Positions 1 to 64,000 of a stretch of DNA of 64,000 nucleotides are shown in pieces. The first letter of the stretch is position 1. The number at the start of each line of letters is the position of its first letter. A program made the translations under genes and the position numbers. This DNA is from Corynebacterium glaucum (GTDB taxonomy: Bacteria; Actinomycetota; Actinomycetes; Mycobacteriales; Mycobacteriaceae). The notes under the pieces are model-generated. The model saw only the letters and a list, made by a program, of their open reading frames with translations, was not told where the DNA came from and made no database searches. Where the stretch lies: contig NZ_CP019688.1 in assembly GCF_002287505.1 (NCBI RefSeq), positions 2,158,674 through 2,222,673 on the forward strand, given 5' to 3'.

Positions 1-544
1 GCAGCAGAAGCAGCGGGTAGTCCGCTGCGTACTTTTCCACCATGCCGCCGATCATGGACGCCGGGTAGGGCCCCAGCGTGCCCTGGGCGTGCGGAATGAT
101 GCAGTGTTTGACCAGCCCGAGCCCGCTGAAGTCGGTGAGGTTGAGGTCTTCGGCGGGTTCATCCATCGGCGGTGTGTGCTCGAGGGTCGGGCCGGCAATC
201 ACGGCGCCGGCGGATGACCCCGCGTACGGAAGGCCGGCTCTGACCGCGTCGGCCAACACCTTGTCGTTGCCGTTGCGTTTCAACGCCTCGAGCACTTCGA
301 AGGATTCGCCGCTTGCCACGTAGACGCCGGAGCAGCGGTCGAGCAGCGCTGTGAACTCCTCGTTCGTGAGCTCAGCGACGCTCACCTCGGTCGTGGGTTC
401 TCCGCACTCCGCGAGTGCCCGTCGTTCCTCTTCGACGAATGGAGTGCCATCCATGTTCTTCGCGGCATCGTTGATGTACAACACCTCGCCGTCGAAAAAC
501 TCGCCCAATCGCGGGTGGAGGAAAGATGCGAGAAGCAGTTTCAT
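1..544 (-). CDS. Peptidase S51-like protein (dipeptidase E family), C-terminus outside window
   Basis: The first 181 codons are visible, read from an ATG at 544; the rest runs off the window. The N-terminus (MKLLLASF) leads into a Rossmann-like class I glutamine amidotransferase fold. The motif AGSSAGA near residue 110 matches the nucleophile elbow of peptidase S51 enzymes such as alpha-aspartyl dipeptidase and cyanophycinase, the serine being the nucleophile. The family cleaves Asp-X dipeptides in the cytosol; the substrate here is not shown by the sequence. It lies 23 bases downstream of the broken HNH gene on the same strand, so it may have been co-transcribed with it. Family assignment is good, exact substrate unknown. 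Confidence 0.75.
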   Translation of the reverse strand, partial: MKLLLASFLHPRLGEFFDGEVLYINDAAKNMDGTPFVEEERRALAECGEPTTEVSVAELTNEEFTALLDRCSGVYVASGESFEVLEALKRNGNDKVLADAVRAGLPYAGSSAGAVIAGPTLEHTPPMDEPAEDLNLTDFSGLGLVKHCIIPHAQGTLGPYPASMIGGMVEKYAADYPLLLL

Positions 545-567
545 GTCAGCCACCGTACCTAGTTCGC

Positions 568-1218
568 TTAGAACGGCACCGGTTCTTCGATCCCGGCTTC
601 TTCTGCAGTGATATGCCCGTCCAGGTAAGCGCTTCGAAGCAGTTCTTTCCATTCGTTCGGGTGCATCTTCAGATCCATCGGCTCCTCCGGCCAGTACTGG
701 AACTTCAGGCCGCTAGTTTTCTCGAGCTTTTCCAGCTCGGCAACGCACGCCTCGTAGTCGTTGTCCGCCTCGAATCGCTCGACCGCAGCATGGCACCGGG
801 CGTTGAACTCAGCGATCACGGCCTTGCGTTCGCGGCGCTGAGCGATCGTCTGTCGCCAGCGTGGTTTGTCCGGGCTAGTGAATTCTTCGAGGATGCCGTT
901 CGGCTCTACGACGGAGTAGGTGCCGTCGGCAAACAGCCACACGATTTCCCCCGTTGCGGGGTCCGGGACGTAGAACGCACGTCGATCGGTCTTGATGTTG
1001 TGGTGGCGCTGACACAGTGAGAACAGGTTCGCGGGCGTGGTCGGGCCGCCGTCGTCGAACGGAATGCGATGGTCCAGCTGGCACTTCGTTGAGGGCACAT
1101 CGCACCCCGGATACACACATGTGCCGTCGCGCGCCTGCACGTACGCCTTCATAGCGTCGGTGGGCACGTAGGCATCGGTGACGGATGCCGCGGCAGCGTC
1201 GAGGTCGATGATCTGTGG
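568..1218 (-). pseudogene. 3' part of interrupted DUF222/HNH endonuclease gene
   Basis: This is the C-terminal part (about 216 residues) of a 13E12-repeat type protein. It carries the HNH nuclease motif: CVYPGC, LDHRIPF and LCQRHHN, which together give the zinc/HNH residues. The reading frame stays open from the HNH region up to base 1218, where it meets the target duplication of the IS256-family element. Joining base 1218 to base 2667 on the minus strand, with the element and one 8-bp repeat removed, restores a continuous frame of about 484 residues. A shorter protein could still start at an internal codon near 1167 and keep the HNH motif, but the DUF222 half is detached. Confidence 0.85.
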
Positions 1219-1226
1219 CGGGGACT
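1219..1226. repeat. 8-bp target site duplication, left copy
   Basis: CGGGGACT abuts the left end of the IS256-family element; an identical copy abuts the right end at 2667-2674. Eight base pairs is the usual duplication for this family. Confidence 0.92.
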
Positions 1227-2666
1227 GAGGGTGTCCGATTGTTTGTGTGCGGGGGCTTGGTTTACAGGTAGTCCGCGAATCGGTCGGGGTATGCCACGGC
1301 TAGTTGGTTGATGGCTTGTTTCCACCCGGTGGCTTTCGCCCCTTCAATATAGCCGTTGCATTCGATTGCCCGTTTTGCCTTCTTCGCCCGCTGGGCGGCG
1401 CGTTTGTCTTCGATGTTGCAAATCATCAACCACAGCGTCTTCAGCGCCGCGGTGTCGTTCGGGAACTGGCCCCGGTTGCGGGTAGCTTTGCGCAGTTCAG
1501 CATTGAGCGATTCGATCGCGTTCGTGGTGTAGAGCACCCTCCGGGCCGCTGGCGGGAACTGCAAAAACGGCACGAACTGCTCCCACGCATCACGCCACAC
1601 CTTCACCGACTGCGGGTAGCGGCGCCCTAGCTCAGAGGCTTCGAACGCGTCCAGGGCGGCGCGGGCGGTGTCCTCGTTCGGTGCGGTGTAGACCTCCCGT
1701 AACGCACTCGATACGGGTTTGCGGTCTTGGTAGGACACCCACCTGTTCGCAGCCCGAATCAGGTGCACGATACAGGTTTGCACCATCGAGTTCGGCCAGG
1801 TTGCCTCCACCGCATCGGGTAAGCCTTTGAGCCCGTCGCAGCAGACGATGAACACGTCTTGGACCCCACGGTTGGCAAGGTCAGCGCACACGGACGCCCA
1901 GAATGCGGCACCTTCGTTACCGGCGATCCACAACCCAAGGATGTGTTTGATGCCGTCCATGTCGACACCAACGGCCATGTAGCAGGACTTGTTGACCACG
2001 CGGTTACCATCGCGGATCTTGATCCGCAATGCGTCGAGAAAGATCACCGGGTAGAACTCTTCGAGCTGTCGGTTCTGCCACATCATCACCTCATCGAGTA
2101 CCGCGTCGGTGATCGTGCTGATCGTATCGGGGCTCATGTCCACCCCGAGGGTGGTTGCGAGGTGGTGCTGGATGTCTCGCACTGTCATCCCGCCCGCATA
2201 CAGGGAAATGATCATGTCATCAAGCTCAGTGAGCCTGCGGGCCCCCTTTGGCACCATCTGCGGGGCAAACGTCCCCGCCCGATCCCTTGGCATGGTTACT
2301 TCCAGCGGGCCGTAGCCAGAGTCGACGGTCTTGGTATACGACCCGTTGCGGTGGTTATCCTCACCGCGGGTGTCAACCTCAGCTTTGGCTTTGCGGTCAG
2401 AGTGCTCATAGCCCAAATGGGCATCCATCTCCGCCTGTAGACCGGCATTGATCGAGGCCTGTAAAAGCCCCTTGACCAGCTCGCTGGCATCGTCGGTGGA
2501 GGTGGACAGCTCCCCGATGAGCTTGGCGAGCTCGGGGTTATCCATCAGCTTCTCGCTGATCTCATTGACCCTGGCCGGGTCATGGCTTTTCTTCGGTGAC
2601 ACCGTAGTCATTATCGGTGAAACTCCTTCAGATCAGAGCCTCACACACAAAACTCCTGACACCCTC
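1227..2666 (-). mobile_element. Complete IS256-family insertion sequence, 1440 bp
   Basis: The element is bounded by imperfect terminal inverted repeats that both begin GAGGGTGTC; further in, TTTGTGTG is shared between the two ends. It contains a single transposase gene on the minus strand and is flanked by the perfect 8-bp duplication CGGGGACT. It sits inside the DUF222/HNH gene in the same transcriptional direction. The perfect duplication and intact transposase suggest a recent insertion. Confidence 0.93.
1262..2611 (-). CDS. IS256-family (mutator-type) transposase
   Basis: This 449-residue DDE transposase catalyses cut-and-paste or copy-out transposition of the surrounding element. The catalytic acids can be placed: D193 in FLDALRIK, D259 in CCDGLKGLP and E367 in TTNAIESLN. 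CIVHLIRAANR before the last acid is the typical C/H stretch of mutator transposases. Length is normal for the family (about 400-450). No frameshift or internal stop is seen, so it is probably active. It is the only gene in the element and fills almost all of it. Confidence 0.95.
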   Translation of the reverse strand: MTTVSPKKSHDPARVNEISEKLMDNPELAKLIGELSTSTDDASELVKGLLQASINAGLQAEMDAHLGYEHSDRKAKAEVDTRGEDNHRNGSYTKTVDSGYGPLEVTMPRDRAGTFAPQMVPKGARRLTELDDMIISLYAGGMTVRDIQHHLATTLGVDMSPDTISTITDAVLDEVMMWQNRQLEEFYPVIFLDALRIKIRDGNRVVNKSCYMAVGVDMDGIKHILGLWIAGNEGAAFWASVCADLANRGVQDVFIVCCDGLKGLPDAVEATWPNSMVQTCIVHLIRAANRWVSYQDRKPVSSALREVYTAPNEDTARAALDAFEASELGRRYPQSVKVWRDAWEQFVPFLQFPPAARRVLYTTNAIESLNAELRKATRNRGQFPNDTAALKTLWLMICNIEDKRAAQRAKKAKRAIECNGYIEGAKATGWKQAINQLAVAYPDRFADYL

Positions 2667-2674
2667 CGGGGACT
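2667..2674. repeat. 8-bp target site duplication, right copy
   Basis: Second copy of CGGGGACT, directly next to the right terminal inverted repeat of the IS256-family element. Confidence 0.92.
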
Positions 2675-3470
2675 CCTCCATCAGCGATTCAAGCCACGCG
2701 GTACCGTCAGCGTCGGTCCAGCCGAAGTTGGGTATGAAGTACGACGACGGATCCGTCTTCTGCGCGAACACGTGCAAAACTATCTTGGTGTTCGTGCACA
2801 ACTGGCCAGTGAGGATGGCCTGGACCGCCTCGCTCTGCGTCAGCTTGCCCTCTTTGGCCACCCGGTCGACGTAGCGCTCCATCGAGGCGATGACGCCAAC
2901 GTTGCCGGTGATGCTCAGACCCGCCTCAAGATCATTCAGACCATAGAACGTGGTCTCGCACGCACCGAGCGGCCTGTCCTTCTCGTCCTTACGCTGCTTG
3001 GTCTTCTTCGGATCGGGAGCTAGTGAGGCATCGATCTTGCGCACCAGCTCATTGAGTCTGCGACGAATCGCCATTGCCGACGGCAAAATCTGCCCAGCCT
3101 TCTTCGGCGTGAACATCTCGACCAGGAACGCATCGAGCTCTTCGAGCACCTCCTCGCGTGGCAGGTTGTGCAGCCGGTCGACGGTCTCCCCGATCGCATC
3201 CAGCCGCACAACATCCAACCGGCGAGTCTCCGCCTGCAGGGCCTTCAGCGCCGGTAATTCCCCGAGCCGGTAGTACGCCAAGATCGCCTGCTCAACCCAT
3301 GCTTTGCTGCGTCCAAACGCCTCCCCGACCCGCCGACATTCGAGCTCCAGGTCAAGCTCCGCGAACTCCGCCTCGGCATAGCGCGCAAACACCTCGTACT
3401 CCACGTCGCGCGCGCGTTGCCCAGCCGCACACAGCTCATCGCCCTCGCGCTCTGTCGCGAAATAGCTCAT
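2667..3470 (-). pseudogene. 5' part of interrupted DUF222/HNH endonuclease gene
   Basis: This is the N-terminal 268 residues of the 13E12/DUF222 protein whose HNH half is at 568-1218. The start is taken as ATG at 3470 (MSYFATER), preceded by GGGGTGAG as ribosome binding site. The segment is helical and charged, as usual for DUF222, with the typical run KWVEQAI-like helix (SKAWVEQAILAYYRLG). After SLMEESP the frame runs into the insertion sequence and stops there. DUF222/HNH proteins are abundant in actinobacteria and often scattered like mobile genes; their biological role is not settled. Without the insertion the protein would be about 484 residues. Confidence 0.85.
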
Positions 3471-3568
3471 CGTCTCACCCCTTCCCGAATTAACCCCAGC
3501 CAACTACAGGCAATAATATCGAAAGCCATTCGAAAGCACAAGCGTCACATCGAAAAACTTTTCGCATC

Positions 3569-3579
3569 GCTTATCGACG
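3569..3579 (+). repeat. Copy 1 of 11-mer GCTTATCGACG
   Basis: Exact copy in the non-coding gap between the DUF222/HNH gene and ispD, so it cannot be explained by protein sequence. Confidence 0.9.
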
Positions 3580-3624
3580 ACCTGCCGCACCCGAACACCA
3601 ACGTGATGCCAACCCAAAGACTAC

Positions 3625-3650
3625 AAAACCCCGACAACACTTCGCCGGGG
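3625..3650 (-). terminator. Rho-independent terminator of ispD
   Basis: Read on the minus strand, CCCCGGC...GTCGGGG forms a stem of about nine pairs with G-U wobbles, followed by TTTTG. It lies 18 bases after the ispD stop. Confidence 0.65.
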
Positions 3651-3667
3651 CCGTTCGAACATGTCAG

Positions 3668-4381
3668 CTACTCGCTGGGAACCTCAAACACAGTCGGCTC
3701 AACCTCATCGGTGATGGAGGTGGCCAGCCGCAGGTCGATTGGGGTGGTGATCTTGAACGCCATCGGGTCGCCCTGCACGGTGCGCACGTCCACGCCGAAC
3801 CACTCCATCAAGGATGCATCGTCAGTGGCCACAAAATCCTGCGCACCGGAGAAGTACGCCTCGTTCGCCGCGCGCAACGTGCGAAGATCAAAGCCCTGGG
3901 GCGTCTGCACCGCGCGCAAGGAAGAACGGTCTGGGGTCGACGTCACCGCGTCCCCCGACACCACCTTGATCGTGTCCGCCACCGGCACTACGGGCACGAC
4001 GGCGTCGGCACCCTCCAACACGGCCCGTGCCACGCGAGCAATCATTCCCGGTGGGGTGAGGGCGCGGGCGGCATCGTGGATGAGCACGCAGCCGTCGTCA
4101 AGCGAAATTGCCCTGAGTGCATTCCAGATTGAGTCGGCCCGCTCCGCTCCCCCGTGCACGAAGGTGACCGAATGCCCCTGAAGCAAGCGGCGCGCGACGG
4201 GTTCCATGGAGGGGCTGACCACCACGACCACAGAGTCGACGACCCCGGAGGTCTCCATCGCCGTCACCGACCGCTCGAGTAGCGAGCGCCCCCGCAGCGG
4301 CACATACGCTTTCGGCACCGCCGCGCCAAGCCGCGTGCCTTGCCCGGCGGCGGCGACAACGGCAACGACGCGTCGACTAAT
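3668..4381 (-). CDS. ispD: 2-C-methyl-D-erythritol 4-phosphate cytidylyltransferase, apparent ATT start
   Basis: IspD joins CTP to methylerythritol phosphate in the non-mevalonate isoprenoid pathway. The nucleotide-binding signature [12 protein letters not shown], followed by PKAYVPL, sits at the very N-terminus; IHDAARAL and TPQGFDL are further family motifs. The first ordinary start in frame is GTG at 4318, but that would remove the CTP-binding motif. Reading upstream there is no ATG, GTG or TTG before an in-frame stop near 4456; the only sensible initiator is ATT at 4381, overlapping the carD stop (ATTAG). This gives 237 residues, normal for IspD. Translational coupling to carD is likely. 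The usual partner ispF is not next to it. Confidence 0.85.
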
Positions 4382-4964
4382 CTTCGTCGTCCTCGTCGTC
4401 GAAGGAGATGTCGTCCATATCCAGGTCGTCGTCGAGGATGTCTTCCGGATCCTCTATGATGCCGGCCTTGATCTGCTCCTCGATGATCTCGCCGATGCGT
4501 GACTCCATCTCGGACACCTTGGCCTCATCCACCGGCTCCGCCAGCGCCAGCTCGCCCACGAGGATCTGGCGCGCCTTGCCAAGCATGCGCTTCTCACCTG
4601 CGGAAAGGCCCTTGCCCTGGTCGCGGCGCCACAGATCGCGCACAACCTCGGCCACCTTGTTGATGTCGCCGGAAGCCAGGCGCTCCTGGTTCGCCTTGTA
4701 GCGCCGCGACCAGTTGCCGGCCTCTTCAACGTCGGTCTCGCGCAGCACCGAGAAGACCTTCAGCAGGCCCTCCTCATTGACCACGTCGCGCACACCGACA
4801 AGCTCGGTGTTCTTGATAGGCACGCGAACTTCCAAGTCGGACTGGAGGATCTGCAGCACGAGGTAATCCAGCTTTTCGCCGCCGATCTCGCGCTGCTCAA
4901 TGTCTGCGATCCTCGCAGCGCCGTGGTGCGGGTACACAACCACTTCGCCGACTTTGAATTCCAT
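4377..4964 (-). CDS. carD: CarD-family RNA polymerase-binding regulator
   Basis: CarD binds the RNA polymerase beta subunit and stabilises open complexes at rRNA and many other promoters in actinobacteria. The N-terminal residues [18 protein letters not shown] form the Tudor-like RNAP-interaction domain, and the helical C-terminal half carries basic and tryptophan residues ([13 protein letters not shown]) typical of the DNA-binding part. The last 20 residues are almost entirely Asp/Glu. Length is 195 residues. The start ATG at 4964 has GAGGAG seven bases upstream. It is cotranscribed with ispD, the same order as in mycobacteria, and diverges from the lpqE-like gene. Confidence 0.93.
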
Positions 4965-5138
4965 GCAACTCTCCTCGCGCTTGTTTACGTGACCATTTAA
5001 CAGTACAGGCCCCCGCGTTCACCCACTGCCAAAAGTTTACCCCACCCATAAATGCACAATCTGCCCACTCTGCGACTAATGTAAATGTGCAGAATTGCCA
5101 ATTAATTGCCTAGCAACGAAATGATGGAGGACACCCTC

Positions 5139-5669
5139 GTGAAGTCCCTGAAGCCGGTCGCCGCTCTCGTCGCCGCCTCTGCGCTGGCGCTCGCCGGCTG
5201 CTCCGCTGGTCAGATTACCCAGACCTCCAGCCAGGTAGCAGCTGTGGACGGTGCAACCGCGTTCACCGAGAACGACGAGGTCTCCGTACAGGACGTTCAG
5301 GTCGTGCTCTCCGAGGAAGGCACCGCCGCCCTGAAGTTCGCCGCCACCAACCAGGACACGTCCATGGCGGAGCACACCTTGCAGTCGGTCTCCGTCAACG
5401 GCGAAGAGGTCAACTTCAGCCCGGCGCCGAAGGCGATGGGCTACAACTGCGTCATCGTCGGCGATTCCGCCGAGGGCCTCGAGCGCATGCCGCGGTACGA
5501 CAACGAGTGCTTCCAGTACATCGAGACCACCCTGCCGAACCAGGACTTCGCCTACGCAGGCAACGTGGACGTGCAGTTCACCTTCGACGCCGGCACCCTG
5601 AACGTCCCGGCCACCGTGTCTGCGCCGCTGCTGCCGGCTGGTGAGGGCGACCGCGACATCACCAAGTAA
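5139..5669 (+). CDS. LpqE-like lipoprotein
   Basis: A signal peptide with lipobox LAGC (cysteine about residue 21) marks a membrane-anchored lipoprotein of 176 residues. The start chosen is GTG at 5139 because GGAGG lies nine bases upstream and the signal peptide then begins VKSLKPV; an ATG further upstream would add a non-conserved tail. The mature part looks like an all-beta domain with two cysteines. Its position between carD (divergent) and radA (seven bases downstream) is where mycobacteria carry lpqE. Its function is unknown; homology to LpqE is inferred mostly from context and architecture. Confidence 0.7.
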   Translation: MKSLKPVAALVAASALALAGCSAGQITQTSSQVAAVDGATAFTENDEVSVQDVQVVLSEEGTAALKFAATNQDTSMAEHTLQSVSVNGEEVNFSPAPKAMGYNCVIVGDSAEGLERMPRYDNECFQYIETTLPNQDFAYAGNVDVQFTFDAGTLNVPATVSAPLLPAGEGDRDITK

Positions 5670-5675
5670 CCACTA

Positions 5676-7034
5676 GTGGCCAAAAAGCAGCGGGTGGTCC
5701 ACACCTGCTCTGAGTGCGGCTACACGTCGCCTAAGTGGCTCGGCCGCTGCCCGGAATGCGGCTCGTGGGGCACCCTTCAGCAGGAAGCTCAAGGAGCCCC
5801 CCGCTTATCGACGGCACCTTTAACCCCAACTACCAAAGCCCAGCCGATCACGGCGATAAACGCCACCGCGACGCACACAATCAAGTCGGGAATTGGGGAA
5901 CTTGACCGCGTCCTCGGCTCCGGCGTGGTGCCGGGTTCCGTCGTCTTGATGGCGGGCGAACCCGGCGTGGGAAAATCCACGCTGCTGTTGGAGGTGGCCA
6001 GCAAGTGGGCGGGTAACGACCGCCGCGCGCTCTACGTCACCGCCGAAGAGTCCGCCGGCCAGGTTCGCGCGCGTGCGGAACGCACCGGCGCGCTGAAGGA
6101 CACGCTGTTTCTCGCCGCCGAATCCCAGTTGGACACCGTGTTCGGCCACGTTGATGAGGTGAAGCCCTCCCTCCTCATCGTGGATTCGGTGCAGACGATG
6201 CACGCCGCAGGTGTCGAAGGTGTCGCGGGCGGCGTCGCGCAATCCCGCGCGGTCACCGCAGCGCTGACCACGCTTGCCAAGACCACTAACTTGCCCATCC
6301 TGCTCGTGGGGCACGTGACCAAGGACGGCAACGTCGCCGGCCCGCGCGTGCTCGAGCACCTGGTGGATGTGGTGCTGAACTTCGAGGGTGACCGGCAGTC
6401 GTCGCTACGCATGCTGCGCGGCATCAAGAACCGCTTCGGCGCCACCGACGAGGTGGGCTGCTTCGAGCAGACCGCCGACGGCATCCGCGAGGTACCCGAC
6501 CCCAGCGGGCTCTTCCTCTCGCACCGCGGCCAGACCCCGGACGGTTCCGCGGTGACCGTGGCCATGGACGGCGTGCGCCCGATGCTCGCTGAGGTGCAAG
6601 CGCTCACCGTCGACCCGGTGAACAAGTCGCCGCGCCGCGTGGTCACCGGGCTTGATGCGAACCGCGTGCCCATGGTGCTCGCTGTGCTCCAAGCGCGCTG
6701 CGGCGAGCGCACCAACGACAAGGACGCCTACGTGGCCACCGTCGGGGGCGTGCGCATCACAGAGACCGCCACCGATCTCGCAGTCGCGCTCGCCACCTGG
6801 TCCAGCCTGCACGAACAGCCGTTGCCACCCAAGACGGTGGTGATCGGTGAGGTCGGCCTCGCAGGAGAACTGCGCCGCGTTCCCAACCTCGGCCGCCGGC
6901 TGCAAGAAGCAGCGCGGCTGGGCTACACGCAAGCGATCGTCCCAAAGCTTGGCGAGCCCCTTGCGATCGACGGCTTGCGCGTCCACGAAGCCAAAACCCT
7001 GGCTGAGGCCGTGAAAATCCTCGCCGGACTCTAA
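5676..7034 (+). CDS. radA: DNA repair protein RadA
   Basis: RadA is a RecA-like DnaB-type helicase that promotes branch migration in recombinational repair. All family parts are present in 452 residues: a four-cysteine zinc finger (CSECG...CPECG, residues 11-28), Walker A GEPGVGKST near residue 95, the RadA-specific KNRFG motif around residue 254, and a C-terminal Lon-protease-like domain (VGGVRITETATDLAVA onward). The GTG start is six bases after the upstream stop, so translation is probably coupled to the lipoprotein gene. Confidence 0.96.
   Translation: MAKKQRVVHTCSECGYTSPKWLGRCPECGSWGTLQQEAQGAPRLSTAPLTPTTKAQPITAINATATHTIKSGIGELDRVLGSGVVPGSVVLMAGEPGVGKSTLLLEVASKWAGNDRRALYVTAEESAGQVRARAERTGALKDTLFLAAESQLDTVFGHVDEVKPSLLIVDSVQTMHAAGVEGVAGGVAQSRAVTAALTTLAKTTNLPILLVGHVTKDGNVAGPRVLEHLVDVVLNFEGDRQSSLRMLRGIKNRFGATDEVGCFEQTADGIREVPDPSGLFLSHRGQTPDGSAVTVAMDGVRPMLAEVQALTVDPVNKSPRRVVTGLDANRVPMVLAVLQARCGERTNDKDAYVATVGGVRITETATDLAVALATWSSLHEQPLPPKTVVIGEVGLAGELRRVPNLGRRLQEAARLGYTQAIVPKLGEPLAIDGLRVHEAKTLAEAVKILAGL
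5803..5813 (+). repeat. Copy 2 of 11-mer GCTTATCGACG
   Basis: Exact copy inside radA, where it is read as R-L-S-T using the rare codon TTA; it falls in the poorly conserved linker after the zinc finger. Confidence 0.9.
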
Positions 7035-7041
7035 CCCAGCA

Positions 7042-7728
7042 CTAACTTAAGTTGAATGGCATCGCGTCGGAGGCGTTATCGCCGATCACAGTGTGCAGGT
7101 AGTACGATCCCGCCGGCACCGGCTGGCGTCCGTCGCATTGCCCCGGCTTCGAGTCGGCGCGCGACCAGCGCGCCTCGAACGGCTTCTCGGTGCCGGCCTC
7201 AAACGTCTGCCGCCCGGTGGTCACCGACGGGTAACAATCCGTATCCGCCCACACGCGCTGGTTCGTGGCCATGTCGTAGACCTCGAACCGCAGATCGCCG
7301 TCGCTAATATCCAGCACGCAGTCGGTGTCGGTCGGGTTGTCCACCATCATGTAGAACGTCGGCTGCTCGTCCGGACCGTAGGAAGGCTTGTCGCTTGAAG
7401 CGGAAATTCGCAGGTCAGAAAGCTCACACTTGCCGCTTGCAAGAGGCTCTTCGCTTGACGACGGCTCCGTCGACGCCGCAGTACTCGACACCGTCGAAGA
7501 GGCTTCACTCGAAGCAGAGGTGCTTTCTTCGGGCGCCGGCACCGTCGGCTCGGTGACTGGGGCCGGCTCGGTGGCTGTGGCGGAGGTGGCCTCGTCGTCG
7601 CCGCCGGAGTTGCCCGCCCACGCGCTCAGCCCCCAGATGATTAACGCGGCCAGCACCAGCAAGACGACGAGCGCCGCGACCCTGCGGCGCATGTAGATCT
7701 CAGGTGGGTGCGGTCGCTGGTTTGTCAT
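7042..7728 (-). CDS. Membrane-anchored protein with extracytoplasmic beta domain
   Basis: Unknown protein of 228 residues. After a short cytoplasmic start there is one membrane segment (VAALVVLLVLAALIIWGL, about residues 17-35), then a low-complexity Ser/Thr/Glu/Pro linker to about residue 97, then a compact C-terminal domain with four cysteines and many beta-type residues. The outer domain may be a beta-sandwich of the type seen in small cell-wall proteins; no enzyme motif is visible. It converges with radA only seven bases away and follows the carbonic anhydrase gene on the same strand. Confidence 0.7.
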   Translation of the reverse strand: MTNQRPHPPEIYMRRRVAALVVLLVLAALIIWGLSAWAGNSGGDDEATSATATEPAPVTEPTVPAPEESTSASSEASSTVSSTAASTEPSSSEEPLASGKCELSDLRISASSDKPSYGPDEQPTFYMMVDNPTDTDCVLDISDGDLRFEVYDMATNQRVWADTDCYPSVTTGRQTFEAGTEKPFEARWSRADSKPGQCDGRQPVPAGSYYLHTVIGDNASDAMPFNLS

Positions 7729-7737
7729 GCACTCACT

Positions 7738-8340
7738 TTAACTACCGAAGTGCTCATAAACGGTCTCGACGCGGCCCGTGTCCAGCCGGTACCTTGCACC
7801 CACAACGCCTACACCGCGGGCCTTCACCGCGGGCGCACGGTCCTCCAAGTGTTCTGCCATGATGCGGGCGTGGTCCGCCTCGATCTCGGCTGGGTCGGTG
7901 TGGCCCTTACTGTGCGCCTCGATCACAGACGGCGCGATCTTCTCCACAAACACGCGCGTCAGGCCGTAAGGGATCTCGGAGTTGTTCACGGCCTTGACAG
8001 CCGCGCCGACTGCACCGCAGCCCTCGTGGGAAAGGAACAGAACTAGCGGCACGCCAAGCACATCCACCGCGTACTCGACCGATGCGGACACCGCAGAGTC
8101 GACGCAGCCTCCGGCGGTGCGGATGACGAAGATGTCGCCGAGTCCGGCGTCGAAAAGCAACTCAACCGGAACCCGCGAATCGCTGCACGCGACGACTGCC
8201 GCAATTGGGTCCTGCCCGCTGATGATTTCGTTGCGGCGGCTGGTGTCGCGGTGCGGGGTGGCGAGATTGTCGGTGGCGAAGCGCTCGTTGCCGGCGAGGA
8301 GGGCGTCCCAGACCTCGCGGGATGTCATTGATGTAGGCAT
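7738..8340 (-). CDS. Beta-class carbonic anhydrase
   Basis: Interconverts CO2 and bicarbonate, which corynebacteria need for anaplerotic carboxylation and fatty acid synthesis. The zinc ligands are visible: C52 (ACSDSRV) with the D54/R56 pair, H105 and C108 (SHEGCGA). Length is 200 residues, typical of the short bacterial beta class. The start ATG at 8340 lies back to back with mutY. Confidence 0.93.
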   Translation of the reverse strand: MPTSMTSREVWDALLAGNERFATDNLATPHRDTSRRNEIISGQDPIAAVVACSDSRVPVELLFDAGLGDIFVIRTAGGCVDSAVSASVEYAVDVLGVPLVLFLSHEGCGAVGAAVKAVNNSEIPYGLTRVFVEKIAPSVIEAHSKGHTDPAEIEADHARIMAEHLEDRAPAVKARGVGVVGARYRLDTGRVETVYEHFGS

Positions 8341-8362
8341 GGGCTATATTCTGGCACTCATT

Positions 8363-9211
8363 GTGATCAAATCTGCCGAAATCATTGCGTGGTATCGCGA
8401 AAACGCGCGTGACCTGCCGTGGCGGGCCGAGGGGGTGCCCCCGTGGGGCGTGCTGCTCTCCGAGGTGATGAGCCACCAGACCCAGGTGGAGCGCGTCGCT
8501 CCGATTTGGCAGGAGTGGATCGCGCGCTGGCCCACCCCGGCGGCGTTCGCGGCGGCCGGCACCGACGAAATTCTGCGCGCGTGGGGGACGCTCGGCTACC
8601 CGCGCCGCGCACTGCGGCTCAAGGAGTGCGCGCAAGCGATTGTCGACGCTCACCGCGGCACCGTTCCCGACGATGTCGATGACCTGCTGGCGCTGCCGGG
8701 CATCGGCGAATACACCGCGCGGGCGGTTGCGTGCTTCGCGTACGGACAGAACGTGGCGGTGGTTGATACGAACGTGCGCCGCGTGTACGCCCGCGCCGAG
8801 CGCGGCGAGGAGAACGCGAAGCCGCGCAAGGCGGAGATCGCCGAGGTGGCGGCGTTGCTGCCGGTAGAAAACGGCCCGGAGTTCTCCGTCGGCCTGATGG
8901 AGCTCGGCGCGCTGGTGTGCACATCGCGGGCGCCGAAGTGCGAGGCCTGCCCGGTCAGCGAGTGCGCGTGGGTGGCGGCAGGCAAGCCCGCCGGCGAGGT
9001 GAAGCTTTCCACGCAGAAGTTCGCGGGCACCGACCGGCAGGTGCGCGGCAAGATCATGCGGGTGCTGCGCGACGCGGATGCGCCGGTGCCGCAGGAAGCG
9101 ATCGACGTGGTGTGGCCGGACGCGGCGCAGCGCTCCCGTGCGCTCTTCTCGCTGCTTGACGACGGCCTTGCGGTCCAAGACGAGCACGGCCTGTTCCACC
9201 TCCCCCGGTAA
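8363..9211 (+). CDS. mutY: A/G-specific adenine DNA glycosylase
   Basis: MutY removes adenine mispaired with 8-oxoguanine. It has WYRENARDLPWR at the N-terminus, the catalytic Glu in SEVMSHQTQV, the helix-hairpin-helix LPGIGEYTARAV, the catalytic Asp in VVDTNVRRVYAR, and a 4Fe-4S cluster loop with C-X6-C-X2-C-X5-C spacing. GTG at 8363 is preferred (282 residues) because the family-like sequence begins there; ATG at 8339 is possible but would overlap the start codon of the divergent carbonic anhydrase gene. A TATATT hexamer at 8345-8350 could be its -10 element. The C-terminal part is short, as in other actinobacterial MutY. Confidence 0.9.
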   Translation: MIKSAEIIAWYRENARDLPWRAEGVPPWGVLLSEVMSHQTQVERVAPIWQEWIARWPTPAAFAAAGTDEILRAWGTLGYPRRALRLKECAQAIVDAHRGTVPDDVDDLLALPGIGEYTARAVACFAYGQNVAVVDTNVRRVYARAERGEENAKPRKAEIAEVAALLPVENGPEFSVGLMELGALVCTSRAPKCEACPVSECAWVAAGKPAGEVKLSTQKFAGTDRQVRGKIMRVLRDADAPVPQEAIDVVWPDAAQRSRALFSLLDDGLAVQDEHGLFHLPR

Positions 9212-9322
9212 GCGCCTGAACACGCCATTTCCCAACCTGAGATAGACCCCCAGCATTCGCACGGGATACTCTACGGCCCCCCGGCCAGCGGACTCCCAGA
9301 CTCCGGTGTACTACTGAAACTT

Positions 9323-11824
9323 ATGAAACTCTCAGGTATCGATGCGCAGTGGAGAACGCTTCTGCAGCAGGCCTACGACGGCCTCCCGCAAACGGATTTT
9401 CTCGTCCAGGTAGAGGAGCTCGTCCGACAGCTCTGCGACATCGACGCTGAGGATCAGGCGGCCGAGGAGCTCGCCTACCGCATGCGTCTGCACGCGATCC
9501 TCCCCCGCACAGAACTCGACCCCGCCAACGCGCTCGAGGAGTACGAGGCTCTACTCGGCATGCATGAAGCCCACCCAGAACGCTTCCCCGCGCACCCATT
9601 CGATGAGGGCAACTGGTTCCAGGACGTCACCGACTTCATGATGTGGTGGCTCGCGGAGCGCACCTCGCGACGCCACGTCGAACACCTGCTCAACCTCGCT
9701 GCGCGGGTCTTCGACGACCCGGATATGCTGCGCCACACCCAGATCAGCGCCTACGTCAACCTTGGGGAAAGCGCCAAAGCGTTGCCGCTTCTCGACGGCT
9801 ACCTGCCCTCGCCCGAAGCCGTCCACTCCGGAGAGATCCATGAAGCCGATTGGCTGCATCGCTACGACCTCGCCGCGATGGTCTACCTGCAAGAGGGCAT
9901 GCTCAAAGAGTGCGACGCAACCGTGTCCGCGATGATGGACGGCGGGTTCATTCACTCCAACCAGCCGATGGCCATGGTCGCTGAGTCCCTCCTGCCGCTG
10001 GCGGAGACCGTCGACACCGAGACCTCCGTCCAGCGCTCCCTGCTGGTCCTCGAGCACTCCTTCGCTGACCCGAAGCAGACCCGCGCGATCCTGCAGACCG
10101 CGACGTTTCTCCTTCTCGGCGGCCTGCACACCCAGGCGTTCAACCTCGTGCACTTCACCGAGCCATTCATCAAGGAGACCTCCACGGAGCTCGAGGGGCT
10201 CTACCGCTTTTTCCACTTCGCCACCGAGGAGGGCTTCGGCGAGATCGTCTCGGTCCGGTTCACCTCTCCGCGTTGGCAGCTCGAGCACGGCATCGGCACT
10301 GATCCCACTTGCGCTGCGCTGGCGAGGGATTTCTACCGCGCCGCCCACGAGCGCGCGCTGCACTTCCAAGAGGTCAACGGCGACACCGAGGCCCTAAACC
10401 GCCTCAAGCAGACGTTCCACGTCCCGCAGCTCAATCCCGAGGACTACTTCAACACGGCCGCGGATATCGTGGAGAACCTCTCTAACTCCACCCTGCGCTA
10501 CGACCCAATCCACACCCGCTACGACGATGCGCTCTATGACTTCGCTCGCGAGATGTTCCGCGAGGAAGGCGAATTCTCCCCCGGGATGGTCCCGCCCCGG
10601 GCCGCCGAAGATCCAAAGGTTGGCCCACTGTGGGAAGAACTCGTCAGTGGCGGCATGGACCACGCCCAGCGCGTGATGGGCAAACTCATCGACACCGCCG
10701 ACGAGCCCGACCTCGACCCGGAGGTTCGCACCATCATCGAGGTATTCATGCTGGCCAACGTCACCTTCCCCGGCCAGTTCCCGGGTCTCGTGGGCATGCG
10801 CGCATTGCCAATCGCTGCCAACATCGACCCCAACCGCGCCGGCGTCTTCGCCGAGCAGATTCTCGACGCCCTCCAACAGTCTGGCTACGCCACATCCACC
10901 GTCGTCCACGACCTCTTCGACTTCACCGGCGGCCTCATCAACACCAAGGCGTTGTCGCTGCCGCTCCTCGGCGACCTGACCACCCGCGCCATCCGATCAA
11001 GCCGTAGCATGGACATCCTCGCGTTCATCAACGCGGTCGAGGAAGCCATCGCCATCGACCCCGAGCAGGTCGAGGACCCAGCCACCACCCTCGCTCACTT
11101 CGGAGCACTGAAGGGGGTTCGTTTAGGCAGGCTCGGCAACCCCGCAGCAGGAGCTTTTTCGCTTATCGACGCAGCGTTGGCTTCCGAGAAGTGCGGTGAC
11201 ATGACCAATTACGTCGCCCGCTTGGCGTCTGCTGCAAACGTGTTGCTCAACGCCGAACGCTACCGCCAGGTCGAGCGTCTCTTTGAGCAAGTGAGCGAGA
11301 AGCTTGATGATCCCTCGCTCGACATCGAACCATGGGCGCAACTCGAGGGCGCCGAAGCCACCTGCCGGTTCATTGCGGTGCTGGCGGATCCGAGCTTCGC
11401 TGACCTCTGGCCGCAGGCCCGCGATAGGTTCAAAAACATCCTCGTGCAGGTGCTGCAGGAGGATGAGGATGCCCCTTCGCACCTCGACGTCATTGCGAAC
11501 ACGGTTTGTTCGCTCACTCGCGAACTCACCTGGGACCACCACCACAATGAGGCGATAGACATGTCTGCTTGGGGCTACCAGGTGTTCGCGCAGCTTGGCG
11601 ACGACCACTCGAGCTGGAAGCTGCTTGGGGAGAACGCTCTTGCGCTTGGCAACGCGGGGCGCGACGAACAGTCCGCGCTGGTCTTCGAGTCGCTGTGGCA
11701 GCGCGCACGCGAGGCAGGCGCGGTGGACCTGATGGAGTTCACCGCGATGTATCTCAGCGAGTTCGCGTCCAAGGAGGACGCGTCACCTGCTTACGCCGAC
11801 ATCCTCGAGCGGATGGGCGCCTAG
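9323..11824 (+). CDS. Large helical-repeat protein of unknown function
   Basis: An intact 833-residue frame with no signal peptide, no membrane segment and no enzyme motif I can recognise. The sequence is a chain of amphipathic helices with small/large residue alternation (for example AYVNLGESAKALPLLDGYL and AALVFESLW-like segments), which suggests a TPR-like solenoid. It is rich in Asp and Glu. Codon use matches the chromosome, so it does not look freshly acquired. It stands alone between mutY and the DUF4236 gene; about 110 bases upstream hold no clear ribosome binding site. A scaffold or protein-interaction role is only a guess. Confidence 0.8.
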   Translation: MKLSGIDAQWRTLLQQAYDGLPQTDFLVQVEELVRQLCDIDAEDQAAEELAYRMRLHAILPRTELDPANALEEYEALLGMHEAHPERFPAHPFDEGNWFQDVTDFMMWWLAERTSRRHVEHLLNLAARVFDDPDMLRHTQISAYVNLGESAKALPLLDGYLPSPEAVHSGEIHEADWLHRYDLAAMVYLQEGMLKECDATVSAMMDGGFIHSNQPMAMVAESLLPLAETVDTETSVQRSLLVLEHSFADPKQTRAILQTATFLLLGGLHTQAFNLVHFTEPFIKETSTELEGLYRFFHFATEEGFGEIVSVRFTSPRWQLEHGIGTDPTCAALARDFYRAAHERALHFQEVNGDTEALNRLKQTFHVPQLNPEDYFNTAADIVENLSNSTLRYDPIHTRYDDALYDFAREMFREEGEFSPGMVPPRAAEDPKVGPLWEELVSGGMDHAQRVMGKLIDTADEPDLDPEVRTIIEVFMLANVTFPGQFPGLVGMRALPIAANIDPNRAGVFAEQILDALQQSGYATSTVVHDLFDFTGGLINTKALSLPLLGDLTTRAIRSSRSMDILAFINAVEEAIAIDPEQVEDPATTLAHFGALKGVRLGRLGNPAAGAFSLIDAALASEKCGDMTNYVARLASAANVLLNAERYRQVERLFEQVSEKLDDPSLDIEPWAQLEGAEATCRFIAVLADPSFADLWPQARDRFKNILVQVLQEDEDAPSHLDVIANTVCSLTRELTWDHHHNEAIDMSAWGYQVFAQLGDDHSSWKLLGENALALGNAGRDEQSALVFESLWQRAREAGAVDLMEFTAMYLSEFASKEDASPAYADILERMGA
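11161..11171 (+). repeat. Copy 3 of 11-mer GCTTATCGACG
   Basis: Exact copy inside the 833-residue gene, read S-L-I-D-A. Confidence 0.9.
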
Positions 11825-11831
11825 CGTGGCG

Positions 11832-12002
11832 CTACTTCCAGCGACCGCGGTAGCTCATCCCGCCCGGCAGGTTCACCCAGACCCCGCCGCGCGAGTTGAA
11901 GGTCACCGGCCCGACCTTGGTGGACACTGACGCGCCGGTGCCGGTCTGGTTGATCCAGACGTTTTTCCCTACCTTGTGCTTTTTGCGGTACTGCAGACCC
12001 AT
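11832..12002 (-). CDS. Small DUF4236-type protein
   Basis: A 56-residue protein starting MGLQYRKKHKVGKNVWIN and containing the TKVGPVTFNSRGG stretch with two conserved glycines, the pattern of DUF4236 domains. These are basic mini-proteins of unknown function, sometimes fused to membrane segments. The gene lies 20 bases downstream of clpC on the same strand and ends eight bases from the convergent 833-residue gene. No enzyme residue can be proposed. Confidence 0.75.
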   Translation of the reverse strand: MGLQYRKKHKVGKNVWINQTGTGASVSTKVGPVTFNSRGGVWVNLPGGMSYRGRWK

Positions 12003-12022
12003 GGCCGTAGAGATTACCCGAC

Positions 12023-14743
12023 CTAGGCCGGCTCGACCGGACCGCGGCCCTCGCCGTCGGTGTCGTCATCGTCGAACTCGTCACGCTCGTCCGGGAACTC
12101 GGACGCGGTGGACGGAGCTTCCTCCAGCGACGGGTCGATCTCGCGGATCTCTTCCTCGACCTCCTCGTCGTCGAAGGTGTCAGCCGGCAGCGGGCGCGGG
12201 CGCGGTGTGAAGGTGAACTTCGCACCCTCTGCCGCGGTACCGCGTGCTTCGCGAGCCGCCTCGACATCGCCGTCCCAACCCTCGACGTCGACGGTGATGA
12301 TCTCGCCAGCACCGATCTCGCCGTAGAGGATCTTCTCGGAGAGCACGTCCTCGATCTCGCGCTGGATCGTGCGGCGCAGCGGGCGCGCACCCAGCACCGC
12401 ATCGAAGCCGCGGAGCGCCAGCAGGTTCTTCGCCTTGTCGGTGAGCTCGATACCCATATCCTGCGCAGCAAGGTTCTTGTCCACGCGGGAAATGAGCAGA
12501 TCCACCATTTCCACGATCTCTTCCTGGGTGAGCTGGCGGAAGACCACGATCTCGTCGATACGGTTCAGGAACTCGGGGCGGAAGTGCTTCTTCAGCTCGT
12601 CGTGCACCTTGTTCTTCATGCGCTCGTACTGCGCATCGGCGTCGGTAGCGGTGCTACCAGAGAAGCCGAGGCCGACAGCCTTCGAGATGTCGCCAGTACC
12701 CAAGTTCGAGGTGAAAATCAGCACCGTGTTCTTGAAGTCCACGACACGGCCCTGGCCGTCGGTGACGTGGCCCTCTTCGAGCACCTGGAGCAGGGTGTTG
12801 TAGATCTCCTTGTGCGCCTTCTCAATCTCGTCGAAAAGCACGACGGAGAACGGCTTGCGGCGCACCTTTTCGGTGAGCTGCCCGCCTTCTTCGTAGCCGA
12901 CGTATCCCGGAGGAGCACCGAAGAGACGCGACGCGGTGAAGCGGTCGTGGAACTCGCCCATATCCACCTGAATCAGCGAATCCTCGTCGCCGAACAGGAA
13001 CTCAGCGAGTGCCTTGGACAGCTCCGTCTTACCCACACCGGACGGGCCGGCGAAGATGAACGAACCGCTCGGGCGCTTCGGATCCTTCAGGCCCGCACGG
13101 GTGCGGCGGATCGAGCGGGACACAGCCTTGACAGCCTCGTCCTGGCCGATGATGCGCTTGTGAAGCTCGTCTTCCATGTTGAGCAGGCGCGAAGACTCCG
13201 ACTCGGTGAGCTTGAACACCGGGATACCGGTCCAGTGCGCGAGCACGTCAGCGATCTGGTCCTCGCCGACCTCGGCGATTTCCTCGAGATCATCGGAGCG
13301 CCACTTCTTTTCCTTCTCCGCGCGTTCTTCGCCGAGCTTGCGTTCGGTGTCGCGAAGACCAGCGGCCTTCTCGAAGTCCTGCGCGTCGATCGCAGCTTCC
13401 TTCTCCTTGCGGACCTCGGAGATGCGGTCATCCACCTCGCGCAGCTCTTCCGGAGCGGTCATGCGCTTGATGCGCATGCGGGCACCGGCCTCATCGAGGA
13501 GATCGACGGCCTTGTCCGGCAGGAATCGATCGTTGATGTAGCGATCCGAGAGGTTCGCTGCAGCCGAGAGAGCATCGTCGGTGTAGGACACACGGTGGTG
13601 TGCCTCGTAGCGGTCGCGGAGACCCTTGAGGATCGTGATGGTGTCCTCGACGGACGGCTCGTCGACCTGCACAGGCTGGAAGCGACGCTCAAGCGCGGCA
13701 TCCTTTTCGATGTGCTTGCGGTACTCGTCGAGTGTCGTCGCACCGATGGTCTGGAGTTCGCCACGAGCAAGCTTCGGCTTGAGCAGCGACGCCGCGTCGA
13801 TGGCGCCTTCTGCCGCACCGGCACCAACGAGCGTGTGGATCTCATCAATGAAGAGGATGATGTCACCGCGCTGGTTAATCTCCTTGAGCACCTTCTTGAG
13901 ACGCTCTTCAAAGTCACCGCGGTAGCGCGATCCGGCCACCAGCGAGCCGAGGTCGAGCGAGTAAACCTGCTTGTCCTTCAGGGTCTCCGGAACCTTGCCG
14001 TTAGCGATGTCCAGAGCAAGCCCCTCGACGACGGCAGTCTTACCCACACCAGGCTCACCAATTAGCACCGGGTTGTTCTTGGTACGGCGGGAGAGCACCT
14101 GCATGATGCGCTCGATTTCCCTATCGCGACCGACAACCGGGTCGAGCTTGCCCTCCTTGGCGGCTGCAGTGAGGTTGCGACCAAACTGATCGAGTACCAG
14201 CGAGTTGGAGCGCTCCCCCTGGCTGCTGCCGCCACCGCGCGGCCCCGGTCCAGCAGACGCGCCGGCCGGCTGCTGGGGCGCCTCGGGGTTCTGCCCCTCG
14301 CCACCTTCGTAACCGGAGAGCAGCTGGATAACCTGCTGACGCACACGCGGCAGGTCAGCGCCGAGCTTGATCAGCACCTGTGCCGCAACGCCTTCGCCCT
14401 CGCGGATGAGGCCGAGAAGCAGGAATTCGGTGCCAATGTACTTGTGGCCCATCTGCAGACCCTCGCGGAGGGAGAGCTCAAGAACCTTCTTAGCGCGCGG
14501 GGTAAACGGAATATGCCCGGTGACCGGCTGCGTGCCGTGGCCGATAATGTCGATGACCTCTCGACGGACATCTTCTAGGTTGATGCCCATCGACTCGAGA
14601 GCCTTGGCGGCTACACCCTCGCCCTCTTTGATCAAGCCAAGGAGGATGTGCTCGGTGCCCATGTAATTGTGGTTCAGCGCGCGAGCTTCTTCTTGGGCGA
14701 GCACGATGACGCGACGGGCCCTATCGGTAAACCTCTCAAACAT
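12023..14743 (-). CDS. clpC: ATP-dependent Clp protease ATPase subunit ClpC
   Basis: AAA+ unfoldase that feeds proteins to ClpP. The 906 residues show an N-terminal pair of Clp repeats ([20 protein letters not shown]), a Gly/Pro/Gln-rich linker, AAA domain 1 with Walker A GEPGVGKT, a coiled-coil middle (UVR-like) segment, and AAA domain 2 with Walker [10 protein letters not shown] and an arginine-finger region. An acidic C-terminal tail is typical of actinobacterial ClpC1. A ClgR-type operator lies about 130 bases upstream, which fits the known control of clpC by ClgR in corynebacteria. Confidence 0.97.
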
Positions 14744-14874
14744 GAAGTTGACCCCTTCCTAAAACGCTATCCGCATATAGATGACACTCACCATAACGCT
14801 CGGGACCCACACGACATCCATCATCAAGCTCTCCGGAGGGAGCAGCGCGGCAAAACGGCCAGTTCAGAGGGGAA

Positions 14875-14891
14875 GTTCGCCGTTAGCGAAC
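14875..14891 (-). promoter_or_regulatory. ClgR-type operator upstream of clpC
   Basis: The perfect inverted repeat GTTCGC-N5-GCGAAC matches the published C. glutamicum ClgR site pattern (CGC and GCG half-sites five bases apart, with A/T flanks). It lies upstream of clpC, a known ClgR target. Binding is inferred, not shown. Confidence 0.65.
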
Positions 14892-14929
14892 GGGATTGCG
14901 GAACCGCTCGCCGGCCCAGTCCAGACATG

Positions 14930-14959
14930 AAAAAACCACCCGGATTAAACCGGGTGGTT
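14930..14959 (-). terminator. Rho-independent terminator of the S-layer-like gene
   Basis: AACCACCCGG / CCGGGTGGTT form a ten-pair stem with loop ATTAAA, followed by a T run when read on the minus strand. It is placed 31 bases after the stop of the gene at 14991. Confidence 0.92.
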
Positions 14960-14990
14960 AGTTCGTGCTATCCGCTTAGCGGTAACTGCC

Positions 14991-16370
14991 TTAGAACTTC
15001 GGCAGGAACTGCTGGATGTGCGGGAAAGCAACTGCGACGATGCCGCCGAGAGCCGCGAGGACACCGATGACGATCGCAGCGATGGTGGCACCGCTCAGGT
15101 CGCCCTTGTTGGACGGGGTCTTGGTCTTGTCGCCCGGCTTGGTGGTATCGCCCGGCTCCTTGGTGTCCTTGGCATCCTGCATGCCGTTGATGGCCTCGAT
15201 CAGACGATCGATGTCGGAGCCGCGCTCCTTCTCAGCAGTGTTGTCTGCGCCAGCGATGGTCGGAGCGTCGTTGCGGTACTTCTTATCCAGAAGGCGAACG
15301 CGCTGAACCGGGTTCTCCCATGCCAGACCGTCGCGGTCGGACTTGGCGTAGAACTCGAGGGAGCGAGCCTCGCCCTTCGGGTTAGCGTTGTCGAAGAGGA
15401 CCTTGCGGTACTCCTCGCGCAGGGTGGACTGCTCGTTGCCGAGGATGGTGTCGTTCTCGTACAGGTCCAGCCAGCGAACGACAAGGCCGTAGTAAGCCTG
15501 GATGGTGCGCGCCTTGCGGACGTTGGACTGAGCAACCGCGTAAGCTTCCTTGATGTCAACGATGTTGCGGTTGGTAGCTTCGTTGGTGAGGCGGATTGCC
15601 TCCTTGTACAGCGCGTTGCGGTTGTCGAAACCAGTCAGGTAGGTGTTGAGCTGGTTGGAGATAGCGGTGGTTGCGTTCAGCTCGTCGACAAGCTCCTTGT
15701 CGGTCTTGCCGTAGTTCTCCTTGATGGCGTTGTCGAGGACCTCTGCCAGCTCGATGACCTTCGGTGCAACCAGGGTGACCTGCTCGTAGTAGTCATCGTC
15801 GCCCGGCTTTGCGGTGAGGGTCCAGACATCGTTCACAGCAGTGCGAACCGGCTCCGGGGTTGCCGGGTTCTTAGCCAGCTCAACGAGGGTTGCCTTCTCG
15901 GAATCGGAGATGGTGACAGCGTCGGCGTACTTGGCCCAAGCAGCCTCGGCAGCTGCGGTCTGAGCCTCGACATCCTTCAGGGTTGCGTTGATGTCGTTGA
16001 GGGTAGCAACCGCGTTGGTAAGGAGCTTGGTTGCCTCAGCCTCGTGAGCCTCAGCCTTAGCCTGAGCCTCAGCCTCGATCGGCTGATCCTGGTACTGGGA
16101 GTAGTCAGCGGTCTTGTGAGCGTCGATCGCCGCCTTGTCGTCGTTTGCAGCCTTCTTGAGTGCGTCAGCAGCCTTGACCTGGCCAACCGGTGCAATGTTC
16201 TGCAGGTTGTCGCCGTTACCAGCCTTGGAGCCGTCAGCAACGTGCTGACCGTTGTCGGTCTGGTGGGTGGTGCCGTCCTCGGCGTAAGCCGGAACGGTCA
16301 GGCCGGACACGCCGGTTGCAACTGCGATTGCACCTGCGAGAGCTGCGGTGCGAACACGGTTCTTGAACAT
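14991..16370 (-). CDS. PS2/CspB-like S-layer protein
   Basis: Exported 459-residue surface protein. The signal peptide (MFKNRVRTAALAGAIAVATG, cleaved after AYA about residue 30) is very close to that of the C. glutamicum S-layer protein PS2. The body is Ala/Glu-rich helix, including the stretch WLDLYENDTILGNEQSTLRE, which resembles PS2. A Lys/Thr/Pro/Asp linker leads to a C-terminal hydrophobic segment (ATIAAIVIGVLAALGGIVAV) ending FPHIQQFLPKF, the type of anchor that holds PS2 in the outer lipid layer. It has its own terminator and a long upstream region. The name rests on remembered similarity, so identity to a true lattice-forming protein is not certain. Confidence 0.75.
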   Translation of the reverse strand: MFKNRVRTAALAGAIAVATGVSGLTVPAYAEDGTTHQTDNGQHVADGSKAGNGDNLQNIAPVGQVKAADALKKAANDDKAAIDAHKTADYSQYQDQPIEAEAQAKAEAHEAEATKLLTNAVATLNDINATLKDVEAQTAAAEAAWAKYADAVTISDSEKATLVELAKNPATPEPVRTAVNDVWTLTAKPGDDDYYEQVTLVAPKVIELAEVLDNAIKENYGKTDKELVDELNATTAISNQLNTYLTGFDNRNALYKEAIRLTNEATNRNIVDIKEAYAVAQSNVRKARTIQAYYGLVVRWLDLYENDTILGNEQSTLREEYRKVLFDNANPKGEARSLEFYAKSDRDGLAWENPVQRVRLLDKKYRNDAPTIAGADNTAEKERGSDIDRLIEAINGMQDAKDTKEPGDTTKPGDKTKTPSNKGDLSGATIAAIVIGVLAALGGIVAVAFPHIQQFLPKF

Positions 16371-16839
16371 GTGTGAGTACTCCTAGAGAGTAGAAGGTGT
16401 ATCTGACCCAGACGGGTTGTCTCGGCCGAAAGTTATCCGGAACAACGGGACTTGGAGATTGATTTCCTCTTAAGTCCTCAATCACCCTATCGGCTCCGTC
16501 GCTGGAAACATTACGGGCGCTTCCAAGCAACTGCAAGCTAATTCAAATCAGGTCACAAAAGATTAACGATCCGTTTACCCGCGCGGCGCGTGAACATGGC
16601 GTTTAGCTGGGATTCTAAGTAAATAGTTAATTTAGAACTCGAATTAACAACTTTCACTACAGCCCCCTACAGGTAACCCCCAAAATAGGGTAGCCAAGGC
16701 TCTGAGCTGGGCGTTTTCCGTTACTGAGAGAAAAGACAACCGCAAATCCGAGCGTTTGCGGCGTGGCATCCCGTTAACCTGAGAGTTTTTTGTAGAGAAG
16801 GCTTCGCGGACCCAGAAAGCCTTCTCCGTGACGAAAGGT
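16371..16839. other. 469-base intergenic region between ptsI end and the S-layer-like gene
   Basis: Contains the promoter and untranslated leader of the S-layer-like gene (ribosome site AGGAG 9 bases before its ATG) and an AT-rich stretch around 16611-16660 that could hold the promoter. The half nearer to ptsI holds the hairpin at 16740-16761. I see no further gene. Confidence 0.6.
16730..16761 (-). terminator. Possible terminator of ptsI
   Basis: CCGCAAA / TTTGCGG arms with an 8-base loop are followed, on the minus strand, by TTGTCTTTTC. The distance to the ptsI stop is 78 bases. The tail is T-rich but interrupted. Confidence 0.45.
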
Positions 16840-18543
16840 TTAGCTCACCAAATCGCGGATAATCGGATCCGCTAGTTCAAGAGCAGCCTCGCGTGCCTGG
16901 GACGCAGTTGGGGCCTTGATTGCCAGGTCAGCCATGTCCCGGCAAGTCTCTAGATCATGCAGGCGCAGTGTCGCCCTGACCGCGCTGACCTTGGCCGGGG
17001 CCATCGAGAGTGAGCTCACGCCCAGCCCGGCTAGAACCAAGGCAACGAGCGGGTCACCGCCAGCTTCACCGCAAACGCCAATCGGCTTTCCGTTGTGCTC
17101 CCCTCCCTGAGCCGTGGCTTGAATCATACGAAGCACGGCCGGCTGCCAGGGAGAGAGCAACCCGGCAAGCTCTCCCTGCATGCGGTCAGCCGCCATCGTG
17201 TACTGGGAAAGATCGTTGGTGCCAATGGAGGCAAAGTCGGCAACGGTGAGGATTTGCTCGGAAAGGATTGCCGCTGCAGGTGTCTCCACCATGACACCGA
17301 TTTGCGGAAGCCCATAAGAACGGGCGCGCTCCGCGAACCACTCGGTTTCTTCGATCGTGGAGACCATCGGAGCCATGACCCACAGGTCAGCTCCTTCAAC
17401 CGCCTGGTGCGCTGCGGCTAGAGCTTCCAGCTGCTGGTCGATGAGGTCGACACGCTCCATCGAAAGCCGCAAACCGCGGCGACCCAGCGCAGGATTCTCC
17501 TCTGGGCCGAGGTCGGCGAACGAAAGAGGCTTGTCGGCACCAGCATCGAGCGTGCGAACCACAACGCGGCGCTGTCCGAATGCTTGCAGCACCTTTATAT
17601 AGGTCTCGGTTTGTTCTTCCACACTTGGCGCAGCATCGCGGTCAAGAAAGAGGAACTCAGTGCGGAACAGGCCTGAGCCCTCGAGGTCGAACTTTGCAGC
17701 CTTTCGCGCGTCCTCCGCGGTACCAATGTTCGCGAGCAGCTTCACCTTGTGACCGTCGCGGGTTGCCCCCTCACCCGCAGAGTCAGCAAGCAACTCGGCG
17801 CGTCGACGCGAACGCGCCTCAAGCTCGCTGACATCGGAGGCATCCGGCGCAACGATGACCTTGCCCGTACCACCGTCGAGCGCCACCTGCGGCTGGTTCA
17901 CTACGGCCTCAGCAATGCCCTTGACCTGGACGGCAGCGGGGATGCCCAGCTGGGCAGCGAGGATCGCGGTGTGCGAGGTCGCGCCACCCGCCTCAGTGAT
18001 AATGCCTGAAACGCTTTCCGGATCGAGGGTCGCTGTCTCCGCAGGCGCGAGGTCCTCAGCGATAAGAATTGATGGTTCGGTGAGATCAGGAATGCCCGGC
18101 TCAGGAAGATTGCGGACTCGAGCAGTGGCGCGATCACGAATGTCGTAGAGATCAGTCACGCGCTCAGCCATGTACCCGCCGAGCTTTCGCAACTTCGCCG
18201 CGTAGGTTTCCACGGCATCGTGGATCGCCTTCGTGACACCGCTTCCCTTCTTGAGCTCCTTGTCAATGCCCTTGATCAGGCCCTTGTCGGTTGCCAGCGT
18301 GGCGGTTGCCTCGAGCACCGCTTTCGAGGTCTCGGAATTCGCATGTTCAGCGCGGGAACGAAGCGATGCCGCTACCCCCTCGAGAGCCTCGCGGACGCGC
18401 ACCCCGTCCGATTCGGGATCTACGGATGCCGGCTCGTGTTGATCGATACCCACCGCCGGTGTGACGAGGGCAATCGGCCCGGAAGCGGTACCAGCGGAAA
18501 CGCCGATGCCTTTAAGTTCAGTGCGCGCGGTGGACTCGGACAT
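16840..18543 (-). CDS. ptsI: Phosphoenolpyruvate-protein phosphotransferase (PTS enzyme I)
   Basis: Transfers phosphate from PEP to HPr in the sugar phosphotransferase system. The active histidine is in GGATSHTAILAAQLGIPA, and the PEP-binding barrel follows with DAGADKPL, GRRGLRLS, MVETPAA and IGTNDLSQY motifs. The start is ATG at 18543 (MSESTARTELKGIGVSAG) with AAGGA 12 bases upstream; this gives 567 residues, the usual size. The glucose permease gene is 2 kb upstream on the same strand. The gene for HPr is not in the window. Confidence 0.95.
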   Translation of the reverse strand: MSESTARTELKGIGVSAGTASGPIALVTPAVGIDQHEPASVDPESDGVRVREALEGVAASLRSRAEHANSETSKAVLEATATLATDKGLIKGIDKELKKGSGVTKAIHDAVETYAAKLRKLGGYMAERVTDLYDIRDRATARVRNLPEPGIPDLTEPSILIAEDLAPAETATLDPESVSGIITEAGGATSHTAILAAQLGIPAAVQVKGIAEAVVNQPQVALDGGTGKVIVAPDASDVSELEARSRRRAELLADSAGEGATRDGHKVKLLANIGTAEDARKAAKFDLEGSGLFRTEFLFLDRDAAPSVEEQTETYIKVLQAFGQRRVVVRTLDAGADKPLSFADLGPEENPALGRRGLRLSMERVDLIDQQLEALAAAHQAVEGADLWVMAPMVSTIEETEWFAERARSYGLPQIGVMVETPAAAILSEQILTVADFASIGTNDLSQYTMAADRMQGELAGLLSPWQPAVLRMIQATAQGGEHNGKPIGVCGEAGGDPLVALVLAGLGVSSLSMAPAKVSAVRATLRLHDLETCRDMADLAIKAPTASQAREAALELADPIIRDLVS

Positions 18544-18649
18544 GGTGATGCTCAGTTCCTTTCGGTCGCCTGTACCGCATCTGCGCGGCACCATTTAGGT
18601 GCCACGATACGCGCGCATCACCGGTAGCGCGGCGGGTCTTGGATCCGAG

Positions 18650-19033
18650 TTAGACCAAACGGATGCCGTCCTGATCCCTGTCATATCCGTCCGAGCCTTT
18701 GAGCACCATCACGAACTCTGTCAGCGACCAAATAATAAGGCCCGCGAGGACGAAAATGCCGATGAAAATAAAGTAGCCGAGCACTCCGAGGACGAAGAGC
18801 CCAAGCTTGGTGAAGCCGCGCTTCTTTTGGCCGAGGTAGAAGTTGCCCACTCCGAGAATGCCGAAGAAGAAGAACAGCAGAGCCGCGACTCGCCTACTCT
18901 TTGGGGCGGTTTGGGCCTGGGGCGGGAGGGCTGCGGAGTAGTGCGCGGCTGGTTGGCTGTAGTGGGGCTGCGGGTGAGGATTCGTGTGGATCGGGCGGTT
19001 GTGCTCAGGGTAGGCCGGCCATGGGGTGCTCAT
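18650..19033 (-). CDS. TM2-domain membrane protein
   Basis: 127 residues: a Pro/His/Gln-rich N-terminal tail, then two membrane helices (VAALLFFFFGILGVGNFYLG and GLFVLGVLGYFIFIGIFVLA) separated by a short basic turn, which is the TM2 domain pattern (family motif ending in FYLG). Start ATG at 19033 has AAAGGAG upstream. The function of TM2 proteins in bacteria is unknown; they often sit with envelope genes. Confidence 0.82.
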   Translation of the reverse strand: MSTPWPAYPEHNRPIHTNPHPQPHYSQPAAHYSAALPPQAQTAPKSRRVAALLFFFFGILGVGNFYLGQKKRGFTKLGLFVLGVLGYFIFIGIFVLAGLIIWSLTEFVMVLKGSDGYDRDQDGIRLV

Positions 19034-19092
19034 GCGAGCTCCTTTCGAAGTCACGAAATGGCTGCATGCTAACACCCCGCCTGAGTGGACGC

Positions 19093-20001
19093 TTAGCAGA
19101 TTGGCAGCTTTAGACGCAGGTCCTTCGCGTCCTCACCGTTGACAAGCAACGAGTACGTGCCCAAGTCGCCCTGGGGCGCGATGAAGTATGCAGCAGGGTT
19201 CTGCCCCTCGAGCTCTACTGTCTCGATGGTGCAGCTGTCGTTGCCGTAGCGCTCCTTCTTTCCTGCAGGAATCGAGGCGTCGCGTTCCTCGACGGAGTCG
19301 AACAGGAAGACGCTCACGCCGTTATCTGGACCTGCGCAGCGGATCTTTGCGGATTCGTCCCCTTCGGTGGTGTGGGACCGGCACGTCATTCCCATGAACC
19401 CCGCGCCGCCGTCAGCGTCGGAAATAAGCTTGGGGAAGGCTTCCGCGAGCTCCGCATTCTGGCCCGTCCACTCTTCGGTGGTCTCTCGCTGCGTGAGCCA
19501 CCAGGTCAGCAGGCCCGCAATCAAAAGAAGAGCAACAGCACCAATGATCCACGGCAGCGGGTTGCGTCGCTTATCGACGCTGGCTGCAGTACTCACATCG
19601 GTGACCTGCCGAGACTCTGCCGCGGTGGGCACCCCAACGGCGGGGCGTGCGCGGGCGAACTCCTGGGTGGGGTACGAGTCATATCCGCGTCGCGCATTCG
19701 ACGAATCGGTGGCGGCACCAAAAGCAGTCACCGGTTGCTGCCTGGGCGCGATCTCCGTGGTTGCCAGTTGGCGGAGTGCATCGACGGTGATCTCTGGCGC
19801 GTAGGAGTCATCCAACCTGCGGTCGTAGATCGCCCGGCGGTCCGGATCGCCAAGCACGCGCTGCGCCACCCGGAGCTCGTCGAGGCCACCAGGGTTGTTA
19901 ATCAGCCCGGCACTGATGCGCTGCTCAATCTCGTATTCGATCGACTCCGCAGACTGGGAACGATCCAGACCGAGGGAGGAATAGAGGTTGTAATGCGGCA
20001 T
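19093..20001 (-). CDS. Membrane protein with degenerate J-domain and outer four-cysteine domain
   Basis: 302 residues. The N-terminal 65 residues resemble a DnaJ domain (YNLYSSLGLDRSQS ... DPDRRAIYDRRL) but lack the HPD tripeptide required to stimulate DnaK, so it is probably not an active cochaperone. A linker is followed by one membrane helix (PLPWIIGAVALLLIAGLLTW) and an outer domain with four cysteines in TCRS, IRCA, SCTI and a terminal PIC. That outer domain and the helix are clearly paralogous to the protein at 24257-25474. Start ATG at 20001 has AAAGGACC upstream. Role unknown; perhaps an envelope sensor. Confidence 0.72.
   Translation of the reverse strand: MPHYNLYSSLGLDRSQSAESIEYEIEQRISAGLINNPGGLDELRVAQRVLGDPDRRAIYDRRLDDSYAPEITVDALRQLATTEIAPRQQPVTAFGAATDSSNARRGYDSYPTQEFARARPAVGVPTAAESRQVTDVSTAASVDKRRNPLPWIIGAVALLLIAGLLTWWLTQRETTEEWTGQNAELAEAFPKLISDADGGAGFMGMTCRSHTTEGDESAKIRCAGPDNGVSVFLFDSVEERDASIPAGKKERYGNDSCTIETVELEGQNPAAYFIAPQGDLGTYSLLVNGEDAKDLRLKLPIC
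19569..19579 (+). repeat. Copy 4 of 11-mer GCTTATCGACG
   Basis: Exact copy inside the minus-strand gene at 19093-20001, read there as S-V-D-K-R in the linker before the membrane helix. Confidence 0.9.
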
Positions 20002-20046
20002 GGGGGCAGGTCCTTTTGAAATGGAGGCGAAACGCAGACGTGAAAA

Positions 20047-20470
20047 TTATGCCAAAGCGATACTGCAATCGCTGGTCAATAGGGGCGTTAGTGAAGGGCA
20101 CTGTCCTGGAACCGTGAAGTGCACCGGCAGGCTACTCGGGTGCTGCATGAGCACCTGCTGCGCTATCTGAAACTGAGTTTCCTCCCGGTTGCCGTAGTTC
20201 ACGATCGACTCCAGGATGAGGATGTTGCGGCCGTCGCAAGCTGGGTAAGAAGCGTCTTCGTACGCTTCCCACTGCTTTGTGCCGGTGGTGAGCTGGGTAG
20301 CGCCCATCTTCTCCAGCTTCTCGCGAGTATGACACTCGGTAGTAAGCGCCCCGTCTGGATCCCATCGCGCTCCAGCGGTTCCCAATCACTCCCGTTCCAG
20401 TAATTCTCGCTTACCTACGAATTGGGCTTCCCGATCCGAGCGAAGTTGACGCCTTTGTTGCCGCCGGCGA
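20047..20470 (-). pseudogene. Decayed gene between ptsG and the J-domain-like gene
   Basis: Protein-like sequence is split over frames. From the ptsG 3' end one frame reads FEVGRWFAGGNKGVNFARIG to a TAG, continues past it as ENYWNGSDWEPLERDG, and then a different frame gives 110 residues starting near RWDPDGALTTECHT and ending at 20047. That last frame has only a TTG start directly after a stop codon and contains five cysteines, as in an exported domain. The 5' part appears to have been lost to the ptsG gene. I cannot name the ancestor; a real small protein from the last frame cannot be excluded. Confidence 0.45.
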
Positions 20471-20479
20471 ACCAGCGGC

Positions 20480-22567
20480 CTACTTCGAAGCGCGGAGGAT
20501 GGGTGCGCCGGTGGCAACAGCGCCGTCCGGGTTCGGTTCTGCTACATCATCCACCGAGCCGAGCTTCTTCGTGTTCACCACAGTGGTGATCACGGTCGGG
20601 TTGGTGTTGGAGTCGACGATGCTGGCGAAGTCGACGTCGGCAAGCGGTGTGCCCGCCTCGATCTCCTGCTTGCGCTCCACGCGCGGGGTGAAGCCAGCGC
20701 CTTCGAGGGCGACGGTGTCGATGCCGATGTGCACGAGAATCTCCACGCCGTCGGCGGTCTTCATGCCGTAGGCGTGGCCTGTCTTCGCGACGGAGATGAC
20801 CTTGCCGGTCACCGGAGCGACCACTTGCGTGGTCTGGGTTCCGGGTGCGGGAAGCACGCCGACGGCCTTGCCGAGGGCACCCGAGGCGAACGCCGCGTCT
20901 TCGATCGCTTCCTGGGCGACAACCTCACCGGCGATGGGAGCGAGGATGTCGACGACCACGGGTGTGGCGTCGGCAGTCGCGGCTGTGGGGGCAGAGGTGA
21001 TCGGCTCGTCGCCGGGCTCCAGGGCGGTGACCTCGGCGGCGGCGTCGGAGTCGTCGTCAAGCGAAGCCCGAGCTGCGGCGGCGCGCGCGAGAGCTTCCTC
21101 CTTCTCCTCGGGGGTGCGGTAGTCCGTGATGAAGATGACGGCGAAGGCGGTGAAGAAGGCGACCGTGATGGCGATGATGTACACCCACGCCGGGTCGAAG
21201 ACCGGGATGGTGAACAGCGAAGTGAACACGAAAGCGTTCGTCTTCACGCCGCCGTACGGGGTGCCAAGGATGGCGATGGTAAGGCCGCCGGTGAAGCAGC
21301 CGACCAGCATGCGCGGGTAGATGCGCTTGTAACGCAGGTGGATGCCGTAGAGCGAAGGCTCGCTGATGCCGCCGAGGAGGCCGGCCGCGAGCGCCGAGCC
21401 TGAGGTCTGGCGCATGATCGGGTCCCGGTCTCGGAGCGAGATGGCGAGTACGGCGGCGGTGGCTCCGAAGCAGGCGAAGTTCCAGGCACCCATCGGGCCC
21501 TGGATGAAGTCGTATCCGAGGGTGTTGATGTTCACCAGCATCAGGGCGTTCAGCGGCCAGTGCAGACCCAGCGGCACCAGGAACGGATAAAGCATCGGGA
21601 TCAAGATGGCGAAGACGAACGGGGCGTTGCCGTTCAGCCACGCGAGACCGCCGCCGATCCAGGCGCCGAGGGCGTAGCCCAGCGGGCCGATGAGGAACGC
21701 GGTGAACGGGATCATGACCAGCAGGGTGAGGAACGGCACGAAAACCATGTGGACCGCGCTCGGGATGATCTTTTGCAGCCCCTTGTACACCGTGGCGGCG
21801 ACGGCAGCCATGATCAGCGGCACGAAGACATTGCCGCCGTACGGCGGCAGGTACATGGGCAGCCCCATCACCTGAACGGAGGCGACCTCCGAGCCCAGAA
21901 TCGGATTGTTGGTCACGGTCGCTTCCGGGTGGGTTGCGAGGTTGGTGAACTCCGGTGTGAAGAGCGCGAACATGATCGCGGCCGGCACCCAGCCGTCGAT
22001 GTTCAGCTTCTTGCCGGCGTTGTAGGCCACCATGACCGGAAGGAAGTAGAAGACGGAGCGCCACATGGCGTCTACGAACTGCCAGGTTGGGGTCTTAACT
22101 GTGGCCTGGAAGTCGACGAGCTTGAAGGCGTCCATAACCGCTGCGAACGCGATGATGAGCGAGGCACCGAGAAGGACCCCCAGGATCGGGCGGAACGAGT
22201 CGGAGAGGTACTCGAAGAACGCGTCGATCCACGGGACCTTGCCCTTGGCCTTGGCGCGCTGCTCCGCCTTGACGTCTTCGTTCGACTTCGTGCCGCGGTC
22301 TTGGAACTCGGGGAGGTTCTGGATCGCGTTGTAAACGGTCGCAACATCCCCGCCCACGATCACCTGGTAGTGCGCACCGCCTTGTGGCACCGCTCCCATG
22401 ACCTTCGGGTTGGCTTCGAGCCGGTCTTTGTCGGCGAGGGATGCATCGTTGAGTTCAAAACGAAGACGGGTGGCGCAGTGGGTAAGAGATTTGACGTTGC
22501 CGGCGCCGCCGACACCGTCGATGATGTCCGCGGCCTGCGAGTTCAGGTCCGCTTTAGTTGTTGCCAT
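20480..22567 (-). CDS. ptsG: PTS system glucose-type EIIBCA permease
   Basis: A 695-residue three-domain sugar permease that phosphorylates its substrate during uptake. EIIB is first, with the phosphocysteine in THCATRLRF (about residue 32); EIIC follows with about ten membrane helices and the signature GGISEPSLYG; EIIA is last, after an acidic/Ala linker, with the phospho-histidine in ILVHIGIDTV. Stretches such as PLGLHWPLNA and NTLGYDFIQGPMGAWNFACFG are characteristic of corynebacterial PtsG rather than PtsS or PtsF. Sugar specificity is inferred from that similarity. Confidence 0.85.
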   Translation of the reverse strand: MATTKADLNSQAADIIDGVGGAGNVKSLTHCATRLRFELNDASLADKDRLEANPKVMGAVPQGGAHYQVIVGGDVATVYNAIQNLPEFQDRGTKSNEDVKAEQRAKAKGKVPWIDAFFEYLSDSFRPILGVLLGASLIIAFAAVMDAFKLVDFQATVKTPTWQFVDAMWRSVFYFLPVMVAYNAGKKLNIDGWVPAAIMFALFTPEFTNLATHPEATVTNNPILGSEVASVQVMGLPMYLPPYGGNVFVPLIMAAVAATVYKGLQKIIPSAVHMVFVPFLTLLVMIPFTAFLIGPLGYALGAWIGGGLAWLNGNAPFVFAILIPMLYPFLVPLGLHWPLNALMLVNINTLGYDFIQGPMGAWNFACFGATAAVLAISLRDRDPIMRQTSGSALAAGLLGGISEPSLYGIHLRYKRIYPRMLVGCFTGGLTIAILGTPYGGVKTNAFVFTSLFTIPVFDPAWVYIIAITVAFFTAFAVIFITDYRTPEEKEEALARAAAARASLDDDSDAAAEVTALEPGDEPITSAPTAATADATPVVVDILAPIAGEVVAQEAIEDAAFASGALGKAVGVLPAPGTQTTQVVAPVTGKVISVAKTGHAYGMKTADGVEILVHIGIDTVALEGAGFTPRVERKQEIEAGTPLADVDFASIVDSNTNPTVITTVVNTKKLGSVDDVAEPNPDGAVATGAPILRASK

Positions 22568-22594
22568 GCGAGGTGTGCTCCTTGATCAAAGGAC

Positions 22595-22631
22595 GAAAAG
22601 ACCCGAACGCGTGGCTCACGCTGCTCGGGTC
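22595..22631 (-). terminator. Rho-independent terminator of lysS
   Basis: GACCCGA / TCGGGTC outer stem with inner GCGTG / CACGC stem, followed on the minus strand by TTTTC. Lies between lysS and ptsG, so ptsG is probably transcribed separately. Confidence 0.85.
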
Positions 22632-22685
22632 TGCATACCTCGAACCTTAGTAGCTTCTTAGCGGGATTCCGCTGCTTTCATGCAT

Positions 22686-24227
22686 CTAGTTCGCTTCCGG
22701 CTTGACCAGCGGGAACAGCACGGTTTCGCGGATGCCGAGGCCGGTCAGGGCCATGAGCAGGCGGTCGACGCCCATACCGGTGCCGGCGGTCGGCGGCATC
22801 CCCTGCTCCATCGCGGCGAGGAAGTTCTCATCCAGCACCATCGCCTCATCGTCGCCGTGCGCGGCGAGGCGCGCCTGGTCCTCGAAGCGCTCGCGCTGAA
22901 TCACCGGGTCGACGAGCTCGGAGTAGCCGGTGGCCAGCTCGAAGCCGCGAATGTAGAGGTCCCACTTCTCGGTAACACCGGGCTTCTCGCGGTGGTCGCG
23001 GGTCAAGGGCGAGGTCTCGACCGGGAAGTTGGTGACAAAGGTCGGCTCGTAGAGCTGGTCGGAGCAGAGGTGCTCCCAGATCTCTTCCACCAGTTTGCCG
23101 TGTAGCCAGCCTGCGTTTTCCGGCACGGGCAGGCCGATGGCCGCGGCGATTGTCTTGAGTTCTTCCACGGAAGACTCGACGGTCACCTCGGGCTGGCCCG
23201 GGAACTTACGCTGCAGAGCCTCGTTGAGCGAGGGGTACATTTCAAGGACCTTCCATTCGCCGGAAAGGTCGTACACGGTGCCGTCGGCAAGCGTGACCTG
23301 CTCTGTGCCGAACACCTCGCGGGCACAGAACTGGACGAGCCCCTTCATCATTTCGGCGCCGTCTTTGTAGGTGCCCCAAGCTTGGTAGGTCTCGAGCATG
23401 GTGAACTCCGGCGAGTGGGAGGAGTCGATGCCCTCGTTGCGGAAGTTCCGGTTGATTTCAAAGACGCGCTCAATGCCGCCGACAACGGCGCGCTTGAGGT
23501 AAAGCTCGGGCGCGATGCGCAGGTAGAGGTCGATGTCGAGCGCATTGGAGTGGGTAACAAACGGACGGGCCGCCGCACCACCGTGCAGGGTCTGGAGCAT
23601 CGGGGTTTCGATCTCGACGAAGTCCAGGCCAGTGAGGTACTTGCGCACCGCGGCGATGACCTTGATGCGGGTCATCGCGTTGTCGCGGGCGGCCTCACGC
23701 ATGATCAAGTCGGTGTAGCGGTGGCGGACCCGCTGCTCCTCGTTCATGTCGGCGAACGCGACCGGCAGCGGGCGCAGGGCCTTCGAGGCCATTTGCCACT
23801 CGGTGGCCTGGACGGAGAGCTCGCCGCGGCGCGAGGCGATCACGCGGCCGGTCACGGAGACGATGTCACCGAGGTCGGTGTCGGCCTTCCAGCTTGCGAG
23901 CTGCTCCTCGCCGACCTCCGCGAGAGAGACCATGACCTGCAGCTGCGTCCCGTCGCCTTCCTGCAAGGTGGCGAAGCAGAGCTTGCCGGTATTGCGCTGG
24001 AACATGATGCGGCCCGTGACGGAGACGACATCTTGGGTTTCCTCGCCAGCTTCCAGCGTGCCGTCGTACTTCTGGCGCAGGTCGTGCAGCGAGGTAGTGC
24101 GCTTGACCTCGGCGGGGTAGGCACCGCGGCCGTCGCTGATCAGCTTCTCGCGCTTCGCGCGGCGGATCTGCTGCTGCTCCGAAAGGTCGTGCGTCTGGGA
24201 AGTCTGCTGGGCCTGCTGGTTAGTCAC
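22686..24227 (-). CDS. lysS: Lysyl-tRNA synthetase (class II)
   Basis: Charges tRNA-Lys. Shows the OB-fold anticodon domain ([19 protein letters not shown]), class II motif 2 ([21 protein letters not shown]) and motif 3 ([13 protein letters not shown]). GTG at 24227 gives 513 residues starting [11 protein letters not shown]; an upstream start would run into the neighbouring gene. The ribosome binding site is weak. Confidence 0.95.
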
Positions 24228-24256
24228 GCCAGCTAATGGTAGTCGGTGGGTGCGCG

Positions 24257-25474
24257 TTATTCGCACAGAGGCAGTTCGAGGCGCTTCGTCTCTGCGTCGG
24301 CACCGTTCACGATGAACAAGTACTCGGTGTTGTCGCGCGGGGCCATCGCGTACGCAGGCGGATCGGTGTCCGGGATCTCAAAATCGTTGATCATGCACGC
24401 TCCGCTGCCCAGCACCGTTGCATCGTCAACGCCGGGCACGACACCATTGCGCTCGCGCTCGTTGGCGTACTTGATCACGGTCACACCGAGGCTTTCGTCG
24501 GCGCAGCGGATCTTTCCGTCCTGCCCAGGGTCGGTGGCCGCGGACTCGCAGGTCAAGCCCTGCCAGCCATACTGCCCAGACTTCTTTGCGACGATCTGCG
24601 GGTAGGCCTCATGGATCTGGGCCTCGGCCTCGTTCCACTCCTGGCCGCGGTTGGTGAACCACCACGCGCCGATGAGAGCCACAAGTGCGAGCGCGAGAGC
24701 ACCAATGATCCACGGCCACGGGTTGCGGGCCGTTGTCGTTTGCGTGGCGACGGGCGCGACCTGGCTGGCCTGGTACGGATCCGCCTCGCGGCGGTAGACC
24801 TCGCCCGGGCCCGGCGCGACACCCGAGCCGGCGATCGCGCGCAGGTAGCCCACCGCGGTGGCGTGGCGGGCGGCGGCCCCCTCGTCGACCGGCTTACCGG
24901 TGACCTCGGCAATGACCCTCCAGAAGTCGTGCAGGATGTCTTCCGCGGAGGAGTGCTCGGTGGTCGGCCCAACCAGACCGAGCTTCACCGGGGCTTTCGC
25001 AAACGCGTGCTGCACCAGCATCTGCTCGGTGTTCACGGAACGTGCGAGGAAGTTCGAGTGGCCGGCGGCGATGTAGGCGTCGACGGCCGCGGCCGCGCTT
25101 TCCAGCAGCTCACCCGCCCACGCGTCCGAGACTGTCTCCCCCGCCTCGCGCTTTTCGGCGATCAGCCCAGACAGCGGGGTGCCGGTGGGTGCGTCGCGGA
25201 GGATGAACGGGCGGCCGTCGTCAAGCTTTCCTGCGAGTCGCGGGCGGAACACCCCTGGGTGGGCGATGTCGTTGAGCTGGGAGTTGAGCGCGTCGGTGTC
25301 GGCTGCGGCGGTGAACGGGGCGTCGAAAAGCTCGATCTGCACCCCGACCCCCTCGTCGGTTTTGCCTTCGAAAAGGGTGGACGCGGCGGTGCGGCCGGTC
25401 TGGCGCGCCCCGTCGCCGACTAAGGCGATGCCGTAGCGTTCGTTGAGGACACCGGTGATAACGGGCTCAGACAT
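24257..25474 (-). CDS. Pseudokinase-like membrane protein with outer four-cysteine domain
   Basis: 405 residues in three parts. The N-terminal 200 residues look like a serine/threonine kinase fold ([13 protein letters not shown]..., [32 protein letters not shown]) but the catalytic HRD and DFG motifs are missing, so it is likely a pseudokinase. Then comes a linker and one membrane helix ([20 protein letters not shown]). The outer domain has four cysteines in TCES, IRCA, ACMI and the terminal PLC. Helix and outer domain are paralogous to the J-domain-like protein at 19093-20001. A signalling role at the envelope is inferred. Confidence 0.72.
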
Positions 25475-25497
25475 GGGTGCGAGTGTAGCGCAGCAGC

Positions 25498-26313
25498 TTA
25501 GGAGTTCTCGGGTGAAGCTTCGATGTGTTTGAATCCGACACCCAGCGGTAGCCCGACGTTATCGAGCAGGTGGACCCCGCCGAGATCGACCGCTGCGAGC
25601 AGGCGCGCGTCACCGGTTTCCGGGGCGGGGCGGAAGGCTAGATCGCGCAGCGCGAGGTACGCGGGTGTCAAGCCGGCGGCTTCGAGGACGCCCCGGGCGG
25701 TATCGAGGACGACCTTTTCGCCGTGCTCCGCGGCGTGGGCCCCCGCGGTAAGCGCGGCGGAAAGTGCAAGGGCTGCGTCGCGCTGGGCTTCGGGAACGTC
25801 AGCGTTGCGCAACGAGATAGCGATACCGTCCGGCATGCGCACCGTGGGCACCGAGTGGAGTTTGACCTTCATGCGCAGGCTAGTTACCGCGAGCTGGGTT
25901 GCGACGAGGAGCTCGAAGTCCTTCTCCCCCATCACCAGGTCCGTGGCGTGGGTGAGGTTGGCAGCCGCGATGATGCGGGCGGTGTCGTGGGCGATGGAGT
26001 CAGCGTCTTCGAGGTGGTCAAGACCGGTGTGAATGCGGGCGGTGGTGGCGAGCTTGCCGTGGAAGACGACATCGACGCCTTCGCGGGCGAAGTCTTCGGG
26101 CACCGGTTCGCCGGGCGCGCCCTGGTAGATGACGAAGACGTAGGCGCCGAGCAGCGATTTCGCGGCGCGGATGAGGGAGATGTGACCAGCGTGGATGCCA
26201 GTCGTCAGCGGCACGACCACGATCGACTTGCCCACCTTGCGAAACGCGCGACCGTACTGCGCCAGGTGCGCCTCGTCGGTCACAACCACAGCTTGGCCGG
26301 GTTCAAATGCCAT
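25498..26313 (-). CDS. panC: Pantoate--beta-alanine ligase-like protein
   Basis: PanC joins pantoate to beta-alanine with ATP to make pantothenate. In 271 residues, GIHAGHISLIRAAK holds the HxGH ATP-binding motif, GEKDFELL the second ATP/pantoate motif, and MPDGIAISLRN replaces the usual REPDGLALSSRN. The first motif reads TTGIHAGH rather than MGALHxGH and the KMSKS-like region is altered, so the protein is divergent; activity should be regarded as likely but not certain. It sits at the panC position known from mycobacteria, directly downstream of a Rossmann-type gene. Confidence 0.75.
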   Translation of the reverse strand: MAFEPGQAVVVTDEAHLAQYGRAFRKVGKSIVVVPLTTGIHAGHISLIRAAKSLLGAYVFVIYQGAPGEPVPEDFAREGVDVVFHGKLATTARIHTGLDHLEDADSIAHDTARIIAAANLTHATDLVMGEKDFELLVATQLAVTSLRMKVKLHSVPTVRMPDGIAISLRNADVPEAQRDAALALSAALTAGAHAAEHGEKVVLDTARGVLEAAGLTPAYLALRDLAFRPAPETGDARLLAAVDLGGVHLLDNVGLPLGVGFKHIEASPENS

Positions 26314-26319
26314 CTCGGA

Positions 26320-27024
26320 CTAGCTCCCTTCGTACTTGGAAAACGCCCACAGCTCCACATCGGTGGAGCGGTTCTGCTCCGCTTGACGACGCTGCACGTC
26401 GACGAACAGACGACGGATTCCCGGATCCTCGATCGCGCCAAAGAGCCAGTCCAGCTCCTGCGGCGTCATCGTCGTTTCCGCCGACCCGGATTGCGCAGAG
26501 AAGAACTCGGCCTGCATGGCATCGACGTCCGGGAGTGCGGACCTAATCAGGTCGTACGCGTCGAAGCGCAGTGTGCTTTCGAGTGCGCGCAGCCGCTGGG
26601 CAGCGCCGAGGAGGCCGCGGTCGGCATCGTTGACGGGTACGCTTGTGCCGCCGATCTCGGAGACGAGCAAACCGATGACGGTTTCGCCCAGCTCGTCGGC
26701 GGCCGAGGTAACCCACACATCCGCGAAGAGGTTGTGCGCGCACATGACGATGGCGTGGGCGGTTTCGACATCGTCAAGCAACTGCGGCCCGTGTGTGAGC
26801 GCGGTGTGCAGGAACATCTGTTGCGGGCGTGCGAAAGGGCTGAGGCGCTCGGCAGCCCACTCGACACCGTCCGTAACGCCGTCGAGCAGGACGAGGTCGA
26901 CCTGCTGGATGGCGCCTGGGTCCTCGACCGGATCGATCGGGTAAACGGAGTGGCCGGCTTGCTCGAGTTTCAGCGCGAGCGGTGTCTCCCCAAACACCGC
27001 CCCTACGACGAGGCGTGGTGGCAC
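26320..27024 (-). CDS. Rossmann-like protein of the Rv3603c type (DUF2520-like)
   Basis: 234 residues. The start GTG at 27024 is preferred because it lies five bases after the upstream stop and leads directly into PPRLVVGAVFGETPLALKLEQAGH, a nucleotide-binding beta-alpha-beta start; earlier starts would overlap the upstream gene by about 90 bases. The C-terminal half is helical, as in proteins of the ketopantoate reductase-like superfamily. Conserved position between panC and a DUF6779-like gene. A role in pantothenate metabolism is suggested by context only. Confidence 0.7.
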   Translation of the reverse strand: MPPRLVVGAVFGETPLALKLEQAGHSVYPIDPVEDPGAIQQVDLVLLDGVTDGVEWAAERLSPFARPQQMFLHTALTHGPQLLDDVETAHAIVMCAHNLFADVWVTSAADELGETVIGLLVSEIGGTSVPVNDADRGLLGAAQRLRALESTLRFDAYDLIRSALPDVDAMQAEFFSAQSGSAETTMTPQELDWLFGAIEDPGIRRLFVDVQRRQAEQNRSTDVELWAFSKYEGS

Positions 27025-27028
27025 AGGC

Positions 27029-28048
27029 TTAAGCGCCTTCGTTCTGGCGTCGCGCGAGAAGGTCAGCGACCGAGAGCGCACTTGCACCCTGCTCGTCACG
27101 GCGGCGACGACCACCACCGCGGTGCCGGCCAGCGGAATCCTCGGCAGGTTGTGCCTCCGGCACCTGCTCAGGCTCCGGCGCTTCCTCGACGACCGGTTCG
27201 GGCTGGGGCTCAGGCTGGGGTTCGGGCTGGGGCTCAGGCTGTGGCTCGGGCTGCGATTCGGGCGCGGGCTCCGAAGCTACCGGCGTCGGCTCTACCACCT
27301 GTGCTGGCTCCTCGCTCGCCTCCGCCTGGTTCGCCTCCGCCTGGTTCGCGCGCTCGTTGATGATCTCGGACAGCGGGTTCGGCTGCTCACGCGCGGGCTG
27401 CTGGCCCAGGCGGCCTGCAATCGCGTCGGCTGACGGCGCACCCGCCGGGCGATCACGGCGCATGCTGACCGGCTCGCGCACAATGTCAATCTCCATGGTG
27501 TCTTCACTCGACTGCCACGGACGCGGTGGCTGGGTCGGCTCCGGGAACACCGGCGCCCCCGGCTCGCGGTTCAACCCGATCTCCTGAATGCGTCGCGCGC
27601 GCGCCTGCACAGCCGCCGGCTCGTACTCAAACACCGCGCCGCGCATCTCTTCAAGCTGGCTGCGCAGGGACTTGATCTCCTCCTGCAGCTCGCGCAGCAC
27701 CTGAAGGTCCTGTGAGTTCAACACCGGGGCCGGCTGCGGCTGCGTGGGGTGGGCACCGGCCTCGCGCGACTGCACCACGGCCTGTTCCAGCTGCGCGCGA
27801 GTGTTGGCCAGCTCGTATTCACGCTCATCAGCCGCTGTTCGGGCCGCGTCGCGGTCCCGGCGCGCACGATCGACCACGATGATGCCAGCAGCACCCGCCC
27901 ACAGCGCGAAGATCAACGAGATCTTCAGCGCGTTAGCCGAGTTGGTGAACAGCATGACCACGGTGCCGGTCACAGCGAAAACAAACGGGACGATCACCCA
28001 GATGTTCCCTCTGTCCTTGCTGGCTGCTCCGCGGCTTGGTTCAGTCAT
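27029..28048 (-). CDS. DUF6779-like membrane protein with acidic Pro-rich repeats
   Basis: 339 residues from ATG at 28048 (MTEPSRGAASKDRG). Two membrane helices lie within residues 15-60, followed by a coiled coil (RRDRDAARTAADEREYELAN ... LRELQEEIKSLRSQLEEM) and a long disordered tail with tandem PEPQ units (about bases 27190-27260). It ends ALSVADLLARRQ, a conserved C-terminal helix motif. Two direct 15-base DNA repeats encode NQAEANQAEA. Conserved neighbour of the fol genes in this group; function unknown, perhaps envelope-linked. Confidence 0.7.
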   Translation of the reverse strand: MTEPSRGAASKDRGNIWVIVPFVFAVTGTVVMLFTNSANALKISLIFALWAGAAGIIVVDRARRDRDAARTAADEREYELANTRAQLEQAVVQSREAGAHPTQPQPAPVLNSQDLQVLRELQEEIKSLRSQLEEMRGAVFEYEPAAVQARARRIQEIGLNREPGAPVFPEPTQPPRPWQSSEDTMEIDIVREPVSMRRDRPAGAPSADAIAGRLGQQPAREQPNPLSEIINERANQAEANQAEASEEPAQVVEPTPVASEPAPESQPEPQPEPQPEPQPEPQPEPVVEEAPEPEQVPEAQPAEDSAGRHRGGGRRRRDEQGASALSVADLLARRQNEGA

Positions 28049-28058
28049 GGGGCCAACC

Positions 28059-28526
28059 TTAGCTGGCACCTTCCCCATGAGCCGGTGGCGACACCTCGCA
28101 AGATCGCTCCAGTACCACCCCAGCCACAGCCAGCACCACTCCACCAAGGGCACCAGAGATTAACGACGGAAAGTCCTCCGCGGCAGCAACCACAATGTGC
28201 ATCCGAGGGACCACGTACACCAGAGCACCGATATATCCGCCGCCGCACAGGGCACCTGCCCAGGCACAGGCCTTGCCGAAGACCATGAAGTTCGCCACCA
28301 TCATGGGGTTGAGCTGACTGCGATCCAGCCCTACTTTGCCCTCTTCGCGGCGCTTGCGCACCATGTATGCGAGATAGAAGCAGACCGCGCCGAGGATCCA
28401 AAGGCTGAGCGGCACGACCAAGCTCAACGACTCAAGCGCGGCAAAGAACCGGCGCACTAAGATCCATCCGGCTGCGGCGGCAAAGGCCACTGCGCTGAAG
28501 AGACCGGCAATCGACGTGCGCGTCAC
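28059..28526 (-). CDS. DUF3180 membrane protein
   Basis: 155 residues with four membrane helices. GTG at 28526 is the start because it overlaps the folK stop (GTGA), giving TRTSIAGLFSAVAFAAAAGW as the first helix. This is the conserved DUF3180 gene found between folK and the DUF6779 gene in corynebacteria and mycobacteria. No catalytic motif; function unknown. Confidence 0.78.
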   Translation of the reverse strand: MTRTSIAGLFSAVAFAAAAGWILVRRFFAALESLSLVVPLSLWILGAVCFYLAYMVRKRREEGKVGLDRSQLNPMMVANFMVFGKACAWAGALCGGGYIGALVYVVPRMHIVVAAAEDFPSLISGALGGVVLAVAGVVLERSCEVSPPAHGEGAS

Positions 28527-28990
28527 AGCTTCTCCACCCCCTGCGGCTCCAGCCGCGCGAGGATGTCGCGCACCGGCTCGCCGTTGAGGTGCGCCTCCGG
28601 ATCGATCTCCAGCCACGGCCGGAGCACAAACTCGCGCTCATGCGCCCGTGGGTGCGGCACGGTGAGCACGGGGTGAGTCGAGGTGAAGCCTTCAATGTCC
28701 ACGATGTCCACGTCCAAGGTGCGCGGGCCCCAGCGCACCTCGCGCACGCGGTTCGCGGCGCGTTCCAACTCTTGGCAACGGTTAAGAAGGGTGAATGGGT
28801 CGTCCAAGGGGGCGTCGATAAGCAATGCCTGGTTGAGGAATGCTTCCTGCTCGATGCCACCCCACGGTGCGCTTCGGTAAAGGGAGCTTTGCGCGATGAC
28901 TTCCGGCCCGAACGCGCGGACGACGCTGACGAGATGCGCGCGCGAGTCTTCCATGTTGGAGCCGGTGGAGAGCACAGCGCGCATGGTCAC
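28523..28990 (-). CDS. folK: 6-hydroxymethyl-7,8-dihydropterin pyrophosphokinase
   Basis: Transfers pyrophosphate from ATP to hydroxymethyl-dihydropterin in folate synthesis. Family motifs: LSTGSNMEDS at the N-terminus, SLYRSAPWGG, and the signature RWGPRTLDVDIV, followed by PHPRAHEREFVLRPW. Length 155 residues. GTG at 28990 overlaps the folB stop; ATG at 28984 is the alternative. Part of the folE-folP-folB-folK run. Confidence 0.95.
   Translation of the reverse strand: MTMRAVLSTGSNMEDSRAHLVSVVRAFGPEVIAQSSLYRSAPWGGIEQEAFLNQALLIDAPLDDPFTLLNRCQELERAANRVREVRWGPRTLDVDIVDIEGFTSTHPVLTVPHPRAHEREFVLRPWLEIDPEAHLNGEPVRDILARLEPQGVEKL
28813..28823 (-). repeat. Copy 5 of 11-mer GCTTATCGACG
   Basis: Exact copy on the minus strand, inside folK, read A-L-L-I-D-A. 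Confidence 0.9.
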
Positions 28991-29358
28991 AGGCGCTTTC
29001 GCGAGCGGCGGGCGACCACGGCGACGTCGTCGAAGACCAACGGGATGGGTGCGTGCGGTTTGTGCACGGTGACCTCAACGGCGTGCAGCACGGCGTAGCG
29101 CGCGAGCGCTTCCTCGGCGATCTGCGTGGCTACGGTCTCGATGAGCTGCTTCGGCGTGCCGGCGGCGATGTCGTAGGCCAGCTGCGCGAGTTCGGCGTAG
29201 TTGACGGTCTTGGTCAGGTCGTCGGTGGCGGCGGCATCGGCGAAGTCGAGCCAGCACACGATGTCCAGCGTGAACGCCTGGCCGTGCTCGGTCTCGTGCG
29301 GGAGGACGCCGTGGTTGGCGTGGACGGCGAGGCCTTTGAGTTCGATGCGGTCGGCCAC
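28987..29358 (-). CDS. folB: Dihydroneopterin aldolase
   Basis: Converts dihydroneopterin to hydroxymethyl-dihydropterin. The 123 residues start at GTG 29358 (ADRIELKGLAVHANHGVLPHE), where GGGAGG stands upstream; the active residues GVLPHE and the C-terminal VTVHKPHAPIP are typical. A longer open frame upstream on this strand belongs to folP in another phase and is not part of it. Overlaps folK by four bases and follows folP closely. Confidence 0.93.
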   Translation of the reverse strand: MADRIELKGLAVHANHGVLPHETEHGQAFTLDIVCWLDFADAAATDDLTKTVNYAELAQLAYDIAAGTPKQLIETVATQIAEEALARYAVLHAVEVTVHKPHAPIPLVFDDVAVVARRSRKRL

Positions 29359-29362
29359 TTCC

Positions 29363-30238
29363 TTACCTCCCGGTGTTCCCGTGCTTCCAGGCAGCGGCGA
29401 CATCGACAGCGTCGCGCGAGGGGGCGACCTCGTGCACGCGCACGCACCACGCGCCGAGGTGGGCCGACAGCGCGGTGACGGCCGCGGTTGCGGGGTCCGC
29501 GTCGACCGGGCCGTGCTCCAGCCCGCGGTTCGCGCGGATCCCGATGAGGAAACGCTTGCGGCTCGCACCGACCAGCACCGGGAAGTCACCGGCGACGAAC
29601 TCGGGCAGAGCGTTGAGCAGGGCCCAGTTGTCCTCTGCGGTTTTGGCGAAGCCGAGGCCCGGGTCCACCACGATCTGGCCCGGGTCGACGCCGGAGGCGA
29701 TTGCATTGCCGGTGAGTTGGGCAAGGACGTTATGCACGTCGCGGACCACATCGCCGCCGTGGTCGGCGACGCCGGAGGCGCTTTCGAAGCGGTCCGCGCG
29801 CCAGTGCATGAGGCACACCGGCAGCTTGGTCTCGGCCATGACGGTGTACATGTCCGGGTCGGCGAGGCCGCCGGAGACGTCATTGATCATGTCCACCCCG
29901 GCCTCCGCGGCGGCCAGTGCGGTCGCAGCTCGCATCGTGTCGACGGAGGTGCGGATGCCGTCGGCGTGCAGCTGTTCGACCACCGGTCGCACGCGCTGTG
30001 CCTCGAGCTCTGCCGCAACTCGGGTGGCTCCCGGACGAGTGGATTCGGCTCCGACGTCGATAATGTCCGCGCCGAGCCGCACCAGCTCATGGGCGTGGGC
30101 GACTGCCTGGTCCACGTGAAGCCACTTGCCGCCGTCGGAGAACGAGTCCTCGGTGACGTTGACGATGCCCATCACCGTCGTGCGCCCCGGTGCAGTGAGG
30201 TCTGCGACGGTCACGCGTGGCTGGCTGGTGGCGCTCAT
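29363..30238 (-). CDS. folP: Dihydropteroate synthase
   Basis: Condenses p-aminobenzoate with hydroxymethyl-dihydropterin pyrophosphate; target of sulfonamides. Motifs: MGIVNVTEDSFSDGG, GAESTRPGA, INDVSGG and DPGLGFAKTAEDN, with RKRFL near the C-terminus. Length 291 residues. The start at 30238 is three bases after the folE stop, so translation is probably coupled. Confidence 0.96.
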   Translation of the reverse strand: MSATSQPRVTVADLTAPGRTTVMGIVNVTEDSFSDGGKWLHVDQAVAHAHELVRLGADIIDVGAESTRPGATRVAAELEAQRVRPVVEQLHADGIRTSVDTMRAATALAAAEAGVDMINDVSGGLADPDMYTVMAETKLPVCLMHWRADRFESASGVADHGGDVVRDVHNVLAQLTGNAIASGVDPGQIVVDPGLGFAKTAEDNWALLNALPEFVAGDFPVLVGASRKRFLIGIRANRGLEHGPVDADPATAAVTALSAHLGAWCVRVHEVAPSRDAVDVAAAWKHGNTGR

Positions 30239-30241
30239 GAG

Positions 30242-30883
30242 TTAGCTCCTGATCAGGCTCATCACTTCGGCGCGCGAGGCCGGGTTGTTTTGGAAGCCGC
30301 CGCGCACCGCAGACGTGGTGGTCACCGCGCCGGGCTTGCGGATGCCGCGCATGGCCATGCAAAGGTGCTCGCACTCGATCACCACAATCACTGCCGACGC
30401 CCCGAGCTTGCTCACCAGCGCATCGGCGATCTGGGCGGTGAGTCGCTCCTGGACCTGCGGGCGCTTGGCGTAGAGGTCGGCGAGGCGAGCGAGCTTCGAC
30501 AGCCCGGTGACCTTGCCTTCCTTGCCCGGAATGTAGCCGATGTGGGCCTTGCCGTAGAACGGCACGAGGTGGTGTTCGCAGGTGGAGTAGATCGGAATGT
30601 CGCGCACAAGCACGAGCTCGCGGTGGTTCTCTGCGAAGGTCTTCTCCAGCACCTCGGTCGGCTCAGTGTGCAGGCCTGCGAAGCACTCCTCGTAGGCGCG
30701 GGCGACGCGGGCCGGGGTTTCGATAAGGCCTTCGCGATCCGGGTTCTCGCCAACGGCGATGAGGAGCTCGCGCACTGCGGCTTCCGCACGCTCCCGATCG
30801 AAGGTGCCCTTGGCAGCGACAAGGTGGTCGGAGGCTCCCGGGCTGACCTGCTCGGGGTCCAGGATGTTGGCGTTATCGCTCAT
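30242..30883 (-). CDS. folE: GTP cyclohydrolase I
   Basis: Opens GTP to dihydroneopterin triphosphate, the first step of folate synthesis. Zinc and active-site residues are in [12 protein letters not shown] and [15 protein letters not shown] is a further signature. ATG at 30883 has GGAAGGAG upstream and gives 213 residues; it overlaps the end of ftsH by 11 bases. Confidence 0.96.
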
Positions 30884-33299
30884 CGCGGCGGTCTCCTTCC
30901 GGTGCTCCAGGTTCCGTGTCCGGGTTAACGATGTCTTCCGCGTCGCGGACCGGGGTTTCCTCCGGCACGTCTGGGCGGCGCGGGTTGTCCTCGAACGAGC
31001 GGTCCGGGCGCTCGTGCTCCGGCAGGCGGAACCCGATCTCGTCGGTGCGCTGCTCCGACGGGCGCGGCTGACGCGGCGGCAGCTGAGTGGTGTCTCCGTT
31101 CGGCCGGTAGTGGTCCATGCCTGGGTGCTGCTGCGGCGGCATCGGCTGGCCTGGTTGCTGCGGTTGCTGGTTCTGGCCCGGGTACGTCCAATCCGGCGGC
31201 GGGGTTGCGCCACCGTATTGCGGCTGGTTGCCCCGCTTCGGCTGCCAACGGGTTGAACCGCCGTCGCGGCCACCACCCTGCTGCCCGGATTGCGCCTCGC
31301 GTTCCTGGCGGCGGCGCTCGCGGGTCTCGCGGGAAGCCTCGAGGATGGAGAAGCGCTTCGGCGGCTCCTCACCGCGCTCGATAGCCAGCTCTACCGGGGT
31401 TTTTACCGGCTCGTGGCCTTCTTGGCGGGCGAAGCGCTCGTCGTGGACCGGGATCGCGGGGCGCTCCGGCTGGATCGCGCCGAAGATGTCCTCGAGGTCC
31501 GGGCGGCGCAGGGTTTCCTTCTCCAGCAGCTTGCTTACCAGCGAATCCAGCACATCGCGGTTGCGACGCAGGATGGCGTAGGCGGTCGCATGCGCGGCGT
31601 CGACAAGCTCATGCACCTCTCGGTCAATGGTCTCTGCGACTGCCGGCGAATACTCGAGCGCTGCGCCCCCTCCCCCGCCGGAGAACGGATCGCCCTGCTG
31701 CTCGCCGTACTTCACGGTGCCCAGCGCGGAGCTCATACCGTACTCGGTGACCATCGCGCGAGCGATCTTCGTGGCCTGCTCGATGTCGTTGGACGCGCCG
31801 GTGGTCGGCTCGCCGAAGACGAGCTCCTCGGCGCTTCTGCCACCCATGGCGAAGACCATGCGCGCGAAGAGCTCGTCGCGGTTGTACATGCCCTTGTCGT
31901 CCTCGTCCGCGGTCATGGCGAAGCCGCCAGTGTTGCCGCGCTGGAGGATGGTGACCTTGTACACGCGCTCAATGTCCTTCAGCGCCCAGGCGGCAAGGGT
32001 ATGACCACCCTCGTGGTACGCGGTAACCTTCTTCTCCTTCTCGGAGATGATCTTGGTGCTGCGGCGCGGGCCGCCGATCACGCGGTCGGTGGCTTCTTCC
32101 AGCGCATCCGGGGTGATCACGTTGCCGCCGACGCGGGCGGTGAGCAGCGCGGCCTCGTTGAGCACATTGGCCAGGTCGGCGCCGGACATGCCCGCGGTGC
32201 GCTTCGCCAGCGCGTCGAGGTCGACGTCTTTCGAAAACGGCTTGCCCTTCGCGTGCACCTTGAGAATCTGCGCGCGGCCATTGAGGTCCGGGTTGGTCAC
32301 AGGGATCTGGCGGTCGAAGCGGCCCGGGCGCAACAGCGCCGGGTCCAAGATGTCGGGGCGGTTCGTTGCGGCGATGAGGATGACGCCCTCGCGGCCGTCG
32401 AAACCGTCCATCTCCACGAGCAGCTGGTTCAACGTCTGCTCGCGCTCGTCGTGGCCGCCGCCCATGCCGGAGCCGCGCTGGCGACCCACGGCGTCGATCT
32501 CGTCGACGAAAATGATGCACGGCGAGTTCTCGCGCGCCTGCTTGAACAGGTCGCGCACACGCGAGGCACCGACACCCACGAACATCTCCACGAAGTCGGA
32601 GCCCGAGATGGAGTAGAACGGCACCCCAGCCTCGCCAGCGACGGCGCGGGCCAGGAGCGTCTTACCGGTACCGGGCGGGCCGTAGAGCAGCACACCGCGC
32701 GGGATCTTCGCGCCGAGCTTCTCGTAGATCTCCGGGTCGGTGAGGAAGTCCACAACTTCCTGCAGCTCGTCGACGGCCTCGTCCGCACCCGCGACATCGG
32801 CGAACGTGTTCGTCGGGTTGTCCTTGTTCAGCTGCTTCGCCTTCGAACCGCCAATGCCGAACATCCCGCCGCCGGCCTGCATGCGGTACATGAAGTAGAA
32901 CAGCAGGCCGAAGATAATGATCATCGGCAGCATGAAGCCGAGCATGGAGAGCAGGAAGGACTCCTGCGTCACGTTCGTCTTGTAGCTATCCGCGCCGGAG
33001 TTCTGCACCGCCTCGAACACGGTCGGGGTGGTGCGCGCCGGGTATTGGGCCGAGACGGCTTCGACGCCCTCGCGCTCGTCGATAGTGATTGGCTCCCGCA
33101 ACTCGATGCGGACGCGCTGCTCCCGGTCGTCGATCTGCACCTTTTCGGCGTTGCCATTCTCGAGCTGCTCGAGAGCAACGGAGGTGTCGACGTCCTGGTA
33201 CGCGCGGGTGTCGTCACCAATCAGCGTGAGCAGGTAAAGAACGATGAGTACGACGGCGCCAATGAGGCCCCACCGCAAGACATTTTGGTTTTTTGTCAT
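30873..33299 (-). CDS. ftsH: ATP-dependent zinc metalloprotease FtsH
   Basis: Membrane-bound AAA+ protease that degrades misfolded membrane proteins. N-terminal helix ([17 protein letters not shown]), a periplasmic-side domain, a second helix ([23 protein letters not shown]), Walker A GPPGTGKT, the SRH region with [18 protein letters not shown], and the zinc site HEGGH. Length 808; the last 130 residues are a Pro/Gln/Arg-rich disordered tail, longer than in most bacteria but common in actinobacteria. Same order hpt-ftsH-folE as in relatives. Confidence 0.97.
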
Positions 33300-33312
33300 A
33301 TCGTGGTGAAGC

Positions 33313-33918
33313 TTAAAGCCCTAACAGCTCGGAATAGACATTCGGGTGCAGCGTGCCCACATAGGGAATGTCGCGGTAGCGCTCGGCAAAGTCGAGACCA
33401 TAACCCACCACGAACTCGTTCGGGATGTCGAAGCCGACATCGAGCAAATCGATCTTTGCGGTCTGCACCTCCGGCTTGCGCAGCAGGGTGACCACCTCGA
33501 GCGACTTCGGGCCGCGGCCCTTCAAGTTCTTCAGCAGCCACGAAAGGGTAAGGCCGGAATCGATGATGTCCTCAACGACGAGCACGTCGCGGCCCTCGAT
33601 CTCCTTGTCCAAATCCTTGAGAATGCGCACCACGCCTGAGCTGGTCGTGGAGTTGCCGTACGACGACACGGCCATGAACTCCATCTCGCAGGGGATGGTG
33701 AGCTTGCGCGCAAAGTCTGTGAGGAAAAAGACCGCGCCCTTGAGCACACACACCAGCATGAGGTCCTGCTCGGAGTCCTTGTATTTCTCGCTCACCATGT
33801 CCGCGAGTTCTTGGACGCGGGCTTGCAGCGCATCCTCCGGAATGAGCACGGCCTCCACATCGTCGCCGTAGCGGTTGGCGGGGACGTTGTAATCCTTGTG
33901 GTCGTACAGCTTCGTCAT
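33313..33918 (-). CDS. hpt: Hypoxanthine-guanine phosphoribosyltransferase
   Basis: Salvages hypoxanthine and guanine to nucleotides with PRPP. The PRPP-binding motif [14 protein letters not shown] is present, with [19 protein letters not shown] and the flexible-loop SSYGNST. Length 201 residues. In related genomes hpt directly follows tilS; here the two are separated by about 1.3 kb of unlike DNA. Confidence 0.95.
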
Positions 33919-34082
33919 TGCTTACCTCTGCGGGTGCTGCGTTTGGGAATGTTGGTAAAGATCAACTTCCTCATCTTGCCACCACAATCCGGCCAGATTC
34001 AAGAACCGCCCTGGGTGGGGGCTGGTTCCCGCGAACCTGGGGGAGGCCTGGAAGGGCTGAAGGAGGCGTGCGGGCGAAAGTG

Positions 34083-34113
34083 GCAACATGTTGCATTTCG
34101 GTAAATATTTGCC
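34083..34113. promoter_or_regulatory. Two adjacent palindromes upstream of the tRNA-like RNA
   Basis: GCAACATGTTGC (34083-34094, perfect) and GGTAAATATTTGCC (34100-34113, one mismatched pair) lie in the gap after hpt. They could be operators for hpt or for the RNA downstream. The remaining bases of 33919-34258 hold no recognisable gene. Confidence 0.4.
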
Positions 34114-34258
34114 AGGGGCTTATTCGTCTCGGTGGCGGGCCAACGAATGCAGAATTTCGAATACCGTAACGACGTTGCGGGAAACGACAGTATCTGGGAG
34201 AATGTCGGTACAGAAAATCTGAGTAAGACTCTGTCGGTTCGTGACCGGGATTTTCGCG

Positions 34259-34327
34259 AAAGAGGGAGACTCGGGTTCGATTCCCGGCCCACGGTTGTGG
34301 TGTAGCTCAGTGGCAGAGCCCCTCTTT
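34259..34327 (+). ncRNA. tRNA-mimic RNA with permuted arm order (bacterial Y RNA-like module)
   Basis: In order: AAAGAGGG (34259-34266), five bases GAGAC as variable loop, a T-arm TCGGG-TTCGATT-CCCGG (34271-34287), an acceptor-like stem CCAC/GTGG capped by the tetraloop GGTT (34289-34300), TA, a D-arm GCTC-AGTGGCA-GAGC (34305-34319), and CCCTCTTT (34320-34327) that pairs with the first segment as an anticodon stem. Every tRNA core feature is there (T54-T55-C56, GG in the D-loop, T8-A9), but the acceptor is closed by a loop and the molecule is open at the anticodon loop, so it cannot be a working tRNA. This layout is the one known for the tRNA-like module of YrlA-type bacterial Y RNAs. No Ro60/Rsr gene is in the window. 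The full transcript ends are unknown. Confidence 0.6.
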
Positions 34328-34333
34328 TGGTGC

Positions 34334-35218
34334 TTAAGGCCAGTGCGGAACCGTCCAGTAACCTTTCGATTCAGCAGCCTGTTTCAAATCGTTTGACGAT
34401 AATCCCACTGGGCCATAGTTGAATTTGGCCAAACCTATGACCGACCTCTGCCACTTGCTGGAGTTACGGGGAGCACTCGTCTCGGATTCATAGTGGTCGA
34501 CCACGATTTCCGCCCAAGTTCGTTTTGAGACGGTTTTACCCAGAGTACGGTTTACATCACGAGCAAGGCGCTGCACGAGGCCGAATGCGAGAAAGAGATG
34601 TCTAGCGTCTATTAGTAGGGAATTGTTGTTTCCCTTAATCTGAAGCGGCTGGCGGTTCTGAGTCACTTTCTCCCAGTAATCGAGCGCTTCATCTGATAGG
34701 GCTGGGATCATCTGATCCAAAGCCGCTTTGTAATTCCCGTTTTCATGAATGATCCCGTTGCGGACTAACCGCAAAACGTGGAAGAGCTCCAGCATCGAGT
34801 CGGGAGGCTGGGCGTGGCAAGTGGCGTAGAAAACTTCGTGCATATTAACCATTTTGATGTCGGGTCCAGTGTTACCGGCCGAATCGACGACCTGCATACC
34901 GTCTAACCGCGCCAAACCGACAGCGGATACCACGTATTGCTCAAGGACCGACATCGCGTAAGGAATGCCCACTCTTGCTAAGTGCCCCTCCGCCTGGTCA
35001 ATATACGATCGCGCCTCGTCTGACCTTAGATTGAACCGCTCAATATGCCGGACTGCCGGAAAGATCCTGGCGAGAGTTTCTTCCGAGCCCTCGGTCAATT
35101 GCAGGGTATTTGAGGCTAGCTGGGACCCTGCAAGCAGAGCCATCAGTGCTGAATTCATCTGCGAACGCTGATCCAGAAACTGAAGGTACTCGGGATACTT
35201 TATCTGTGTGTCACCCAC
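34334..35218 (-). CDS. HEPN-like protein of unknown function in a low-GC insert
   Basis: 294 residues from GTG at 35218, preceded by GGGGGG; a TTG at 35230 is an alternative. The sequence is helical; LRLVRNGIIHENGNY contains the R-N-x3-H pattern of HEPN domains, many of which are RNases in toxin-antitoxin and phage-defence systems. The assignment rests on that one motif and the all-helical look. GC content and codon use are clearly lower than in the neighbours, and the gene splits the tilS-hpt pair, which suggests acquisition. It converges on the tRNA-like RNA, whose 3' side touches its stop codon. Confidence 0.6.
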   Translation of the reverse strand: MGDTQIKYPEYLQFLDQRSQMNSALMALLAGSQLASNTLQLTEGSEETLARIFPAVRHIERFNLRSDEARSYIDQAEGHLARVGIPYAMSVLEQYVVSAVGLARLDGMQVVDSAGNTGPDIKMVNMHEVFYATCHAQPPDSMLELFHVLRLVRNGIIHENGNYKAALDQMIPALSDEALDYWEKVTQNRQPLQIKGNNNSLLIDARHLFLAFGLVQRLARDVNRTLGKTVSKRTWAEIVVDHYESETSAPRNSSKWQRSVIGLAKFNYGPVGLSSNDLKQAAESKGYWTVPHWP

Positions 35219-35280
35219 ACGACCCCCCAAAAAATGTCATGGCTATTTTCATTCAACATAACGCTACCGGAGCGCATCAT

Positions 35281-36207
35281 TCAGACAAGGTGCAGGTGCC
35301 CGGCATCGCGGGTGACGGTGCGGCCACTTGTGAGGGTGATCGGGCCCTGGCCGTGCCAGTCGGTGACGAGGCCATCGATAGCGTAGAGCTGATCGCCCTG
35401 GACGGGGATGCCGTTTTTGATGAGCCACGCTGCAATGCGACGGCGGCGCACCGGTGCGGGGTCTGCGGCGAGCTCAGCACAGTCGGCGGTGGGCTCGAGG
35501 TCGGCGAGGGACTCGAGGAGCTGGCGATCTTCGGCGATCCGGTTTGCGGTGGCGGCGAGCGGGACGACGGCGTCACCGCCGAGGAGTTCCGTCAATGCCG
35601 GGATGATCTGCTGGCGGATGGCGACGCGGCGGTAGGCCGGGTCGTGGTTCATCGGGTCGTCCCACGTTTCGAGCCCGAGTTCTTGGCAGGCGCCAACGGT
35701 TTCCGCGCGGCGGAGAAACAGCAACGGGCGGACGAGGCGATCTGACCGAGGTGCCATGCCAGCGGGGTTGCCGCGCAGCGCACCGAGGAGCAACGTCTCG
35801 GCCTGGTCATCGGCGGTGTGGGCGACCCAGACATCGGCATCAGATCCGGCTGCCGCAAAGAGCGCACTGTAGCGCGCGGCGCGGGCGGCGGCTTCGAGGC
35901 CGATGGCGCGACCAGTGCCGGCTACGGTGTCCACGTCGACGCGGACAACCTCAGCAGGCACATCCAGGCGCTGAGCCTGCTCGGCCGCGCGGGCCGCAAC
36001 GTCGGCGGAGCCGGGCTGCAGACCGTGGTCCACCACCACCGCGCGGACGTGCTTGCCCTCGGCAGCGGCAGCGGCGACCAAAGCGAGTGAGTCGGGCCCG
36101 CCCGATAAACCGATGGCGGCTGGGTGGTCGGGATTGGTGTGGACGGGACGAACGGCCCGTCGACAAGCGAGAAAATGGGACGACTTCCGCGGCCAGAAGG
36201 GTTCCAC
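35281..36207 (-). CDS. tilS: tRNA(Ile)-lysidine synthase
   Basis: Changes C34 of the CAU anticodon of tRNA-Ile2 to lysidine. The PP-loop ATPase motif LSGGPDSLAL is at about residue 35, followed by HTADDQAETLLL and GMAPRSDRLVRPLLF. 308 residues from GTG 36207, nine bases after dacB, with a short C-terminal domain as in other actinobacteria. Confidence 0.93.
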   Translation of the reverse strand: MEPFWPRKSSHFLACRRAVRPVHTNPDHPAAIGLSGGPDSLALVAAAAAEGKHVRAVVVDHGLQPGSADVAARAAEQAQRLDVPAEVVRVDVDTVAGTGRAIGLEAAARAARYSALFAAAGSDADVWVAHTADDQAETLLLGALRGNPAGMAPRSDRLVRPLLFLRRAETVGACQELGLETWDDPMNHDPAYRRVAIRQQIIPALTELLGGDAVVPLAATANRIAEDRQLLESLADLEPTADCAELAADPAPVRRRRIAAWLIKNGIPVQGDQLYAIDGLVTDWHGQGPITLTSGRTVTRDAGHLHLV

Positions 36208-36216
36208 GAACGCGCC

Positions 36217-37488
36217 TTAATACGCCCGGAGGATCGAGGCCATCTCATCCATCGCCCGGCGCGCCTCCAGCACGCTCGAACCGTTGGAGAGGAACGCGAA
36301 CGTGTACACGTTGCCGTTAACACTGGTCACGGTGCCGGCGAGACCGGAGGTGTCGTCGAGCGTGCCGGTCTTGGCGCGCACCCAGCCGCGACCCGGCAGG
36401 TCGCCGTAGCGCTCGATGAGCGTGCCTTCGCCGCTGGCCACGGGCAGGGTGTTCAGCAGCGGACGCAGCTCCGGCTTGGCGGCGGCGTCGGCGAGGATGG
36501 AATCCAGCAGCTTCGGCGTGATCAGGTTCATGGTGGACAGGCCAGAGTTGTCGTGGATCTCGGTGCCGGCGGTGTCGAAGCCGTGCTCGCTCAGCGCAGC
36601 CATGGTCGCCCCCGGCGCGTCAGTCGCCGCGCGGTCCAGGGCAACTTCGCGGCCGATGGCCTCGGCGTAGACGTTGTCCGAGTGCTTCATCATCATGTCC
36701 AGGCGGGTGACCAGGTCCGGCGAGTCCACTGACGCGACCACCTGCGCACCCTCGGGCACCGGGGCAGCGCCGGCGGCCTCGGCGCCGATGGCACCGGCAA
36801 GCGCCTGCGCCACGTCGAGCGCGGGCGCGTGCGAACGCGGCACGTCGCCGGTTTCCTCCACAAGCCCGCGCCCACCGTTGAGCATCGCCGGCTGCAGCGG
36901 CGCAACGTAGCCGCCGTCGATGTCCACCGGATCCCAGCCGGGCAGCATTTCCGGCATCTGGCCCCAATAAGAAGAGTCAATGGCAACGCTGGTCACGGGC
37001 TCGCCCAAGCCATTGAGCTGCGTGGCAAGCGCGTCGATGGCCTCGGCGTCCATCCACACGTCGCCCGCGGCCTTGATCACCACTTCGCCCGGGTTCGGGC
37101 CGCGGTACACCTGCGTGGTCACCACATCGTCGGACCCGAGCTGCAGGATCGCGGCGGCCGCAGTGAGAATTTTCGTGGTGGAAGCAGGGCGCAGCGCAAC
37201 GCCGGACTGCTGGTCAAACACCACTTCCCCGGTTGAAGCGTCCGTCACCCGGGCGTGAAACTCGACGAGGGCCGGGTTGGAAGCGGCGCTCAACAGGGCG
37301 TCGTGAAGCGAACTGCTCTCGATGGGCGAGCCTTGAGCTGGCTCGAGGACCTCGATTGGTGCGGGGAGTGTGTAGGCGGGGCCGTGTTCGAGCGCGGAGA
37401 GCTCCTCGTGCGCGACCACACCGAAACCAGCGACCGAACCGACGCCCACGAGCGCGGCGGCCGCGGCGACCCACGTCCAAGCTTTCAT
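36217..37488 (-). CDS. dacB: D-alanyl-D-alanine carboxypeptidase, PBP4 type
   Basis: Peptidase S13 enzyme trimming peptidoglycan stem peptides outside the membrane. The N-terminus MKAWTWVAAAAALVGVGSVAGF is a signal peptide or anchor; ATG 37488 is chosen because it starts that segment. Active motifs: SxxK in PASTTKIL, SxN in KHSDNVYAE, KTG in RAKTGTLD. 423 residues. Lies back to back with ppa. Confidence 0.92.
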   Translation of the reverse strand: MKAWTWVAAAAALVGVGSVAGFGVVAHEELSALEHGPAYTLPAPIEVLEPAQGSPIESSSLHDALLSAASNPALVEFHARVTDASTGEVVFDQQSGVALRPASTTKILTAAAAILQLGSDDVVTTQVYRGPNPGEVVIKAAGDVWMDAEAIDALATQLNGLGEPVTSVAIDSSYWGQMPEMLPGWDPVDIDGGYVAPLQPAMLNGGRGLVEETGDVPRSHAPALDVAQALAGAIGAEAAGAAPVPEGAQVVASVDSPDLVTRLDMMMKHSDNVYAEAIGREVALDRAATDAPGATMAALSEHGFDTAGTEIHDNSGLSTMNLITPKLLDSILADAAAKPELRPLLNTLPVASGEGTLIERYGDLPGRGWVRAKTGTLDDTSGLAGTVTSVNGNVYTFAFLSNGSSVLEARRAMDEMASILRAY

Positions 37489-37552
37489 CAGGTGGCAAGC
37501 GTAGCGCACGTATGATGGCTGGCGACTATTCATCGAACAAAGGAGAGCCGCA

Positions 37553-38086
37553 ATGGCAATCGAGGTCATCATCGAAATCCCGAAGGGGTCGCGCAACAAG
37601 TATGAGGTGGACCACGAAACTGGCCGCATCTTCCTGGACCGCTACCTGTTCACCCCGATGGCCTACCCGCTGGACTACGGCTTCATCGAGGACTCCCTGG
37701 CTGACGACGGCGACCCGCTGGACGCGCTGGTGATCACGCCGGAGCCGGTGTTCCCGGGCGTGACCGTGATCGCGCGACCGATCGGCGTGTTCAAGATGAC
37801 CGATGAGGCCGGCGGCGACGACAAGCTGCTCTGCGTGCTCGACGACGTGCGCTACGAGTCTTTCCAGGACATTTCCGACATCGACGACTTCACCAAGGAC
37901 GAGATCGAGCACTTCTTCGTGCACTACAAGGACCTCGAGCCGGGCAAGTCCGTGCAGGGTTCCGGCTGGGGCGACCGTGCCGAAGCCGAGTCCATCCTGC
38001 AGGCCGCGCTGGATGCGTACAAGCGCGTGGGCGACAACTCCCGCGAAGGCCTCGAAGAAGAGAAGGAAGCCAAGACCGAGAACTAG
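37553..38086 (+). CDS. ppa: Inorganic pyrophosphatase
   Basis: Family I soluble enzyme that hydrolyses pyrophosphate. The metal-binding signature DGDPLDALV and the residues [27 protein letters not shown] region are characteristic. 177 residues with a charged C-terminal tail; AGGAGA lies eight bases before the ATG. Confidence 0.96.
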
Positions 38087-38101
38087 GTCCTCTCGGTTTT
38101 A
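38076..38101 (+). terminator. Rho-independent terminator of ppa
   Basis: CCGAGA / TCTCGG with a nine-base loop and TTTTA tail; the stem overlaps the last codons and the stop of ppa. Confidence 0.8.
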
Positions 38102-38118
38102 TTCAGGGAGAGGTTGGC

Positions 38119-38418
38119 ATGAAAGAAGTAGAGGTACAGCAGGTCCCCGAAGGGGCACAGCTTATCGACGTCCGCGAGCCCGACGAGTTCGCCGCCCAGC
38201 GAGCCGTCGGCGCGGTGAATGTGCCGCTGAGCGAGTTCATCTCCCGAGTTGGCGAGATCGATCCGGACCAGGACGTGTACCTGATCTGCAAATCCGGGGG
38301 CCGCTCGGCGCAGGCTGGCGAGTATCTGGAAAACGCGATGGGGTGGGACAACGCGATCAACGTCGTCGGCGGGACCACCGCGTGGGTGGAAGCTGGGTTG
38401 CCGTCCGAGCAGGGCTAG
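38119..38418 (+). CDS. Rhodanese-like sulfurtransferase domain protein
   Basis: Single-domain rhodanese of 99 residues. LIDVREPDEFAAQRAVGAVNVPL and the active loop CKSGGRS with the catalytic cysteine are typical. Probable sulfur carrier or thiosulfate sulfurtransferase in the cytosol; the physiological partner is not evident. Confidence 0.9.
   Translation: MKEVEVQQVPEGAQLIDVREPDEFAAQRAVGAVNVPLSEFISRVGEIDPDQDVYLICKSGGRSAQAGEYLENAMGWDNAINVVGGTTAWVEAGLPSEQG
38160..38170 (+). repeat. Copy 6 of 11-mer GCTTATCGACG
   Basis: Exact copy at the start of the rhodanese gene, read Q-L-I-D-V. Confidence 0.9.
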
Positions 38419-38429
38419 GGCGGCTCGGG

Positions 38430-38453
38430 CGCTTCGGCGCTTCGGCGCTTCGG
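38430..38453. repeat. Three tandem copies of CGCTTCGG
   Basis: Perfect 8-bp tandem repeat right after the rhodanese gene. No function evident; could slip in copy number. Confidence 0.85.
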
Positions 38454-38464
38454 TGCCCCTGAGA

Positions 38465-38554
38465 CACAAACCCGGATATCAGCCACAAACCCGGATATCT
38501 AGACCTCTTTATGTGCGAGCTTCCACACGTAAGGTGTCGTAGATATCCGGGTTT
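38465..38554. repeat. Direct and inverted copies of AAACCCGGATATC
   Basis: CACAAACCCGGATATC occurs at 38465-38480 and 38484-38499, and GATATCCGGGTTT in inverse orientation at 38542-38554. The arms AAACCCGGATATCTA and TAGATATCCGGGTTT enclose about 40 bases. This resembles the subterminal repeats of an insertion sequence and may be the remnant of an older element. The IS481-like element inserted at its right edge. Confidence 0.7.
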
Positions 38555-38564
38555 AGCTTTGCCC
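38550..38564. repeat. 15-bp target site duplication, left copy
   Basis: GGTTTAGCTTTGCCC directly before the IS481-like element; identical copy at 40210-40224. Confidence 0.92.
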
Positions 38565-40209
38565 TGTTATGTCCATAGAGTTTTTGGACGCGGAGTCCGG
38601 GGACTTTTTGGACGCGGAGTCCGGGGACTTTTTGGACGTGCCTAGCTGATCATCGTTGTGGTCTACGTTTTGGGCGGGGCTTGGACAGGTTCGGTTTGAG
38701 CTGTGGCGGTTGGCGGTGCTTCATCCCTTCGACGAGGTTGATGTTGATCTGCCCGCCGGGTGGCCTGTGACTCAGCGTGATCGGCAGCGGCACGCTGAAG
38801 AGGAATTCACCGTCGTGGGCTGTGAAAAACTCAGCGACGTTGTCCGCTGTGACCGTGGTGTAGAGCAGACGGTTTTTGAATCTCAGGCCGATGTAGAGGC
38901 CGTGGGCGAGCACGCGGACGACCCCGTCTTTGCTTACTCGGAGTTCGTCTGGGATGCCCCAACTGTTTGTTGATCGTGTCGTTGGCATCGTTAGGGTGGG
39001 GGTATCGGTGGGAGGTATGCCTTGCTGAGCTGCCATGTCATCGGTGCTGGCCTCGGGTGAAGTTGCCGCTTGCCCGGGGCCGTTTGTCGCTATGAGTGCT
39101 GCTTGCGGGTTGTGCGCTTGGTTGAAAGTGACCACGCGGGCCCAAACATTTTCAGGATCAAGCGGATGCGTGGGTGGTGCTGCCTTGGGGAAGGTGTCGA
39201 AAGCTTGGCGTGGGGTGATATGCATTTTGCCCACCAGCAGCGATTGGTGGCGTCGTCGCTCGTTGTACACCTGGCGGTATTCAACGAGGTACGAGTTGAC
39301 CTCAGCAAGGCTGACCGGGTGGCGCGCGTCTAGGAACTGAATCAGGGTGCGGTGGGAGCGCTCGTCTTTTCCCTGGGTTGTGGGAGCAAACCCAGCAATA
39401 GCCAGTACTCCTTCGCTGGCAAGCCACACTTCAGTAGCGGAGAGATGTCCACGGTGGTAGGTGGCGAACGCCTCGCCGTTATCGGAGAGGATCTCTTGGG
39501 GTTTGCCGTAGACAGCAAATGCCTCGGCTAATGCAGCGCGCGCATCAGTACCGTTTTCCGGCAAAGCGAATGCTTTAGTACCTACATCGAATCTGCTGGC
39601 GTCGTCGATGACCTGGTAGATCGTCACGTGAGTGTGGGCGTGGTCGAACAGCCGGTAGACCAGACCGTCGATCTGCCATAGCTCACCAACGAAATCGCGG
39701 GCGAATCGTTTATAGGAGCTGCGTGGGCGTTTACGGGCATTGGCTTCTACAAAACCCAACTCATGAAGCCACAACGCGATGGTGGAACGCGACGGGGTGC
39801 GATCAGGACCAACGGAATCGAACAAGGAGTAATAGATCGACCACGGGCCGTAATCCAACCCCTGTTCCATCAGATGTTGCCGAGCGTTGACGACTGCGAT
39901 TTTGTCGGCTTCATCGAATCTTCTGGCCGGGTTCTTCGGAGCGGTCGAATCCGGCAGAATGCCCGATCGACCCTTCTGGGCAACCCGCTTTTTGATGTTG
40001 GTGTAGGTCTGACGCGAGATGCCCAATTCTTTGCAAAACTGTGTGATCGTTTTGCCGTCGCGGACCGGGTCAAAATCAGCGACCTTTCTGCGCTTGTGCA
40101 ATGGAATAGCCATCGGGCTATTCCACCGCCGCAAATGTCCAAAAAGCCTCTAGACATCACGTCCAAAAACTTCCTGGACTCCATGCCCAAGAAGTCCCAA
40201 GACATCACA
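38565..40209 (-). mobile_element. IS481-like insertion sequence, 1645 bp
   Basis: Ends begin TGTTATGTCC (left) and TGTGATGTCT (right, inverted), and both ends carry several copies of a GAGTCC-GGGA-TTTTTGGAC type subterminal repeat, two of them tandem at 38580-38640. One transposase gene is inside. The element is framed by a perfect 15-bp target duplication, at the long end of the range known for the IS481 family. It appears complete. Confidence 0.85.
38650..40113 (-). CDS. IS481-family transposase (integrase core)
   Basis: 487 residues from ATG 40113. A helix-turn-helix N-terminus (TITQFCKELGISRQTYTNIKK) precedes a retroviral-type integrase core with D in LWQIDGLVYRL, D in ILSDNGEAFA and E in GKDERSHRTL. 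The C-terminal 150 residues after the core are a Pro/Thr-rich linker and a beta-rich tail. No frameshift. It catalyses movement of the surrounding element. Confidence 0.9.
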   Translation of the reverse strand: MAIPLHKRRKVADFDPVRDGKTITQFCKELGISRQTYTNIKKRVAQKGRSGILPDSTAPKNPARRFDEADKIAVVNARQHLMEQGLDYGPWSIYYSLFDSVGPDRTPSRSTIALWLHELGFVEANARKRPRSSYKRFARDFVGELWQIDGLVYRLFDHAHTHVTIYQVIDDASRFDVGTKAFALPENGTDARAALAEAFAVYGKPQEILSDNGEAFATYHRGHLSATEVWLASEGVLAIAGFAPTTQGKDERSHRTLIQFLDARHPVSLAEVNSYLVEYRQVYNERRRHQSLLVGKMHITPRQAFDTFPKAAPPTHPLDPENVWARVVTFNQAHNPQAALIATNGPGQAATSPEASTDDMAAQQGIPPTDTPTLTMPTTRSTNSWGIPDELRVSKDGVVRVLAHGLYIGLRFKNRLLYTTVTADNVAEFFTAHDGEFLFSVPLPITLSHRPPGGQININLVEGMKHRQPPQLKPNLSKPRPKRRPQR

Positions 40210-40224
40210 GGTTTAGCTTTGCCC
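40210..40224. repeat. 15-bp target site duplication, right copy
   Basis: Second copy of GGTTTAGCTTTGCCC, directly after the right end of the IS481-like element. Confidence 0.92.
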
Positions 40225-40283
40225 GGCCTATGGCTGTCGCCAAAAGTGGCGCAACCCCATCAATTTCTGGTTACGCTTGAGAC

Positions 40284-40724
40284 ATGGCCCAGTCCGCAGA
40301 TCTACCTCACTCGCTCACACGGTCGCCGTCGTTTCAGATCGAACGCGTCCGCCGACATACAAAAGACGAGGTAGAGCGCGCCCTGAGCCAGCACGGTTCG
40401 TCGATGCGGGAGTTCTGGATCCTCAGCTGCGTGGTCGATCAGCCCTACTCCCAGACCCAGCTTTCGGAGCTTTTGGCGATCGACGCCTCGGACATGGTTC
40501 GACTTGTCGACTCGCTGGAAAAGCACGAGTGGGTGAAGCGCGACCGCGACCCGCGGGATCGTCGTCGCCAAATTGTCACCCCAACCAAGAAAGGCATCAA
40601 AGCGCACGCCTCGCTTGTCGACGATGTCGCCTCGGCCGAAGATCGCGCCTTGGACATGTCGACAACGAAGCAGCTCAAATCGCTAAAGAAGCTTTCCAAG
40701 GCGATCCTGGAAGAGGAAAGCTAG
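40284..40724 (+). CDS. MarR-family transcriptional regulator
   Basis: 146 residues with a winged helix-turn-helix: REFWILSCVVDQPYSQTQLSELL, the recognition helix DASDMVRLVDSLEKHEWV, and the wing RDPRDRRRQIVTPT. MarR proteins are dimeric repressors that sense small ligands. No divergent partner gene is adjacent because the insertion sequence lies upstream, so the target is unknown; the upstream gap may have lost part of its promoter. Confidence 0.9.
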   Translation: MAQSADLPHSLTRSPSFQIERVRRHTKDEVERALSQHGSSMREFWILSCVVDQPYSQTQLSELLAIDASDMVRLVDSLEKHEWVKRDRDPRDRRRQIVTPTKKGIKAHASLVDDVASAEDRALDMSTTKQLKSLKKLSKAILEEES

Positions 40725-40837
40725 CCGCATTCTTTGCGACACGAATAAAACACCTCGAAGCCTCATGGAGCGGAGCCCGGCAGCGTTAAGCTGATATCTG
40801 TTCCCTTCTTTTTCATTGTCCGTCGAGGAGTTTTGTC

Positions 40838-41485
40838 ATGAAGCGTTTCCGCGCGGCCAGCATTGCTGCAGCCCTGTCCGCCGCGCTGATCACCGCTCCC
40901 ATCCCGTTCGCTTCCGCCGAGACACCGAACGCTGAGATAGCGGCTGAAGAGAACAAGAACGCAGCCGAGGACACGAACCCGGAGCTCATCGCCGCCGAGG
41001 CCGCGCTTGAGCGAGCTGAAAAGAAGCTCAATGAGGCGAAGGCCGAGCTGACCAAGATCGAGCAAGACGCCATCGAGGCAAGAAAGGCCGAGTCCGAGGC
41101 GCTAAAGAAGGCCACCGGCGATCAGGCAGGTAAGTTCGAAGCAGCTCGAATCGACAACGAGCACGAGCGGTCAAAGAAGATCCTCGCCGCAATGGAGAAG
41201 GTGACGAAAGCCCAGGCCGACTACGACCGCGCCGCTGCCGAGGTTGAGCGCGTCAAGGCCGGCCCCTCTAACGACCGCAATGAACGCGAGTCGATTAACC
41301 AGCCCCTGGTTACCCAGGTTCCGAAGAACACTAAGGGCTCCGCAACAAGTTCCTCAGAACTTTCCGGAGTCAACCCGGTAGCCGGTGGTGCTGTCATTGG
41401 CCTGGCCATCGGCATAATCGCCGCAATCTTTAGCGTCGTCGCCGTCACGCTGCCGATGCTGCCCCAGATCGCAGCAGCGTTCTAA
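40838..41485 (+). CDS. Exported coiled-coil protein with C-terminal membrane anchor
   Basis: 215 residues. Signal peptide (MKRFRAASIAAALSAALITA, cut after ASA), a long Ala/Glu/Lys coiled coil (residues 50-140), and a C-terminal hydrophobic segment (GGAVIGLAIGIIAAIFSVVA) ending LPQIAAAF. This architecture matches the S-layer-like protein at 14991 and the protein just downstream. Ribosome site GAGGAG. Probably a surface protein anchored in the cell envelope; function unknown. Confidence 0.75.
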   Translation: MKRFRAASIAAALSAALITAPIPFASAETPNAEIAAEENKNAAEDTNPELIAAEAALERAEKKLNEAKAELTKIEQDAIEARKAESEALKKATGDQAGKFEAARIDNEHERSKKILAAMEKVTKAQADYDRAAAEVERVKAGPSNDRNERESINQPLVTQVPKNTKGSATSSSELSGVNPVAGGAVIGLAIGIIAAIFSVVAVTLPMLPQIAAAF

Positions 41486-41564
41486 CCCAAAGCTTGGGTA
41501 ACTCCGGTTACCCAGTTCCAACTGAATAGCTCTATTTGTTTCCAACTCTCTGGAGGAGTTTCCC

Positions 41565-42023
41565 ATGACCCGTTCCCGCATCCGCACCGCTGGCGTTGCC
41601 GCCGCAGTCGCAACCTCTCTGATCGTCGCTCCGAACGCATTCGCCGAGGATAATGCGACTACCGCTGCGGAGACCGTTGACGCACAAAACGTTGAGCAGC
41701 AGACCCCGAAGGAGGACGCTCCGAAGGAAGACACTCCGAAGGAAGACACTCCGAAGGAGGACACCCCGAAGGAGGACACCCCGAAGGAGGAGGAGGAGAA
41801 GGAGCCGAAGGGCGACCGGTCTTCAAACAACACCATCCAGTCTTCCAAGGAGGGTGACAAGACCGCCAAGGGTTCGAGCGAAGATGGCTCCCTTTCCCCG
41901 GGTGCTATCGCAGGTATCGTCATCGGCGTTCTCGCAGCGATCGCTGGCGCAGCAGCTTTCGCCCTGCCGCAGATCCAGCAGTTTCTGCCTCCGCAGATCC
42001 AGCAGTTCCTGCCGAAGTTCTAA
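41565..42023 (+). CDS. Exported Pro-Lys-Glu-Asp repeat protein with C-terminal anchor
   Basis: 152 residues. Signal peptide cut after AFA, then five and a half PKEDT/PKEDA repeats (residues 48-75), a Ser-rich spacer, and the anchor GAIAGIVIGVLAAIAGAAAF followed by two LPQIQQFLP-type units. The end (IQQFLPKF) is nearly identical to that of the S-layer-like protein at 14991-16370. GGAGGAG precedes the ATG. The charged repeat probably spans the cell wall; the role is unknown. Confidence 0.78.
   Translation: MTRSRIRTAGVAAAVATSLIVAPNAFAEDNATTAAETVDAQNVEQQTPKEDAPKEDTPKEDTPKEDTPKEDTPKEEEEKEPKGDRSSNNTIQSSKEGDKTAKGSSEDGSLSPGAIAGIVIGVLAAIAGAAAFALPQIQQFLPPQIQQFLPKF
41706..41790 (+). repeat. Tandem 15-bp repeat encoding PKEDT units
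   Basis: Five full 15-base units of the type CCGAAGGA(A/G)GACACT plus a partial sixth, inside the gene at 41565. Near-identity at DNA level makes copy-number variation likely. Confidence 0.9.
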
Positions 42024-42060
42024 TTCGGTAGCAAATCGGGCGCCATAGGTGCCACCACTT

Positions 42061-42096
42061 GAAGCCGTCTGCTCGCTTGAGCGGGCGGCTTCTTTC
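42061..42096 (+). terminator. Terminator of the PKED-repeat gene
   Basis: GAAGCCG-C-GCTC / GAGC-G-CGGCTTC stem with short loop and a TTTC tail, 38 bases after the stop codon. Confidence 0.75.
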
Positions 42097-42363
42097 ATGC
42101 TTGCCCAGGGACCACCCCCACCCCCAACCCCTTCCACACGGCTCTGTAGGAACTTACTGAGACGCGCGCTTGTGTCGGCATTGGCTTAGGTCTCGATCGA
42201 GCAGTCGTAAATTTTTACAGTCGCCAAGATCTCGTGGCGAAGAGGGCTTGTGGCGGTGGGGGCATTCGCCGGCAAGGGCAGAGAGGCCGGAGAGGGCGAG
42301 GCTGGCCGCGTGGCCACGCACCCCAGTCAAACACCCACCCACATTGCTGGGCGCCCATAAACC

Positions 42364-42379
42364 GTTGGTTCGAACCAAC
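42364..42379. promoter_or_regulatory. Perfect 16-bp palindrome upstream of the NRPS-like gene
   Basis: GTTGGTTCGAACCAAC lies 40 bases before the ATG of the Pls-like gene and could be an operator. The following stretch TTAGTTAGCCTTA has a weak likeness to a DtxR iron box. Confidence 0.45.
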
Positions 42380-42418
42380 AAATTGGATGATTGCGCCAGG
42401 TTAGTTAGCCTTATTGCC

Positions 42419-45400
42419 ATGACAATCCAGGGCAACCACGACGAGCACTTGCTGCGCGCGCACCTCGCACCGCCACCGCGCACCCTCGTGGACATCGTCC
42501 GCGCCACTGCGGAGGAGCACCCCGAGGCCGCCGCGATCGACGACGGCGAAGTGCTCACCTACGCCGAGCTCATCGCAGAAGTCGAGGCGCTGGCCGCCGA
42601 CCTGCACGCGCATGGTCTCGACCACGGCGGGCGCGTCGGCATCCGCATGACCTCCGGCTCGAAGGACCTCTACCTGGCCATCCTGGCCACGATGTTCGCC
42701 GGCTGCGCCTACGTGCCGGTCGACGCCGACGACCCGGACGAGCGCGCGGAGCTGGTCTTCGGCGAGGCCAAGATTGACGCGGTCTGGACGGATGAGGGGT
42801 TTCGCGTGCTGCGGGGCTCGAAGGCGGTGCAAGGAGGCGTCGATAAGCAAGTAAGCCCTGACGATGACTGCTGGATTATTTTCACCTCCGGCTCGACCGG
42901 AACGCCGAAGGGTGTGGCGGTGACTCACCGCTCGGCCGCGGCTTTCGTGGACGCTGAGGCGCGGCTGTTCTGCCAGGCGGAACCGCTCGGGCCCGATGAC
43001 CGGGTGCTGGCGGGCCTGTCGGTGGCCTTCGACGCGAGCTGCGAGGAAATGTGGCTGGCGTGGCGCCACGGTGCATGCCTGGTGCCCGCTCCGCGCGCGC
43101 TCGTGCGCTCCGGCCAGGACTTGGGCCCGTGGCTGATTCGCCGCGACATCACCGTTGTTTCCACCGTGCCCACGCTCGCGGGCCTGTGGCCTGCGGAAGC
43201 GCTCGACAACGTGCGATTGCTCATCGTCGGCGGCGAGGCTTGCTCGCAGGAACTCACCGATCGCTTGGCGACGGGGCGCGAAATGTGGAACACGTATGGC
43301 CCCACAGAGGCGACCGTGGTGGCTTCGGCGCAGCGGCTCGTCCCGGGCGAGCCTGTGACCATCGGCTGGGCGCTCGACGGCTGGGACCTCAAAGTCGCCG
43401 ACGACGGCGAGCTGGTCATCGGCGGCGTTGGCCTCGCGCGCTACCTCGACCCTGCGAAGGACGCGGAGAAGTACGCGCCGATGGGCGATTGGCCGCGCGC
43501 CTACCGCACCGGCGACCACGTGAAAATTGCCGACAATGGCTTGGCGTTTATCGGCCGCGCCGACGACCAGGTGAAGATCGGCGGCCGCCGAATCGAGCTC
43601 GGCGAGGTAGAGGCGCACGTCGCGGGCCTGGACGGGGTCTACAACTCCGCCGTCTCCACGCAGACGCTGCCCAGCGGCGACAAGGTGCTGGTGGGCTACC
43701 TCTCCCCCGACCCGGGTGTCACCCTCGACGTCATCGCGATGCGCGAGGCACTCGCAGAAGTCATGCCGGCCGCGCTCGTCCCGCGCCTGCATGTGATGGA
43801 CGAGCTGCCCGTGCGCACCTCCGGCAAGGTCGACAAAAAGGCCCTCCCCTGGCCGCTGCCCGCCGAGGTCAGCGCCGTCGGTCTCACCGAAACCGAAGCA
43901 TGGGTGGCGCAGACCTTCGTCGATGTCCTCGGCATGGACGTCGCCAGCCGCGACGACGACTTCTTCGCACTCGGCGGCACGTCGCTTGCCGCCGCGACCC
44001 TGGTCGCGCGCCTGCGCGAGCGCGTCCCCACCATCGCCGTGCGCGACCTCTACGACCACCCTCGACTCGGGGCTTTAGCATCGCTTATCGACGACTCCTT
44101 GGGCACGACCCACACGCTCCGCGACCGCGCTGTCACCCCGGTTGGCGCAACTACGCGTCTTGCCCAGACTCTGCTCATGGTGCCGGTGATGACGCTGCGC
44201 GCCGCCACAGCAGTGACGTGGGTGCTCCTGGCCGCGCAGCTACTAGGCGTGCTGGCGCTGTCGTGGTCCGGACTGGTGCTCGCGTTTGTGGTGTTCTGCA
44301 CCCCACTCGGCCGCGTGCCTGTCGGCGCGCTTGGCGCGCGGGTAATCCGCGGCCGCATCGAGGCGGGCGTGTACCCGCGCGGCGGTGCAGTGCACGTGCG
44401 TCTCTGGGCTGCGGAACGCTGGCTCGCCGCCTCCGGCGCGACGAATATCTCTGCGGCGTGGCTGGTCAAGCCGCTTGCGCGCATGCTGGGCGCCCGCATC
44501 GGCCGCGGCGTGGACTTTCAGACGTTGCCGCCGGTCACCGGTCTACTCACGGTTGGCAGCGGTGCGGCGATCGAGCCGGGCGTCGACCTGTCGGGCCACT
44601 GGCTCGACGGCGATGAACTGCACGTCGGAGCGGTGACAATCGGCGATGACGCTCGCATCGGTGCCCGCTCGACCCTGATGCCGGGTACCGAGATCCGCCA
44701 GGATGCGCACGTTGAGGCTGGGTCCACCGTCACCGGCGACAAACCCGTGAAGAAGGGCGCGCGTTGGGCGGGCTCGCCCGCGAAGAAGGTCGGCCGCTCG
44801 AAGCTGCGCTTCCCTGACGAGCGGCCGCCGCGCGGCATCGTCTGGGCAGCGGCGTATGCGCTGACGTCGCTGGCGCTCGCTGGCCTACCCGTTGCAGCTG
44901 CGGCCGCGGGTATTGCAGTGGTGTGGGCACTCGCGCCGTCAATTGGCTGGGCGGTGGTCCTCTCCCCGCTCGGCGGCCTGGTTTACCAGGGCGTCGGCAT
45001 GGGCCTGACCTGGCTGGGGGTGCGCATTGCGCAGCTGAGCATCAAACCCGGCATCGCCCCGGTGCGTTCCCGCCACGGGCTTGCGCTGTGGACCGTCGTG
45101 CGCCTGATGGATGATGCCCGCACCCGCTTCTTCCCCGTCTACGCTGCACTGCTTACCCCGGTGTGGCTGCGCACGCTCGGCGCGCACATCGGCAACGACG
45201 CCGAGGTGTCCACCGCTGTCATGGTGCCCACGCTCACCGAGGTTCGCGACGGGGCATTTCTTGCCGACGACACGCTTGCCGGCGGCTACGAACTCGGCGG
45301 CGGCTGGATCCGCAGCGCCCAAACGACTGTGGGTCGACGCGCGTTCGTAGGTAACTCCGGCATGGTCGCCCCAGGGCGCAAGCTGGCTAAGCAGTCCCTG

Positions 45401-46195
45401 GTCGCGGTGCTCTCTGCCAGCCCGAAGAAATCGAAAGCGGGATCTAACTGGTGGGGATCGCCGCCGGAGCGAATGCGCCGCGTCGAGGTCGAGGCGGGAA
45501 GTGAATCTGTGACGTACGCGCCGTCGACAAGCATGAAGCTCCGGCGGGGCTTTGTGGAAACCCTGCGGCTGCTCGCACCCATGGCGCATGCGTGGCTGGC
45601 TGCACTGTTCGCGGTGGTCGTTGTGGGTTTGACGCCGGTGCTGGGCTGGTGGGTGTACCTGGCTGGTGGGCTGGTGTGGATGTATATCGGCGCACTCGCG
45701 GTGCTGGTTGCTGTGGCGACGAAGTGGCTGCTGGTGGGCACGCACCGGGCGGGCGAGCACCCGCTGTACTCGTGGTTTGTGTGGCTCAACGAGCTGCAGG
45801 ACCAGTTCATTGAGCTGGTGGCCGCGCCGTGGTTCTTCAACTGGGCGCCGGGCACCGGCGAGATGTCTCTGGTGCTGCGGCTGCTCGGGGTGGATATCGG
45901 GCGTGGCGCTTGGGTGGAGTCGTACTGGTTCCCCGAGACAGACCTGTGCCGCGTGGGCGACGGCGCATCGGTGGGGCGCGGCACGGTGGTGCAGACGCAC
46001 CTGTTCCAGGACCGCGTGATGTCGCTGGATGCCGTGGTGGTGGAGGCCGGCGCGTCGGTGGGGCCGCACTCGGTGGTGCTGCCCGGTGCGGTGATCGGCG
46101 CGGACGCGTCGGTTGGCCCGGGTTCGCTGGTGATGCGCGGCGACGTGCTCAGCGAGCGCACCGTCTGGCAGGGCAACCCGGTCGAGCCGCGGTAG
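42419..46195 (+). CDS. Pls/PosA-type single-module NRPS with membrane C-terminal domain
   Basis: 1258 residues, from ATG 42419; upstream codons are open but unlike the family. Residues 20-500 form an adenylation domain (FTSGSTGTPKG at 155, NTYGPTEATV, YRTGDHVK, GRADDQVKIGGRRIELGE, RTSGKVDKKALP). A carrier domain follows with the phosphopantetheine serine at 522 (ALGGTSL). The C-terminal 700 residues hold about six membrane helices and three left-handed beta-helix blocks with hexapeptide repeats, the layout of epsilon-poly-lysine synthetase (Pls) and related polymer synthetases (Pls/PosA C-terminal domain). Such enzymes activate one amino acid and polymerise it at the membrane. Substrate and product here are not known. 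The gene stands alone. Confidence 0.85.
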   Translation: MTIQGNHDEHLLRAHLAPPPRTLVDIVRATAEEHPEAAAIDDGEVLTYAELIAEVEALAADLHAHGLDHGGRVGIRMTSGSKDLYLAILATMFAGCAYVPVDADDPDERAELVFGEAKIDAVWTDEGFRVLRGSKAVQGGVDKQVSPDDDCWIIFTSGSTGTPKGVAVTHRSAAAFVDAEARLFCQAEPLGPDDRVLAGLSVAFDASCEEMWLAWRHGACLVPAPRALVRSGQDLGPWLIRRDITVVSTVPTLAGLWPAEALDNVRLLIVGGEACSQELTDRLATGREMWNTYGPTEATVVASAQRLVPGEPVTIGWALDGWDLKVADDGELVIGGVGLARYLDPAKDAEKYAPMGDWPRAYRTGDHVKIADNGLAFIGRADDQVKIGGRRIELGEVEAHVAGLDGVYNSAVSTQTLPSGDKVLVGYLSPDPGVTLDVIAMREALAEVMPAALVPRLHVMDELPVRTSGKVDKKALPWPLPAEVSAVGLTETEAWVAQTFVDVLGMDVASRDDDFFALGGTSLAAATLVARLRERVPTIAVRDLYDHPRLGALASLIDDSLGTTHTLRDRAVTPVGATTRLAQTLLMVPVMTLRAATAVTWVLLAAQLLGVLALSWSGLVLAFVVFCTPLGRVPVGALGARVIRGRIEAGVYPRGGAVHVRLWAAERWLAASGATNISAAWLVKPLARMLGARIGRGVDFQTLPPVTGLLTVGSGAAIEPGVDLSGHWLDGDELHVGAVTIGDDARIGARSTLMPGTEIRQDAHVEAGSTVTGDKPVKKGARWAGSPAKKVGRSKLRFPDERPPRGIVWAAAYALTSLALAGLPVAAAAAGIAVVWALAPSIGWAVVLSPLGGLVYQGVGMGLTWLGVRIAQLSIKPGIAPVRSRHGLALWTVVRLMDDARTRFFPVYAALLTPVWLRTLGAHIGNDAEVSTAVMVPTLTEVRDGAFLADDTLAGGYELGGGWIRSAQTTVGRRAFVGNSGMVAPGRKLAKQSLVAVLSASPKKSKAGSNWWGSPPERMRRVEVEAGSESVTYAPSTSMKLRRGFVETLRLLAPMAHAWLAALFAVVVVGLTPVLGWWVYLAGGLVWMYIGALAVLVAVATKWLLVGTHRAGEHPLYSWFVWLNELQDQFIELVAAPWFFNWAPGTGEMSLVLRLLGVDIGRGAWVESYWFPETDLCRVGDGASVGRGTVVQTHLFQDRVMSLDAVVVEAGASVGPHSVVLPGAVIGADASVGPGSLVMRGDVLSERTVWQGNPVEPR
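42838..42848 (-). repeat. Copy 7 of 11-mer GCTTATCGACG
   Basis: Exact copy on the minus strand, inside the adenylation domain gene, read on the plus strand as G-V-D-K-Q. Confidence 0.9.
44083..44093 (+). repeat. Copy 8 of 11-mer GCTTATCGACG
   Basis: Exact copy in the linker after the carrier domain of the NRPS-like gene, read S-L-I-D-D. Confidence 0.9.
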
Positions 46196-46229
46196 CGGCT
46201 AGTTGCGGCCCGGCGCGGGCAGTGTTTGG

Positions 46230-48041
46230 CTAGCGCACCACCTGCGGCGCGAAGAACGCGAACAAACCGCCGAGCGCCGCGAGCACGGCGACGATCACGC
46301 CGACCGCAGCAGGCATACCGGATCCAGACGAGCCTGTGGAACCATCCTGCTGCGGGTTCGGCGACGGTTGGGAGCCAGCGTTCGAACCCGCGCCGGCAGC
46401 CTGGTTTCGCACCGCGTCAGACGCGGTGAGGCGGCCCTGCTTGGAGAAGTCCTGGTACTTGATCAGCTTCGTCGTGCCCTCCGGGTTGGTGGCACTGTGG
46501 CCAGCCTTGAAATCCCAGGCCTCGACGCGGACGCGGTCGTCGTAGATCTTCACGCGGAGGCCGGATGCGGCCTGCTCGTCCACGATTTCCTCGTCGTGGT
46601 CGCCGTCGGGCATGTACTCGTTCAAGATCGCACCGGTGTTCACTACCGGGAATCCGATCGCGCCTTCCTGAGTGCCGTCGTAACGTCGCGTCCCCCACCA
46701 GTTGTTCTGGTACAGCGATGCATGCGAGTGGCTGGTGAATGCAACGACGTCGTTGTACTTCGACAGGACGTTGGAAAGTGCCTGCTGATTCTCGAAGTCG
46801 TTCTGGTACCACGCCGAGTGGGACATGGACACCGTCTGCGGCAGTAGCGGGTGGGTGAAGACGAGTGCAGTCACACCCTGGCTATCCCAGTACGCGAGGC
46901 GAGAGTCGAGCCAGGCGAGCTGCTCGGCCGACAGGCGTTGAAACGGTTCTTTACCGTCACGGTCGGAGTCTTGGTAGTACTCGGTGGAGATGCCGATCAT
47001 CGGCACACCATCCACGACCTTTTCAAACCACGGCTTGTCCTGCCCGGTGTGCTCGCCCGCGTACTGCATGTAGCGGTCCATCTTTTCTTGGAAGTCCAGC
47101 TCGTGGCCGTAGAGCTCGTGGTTGCCGATGGTCCAGAACTCCTCGCCGGAATCGTGTGGCATTGCCTCGCGTGCGGCGAGGAAGGTGTCCCACTGTTCCT
47201 GCGTGCCCAGATCGACCAGGTCGCCGTTGATCACCAGCGCGTCAGCTTTTTCAGGCATCGCGTTGAGCCGCGCCACTGCCAGCTTGAAGTCTTCGGGGTC
47301 ATCTTGGGTGTCAGAGATGACGTCGATAATGGCCTTCGGCTGCTCCGCGACTTGCGTGAACGGAGCACGAACCGCAACATTGTCCAGCGCCCACCAGTAG
47401 TCGTCGTTGCCGCCGAGGTAGGAGAAGGTCACCTGCATCTGGCTCGCGCCGGCCGGAACATCGATCTCGAAGTACTCGTGGGAGGAGTAGCGGTCCGCAT
47501 CGAACGTGGCGACGGTCTGTTGTGCTCCCCCATCGAAGCTCACGCTCACCTGGGCGGTCTGGCCCGACTTGCCCTGGCGGTAGTGGTGGTCGAACTCGAG
47601 CGCGACGGTGCCCTGGCCACTGACGTTGATGTTGGCGCTGGTAAGTGAAGCGTCCATCGAGTCGCGCGGCGCGAGGCGCTGCTGCTTCGAGTCGATGATT
47701 GCCACCTGATCGTGGCCCTGGGTGAAGTAGTGGCGCTGTTCCGTGCCAGACGTCCAGGTCCAGCGCCGGATGGTGGAGAGCGTCCACCCGTTCCAGCGTT
47801 CCTCGCCAGAGGTCACGCCGGTGACGTCTTGTTTCCAGCCCTTCGGCATGTCGTGGGTGAAGTGGGCCGGGTTCGGGACTGCATCGAAGCTTTCGAAGTA
47901 CAGGTACGGACGGGCCGAAGCGGGCAGGGTTTCCGGTTGAGCGGCGACGGCCTGGGTGAGGCCGAGCGGAAGAGCGATGACAGTAGCGGTTGCGATGGCG
48001 GTTGCGGTGGCGGTAGCGAGGAACGAGTTGCGCAGCGTCAT
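46230..48041 (-). CDS. Exported calcineurin-like metallophosphatase with C-terminal anchor
   Basis: 603 residues. Signal peptide (to about residue 33, AVAAQ), an N-terminal beta-sandwich that looks carbohydrate-binding-like (residues 45-225), then a metallophosphatase core: DVISDTQDD, INGDLVDLG, IGNHELYG, FTHPLLP and TSHSHA, which give the two-metal ligands. A Ser/Gly/Pro linker leads to a C-terminal hydrophobic segment (AAVGVIVAVLAALGGLFAFF) and a short basic end, like the other anchored exported proteins here. Substrate unknown; may be a cell-surface phosphoesterase. Confidence 0.85.
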   Translation of the reverse strand: MTLRNSFLATATATAIATATVIALPLGLTQAVAAQPETLPASARPYLYFESFDAVPNPAHFTHDMPKGWKQDVTGVTSGEERWNGWTLSTIRRWTWTSGTEQRHYFTQGHDQVAIIDSKQQRLAPRDSMDASLTSANINVSGQGTVALEFDHHYRQGKSGQTAQVSVSFDGGAQQTVATFDADRYSSHEYFEIDVPAGASQMQVTFSYLGGNDDYWWALDNVAVRAPFTQVAEQPKAIIDVISDTQDDPEDFKLAVARLNAMPEKADALVINGDLVDLGTQEQWDTFLAAREAMPHDSGEEFWTIGNHELYGHELDFQEKMDRYMQYAGEHTGQDKPWFEKVVDGVPMIGISTEYYQDSDRDGKEPFQRLSAEQLAWLDSRLAYWDSQGVTALVFTHPLLPQTVSMSHSAWYQNDFENQQALSNVLSKYNDVVAFTSHSHASLYQNNWWGTRRYDGTQEGAIGFPVVNTGAILNEYMPDGDHDEEIVDEQAASGLRVKIYDDRVRVEAWDFKAGHSATNPEGTTKLIKYQDFSKQGRLTASDAVRNQAAGAGSNAGSQPSPNPQQDGSTGSSGSGMPAAVGVIVAVLAALGGLFAFFAPQVVR

Positions 48042-48234
48042 ACGCCAAAAATTACTCCACCCGACCAGGTTCCGCTTGGCAAGCTTTCAGCCCACTCTCA
48101 GCGAATTTGGCAGCGATTACCGGCACCCTTTCCCTTACTAGACAGGGTGGTGTATTTTCTTCATACAGATCGGTTTCCGGGCCGCCAACGGTTGCCAGGA
48201 AGACCGTCTCACCTGCAAGAGAAAGTAGAACAAC

Positions 48235-49122
48235 ATGTCTATCATCCCGAATCGCAAGCGCATCGCGGCGGGCGTCGCCGCTGTCCTCGCAGCAGTGAGC
48301 CTCACCGCTTGCTCCTCCGACTCCTCCGGTTCGAGCGACTCCGCCGGTTCCGATGCCCCTTCCGCCTCGAGCAGCTTCCGAGATGTGGATGCCATCAAGG
48401 AGGACGGCACGGTGAAGATCGGCGTGTTCTCCGATAAGGCGCCGTTCGGCTACGTCGATGCGAACGGCGGCTACGCCGGATACGACATCGAGTACGGCAA
48501 CCGCCTCGGCGAGGACCTCGGCGTCGAAGTTGAGTACGTCCCGGTCGAAGCCGCCTCGCGCGTCGAGTTCCTGGACACCAACAAGGTCGACATCATCCTG
48601 GCCAATTTCACCGTCACCCCGGAGCGCCAGGAGAAGGTCGACTTCGCCAACCCGTACATGAAGGTCTCGCTCGGCGCGGTCACCCCGGATGCCAAGCCGC
48701 TGAACAGCGTCGAGGAGCTCGAGGGCAAGAACGTCATCGTGGTCAAGGGCACGACCGCAGAGGCTTACCTGGAAGAGAACCACCCGGAGATCAAACTCAC
48801 TAAGTTCGAGCAGTACACCGAAGCCACCAATGCGCTTATCGACGGCCGGGGCGACGCCTGGGTCACCGACAACACCGAGGCGCTCGCATGGGCTGAGCAG
48901 ACCCCTGGTTTCACCGCGACCATCCCGACACTGGGTGACATCGACACGATCGCTGGCGCAGTAGCCAAGGGCAACACCAGCCTGAAGGACTGGATGAACG
49001 ACGAGCTGGTCGAGCTGGGCAAGGAGAACTTCTTCCACGACGCCTACGAGAAGACCCTGAAGCCGGTCTACGGCGACGCGGTCTCCGCAGACGACCTCGT
49101 CGTTGAGGGCGGCAAGCTCTAA
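48235..49122 (+). CDS. Polar amino acid ABC transporter substrate-binding lipoprotein
   Basis: 295 residues; lipobox LTAC at about residue 26 after MSIIPNRKRIAAGVAAVLAA. The mature part is a family 3 solute-binding protein (IGVFSDKAPFGYVDANGGYAGYDIEYG; VDIILANFTVTPERQEKVDF; GTTAEAYLEEN). Substrate is probably glutamate, cystine or a related amino acid; the sequence does not decide. First gene of a four-gene operon with two permeases and an ATPase. Confidence 0.9.
   Translation: MSIIPNRKRIAAGVAAVLAAVSLTACSSDSSGSSDSAGSDAPSASSSFRDVDAIKEDGTVKIGVFSDKAPFGYVDANGGYAGYDIEYGNRLGEDLGVEVEYVPVEAASRVEFLDTNKVDIILANFTVTPERQEKVDFANPYMKVSLGAVTPDAKPLNSVEELEGKNVIVVKGTTAEAYLEENHPEIKLTKFEQYTEATNALIDGRGDAWVTDNTEALAWAEQTPGFTATIPTLGDIDTIAGAVAKGNTSLKDWMNDELVELGKENFFHDAYEKTLKPVYGDAVSADDLVVEGGKL
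48834..48844 (+). repeat. Copy 9 of 11-mer GCTTATCGACG
   Basis: Exact copy in the binding-protein gene, read A-L-I-D-G. Confidence 0.9.
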
Positions 49123-49126
49123 TCCA

Positions 49127-49786
49127 ATGGATTTCTCGGTCGTCGCCGATAACATCCCGGTCTACGCTCAGGCGGCAGTCCTCACTGTGAGGGTTGCCGC
49201 CAAAGGCATTTTGCTGGCGTTTCTCGTTGGCGCGCTCTGCGCCACCATCAGGTACTTTCGCATCCCGGTGCTGCGCCAACTCACCACGGCCTACATCGAG
49301 GTCTCCCGCAACACTCCCCTACTTGTGCAGCTCTTCTTCCTCTACTTCGGCCTGCCGAAGTTGGGCATCGTCATCGAGTCGGAGACTTGTGCGGTAATCG
49401 GGCTCGGGTTCCTCGGCGGTTCATACATGGCCGAGGCAATTCGTGCGGGTCTGGAAGGCGTGCCGGCCAGCCAGATGCAGTCGTCGTTAAGCCTGGGCAT
49501 GAGCCGTACCCAAGCCCTGCGACATGTGATCACTCCGCAGGCCACTGCCCTGGCTCTGCCCGCGCTGACGGCGAACATCATCTTCCTGATCAAGGAGACA
49601 TCGGTGGTGAGCATCGTCGCACTGCCGGATTTGGTGTACACGGCGAAGGAGCAGATCGGGCAGACCTACGAAACCCGCGAGGCGCTGCTTCTGCTGGTCA
49701 CGTTCTACCTGATCATTTTGCTGCCCATTTCGCTGGTGGCCGGTGCCGTTGAGAGGAAGGTGCGCGCGAATGTTTTCGGATCTTGA
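49127..49786 (+). CDS. Amino acid ABC transporter permease (first)
   Basis: 219 residues, about five membrane helices, with the EAA loop around EAIRAGLEGVPASQMQSSLSLGMS typical of His/Glu/Gln/Arg-type permeases. ATG at 49127, five bases after the binding-protein stop. Forms a heterodimer with the next permease. Confidence 0.9.
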   Translation: MDFSVVADNIPVYAQAAVLTVRVAAKGILLAFLVGALCATIRYFRIPVLRQLTTAYIEVSRNTPLLVQLFFLYFGLPKLGIVIESETCAVIGLGFLGGSYMAEAIRAGLEGVPASQMQSSLSLGMSRTQALRHVITPQATALALPALTANIIFLIKETSVVSIVALPDLVYTAKEQIGQTYETREALLLLVTFYLIILLPISLVAGAVERKVRANVFGS

Positions 49787-50441
49787 GGTACTCGCGCAGG
49801 GCAACAACTTCGCCCGCCTGCTCCAAGGCCTCGGAGTCTCGGTGCAGATCGCGCTGATCTCCATGGCGCTTTCGATCGTGCTGGGTACGCTCCTTGGCGT
49901 TGTCATGACGTCGAAAAGCAAAATTGTGCGGGTAGTGACCCAGTTCTACCTGCAGTTTGTGCGCATCATGCCGCAACTGGTGCTGCTGTTTCTGGTGTAC
50001 TTCGACCTCACGCGCGGCTTCGGGATCAACCTCGACGCCAAGGTTGCGGCAATCATCGTGTTCACCCTGTGGGGCACCGCCGAGATGGGCGATCTGGTGC
50101 GCGCCTCTATTCAGGCGGTGCCGCGGCACCAATACCTCTCCGCCGCGGCGCTGGGCATTGAGGGCCGCGACCTCTACCGCCACGTGGTGCTGCCGCAGGC
50201 GGTGCGCGGGCTGTTGCCGCTGACCATCAACCTGACCAACCGCATGATCATGACCACCTCGCTCGTGGCGCTAATCGGCGTCGTCGAGGTGCTCAAAGTC
50301 GCACAGCAGATCATTGACGCGAACCGTTTCGACTACCCCAGCGCCGCCCTGTGGATCTACGGCGTGGTGTTTGTGCTCTACTTCCTCGTGTGTTTCCCCA
50401 TCTCGCTCGCCGCGCGCAAGCTTGAAGAAAGGTGGCAGTAA
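49770..50441 (+). CDS. Amino acid ABC transporter permease (second)
   Basis: 223 residues; ATG at 49770 overlaps the end of the first permease by 17 bases. EAA-type loop GDLVRASIQAVPRHQYLSAAALGIEG is visible. Second membrane subunit of the same importer. Confidence 0.9.
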   Translation: MFSDLEVLAQGNNFARLLQGLGVSVQIALISMALSIVLGTLLGVVMTSKSKIVRVVTQFYLQFVRIMPQLVLLFLVYFDLTRGFGINLDAKVAAIIVFTLWGTAEMGDLVRASIQAVPRHQYLSAAALGIEGRDLYRHVVLPQAVRGLLPLTINLTNRMIMTTSLVALIGVVEVLKVAQQIIDANRFDYPSAALWIYGVVFVLYFLVCFPISLAARKLEERWQ

Positions 50442-51176
50442 ATGGAGCTTTTGAAGCTTCACGACGTCCGCAAGACCTACCCCAACGGCCACCGAGCCCT
50501 CGACGGGGTGAGCTTGAGCGTGGATCGCGGCGAGGTCGTGGCCATCATCGGCCCGTCCGGTTGCGGTAAGTCGACCCTGCTCAAAACGGTCAATGGCCTC
50601 GAGCCGGTGGACTCGGGGCACATTCTTGTCGACGGCCGCGACGTCACCCTCGCCACGACGCGCCTGAAAGACGTGCGCGCTGATGTGGGCATGGTGTTTC
50701 AGTCCTACGACCTGTTCCCGCACCTGACGGTGATGAAGAACCTGCTGCTCGCCCCCAAAGTGGTGCAAGGTGCGAACGAGGCGCAGGCGCGCGAGCGGGC
50801 CATGGAGCTGCTCGAGCGAGTCGGCCTGGCGGATAAGGCAGACGCGCGCCCGCGCGAGCTATCCGGCGGGCAACAACAGCGCGTGGCAATCGTGCGCGCG
50901 CTGATGATGGAGCCGAAAGCATTGCTTCTCGACGAGATCACCGCCTCCCTCGATCCCGAGATCGTTCGGGAGGTGTTGGAGGTGGTTGTGGGACTCGCGC
51001 GCGACGGGATGACGATGCTTGTGGTGACTCACGAGATGTCGTTTGCGAAGGCAGTTGCCGATCGCGTGGTGTTCATGGACGCCGGTCGCATTGTGGAGGT
51101 AGCGCCGCCGGAGGAGTTCTTTGCATCGCCGTCCAGCGATCGCGCAAAGCGCTTCTTAGACCAGCTGGTTTTCTAG
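50442..51176 (+). CDS. Amino acid ABC transporter ATP-binding protein
   Basis: 244 residues with Walker A GPSGCGKST, Q-loop MVFQSYDLFPH, signature LSGGQQQR and Walker B ALLLDEITASLD, then the H-loop VTHEM. Starts directly at the stop of the second permease. The subunit order binding protein-permease-permease-ATPase differs from gluABCD of C. glutamicum, where the ATPase comes first. Confidence 0.93.
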   Translation: MELLKLHDVRKTYPNGHRALDGVSLSVDRGEVVAIIGPSGCGKSTLLKTVNGLEPVDSGHILVDGRDVTLATTRLKDVRADVGMVFQSYDLFPHLTVMKNLLLAPKVVQGANEAQARERAMELLERVGLADKADARPRELSGGQQQRVAIVRALMMEPKALLLDEITASLDPEIVREVLEVVVGLARDGMTMLVVTHEMSFAKAVADRVVFMDAGRIVEVAPPEEFFASPSSDRAKRFLDQLVF

Positions 51177-51490
51177 GGCGTTCGGCTGCCGAGGTGTTGG
51201 CTAGCTGAAGTCGCTGGGAGCTTTGCATTGGGCGCGGGGCCGGCGCCCCTGCATTTGTCCGGCATTTGCCCGGCAATGGTACAGACAAGTTGAGTAGTCG
51301 AATGCTGCACGCCACTTTCTTCTAGCAACATGGTTCTCACCAGTGATAATGACCACGAATCCCGCAAGATCCGCTTCCTGCATTCAGCACCGATTTGACC
51401 TAACCGCTACTCTTCTTGGGGGAAATGGTTCTATTTTCTGGAGCTTATTTATACTTGCTCTCGCCCTACTGATCTTCCCAGGAGACTTTA
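51177..51490. other. 314-base non-coding gap before an exported coiled-coil gene
   Basis: Contains GC-rich inverted sequence (GGGGCCGGCGCCCC, 51236-51249) that may end the ABC operon, and AT-rich DNA near 51430-51460 (TTATTTATACTT) that could be the promoter of the next gene. No open frame in it looks real. Confidence 0.5.
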
Positions 51491-52564
51491 ATGAAGAAGA
51501 CCTTCCGCGCCAGCCTCGTTGCCGTTGCGCTTGGCGTCAGCACGATCACCGTTCCGGCCGCGTTCGCTCAGGAACCGACAACCTCCGCCGCTACCGCCAA
51601 CCAGTCGGGCGATCAGTCGATCGCAGAGGCAGAGGCCGCGGTTAAGGACAAGGAGCAAGCCCTCGCTGCCGCCAAGCAGGAAGCTGCGTCCGCCAAGGCT
51701 GCGGCTGAGACCGCTGCCGCAGCCGCTGCCGAGGCACAGGACAAGGTAGACGCTGCGAAGAAGGAAGAGGCCGCGGCCGCAAAGCCGATTGCAGATCTCG
51801 AAGCCGCACAGGCAAAGAGCGATGCAGCGCAGAAGACTGTTGAGGACCTCCGCGCCGCCGAGATTGTCCAGGAAGAGCGCCTCTACACCGCAATGGTGGA
51901 GCTGGAAGCTGCAAAGGAGCGCAGCCGCAACGCAATCAACCACGTCGACGTGCGCAAGGCCACCGCCGACGTGCTTAAGTGGACCAACGAGCACCTCGCC
52001 GCGATCAAGGACCTGATCGCGGCACAGGAAGCAACGAACGCAGCACGCCCGGAGGCAGAGACCGCCCTAACTGAACTGACAGCTGCCGAAGAGGCCGCAG
52101 CCCCGAAGCAAGCTGCTTTGACTGAGGCGCAAGAGAAGACTGCTGCAGCTCTGGCTGAACTGGAGAAGGCTAACGCTAAGAAGTCCGAGGCCGAAAAGGC
52201 GCTTAAGGACGCCAACGACAAGGTCAAGGCACTAGGGGGGCAGACGGACGCCGAGCCGACCACCAGCGCGACCTCCACCGAATCCACGACCACCACCGAG
52301 GCGGCGGAGCCGACCACTTCGGAGACTTCGACCGAATCCTCCACCACGACGACGACCGCGACTTCCACCGAGGCTGCGGAGCCGACCACCTCGGAGGCCG
52401 CGAGCGAGACCGCGACCACCACCGAGTCGACCACCACTCAGCAGCCCAAGCCGCGCCCCACGACTCCGGTCGCTGACGCTGTAGTTGGCGTGATCACGGT
52501 CATCTCCACCACCATCACCACCCTGTGGGATCAGGTGAAGCGCGCATTCCCGTGGCGGCGCTAA
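51491..52564 (+). CDS. Exported Ala/Glu coiled-coil protein with Thr/Ser repeat tail
   Basis: 357 residues. Signal peptide (MKKTFRASLVAVALGVSTIT, cut after AFA), a long heptad-rich coiled coil to about residue 250, then Thr/Ser/Glu repeats (AEPTTSETSTESS type) that probably cross the cell wall, and a C-terminal amphipathic segment VVGVITVISTTITTLW ending in basic residues. Unlike the other anchored proteins, the last hydrophobic stretch is short. Ribosome site AGGAG. Function unknown. Confidence 0.72.
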   Translation: MKKTFRASLVAVALGVSTITVPAAFAQEPTTSAATANQSGDQSIAEAEAAVKDKEQALAAAKQEAASAKAAAETAAAAAAEAQDKVDAAKKEEAAAAKPIADLEAAQAKSDAAQKTVEDLRAAEIVQEERLYTAMVELEAAKERSRNAINHVDVRKATADVLKWTNEHLAAIKDLIAAQEATNAARPEAETALTELTAAEEAAAPKQAALTEAQEKTAAALAELEKANAKKSEAEKALKDANDKVKALGGQTDAEPTTSATSTESTTTTEAAEPTTSETSTESSTTTTTATSTEAAEPTTSEAASETATTTESTTTQQPKPRPTTPVADAVVGVITVISTTITTLWDQVKRAFPWRR

Positions 52565-52582
52565 CTTACGCCTAAAACGCTA

Positions 52583-53245
52583 TTAGGGCCGCGCGTCCCA
52601 CGCGGCCTGCACGCCCGCGTCGCGTTCAGCTTCGGTGAACAGCGACGGGGCGAACTGCTGCTTCACGTTTGCCACGGTCTCGGCGGACTTGCCGGCAAAG
52701 TTGCCGGCAAAGGCAAGCGCGTCTTCGAGGCTGCCGCGGCCGACGGCGAAACCGGTAGCTACCGCGGTATCGACGTCCAGCGGAAGCCCCGCAAGCAGCA
52801 TCGCGCGCGCCCTGGCCCCGCCAATGAGTTCGGCTAAGGCTTCGACGGGCCAAGAATCGACACCGATGCCAATCTTGGTGACCGGAAGCGAGCAGACCGC
52901 GGTCTCGGAAACAACCCGCAGATCGCAGGCCATCGCCAACATCATTCCCGCACCGATCGCGGGCCCGTTCAAATAGGCAACCGCTGGCAGCGGGCTCGCG
53001 ACAATAGTGCGCATCAGCTTGGCAATTACGGGATAGAGCGCGTCCTGGAAATCCGTCTCATCCAAATCGGCACCCGCGCTGAACACGGTGCCCTCCCCGG
53101 TCAGGACGATCGCCCGGGTTGAGGAGGGCGGGTGCAAGATTCCGTCGATAAGCAATGTGCAAAGCTCCTGGCTGAGCGCATTGCGTTTCTCGTGCCGGTC
53201 GAGCGAAATTACGCGAACCGGCCCGGAGTCGACGACCTTAATCAC
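52583..53245 (-). CDS. Enoyl-CoA hydratase/isomerase family protein
   Basis: 220 residues, start GTG 53245, which overlaps the ppk2 stop by eight bases; longer starts lie inside ppk2. Crotonase fold motifs: LDRHEKRNALS, oxyanion hole GAGMMLAMACDLRV and FSAGADLDE. Acts on CoA esters; the short C-terminal region and no obvious pathway partners leave the substrate open. Confidence 0.85.
   Translation of the reverse strand: MIKVVDSGPVRVISLDRHEKRNALSQELCTLLIDGILHPPSSTRAIVLTGEGTVFSAGADLDETDFQDALYPVIAKLMRTIVASPLPAVAYLNGPAIGAGMMLAMACDLRVVSETAVCSLPVTKIGIGVDSWPVEALAELIGGARARAMLLAGLPLDVDTAVATGFAVGRGSLEDALAFAGNFAGKSAETVANVKQQFAPSLFTEAERDAGVQAAWDARP
53143..53153 (-). repeat. Copy 10 of 11-mer GCTTATCGACG
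   Basis: Exact copy on the minus strand, inside the enoyl-CoA hydratase gene, read L-L-I-D-G. Confidence 0.9.
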
Positions 53246-54137
53246 CGATCTGATCGCGCCCCCGCTTAACGATCTTCGGGTCCGGCTCGCCCACGATCTC
53301 ATGATCCTTGTTCGTGTACTCGAACTTGCTCAGAATGTAGCGCATCGCATTGAGGCGGGCGCGCTTCTTGTCGTTGGACTTAATCGTGATCCACGGAGAC
53401 TCGTCGGTGTCCGTGTAGCGGAAAGTCTCCTCCTTCGCGCGCGTGTAGTCGTCCCACTTGTCCAGGCTGGCCAGGTCCATCGGGGAGAGCTTCCACTGGC
53501 GCACCGGATCCACCTGGCGGATGGCGAAACGGGTGCGCTGCTCCTTCTGCGTGACGGAGAACCAGAACTTGGTCAGCGAAATGCCAGAGCCGAGGATCAT
53601 GTTCTCCAGCATCGGCACCTCGCGGAGGAACTCAGCGTGCTGCGACTCGGTGCAGAAGCCCATCACTCGCTCCACACCGGAGCGGTTGTACCAAGAACGG
53701 TCGAAAAACACGATCTCGCCCGCAGCAGGGAAGTGCTCAATGTAGCGCTGGAAGTACCAGGAGGTACTTTCGCGTGGCGACGGCTTCTCCAACGCCACGG
53801 TGCGCGCTCCGCGCGGATTGAGGTGCTCGTTAAAGCGCTTAATAGTGCCACCCTTACCAGCGGCGTCGCGGCCTTCAAACAAGATGATGTGGCGCTGACC
53901 GGTATCTTTCGTCCAATTTTGCCACTTCAGCAGCTCGATCTGGAGGGCGCGCTTCTTCTCCTCGTACTCATCGCGGCTCATCCGCTCTTCGTAGGGGTAC
54001 TGCTCGCGCCACGTCTGAATCGGCGTGCCGTCCGGCATGAGGAGCACCGGGTCGTCCTCGTCAGAATCGTCCACGATCCAGCCTTCGGTCGCGGCGAGGT
54101 CGATCATCGGCATATCGTCATCGTTGTGGTCAGCCAT
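53238..54137 (-). CDS. ppk2: Polyphosphate kinase 2
   Basis: Uses polyphosphate to phosphorylate nucleoside diphosphates, or the reverse. 299 residues from ATG 54137 (MADHNDDDMPMI). Walker A EGRDAAGKGGT at about 88-98, Walker B IVFFDRSWYNRSG, and the lid region with RTRFAIRQVDPVRQWKLSP. Located next to porA/porH as in C. glutamicum. Confidence 0.94.
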   Translation of the reverse strand: MADHNDDDMPMIDLAATEGWIVDDSDEDDPVLLMPDGTPIQTWREQYPYEERMSRDEYEEKKRALQIELLKWQNWTKDTGQRHIILFEGRDAAGKGGTIKRFNEHLNPRGARTVALEKPSPRESTSWYFQRYIEHFPAAGEIVFFDRSWYNRSGVERVMGFCTESQHAEFLREVPMLENMILGSGISLTKFWFSVTQKEQRTRFAIRQVDPVRQWKLSPMDLASLDKWDDYTRAKEETFRYTDTDESPWITIKSNDKKRARLNAMRYILSKFEYTNKDHEIVGEPDPKIVKRGRDQIGD

Positions 54138-54210
54138 ACCGGGAATCTTACGCTGACCGGCCACATGTTGCGGGGTGAGATGGTGGCGGATCAGGCAGCA
54201 GTTGCAATGC

Positions 54211-54237
54211 AAAAAGCCCCGCCAAAAGTGGCGGGGC
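54211..54237 (-). terminator. Rho-independent terminator of porH-porA
   Basis: GCCCCGCCA / TGGCGGGGC nine-pair stem with four-base loop, followed on the minus strand by TTTTT. It lies just after porA. Confidence 0.93.
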
Positions 54238-54268
54238 GAACTGCGAGCGCTTTCTCAGCGCCTAAGCC

Positions 54269-54406
54269 TTAGAGCAGGCCGAGCAGCTTGTGAGCGTTCT
54301 CAGCAGCGCCTGCGAGGGACTTCAGGATGTCCAGAAGAGCGCCAGCGAGGTGAGCGTCGGAGGAGACGAACTTCCAGTTCTCGAGAGCGGTGGTGATGTT
54401 TTCCAT
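54269..54406 (-). CDS. porA: PorA-like cell wall channel peptide, 45 aa
   Basis: MENITTALENWKFVSSDAH... ends AHKLLGLL: 45 residues, the same length and MEN start as the C. glutamicum PorA peptide, and a predicted amphipathic helix without a signal peptide. PorA and PorH form hetero-oligomeric channels in the mycomembrane and can be O-mycoloylated on serine; serines here are at 19, 20 and 30. AGGAG precedes the ATG. The position between ppk2 and porH/groEL2 is the known one. Sequence identity to PorA is weak, so the call rests on size, start and context. Confidence 0.8.
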   Translation of the reverse strand: MENITTALENWKFVSSDAHLAGALLDILKSLAGAAENAHKLLGLL

Positions 54407-54495
54407 GGTTTGCTCCTATTCAGCAAGTATGAGTTGGTGGGTGGCACTAAGTGCCGGGTGACATTGAGTCCGAGAGAACTCGGACCGTCGACTGA

Positions 54496-54651
54496 CTAGT
54501 TAGCCTTAGCTTCCGGGGCCAGGCCGGTCTGCTTGTCGCCCAGCTCGGTGAGCTTCAGGAGGAAGTCCGGGACGAAGCGGAACAGGCCGACGATGTTCTT
54601 GCCGAAGGTCTCGAAGTCCTTGAGCGCGGAGATGATTGCGGAGAGATCCAT
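54496..54651 (-). CDS. porH: PorH-like cell wall channel peptide, 51 aa
   Basis: 51 residues starting MDLSAIISALKDFETFGKNI, close to the C. glutamicum PorH start (MDLSLL...YETFGGNI). It is a short amphipathic helix with no signal peptide; serines at 4 and 8 are mycoloylation candidates. AAGGGG precedes the ATG. It is the first gene of a two-gene transcript with porA, 89 bases upstream of it. Confidence 0.87.
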   Translation of the reverse strand: MDLSAIISALKDFETFGKNIVGLFRFVPDFLLKLTELGDKQTGLAPEAKAN

Positions 54652-55049
54652 GTTGTCCCCTTAAGTGTTGGTGCCAGATGTCTGGCGAGGTTTTGACAGT
54701 TTCCTGACACCCTTCGAGGGGCATCACGGGTTGTAGTATGCCACAGCCAATCTTTCGCGCAAGAGATTCCTCTAAATTCCCAGCCGAATTGGTTTCGAGT
54801 ATTTTGGCGGGTTAGTTAACCCCAACGTTAACTTTTGTTAAGTAATTCCGGCTACCAGCAACATTTGTCGCCGAAAGGTGAATGCCGAGTTACGGCCCCC
54901 TTGTTGATGTAACACCAGTGCACAAAATGCCCGATAAGAGCATCCAAAGCAGGCTTTCCAGGCTCCCACATCCGGGGGTGATTCAGCGCCGAGACTAAAG
55001 TTATCCGCAACGCCTCCACAGAACCCTCCCCTACTTCCAAGGAGCTCCG
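54652..55049. other. 398-base region between porH and the lipase-like gene
   Basis: Holds the porH promoter candidate and an AT-rich stretch (54771-54845) with TTAGTTAACCCCAACGTTAA, which is repeated-like but not a clear operator. The 200 bases next to the lipase-like gene show no gene. Confidence 0.55.
54733..54762 (-). promoter_or_regulatory. Candidate sigma-A promoter of porH
   Basis: On the minus strand TTGCGC, an 18-base spacer, then TACTAC, about 80 bases before the porH ATG. Match is moderate. Confidence 0.4.
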
Positions 55050-56114
55050 ATGGCCGCAGAGTGGCACGAACTTCACCCCGGCGAAGCACCTGCTGCGCCC
55101 GCCGGGGCCGCGACCTACCGCGTGATCTACCCAGCCCCAGGCGCGCGCAGCGAGGTCACCATGTCCGGCCTCGTCACAGTGCCGGAAAGCACCGCCGCAA
55201 CCGAAGCTGGAACTGCAGTGCCGCTGCTCTCCTTTGCCCACGGCACCACCGGCATCTCAACCTCGAGCGCGCCCTCCCTATATAAGGAAGGCGACCCGAT
55301 CGGGCGCTACATCGAGCGCTCAACGGTCTTCCTCCAGAGCTGGGTCGATGCAGGATTCACGGTTCTGCAGCCGGACTATGAAGGGCTTGGCGTGGAGGAA
55401 GTCGGCGGGACCTACCTGCACCGAGCGAGTTCCGCCGGGGCGATCAACGGTCTGGTCGAAACTGCGAAGAAAAGGTTCGATGCGCAGCACTGGGTGAACG
55501 TTGGTTACTCGCAGGGCGGGTACTCTGCGCTTGCGGCAGCGGACAACCCCACAGAGGGACTAATGGCAACCGTGGCGATCGCGCCCGGTGACACCGAGCT
55601 GGTGAACAAGAACCTGCGCATCATGGGCATCGGCCCGGTGGATGTCGCGCGCATGCTCTCAGGCCGCGCGGTGCGCTTCTTCCCCATCGTGCTCGCGTCC
55701 GCGATGAACGCGTTTGAGGACGTCGACGGCGACGCCTTCCTCTCCGACCTCGGGCGCGAGCTCGTTGCGAAGGCGAACACTCTGACTCTCCCCGAGTTAG
55801 AGGAGGAAGTGGAAGATATTTCCGGCGGAGACCTCTTCTTCTCCAATGCTGACACCACTGTGCTGCAGGCGCGCCTGGATGAGCAGCGTCTCGAGCTCAT
55901 GCACCCGCAGGGCCCGGTACTCGTCCTGGTCGGCAACCAGGACACCACCATCAACCGCGAACACGTCATCGGCCAGGTCAACGCCTGGGAGGCGGCGGGC
56001 GTTGAGGTGAAGTACGTCGAGCTCGATGGCGTGGGCCACGGCAAGTCCATCTCGGAGGCTCAGGCGCCGATCCACGAGTGGGTGGCGCAGCGCGACGGTC
56101 GCGCCGCTCGGTAG
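55050..56114 (+). CDS. Lipase-like alpha/beta hydrolase (secretory lipase family fold)
   Basis: 354 residues. Serine nucleophile in GYSQGGYSA, oxyanion region LLSFAHGTTGIS, Asp in VLVGNQDTTIN and His in DGVGHGKS complete the triad. The closest pattern is the LIP/secretory lipase group, but no signal peptide is present at the chosen ATG (MAAEWHELHPGEA, AAGGAG upstream), so it may be cytoplasmic or the export signal is lost. Substrate probably a carboxylic ester. Confidence 0.82.
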   Translation: MAAEWHELHPGEAPAAPAGAATYRVIYPAPGARSEVTMSGLVTVPESTAATEAGTAVPLLSFAHGTTGISTSSAPSLYKEGDPIGRYIERSTVFLQSWVDAGFTVLQPDYEGLGVEEVGGTYLHRASSAGAINGLVETAKKRFDAQHWVNVGYSQGGYSALAAADNPTEGLMATVAIAPGDTELVNKNLRIMGIGPVDVARMLSGRAVRFFPIVLASAMNAFEDVDGDAFLSDLGRELVAKANTLTLPELEEEVEDISGGDLFFSNADTTVLQARLDEQRLELMHPQGPVLVLVGNQDTTINREHVIGQVNAWEAAGVEVKYVELDGVGHGKSISEAQAPIHEWVAQRDGRAAR

Positions 56115-56136
56115 AACAAGGTCGGTCACAATGGGC

Positions 56137-56147
56137 CGTCGATAAGC
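56137..56147 (-). repeat. Copy 11 of 11-mer GCTTATCGACG
   Basis: Exact copy on the minus strand in non-coding DNA between the lipase-like gene and the shared terminator. Confidence 0.9.
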
Positions 56148-56159
56148 ATTGCATGCGAA

Positions 56160-56182
56160 AAAGCCCGCACGAGGCGGGCTTT
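56160..56182. terminator. Bidirectional terminator between lipase-like gene and groEL2
   Basis: AAAGCCCGC / GCGGGCTTT nine-pair stem with five-base loop, with T-rich sequence in both directions. Confidence 0.85.
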
Positions 56183-56203
56183 CCTGCGGGAGGGGGGCAG
56201 AGC

Positions 56204-57931
<1,728 letters not shown>

Positions 57932-57957
57932 TCAGCCTCACCTACTCGAAGGTTCAT

Positions 57958-57984
57958 TTAGCACTCGCATTGTTCAAGTGCCAG
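57958..57984 (-). promoter_or_regulatory. CIRCE-like HrcA operator, degenerate copy
   Basis: TTAGCACTC, nine bases, AAGTGCCAG. The left arm is perfect, the right arm matches in part. Near the better copy at 57994-58020. Confidence 0.6.
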
Positions 57985-57993
57985 CACCCATTT

Positions 57994-58020
57994 TTAGCAC
58001 TCGCATGGGTCGAGTGCAAG
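57994..58020 (-). promoter_or_regulatory. CIRCE element (HrcA operator)
   Basis: TTAGCACTC, nine bases, GAGTGCAAG against the consensus TTAGCACTC-N9-GAGTGCTAA. It is upstream of groEL2. Confidence 0.85.
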
Positions 58021-58054
58021 ATCGGCGCAAGGTTTCAGCACCCAGGCTCTTTTC

Positions 58055-58065
58055 GCTTATCGACG
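58055..58065 (+). repeat. Copy 12 of 11-mer GCTTATCGACG
   Basis: Exact copy in non-coding DNA between the groEL2 operators and the M20 peptidase gene. Confidence 0.9.
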
Positions 58066-58115
58066 GCCCTTTCAAACGCGAATCCAGTCCGAAAACGCGG
58101 TGGTAGCGTGGGGAT

Positions 58116-59495
58116 ATGAGTAACGACAACGCAGTAAACAGCGCAGTGACCAGCACCGACTTCACTTTCTCGCCGAACCGAGAGCGCATCTTCCAGGAAC
58201 TCGCGGAGCTGATCTCCCACTACTCCCCGCACTCTATGCCGGAGCACGCCGCGACCCACGAGGAAGCCGCAAAGTGGGTGACTGCCAAGCTCGAGGAGCT
58301 CGGTCTTGACGTCACCCGGCACCCGACCGTGGATGATGCGGACACCATCATCGGTGTCAAGGAGCCGGTGGGCGATGCCCCTACCGTCCTCCTCTACTCC
58401 CACTACGATGTCGTGCCCGCCCAGAACCCGGCCGTGTGGACGAACGACCCACTCGAACTCGACGAGCGGGGCGGCCGCTGGTACGGCCGCGGCGCCGCGG
58501 ACTGCAAGGGCAACGTCATCATGCACCTCGCAGCTCTGCGCATGGTCCAGGAGAACGGCGGCACCGACCTCGGCATCAAGGTGGTCGTGGAAGGTTCGGA
58601 GGAGCTCGGCGGCGAGGACGGCCTGGGCAAGCTCATCGACGCCAACCCTGAGCTGTTCACGGCAGACGTCATTTTCATTGGCGACGGTGGCAACGTGGCC
58701 GTCGGCATCCCGACCTTGACCACCCACCTACGCGGTGGCGCGCAGCTGCGCATCAAGGTGGACACCCTTGAGGGCCCAGTTCACTCGGGCGGCTGGGGCG
58801 GCGCGGCACCGGATGCGGCGCATGCGCTGATTCGCATCAGCGACTCCTTCTTTGACGAGCACGGCCGCACCACCATCGAAGGCGTGGACACCACCGCGAA
58901 GTGGGAAGGCGACCCGTACGACCGCGAGACCTTCCGCAAAGACGCCCGCGTACTCGATGGGGTGCAGCTGCTCGGCACCGTCGACGACGAGCCGGCAGAC
59001 ATGGTGTGGGCACGCCCCGCCATCACCGTCATCGGCTTTACTTCGGTGCCGGTGAAGGACGCAACGAACATCGTGAACTCGACCGCCGAGGCCCAGTTCA
59101 ACCTGCGCGTGCCCGCACCCCAGTCTGCTGCCGAAGTGGCGAAGAAGGTGGAGGAGCAGATCTACGCACGCGCGCCGTGGGGCGCAAAGGTTGAGGTGAG
59201 CGTCACGGGTGTGAACGAGCCGTTTTCCACGGACCCAAACGGTCCGGCGGTGCAGCACTTTGGCAAGTGCATGCAGGACGCCTACGGCGCTGAGCGCCTC
59301 ACCGTGGTTGGCACCGGCGGTTCCATCCCGCTCACCGTGACCCTGCAGAAGCACTTTCCCGACGCAGAGTTCGCGCTGTACGGTGTCGCGGATCCGGCCG
59401 CGAACATCCACGGCATTGATGAATCCGTCGACCCGACGGAAATCGAGCACGTCGCCATCGCAGAGGCAACATTCCTGCTCACCTACGGAAAATAG
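58116..59495 (+). CDS. M20-family dipeptidase
   Basis: 459-residue metallopeptidase. Zinc ligands are placed in LLYSHYDVVPA (His, Asp), GRGAADCKG (bridging Asp), and EGSEELGGEDG (Glu pair); the last His is in ANIHGIDE. Belongs to the PepV/CndP-like dipeptidase group (ArgE/DapE/ACY1/CPG2). Cytosolic; likely peptide or amide hydrolysis. No clear ribosome binding site before the ATG at 58116. Confidence 0.9.
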   Translation: MSNDNAVNSAVTSTDFTFSPNRERIFQELAELISHYSPHSMPEHAATHEEAAKWVTAKLEELGLDVTRHPTVDDADTIIGVKEPVGDAPTVLLYSHYDVVPAQNPAVWTNDPLELDERGGRWYGRGAADCKGNVIMHLAALRMVQENGGTDLGIKVVVEGSEELGGEDGLGKLIDANPELFTADVIFIGDGGNVAVGIPTLTTHLRGGAQLRIKVDTLEGPVHSGGWGGAAPDAAHALIRISDSFFDEHGRTTIEGVDTTAKWEGDPYDRETFRKDARVLDGVQLLGTVDDEPADMVWARPAITVIGFTSVPVKDATNIVNSTAEAQFNLRVPAPQSAAEVAKKVEEQIYARAPWGAKVEVSVTGVNEPFSTDPNGPAVQHFGKCMQDAYGAERLTVVGTGGSIPLTVTLQKHFPDAEFALYGVADPAANIHGIDESVDPTEIEHVAIAEATFLLTYGK

Positions 59496-59525
59496 ACGGA
59501 TCATGTGCGTGAGTTGATAGTTGTG

Positions 59526-59554
59526 TTGCAGATCACTGTGGTATCGGCTACTGT
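59526..59554 (+). promoter_or_regulatory. Promoter of the leader/LeuA-like transcript, near-consensus
   Basis: TTGCAG, 17-base spacer, TACTGT. The GTG of the leader peptide lies seven bases after the -10 box, exactly where transcription should start, so the mRNA is probably leaderless. Confidence 0.65.
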
Positions 59555-59561
59555 GATCTGC
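59528..59561. promoter_or_regulatory. Inverted repeat operator over the promoter
   Basis: GCAGATCAC and GTGATCTGC, nine-base perfect arms with 16 bases between. One arm covers the -35 box and the other the gap between -10 and start, typical of a repressor site. Confidence 0.6.
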
Positions 59562-59621
59562 GTGACACAAAGAACTCTCCTTGTACTCCGAGTAGCCGGG
59601 GCTACGGACCCCGCCGCGTAA
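59562..59621 (+). CDS. Leader peptide, 19 aa, Leu/Val-rich
   Basis: GTG-initiated short frame: V-T-Q-R-T-L-L-V-L-R-V-A-G-A-T-D-P-A-A, stop TAA. The cluster LLVLRV fits control by branched-chain amino acid supply. An in-frame GTG nine bases upstream is possible too. Hairpins follow directly (see next entry). Confidence 0.6.
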   Translation: MTQRTLLVLRVAGATDPAA

Positions 59622-59697
59622 ACAGACCCCGCGGCGCGCGGAAGTAGTCGTTAGCACCCCACTACCAGGGTCAGACCCCAGCAAGGCCCCAGCTACT
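59592..59697 (+). promoter_or_regulatory. Attenuator-like alternative hairpins
   Basis: GTAGC/GCTAC hairpin inside the leader frame (59592-59605), CGCCGCG/CGCGGCG hairpin over its stop codon (59612-59636), and a competing pairing of 59592-59602 with GCCCCAGCTAC (59686-59696), 10 of 11 positions, just before the AAGGAG ribosome site of the next gene. No long T run is seen, so control of translation is as likely as termination. Confidence 0.5.
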
Positions 59698-59713
59698 TCA
59701 AGGAGTACCGCTC

Positions 59714-60331
59714 ATGTTCACCGCCACCAGCACCGCCGCCACCCACACCGATCGTGCCCACTCGCTCCACGGCGCACTGCACCTCTTGTCGACGGCGCAC
59801 CCGCACCTCGAGAGCCACCCTCAGCACGCGCCTCACGCTGAACCGGCTGCGCAGCTCATCGAGCCCGACCCACTCAAGGCGCGCTACGAAATCGACGCCA
59901 ACCTCCCCCGCGAGCTTCGCCACGAAGCACGCGACATGGACTGGGGTCTATTCATAGCCACCTACGCGCCGGAGCCGACGCTGAAAGTCACGCTCACTGC
60001 GTGCAAGCAGAAGGATTGGATGAAGTCCGAGTACTCCTTCGACGTTTACGCCAGCCCGAAGGCTTCCGCCTCGCAGAATTTCCACGAGACGATCGAGGCT
60101 ACCGGCCCAGTTCGCGCGATCAGCCAGCTCCTCGACCGCCACCGCCGCTATGTCGAGATCCTCGCATTCCACCAGATCGAGATCTTTGAGGCGACCGCGA
60201 CCTGCCTGAAGGTCGGTCACTCCGAGCGCGATCTCCGCAAAGCATGGGTCATTGGTTTCGGCGGCACCCCGGAAGCGTCCGCGGCCGCCGCAATGTCTGC
60301 CGGCGCACAGCGCATCCACGGCAACCTCTAA
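59714..60331 (+). CDS. Stand-alone LeuA-type (2-isopropylmalate synthase) regulatory domain protein
   Basis: 205 residues without any catalytic TIM barrel. The last 130 residues match the leucine-binding C-terminal domain of LeuA in pattern: GPVRAISQLLDRHRRYVEILAFHQ, then a beta strand with KVGHSERDLRKAWVIGFGG and the closing helix EASAAAAMSAGAQRI. The N-terminal 60 residues are His/Ala-rich and unlike LeuA. It may bind leucine and act as a sensor or a partner subunit; no leuA gene is near. AAGGAG lies seven bases before the ATG. The homology is my reading and is not search-tested. Confidence 0.65.
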   Translation: MFTATSTAATHTDRAHSLHGALHLLSTAHPHLESHPQHAPHAEPAAQLIEPDPLKARYEIDANLPRELRHEARDMDWGLFIATYAPEPTLKVTLTACKQKDWMKSEYSFDVYASPKASASQNFHETIEATGPVRAISQLLDRHRRYVEILAFHQIEIFEATATCLKVGHSERDLRKAWVIGFGGTPEASAAAAMSAGAQRIHGNL

Positions 60332-60369
60332 ATATCGGCCGATAGTTGAACTGTCAACGGCAACCCCTG

Positions 60370-60395
60370 CGCCCGGCCTGAAAGCCGGGCGTTTT
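60370..60395 (+). terminator. Rho-independent terminator after the LeuA-like gene
   Basis: CGCCCGGC / GCCGGGCG stem, loop CTGAAA, TTTT tail. Confidence 0.92.
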
Positions 60396-60625
60396 CGCTG
60401 CTCGGAGGGTGTCGCGTGTCGATTGCGCTCGGCTTATGTAAAATGCCAAGCGTTGGCCGCGCCATGTACCCCTGACGCGCCTTTTATCTTGTCGCCACTT
60501 TGTGCAAGTTAAATACGGTGTTTCTCACAACGTTTCTTACGACGTTTCCAAACTGAGTTCGAAGAGTTTTCAACGGTCGCGGCCTCGCCACCCCAACTGC
60601 TACGCACCGAGGAGGGCCGTAGGAC

Positions 60626-63600
60626 GTGCTGACGCTGCTCATCGCGCTATTCGCCACGACGGTTGCAGCACCGGTTCTTCTGCGAGTGATTGGGCGCCCG
60701 GCGTTCGGCATCCTCGCAATCGTCCCGGCCGTTGGCTTCGGTTGGATGGTCAGCCTGTTCAATCGTGGCGTGTTCCGCGACGGCGGCGAGATCGTTGCGG
60801 CGTTTCAATGGATGCCGTCGACGCACCTCAATCTGGAATTTCGGCTTGACGCCCTCGCGGCGCTGTTCAGCCTCATCATCCTGGGTGTCGGCGCGCTGGT
60901 GCTGTTTTACTGCTGGGGCTACTTCGACCAGAACCCGCGCCGCTTGGCCAAGTTCGCCGCCGAGCTGACCATGTTCGCCACCGTCATGTACGGGCTGGTG
61001 ATCTCGGACAACTTCCTACTGATGTACGTGTTCTGGGAGCTGACCTCGGTGCTGTCGTACCTGCTGGTCTCCTACTACGGCGAGCGCGCCTCGTCCCGGC
61101 GCGCAGCCATCCAGGCTCTGCTGATCACGTCGTTCGGCGGTCTCGCGATGCTTGTGGGCATCAACCTGCTCGGCGCGCAGACCGGCATCTGGAAGCTCTC
61201 CGAGATCTCCCAATTCGCCGACCTCGAGGCCACCACCGGTATCTCGGTCGCGATCGTGCTCATCATGCTTGGCGCGCTGACCAAGTCGGCGCAGGCCCCG
61301 TGGCACTTCTGGCTGCCCGGTGCGATGGCGGCACCGACCCCGGTCTCGGCGTACCTGCACTCCGCTGCAATGGTGAAGGCGGGCATCTATCTGGTCGCGC
61401 GCTTGGCGCCGGACCTCGCCGCGGTGCAGACCTGGCACCTCGTCGTCCTCACCACCGGCTGCGCGACCATGCTGCTCGGCGGCTGGATGGCGCTGAAACA
61501 GCGCGACCTCAAGCTCATCCTCGCCTACGGCACCGTTTCGCAGCTGGGATTCATCACCGCGGTGATTGGCATCGGTTCGCGCGAAGCCACCATGGCTGGC
61601 CTGGCGCTCACGTTCGGACACTCGTTGTTCAAGGCGACGCTGTTCATGGTGGTCGGCGCAATCGACCACGCCACCGGGACGCGCGACATCCGCAAGCTCT
61701 CGGGCTTGGGCAAAAAGGAGCCGATCATTGCCATCCTGGCCATCGTGTCGGCGGCCTCGATGGCGGGCATCCCGCCGCTGTTCGGCTTCGTGGCCAAGGA
61801 AGCCGCGCTCGAAGCGGTGCTGCACGAGGAGCTACTCACCGGTATGCCGGGCAAGATCACGCTCGTGGTGCTGGTCGTCGGCTCCATCCTCACCATGGCG
61901 TACTCGTTGTACTTCCTGCACGGGGCGTTCGCCACCAAGGGCGATGTCGAAGACGTCGACGACAAGGGCTACTCCCCGGTCGTGCGCGAGATGCACGACA
62001 TCGTGCCCACCATGTGGCTCTCCCCGCTCGTCCTCACCATTTGCACGGTGGTCTTCGGCATGTTCCCGGCGTGGTTCTCGGGGGCCTTTAACGATTACTT
62101 GGGAGTGCGCTTCCCGGCCGTCGATAAGCAAGAGCTCAAGCTGTGGCATGGGGTGACTGTGCCGCTGATCCTGACTGTGGTGATTGTTGCTGCTGGTGCG
62201 GTGATGTTCTGGCAGCGTGACCTGGTGCGGCGCGCGCAGCCCGAGCGGCCGGCGCTGGGTGACGCCGACGCGGTGTGGGACAACCTGCTCAGTGCGCTGC
62301 GCACGCTTTCGCTGCGCCTGACGGCGTCGACGCAGCGCGGCTCGCTGACCATCAACCTGGCCGTGATTTTTGCGACGCTGATGGTGGTGCAGCTGGCGTA
62401 CCTGATCCTCGGAGAGAGCAACAGCATCCGCATGATCCTGTGGGACAGCACGTGGCAGGGCATCGTGGTGATCATCATGGTGGCCATGGCCGTGTTTGCG
62501 ACGCTGCAGAACAACCGCCTGTCCGCGCTGGTGATGGTGGGGCTGACCGGCTACAGCCTGGCGATGATCTTCGCGCTGCACGGTGCGCCCGACCTGGCGC
62601 TGACGCAGGCGCTGGTGGAAACCATCGTGATGGTGATCTTCATGCTGGTGCTGCGCAAGATGCCCACCGAGGTCGAGCCGCGCACCGACGACAACCGCCT
62701 GCGCGCGTGGCTGTCCATCGGTGTGGGGCTGAGCGTGACCATCGTGGGCATGACCGCGATGTCCGCGCGCGTGGCGGAGCCGATTTCGAAGGACATGCCG
62801 GACCTGGCGTACGAGATCGGCCACGGCCGCAACACCGTGAACGTGCTGCTGGTGGACCTGCGCGCGGCCGATACGTTCGGCGAGATCCTCGTGCTGGTGA
62901 TCGCCGCGACCGGCGTGGCCAGCCTGATCTTCGGCACCGGTAAATTCGGCCGCGCTTCGCGCCGCCCGACGCTGTCTACCACGAAGGCGCGCTGGCTCGC
63001 CGCCGGCGTGGCCACCGAGACGGAGCAAAACCGCTCCATCATGGTCGATGTGGTCACGCGCATTCTGTTCCCGTCAATGATGCTGCTGTCCGTGTACTTC
63101 TTCTTCTCCGGCCACAACGCGCCGGGCGGCGGTTTCGCCGGCGGACTTGTTGCGGCGCTTGCGTTCTCGCTGCGCTACCTCGCGGGCGGGCGCGAGGAGA
63201 TCGAGGAGGCGCTGCCCGTCGATCCGGCGAAGCTGCTGGGTACCGGTGTCATGATCTCCTTCATCGCGGTGGTCACGCCGATGTTCTTCGGGTACCCGCC
63301 GCTGATAAGCAACTACGTCACGCTTGAGCTGCCGCTGATCGGCGAGTTCGATGTGCCGAGCGCGCTGGTCTTCGACGCCGGGGTGTACGTGATCGTCATC
63401 GGCCTGATCATGCACGTGCTCACCTCCATGGGCGCCTACCTCGACCGCGAGGAGGACCTGCGCAAGGAGCGTGCCCGCGACCGCGCCCGCGAGCTGCAGG
63501 AAAAGAACCTGAAGCGGCGCGGCAAGCAGGCAAGGTTACGGCAGGCTCGTCAAGAGGAAAGAGCCGGCTTTGCGACGGCCGGTTCAACCGCAGTCGGCAC

Positions 63601-63646
63601 CACCACGCTGGACACCCGCGACGCCACAAAGGAGGGCAACGACTAG
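60626..63646 (+). CDS. mrpA: Mrp-type Na+/H+ antiporter subunit A (fused A-B)
   Basis: 1006-residue membrane protein, about 25 helices, start GTG 60626 after GAGGAGGG. The N-terminal two thirds belong to the NADH-dehydrogenase-like proton-translocating family (ELTSVLSYLLVSYYG; PWHFWLPGAMAAPTPVSAYLHS; GHSLFKATLF). The HGAPDLALTQALVET motif marks the MrpA C-terminal part, and the last 170 residues are the MrpB-like domain (LFPSMMLLSVYFFFSGHNAPGGGF). An MrpA-B fusion of this size is usual in actinobacteria. Works with the other Mrp subunits in Na+ and alkali tolerance. Confidence 0.94.
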   Translation: MLTLLIALFATTVAAPVLLRVIGRPAFGILAIVPAVGFGWMVSLFNRGVFRDGGEIVAAFQWMPSTHLNLEFRLDALAALFSLIILGVGALVLFYCWGYFDQNPRRLAKFAAELTMFATVMYGLVISDNFLLMYVFWELTSVLSYLLVSYYGERASSRRAAIQALLITSFGGLAMLVGINLLGAQTGIWKLSEISQFADLEATTGISVAIVLIMLGALTKSAQAPWHFWLPGAMAAPTPVSAYLHSAAMVKAGIYLVARLAPDLAAVQTWHLVVLTTGCATMLLGGWMALKQRDLKLILAYGTVSQLGFITAVIGIGSREATMAGLALTFGHSLFKATLFMVVGAIDHATGTRDIRKLSGLGKKEPIIAILAIVSAASMAGIPPLFGFVAKEAALEAVLHEELLTGMPGKITLVVLVVGSILTMAYSLYFLHGAFATKGDVEDVDDKGYSPVVREMHDIVPTMWLSPLVLTICTVVFGMFPAWFSGAFNDYLGVRFPAVDKQELKLWHGVTVPLILTVVIVAAGAVMFWQRDLVRRAQPERPALGDADAVWDNLLSALRTLSLRLTASTQRGSLTINLAVIFATLMVVQLAYLILGESNSIRMILWDSTWQGIVVIIMVAMAVFATLQNNRLSALVMVGLTGYSLAMIFALHGAPDLALTQALVETIVMVIFMLVLRKMPTEVEPRTDDNRLRAWLSIGVGLSVTIVGMTAMSARVAEPISKDMPDLAYEIGHGRNTVNVLLVDLRAADTFGEILVLVIAATGVASLIFGTGKFGRASRRPTLSTTKARWLAAGVATETEQNRSIMVDVVTRILFPSMMLLSVYFFFSGHNAPGGGFAGGLVAALAFSLRYLAGGREEIEEALPVDPAKLLGTGVMISFIAVVTPMFFGYPPLISNYVTLELPLIGEFDVPSALVFDAGVYVIVIGLIMHVLTSMGAYLDREEDLRKERARDRARELQEKNLKRRGKQARLRQARQEERAGFATAGSTAVGTTTLDTRDATKEGND
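62119..62129 (-). repeat. Copy 13 of 11-mer GCTTATCGACG
   Basis: Exact copy on the minus strand, inside mrpA, read A-V-D-K-Q on the plus strand. Confidence 0.9.
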
Positions 63647-64000
63647 ATGGAAGCGAACCTGTTCCTCCTCATCGGCTCCGGCGTGCTGATCACCTGCGGG
63701 GTGTACCTCATGCTGGATCGCGCATTGACCAAGATGATCATGGGCGTGCTGTTGATCGGCAACGGCGGCAACCTGCTGCTGCTGCAGGCAGGCGGCCAGG
63801 CGGGCTCCCCGCCGATCCTTGGGCGTTCCTCCGAGGTGGTCGCGGAGATGGCGGACCCGCTCGCACAGGCGATGATCCTCACCGCGATTGTGATCTCGAT
63901 GGCGCTCGCGGGCTTCATGCTGTCGCTGGCCTACCGCCAGTACCGCTACCGCACGGACGACATCATCGAGCGCGATGAAGAGGACCGCGCAGTGGCCACG
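63647..64000 (+). CDS. mrpC: Mrp antiporter subunit C, partial
   Basis: 118 codons up to the window edge, starting directly after the mrpA stop. Three membrane helices and the motif ADPLAQAMILTAIVISMA, which is the conserved PDPLxQALxLTAIVI region of MrpC/NuoK-like subunits. The acidic C-terminal tail is cut by the end of the window. The remaining mrp genes must lie beyond it. Confidence 0.92.
   Translation, partial: MEANLFLLIGSGVLITCGVYLMLDRALTKMIMGVLLIGNGGNLLLLQAGGQAGSPPILGRSSEVVAEMADPLAQAMILTAIVISMALAGFMLSLAYRQYRYRTDDIIERDEEDRAVAT

Follow-up and report, generated by a model that had tools for sequence, protein, structure and literature searches.

YrlA-type Y RNAs carry a tRNA-like module and bind the Ro60 ortholog Rsr, and bacterial Y RNAs are known through Ro60. 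What, then, does a tRNA-shaped RNA with permuted arms do where no rsr gene accompanies it, and does it have a protein partner of its own? The question is raised by the window, the whole 64,000-nucleotide stretch of DNA analysed here. A sequence-only reading of it had described a T-arm, a capped acceptor-like stem, a D-arm and a closing stem in this permuted order, had likened them to YrlA, and had concluded that the RNA is an orphan or works with something else. We found that the RNA contains a second domain and that a convergent gene, meeting it tail to tail, encodes a protein bearing an RNxxxH motif.

The permuted tRNA fold occupies positions 34257–34329 of the forward strand, as judged by sequence reading together with RNA folding. 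The closing stem, equivalent to an anticodon stem, is a 10-bp helix in the predicted fold between its 5′ strand (34257–34266) and its 3′ strand (34320–34329), the latter including a short run of U. The T-arm (34271–34287) has the loop UUCGAUU (TTCGATT in the DNA) and is followed directly by the capped acceptor-like stem (34288–34302), which folds with a four-base loop and a bulged U34301. The counterparts of U8 and A9 (34303–34304) are evident in the sequence and lead into the D-arm (34305–34319) with the loop AGUGGCA. In an alignment of 18 related RNAs, 98.9% of the pair cells are paired in the T-arm, 97.2% in the D-arm and 78.3% in the acceptor-like stem. The closing-stem helix is paired in 76.0% of its cells and shows double changes in four of six pairs. 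Hand-drawn closing stems are imperfect, with standard pairs at 61 of 73 positions over 12 RNAs. No tRNA gene is present in the window. The arm order first proposed is confirmed by sequence and folding. A possible Levitt-type pair between positions 15 and 48 was examined by eye: all seven RNAs with U48 have A15 and all four with G15 have C48. The remaining seven are A–C, and we dropped this claim because the pattern is too weak.

The RNA has a second, 5′ domain that the first reading overlooked. It consists of an outer stem, P1, formed by 34213–34219 and 34249–34255 of the forward strand, which encloses a small hairpin and an anticodon-arm-like hairpin. P1 is paired in 93.5% of its cells in the 18-RNA alignment, with double changes in all six pairs, and when drawn by hand in 12 RNAs its pairs are standard at 73 of 74 positions. 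Hairpin 1 (34221–34231, GAG-UAAGA-CUC) is paired in 83.3% of its cells, with double changes in three of three pairs. Hairpin 2 (34234–34248) carries the seven-base loop UUCGUGA (34238–34244), with an anticodon-like CGU, on a stem paired in 95.8% of its cells. Over the 18 RNAs this loop retains the character of an anticodon loop, with a pyrimidine at position 32 in 16, U33 in 17, C34 in 17, a purine at position 37 in 17 and A38 in 14. The anticodon-like triplets include CGC, CAU, CAC and CGU, and CAA and AGC once each. Such variation in the loop letters indicates that no single tRNA is mimicked. ARAGORN calls a tRNA-Ala across the seven-base loop in two of the loci (L027 and L028) and a tRNA-Met in a third (L044). 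The whole structured RNA extends over approximately 34213–34330 on the forward strand, where our RNA model R1 scores 107.7 bits on what is one of its own training rows.

The sequence-only reading had suggested that CGGTTC (34235–34240) and GAACCG (34348–34353) might prolong the closing stem. This outer pairing does not survive comparison: at its spacing it occurs in one of the 18 RNAs, that of the window itself. The first element is part of the anticodon-like hairpin, and the second lies inside the 3′ end of the partner protein gene. The compensatory changes looked for in related genomes are, by contrast, found in the tRNA-like structure, which is retained with covariation. In the 18 RNAs aligned to R1, an alignment that is fitted to the structure and so biased towards it, 89.1% of pair cells are standard (69.1% after shuffling), 25 of 32 pairs show double changes (17.6 after shuffling), and the covariation score is 0.589 (0.210 after shuffling, and at most 0.169 when partners are slid). 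None of 500 shuffles reached the observed pairing, double-change or covariation values. Strands of hand-drawn stems from 12 RNAs also pair better within their own RNA than with strands of a different RNA (0.99 versus 0.60 for P1, 0.96 versus 0.66 for hairpin 2, 1.0 versus 0.83 for the T-stem and 0.83 versus 0.65 for the closing stem).

The RNA is no orphan. A gene for a 298-residue protein, a member of what we term family 1, adjoins it on the reverse strand (34334–35230), tail to tail with the RNA, and further actinobacteria have the same pair. When 101 genomes, its own included, were searched at the DNA level, 11 gave matches. Besides the window, the single clear homologue is in genome G038 (locus L010; 89% identity over 93 bases), where the RNA again lies tail to tail with the same family-1 protein. 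At both loci the pair sits between hpt-like and tilS-like genes, identified by Pfam in the window and by eye in L010. Between the two, the tRNA-like domain is identical at 64 of 70 columns, the 5′ domain at 29 of 43, and the proteins are 51% identical. In the other nine genomes the matches fall in tRNA genes called by ARAGORN (eight genomes) or in a sequence assigned to tRNA by Rfam (one, L015). The latter is a 57-base tRNA-like sequence from the same genus (genome G022; L015:1468–1524, reverse strand; Rfam tRNA 50.2 bits) with acceptor, D- and T-arms. It lacks an anticodon arm as far as can be judged by eye, and ARAGORN leaves it uncalled.

Protein searches extended the set. A two-sequence profile run against genome contigs was too narrow and yielded one locus. 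The family-1 profile A2 matched 6 of 394 class-wide genomes, 4 of 201 genomes of the window's own genus, 5 of 347 in another order (two already known) and 3 of 238 of another genus. Plasmid records added two further full-length loci; a third plasmid match, H5, shows 22% identity. Searching the genus and family of genome G421 returned only the two loci that were known before, and no similar locus was confirmed in viral contigs or found in phage records. After a same-species duplicate (G605) was dropped and a broken gene (G521) was counted, 16 distinct family-1 loci remained.

The RNA stands beside the family-1 gene at 15 of these 16 loci, and R1, which was built from 12 family-1 loci, finds all 15. 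The same RNAs were also recovered by Rfam (the window and five others), by pattern and, in L033 and L035, by eye. In a held-out test, all three family-1 loci that the protein search alone had revealed in the 238 genomes of another genus carry the RNA in the same place, at 97.3, 73.6 and 64.8 bits. In the 394 class-wide genomes, scanned under strict filters, R1 finds five RNAs above 80 bits, at 86–108 bits, which are rows of its own training set, and all five lie next to a family-1 gene; the next-best genome, G200, scores 57.1 bits at a locus of a second protein family described below. Each of 18 loci examined with R1 has a single copy, convergent with and downstream of the gene, and every RNA-bearing locus of both families is arranged tail to tail. 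We measured the spacing of gene stop and RNA at 17 loci, of which 14 belong to family 1 and 3 to family 2: the two overlap by one base in L010 and are separated by 2–51 bases at the remaining 16. In G521 the family-1 gene is broken and the RNA is kept. The sole family-1 exception is G444 (L025, L106), with no RNA near the gene and none above threshold in a strictly filtered scan of its genome; its family-1 gene is convergent with a 392-residue reading frame.

How does this RNA relate to YrlA? The Rfam YrlA model (RF02553) matches 34263–34323 with 28.2 bits (E 0.0008), under its gathering score of 69, and no Rfam family reaches its gathering score in the window. Ordinary tRNA genes standing in tandem in this genome reach 32.5 bits with this model, so the 28.2-bit match alone is not decisive. 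Such tandem pairs produce false RF02553 matches more generally, and 13 of 14 control genomes match at E 10. We ruled out such a false match here, as the window contains no tRNA gene and the structure covaries among relatives. The 69-bit threshold is itself a weak test, for none of 12 TROVE-linked loci reaches it: 11 score at best 39–56 bits and one (L060) gives no match at E 0.1. Rfam YrlA scores of the two kinds of RNA overlap, at 28–37 bits for the new type (L107, L108 and L111 unmatched) and 28.5–56 bits for the TROVE-linked RNAs. Two of the TROVE-linked loci, L059 and L067, each contain one more YrlA match at a different position.

The two kinds were also compared for TROVE, the domain of Ro60. 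The absence of an rsr gene noted at the outset holds for the whole genome, in which TROVE is unmatched. We sought TROVE in 32 genomes, 12 of family 1 (two of one species) and 20 others drawn from 50 further genomes of the R1 scan with hits of 41–57 bits; the three held-out-genus genomes and the plasmid hosts lay outside this set. TROVE is absent from 11 of the 12 family-1 genomes and is on another contig in the twelfth, G421. It is present in all 20 others, at most 1.3 kb from the RNA in 18; in G467 it is on a different contig, with the RNA at a contig end, and in G200, a family-2 genome, it is elsewhere. The RNAs differ as well. The anticodon-like hairpin, sought with a stringent pattern modelled on the new RNAs, is found in 14 of 18 new-type RNAs and in none of 15 TROVE-linked RNAs, which represent 15 of the 19 TROVE-type genomes. 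Conversely, two patterns defined from the TROVE-linked RNAs, GC[GA][CA]AGGC and TACTTC, occur in 10 and 12 of those 15 and in none and one of the 18, respectively. Among the TROVE-linked loci (L045–L067) there are two YrlA types, 12 of the 15 with TACTTC and the other three with CGGTT[AT]. The permuted tRNA-like module of the first reading stands, its attribution to YrlA and Rsr does not, and the "something else" with which the RNA might work is most likely an RNxxxH protein that is not Ro60/Rsr.

We predict that the family-1 protein is a HEPN-type RNase. Its RNxxxH motif spans residues 157–162 (34745–34762, reverse strand). Of 7996 candidates scored in a search, 207 reached E 0.001. The RN...H signature is present in 121 of 121 proteins, that is, the window's own and the best 120 of the 207, and all organism-named members of the best 120 are actinobacterial. 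In 36 aligned members, the columns without any variation include E97, H131, R154, R157, N158 and H162. The predicted structure is helical and of high confidence (mean pLDDT 94.1); in it, the helix of residues 144–162 stops at H162, and the invariant acidic E97 lies inside an earlier helix (80–109). The HEPN motif has been described at the end of a helix (PMC3710099). The family-1 protein shows the corresponding features: Rx4–6H, a polar residue after R, and a position at the helix end.

Database comparisons give the protein no name. Searches of Pfam, NCBIfam and PDB sequences assigned it to no family, and nothing in PADLOC fell below E 0.01, the best PADLOC row being cas_RFas at a non-significant E of 0.012, and none of the 36 aligned members matched the Pfam family Abi_2. 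For the models of both protein families, Foldseek found nothing in PDB that reached E 0.001, and against BFVD its best row, at E 0.18, is not significant; VIA-align of the family-1 model gave only middling Z values. With no significant fold match, the HEPN assignment rests on the motif and its place at the helix end.

The same RNA architecture occurs with a second kind of protein. At L044 (G200, 57.1 bits), the RNA lies tail to tail with a different protein of 671 residues. We found 30 relatives of this family 2, and RNxxxH is present in all 15 that were aligned; in the predicted model of one of them, P0122 (pLDDT 85.9), it lies at the end of the helix of residues 559–590. Profile comparison between families 1 and 2 is not significant (probability 0.2%), though the motif aligns. 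The RNA is found at three of five family-2 loci (L107, L108 and L113, with 57.1, 48.3 and 41.2 bits) and is absent at L109 and L114. A tentative reading that we hold at somewhat below an even chance is a new form of immunity under RNA control: the RNA may share its body with Ro60-linked YrlA and have its partner-side domain swapped. The resulting two-domain RNA would be a piecewise imitation of tRNA, with the body in permuted order and the anticodon arm added separately. It would act towards anticodon-loop RNases both as a decoy and as a sensor, and two or more unrelated families of HEPN-motif proteins would have recruited it.

The RNA is predicted to be transcribed on its own. In 10 of the 13 RNAs inspected, a TAnnnT box begins 12–21 bases ahead of P1; among random 16-base windows from the same loci, a span slightly narrower than that searched, the figure is 3.3%. 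The box is absent in the window, in L010 and in L044, where the start was set further upstream, and a sigma-70 promoter scan of the window found none. Strong hairpin terminators are seen by eye behind the closing stem in L026, L028, L038 and L112.

Many of the neighbouring genes resemble phage-defence genes. PADLOC models match 8 of 10 neighbours from nine loci, a hand-chosen sample without a control set in which several of the models are general methylase models. The matches are PD-Lambda-5 (twice in L098, once in L118), a DNA methylase/PglX (L101), a weak mad8 (L102), a type IIG enzyme (L117), TIR-TM (L100) and, at the family-2 locus L115, PDC-S39; the selected neighbours at L103 and L104 have no PADLOC match. 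The annotation of L035 includes a Pycsar effector. At L097, a 2131-residue NACHT/AAA protein with a weak Avs1b match (117–6512, reverse strand) starts about 170 bases from the divergent RNA that stands beside a family-2 protein; no reading frame of this size lies beside the RNA in L115. The window's own module is flanked by housekeeping genes, and an integrase-core (rve) transposase-like gene (38650–40134, reverse strand) lies a few kilobases from it.

The reading we favour, at about an even chance, is that the pair forms a defence or toxin–antitoxin module in which the tRNA-mimic RNA binds the HEPN-motif protein and silences it until a phage infects the cell or some other stress sets in. Transcription of the RNA would begin at a promoter immediately ahead of P1. 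The family-1 protein would be a dimeric RNase, its target probably the anticodon loops of tRNAs. The RNA would fill the substrate site with its elbow, formed by the T- and D-loops, and its anticodon-like hairpin, and would be cut slowly or never. Falling host transcription or damage to the RNA would then free the protein and stop translation. What we observed directly is the conserved RNA structure, its pairing with the gene, the motif, the orientation, the neighbouring genes and a genome without a TROVE match; how the protein is held inactive, that it targets tRNA and what releases it are inferred. An inhibitor or bait of an anticodon-loop RNase might well be expected to have the shape of a tRNA and an anticodon-like arm, an idea that PMC7790460 raises for YrlA itself. 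In favour of this reading are the recurrent pairing, the covariation of the RNA, the RN...H motif at a helix end, the precedent of AbiF, the defence-like neighbours and G521, which keeps the RNA beside a broken protein gene as an antitoxin would be; against it stand G444, L109 and L114, where the protein gene occurs without the RNA. Also against it are the lack of a significant fold match, the variable letters of the anticodon-like loop, the absence from the window of a promoter hit and of the TAnnnT box, the imperfect closing stem, the single, convergent and downstream position of the RNA, which differs from that usual for type III antitoxins, and the housekeeping genes around the window's own module.

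An alternative that we consider fairly unlikely makes the RNA a required cofactor or sensor carried by the HEPN-like protein: it would serve as bait for phage enzymes that cut or modify tRNAs, and damage to the bait would activate the RNase. The anticodon-like hairpin is conserved in shape and variable in its letters, as bait for several enzymes might be, the neighbour genes are defence-like, and RNA and protein that assemble into one particle would account no less well for their tight pairing. The RNA beside the broken gene of G521 is, however, easier to understand as an antitoxin, and G444 has the protein without the RNA. It is less probable still that the RNA acts in cis, as an antisense regulator or terminator of the convergent gene, and that its tRNA shape serves stability or processing only. 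Such a role agrees with the position of the RNA, which at each of the 17 measured loci abuts the gene's 3′ end, and with the terminator hairpins seen behind four of the RNAs, but termination has no need of conserved T-, D- and anticodon-like loops, nor would it readily explain a tRNA-like domain so much better conserved between the window and L010 than the proteins.

An orphan YrlA-type Y RNA that had lost its Rsr (Ro60) partner would share the same permuted tRNA module, the weak Rfam YrlA match and the overlapping Rfam scores that we observe. We reject this explanation as very improbable, as it is contradicted by TROVE, which is missing from all but one of the 12 family-1 genomes tested yet lies near the RNA in 18 of 19 TROVE-type genomes tested, and by the anticodon-like hairpin and sequence elements that set the two RNA types apart. 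The RNA might also be the scar of a tandem tRNA pair, the 3′ half of one joined to the 5′ half of the next, or a permuted gene that matures to a working tRNA. Tandem tRNAs do yield YrlA-like matches, but the locus has no tRNA gene, the acceptor is capped, and the covarying extra domain and conserved link to a protein gene contradict this origin, which we regard as having almost no chance of being right.

Compared with known systems, the module shares with YrlA/Y RNA and Rsr (Ro60) the permuted T-arm, capped acceptor, D-arm and closing stem; here, however, the partner is a convergently encoded HEPN-motif protein instead of a TROVE protein, and the TROVE-linked elements are replaced by the outer stem, the small hairpin and the anticodon-like hairpin. 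According to PMC12373285, AbiF of C. difficile is a HEPN toxin with the motif RNQCAH that is neutralised by a directly bound RNA. The AbiF (Abi_2/AbiD/F) system with the RNA antitoxin RCd22 (RF03085) resembles ours in joining an RNxxxH protein to a structured RNA in a phage-defence setting (PMC12373285). Its RNA, however, consists of two hairpins upstream of the gene, whereas ours is a single tRNA-mimic RNA, downstream and convergent, and the abiF RNA motif RF03085 has no match at E 10 in 33900–34700. Type III toxin–antitoxin systems (ToxIN, CptNI and TenpNI) are alike in the proposed inhibition of a protein by RNA. Their antitoxins are built of short repeats in tandem that precede the toxin gene (PMC12373285), in contrast to one single RNA of about 118 bases that is convergent with and downstream of its gene. 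The HEPN anticodon nucleases PrrC and RloC share the HEPN motif and the proposed tRNA target; their activity is governed by partner proteins or by an ATPase domain (PMC3710099), and here the control would fall to a tRNA-like RNA.

We recognised no description of this pairing of RNA and HEPN-motif protein in the literature searched, a coverage that takes in few subscription papers. AbiF and Cas13 are known examples of RNA-paired HEPN systems. In the present module, the tRNA-like body of Y RNAs comes with a new domain and is linked to RNase-like proteins, often near predicted phage-defence genes. If the proposed reading is true, RNA-paired HEPN systems would extend to tRNA-mimic RNAs.
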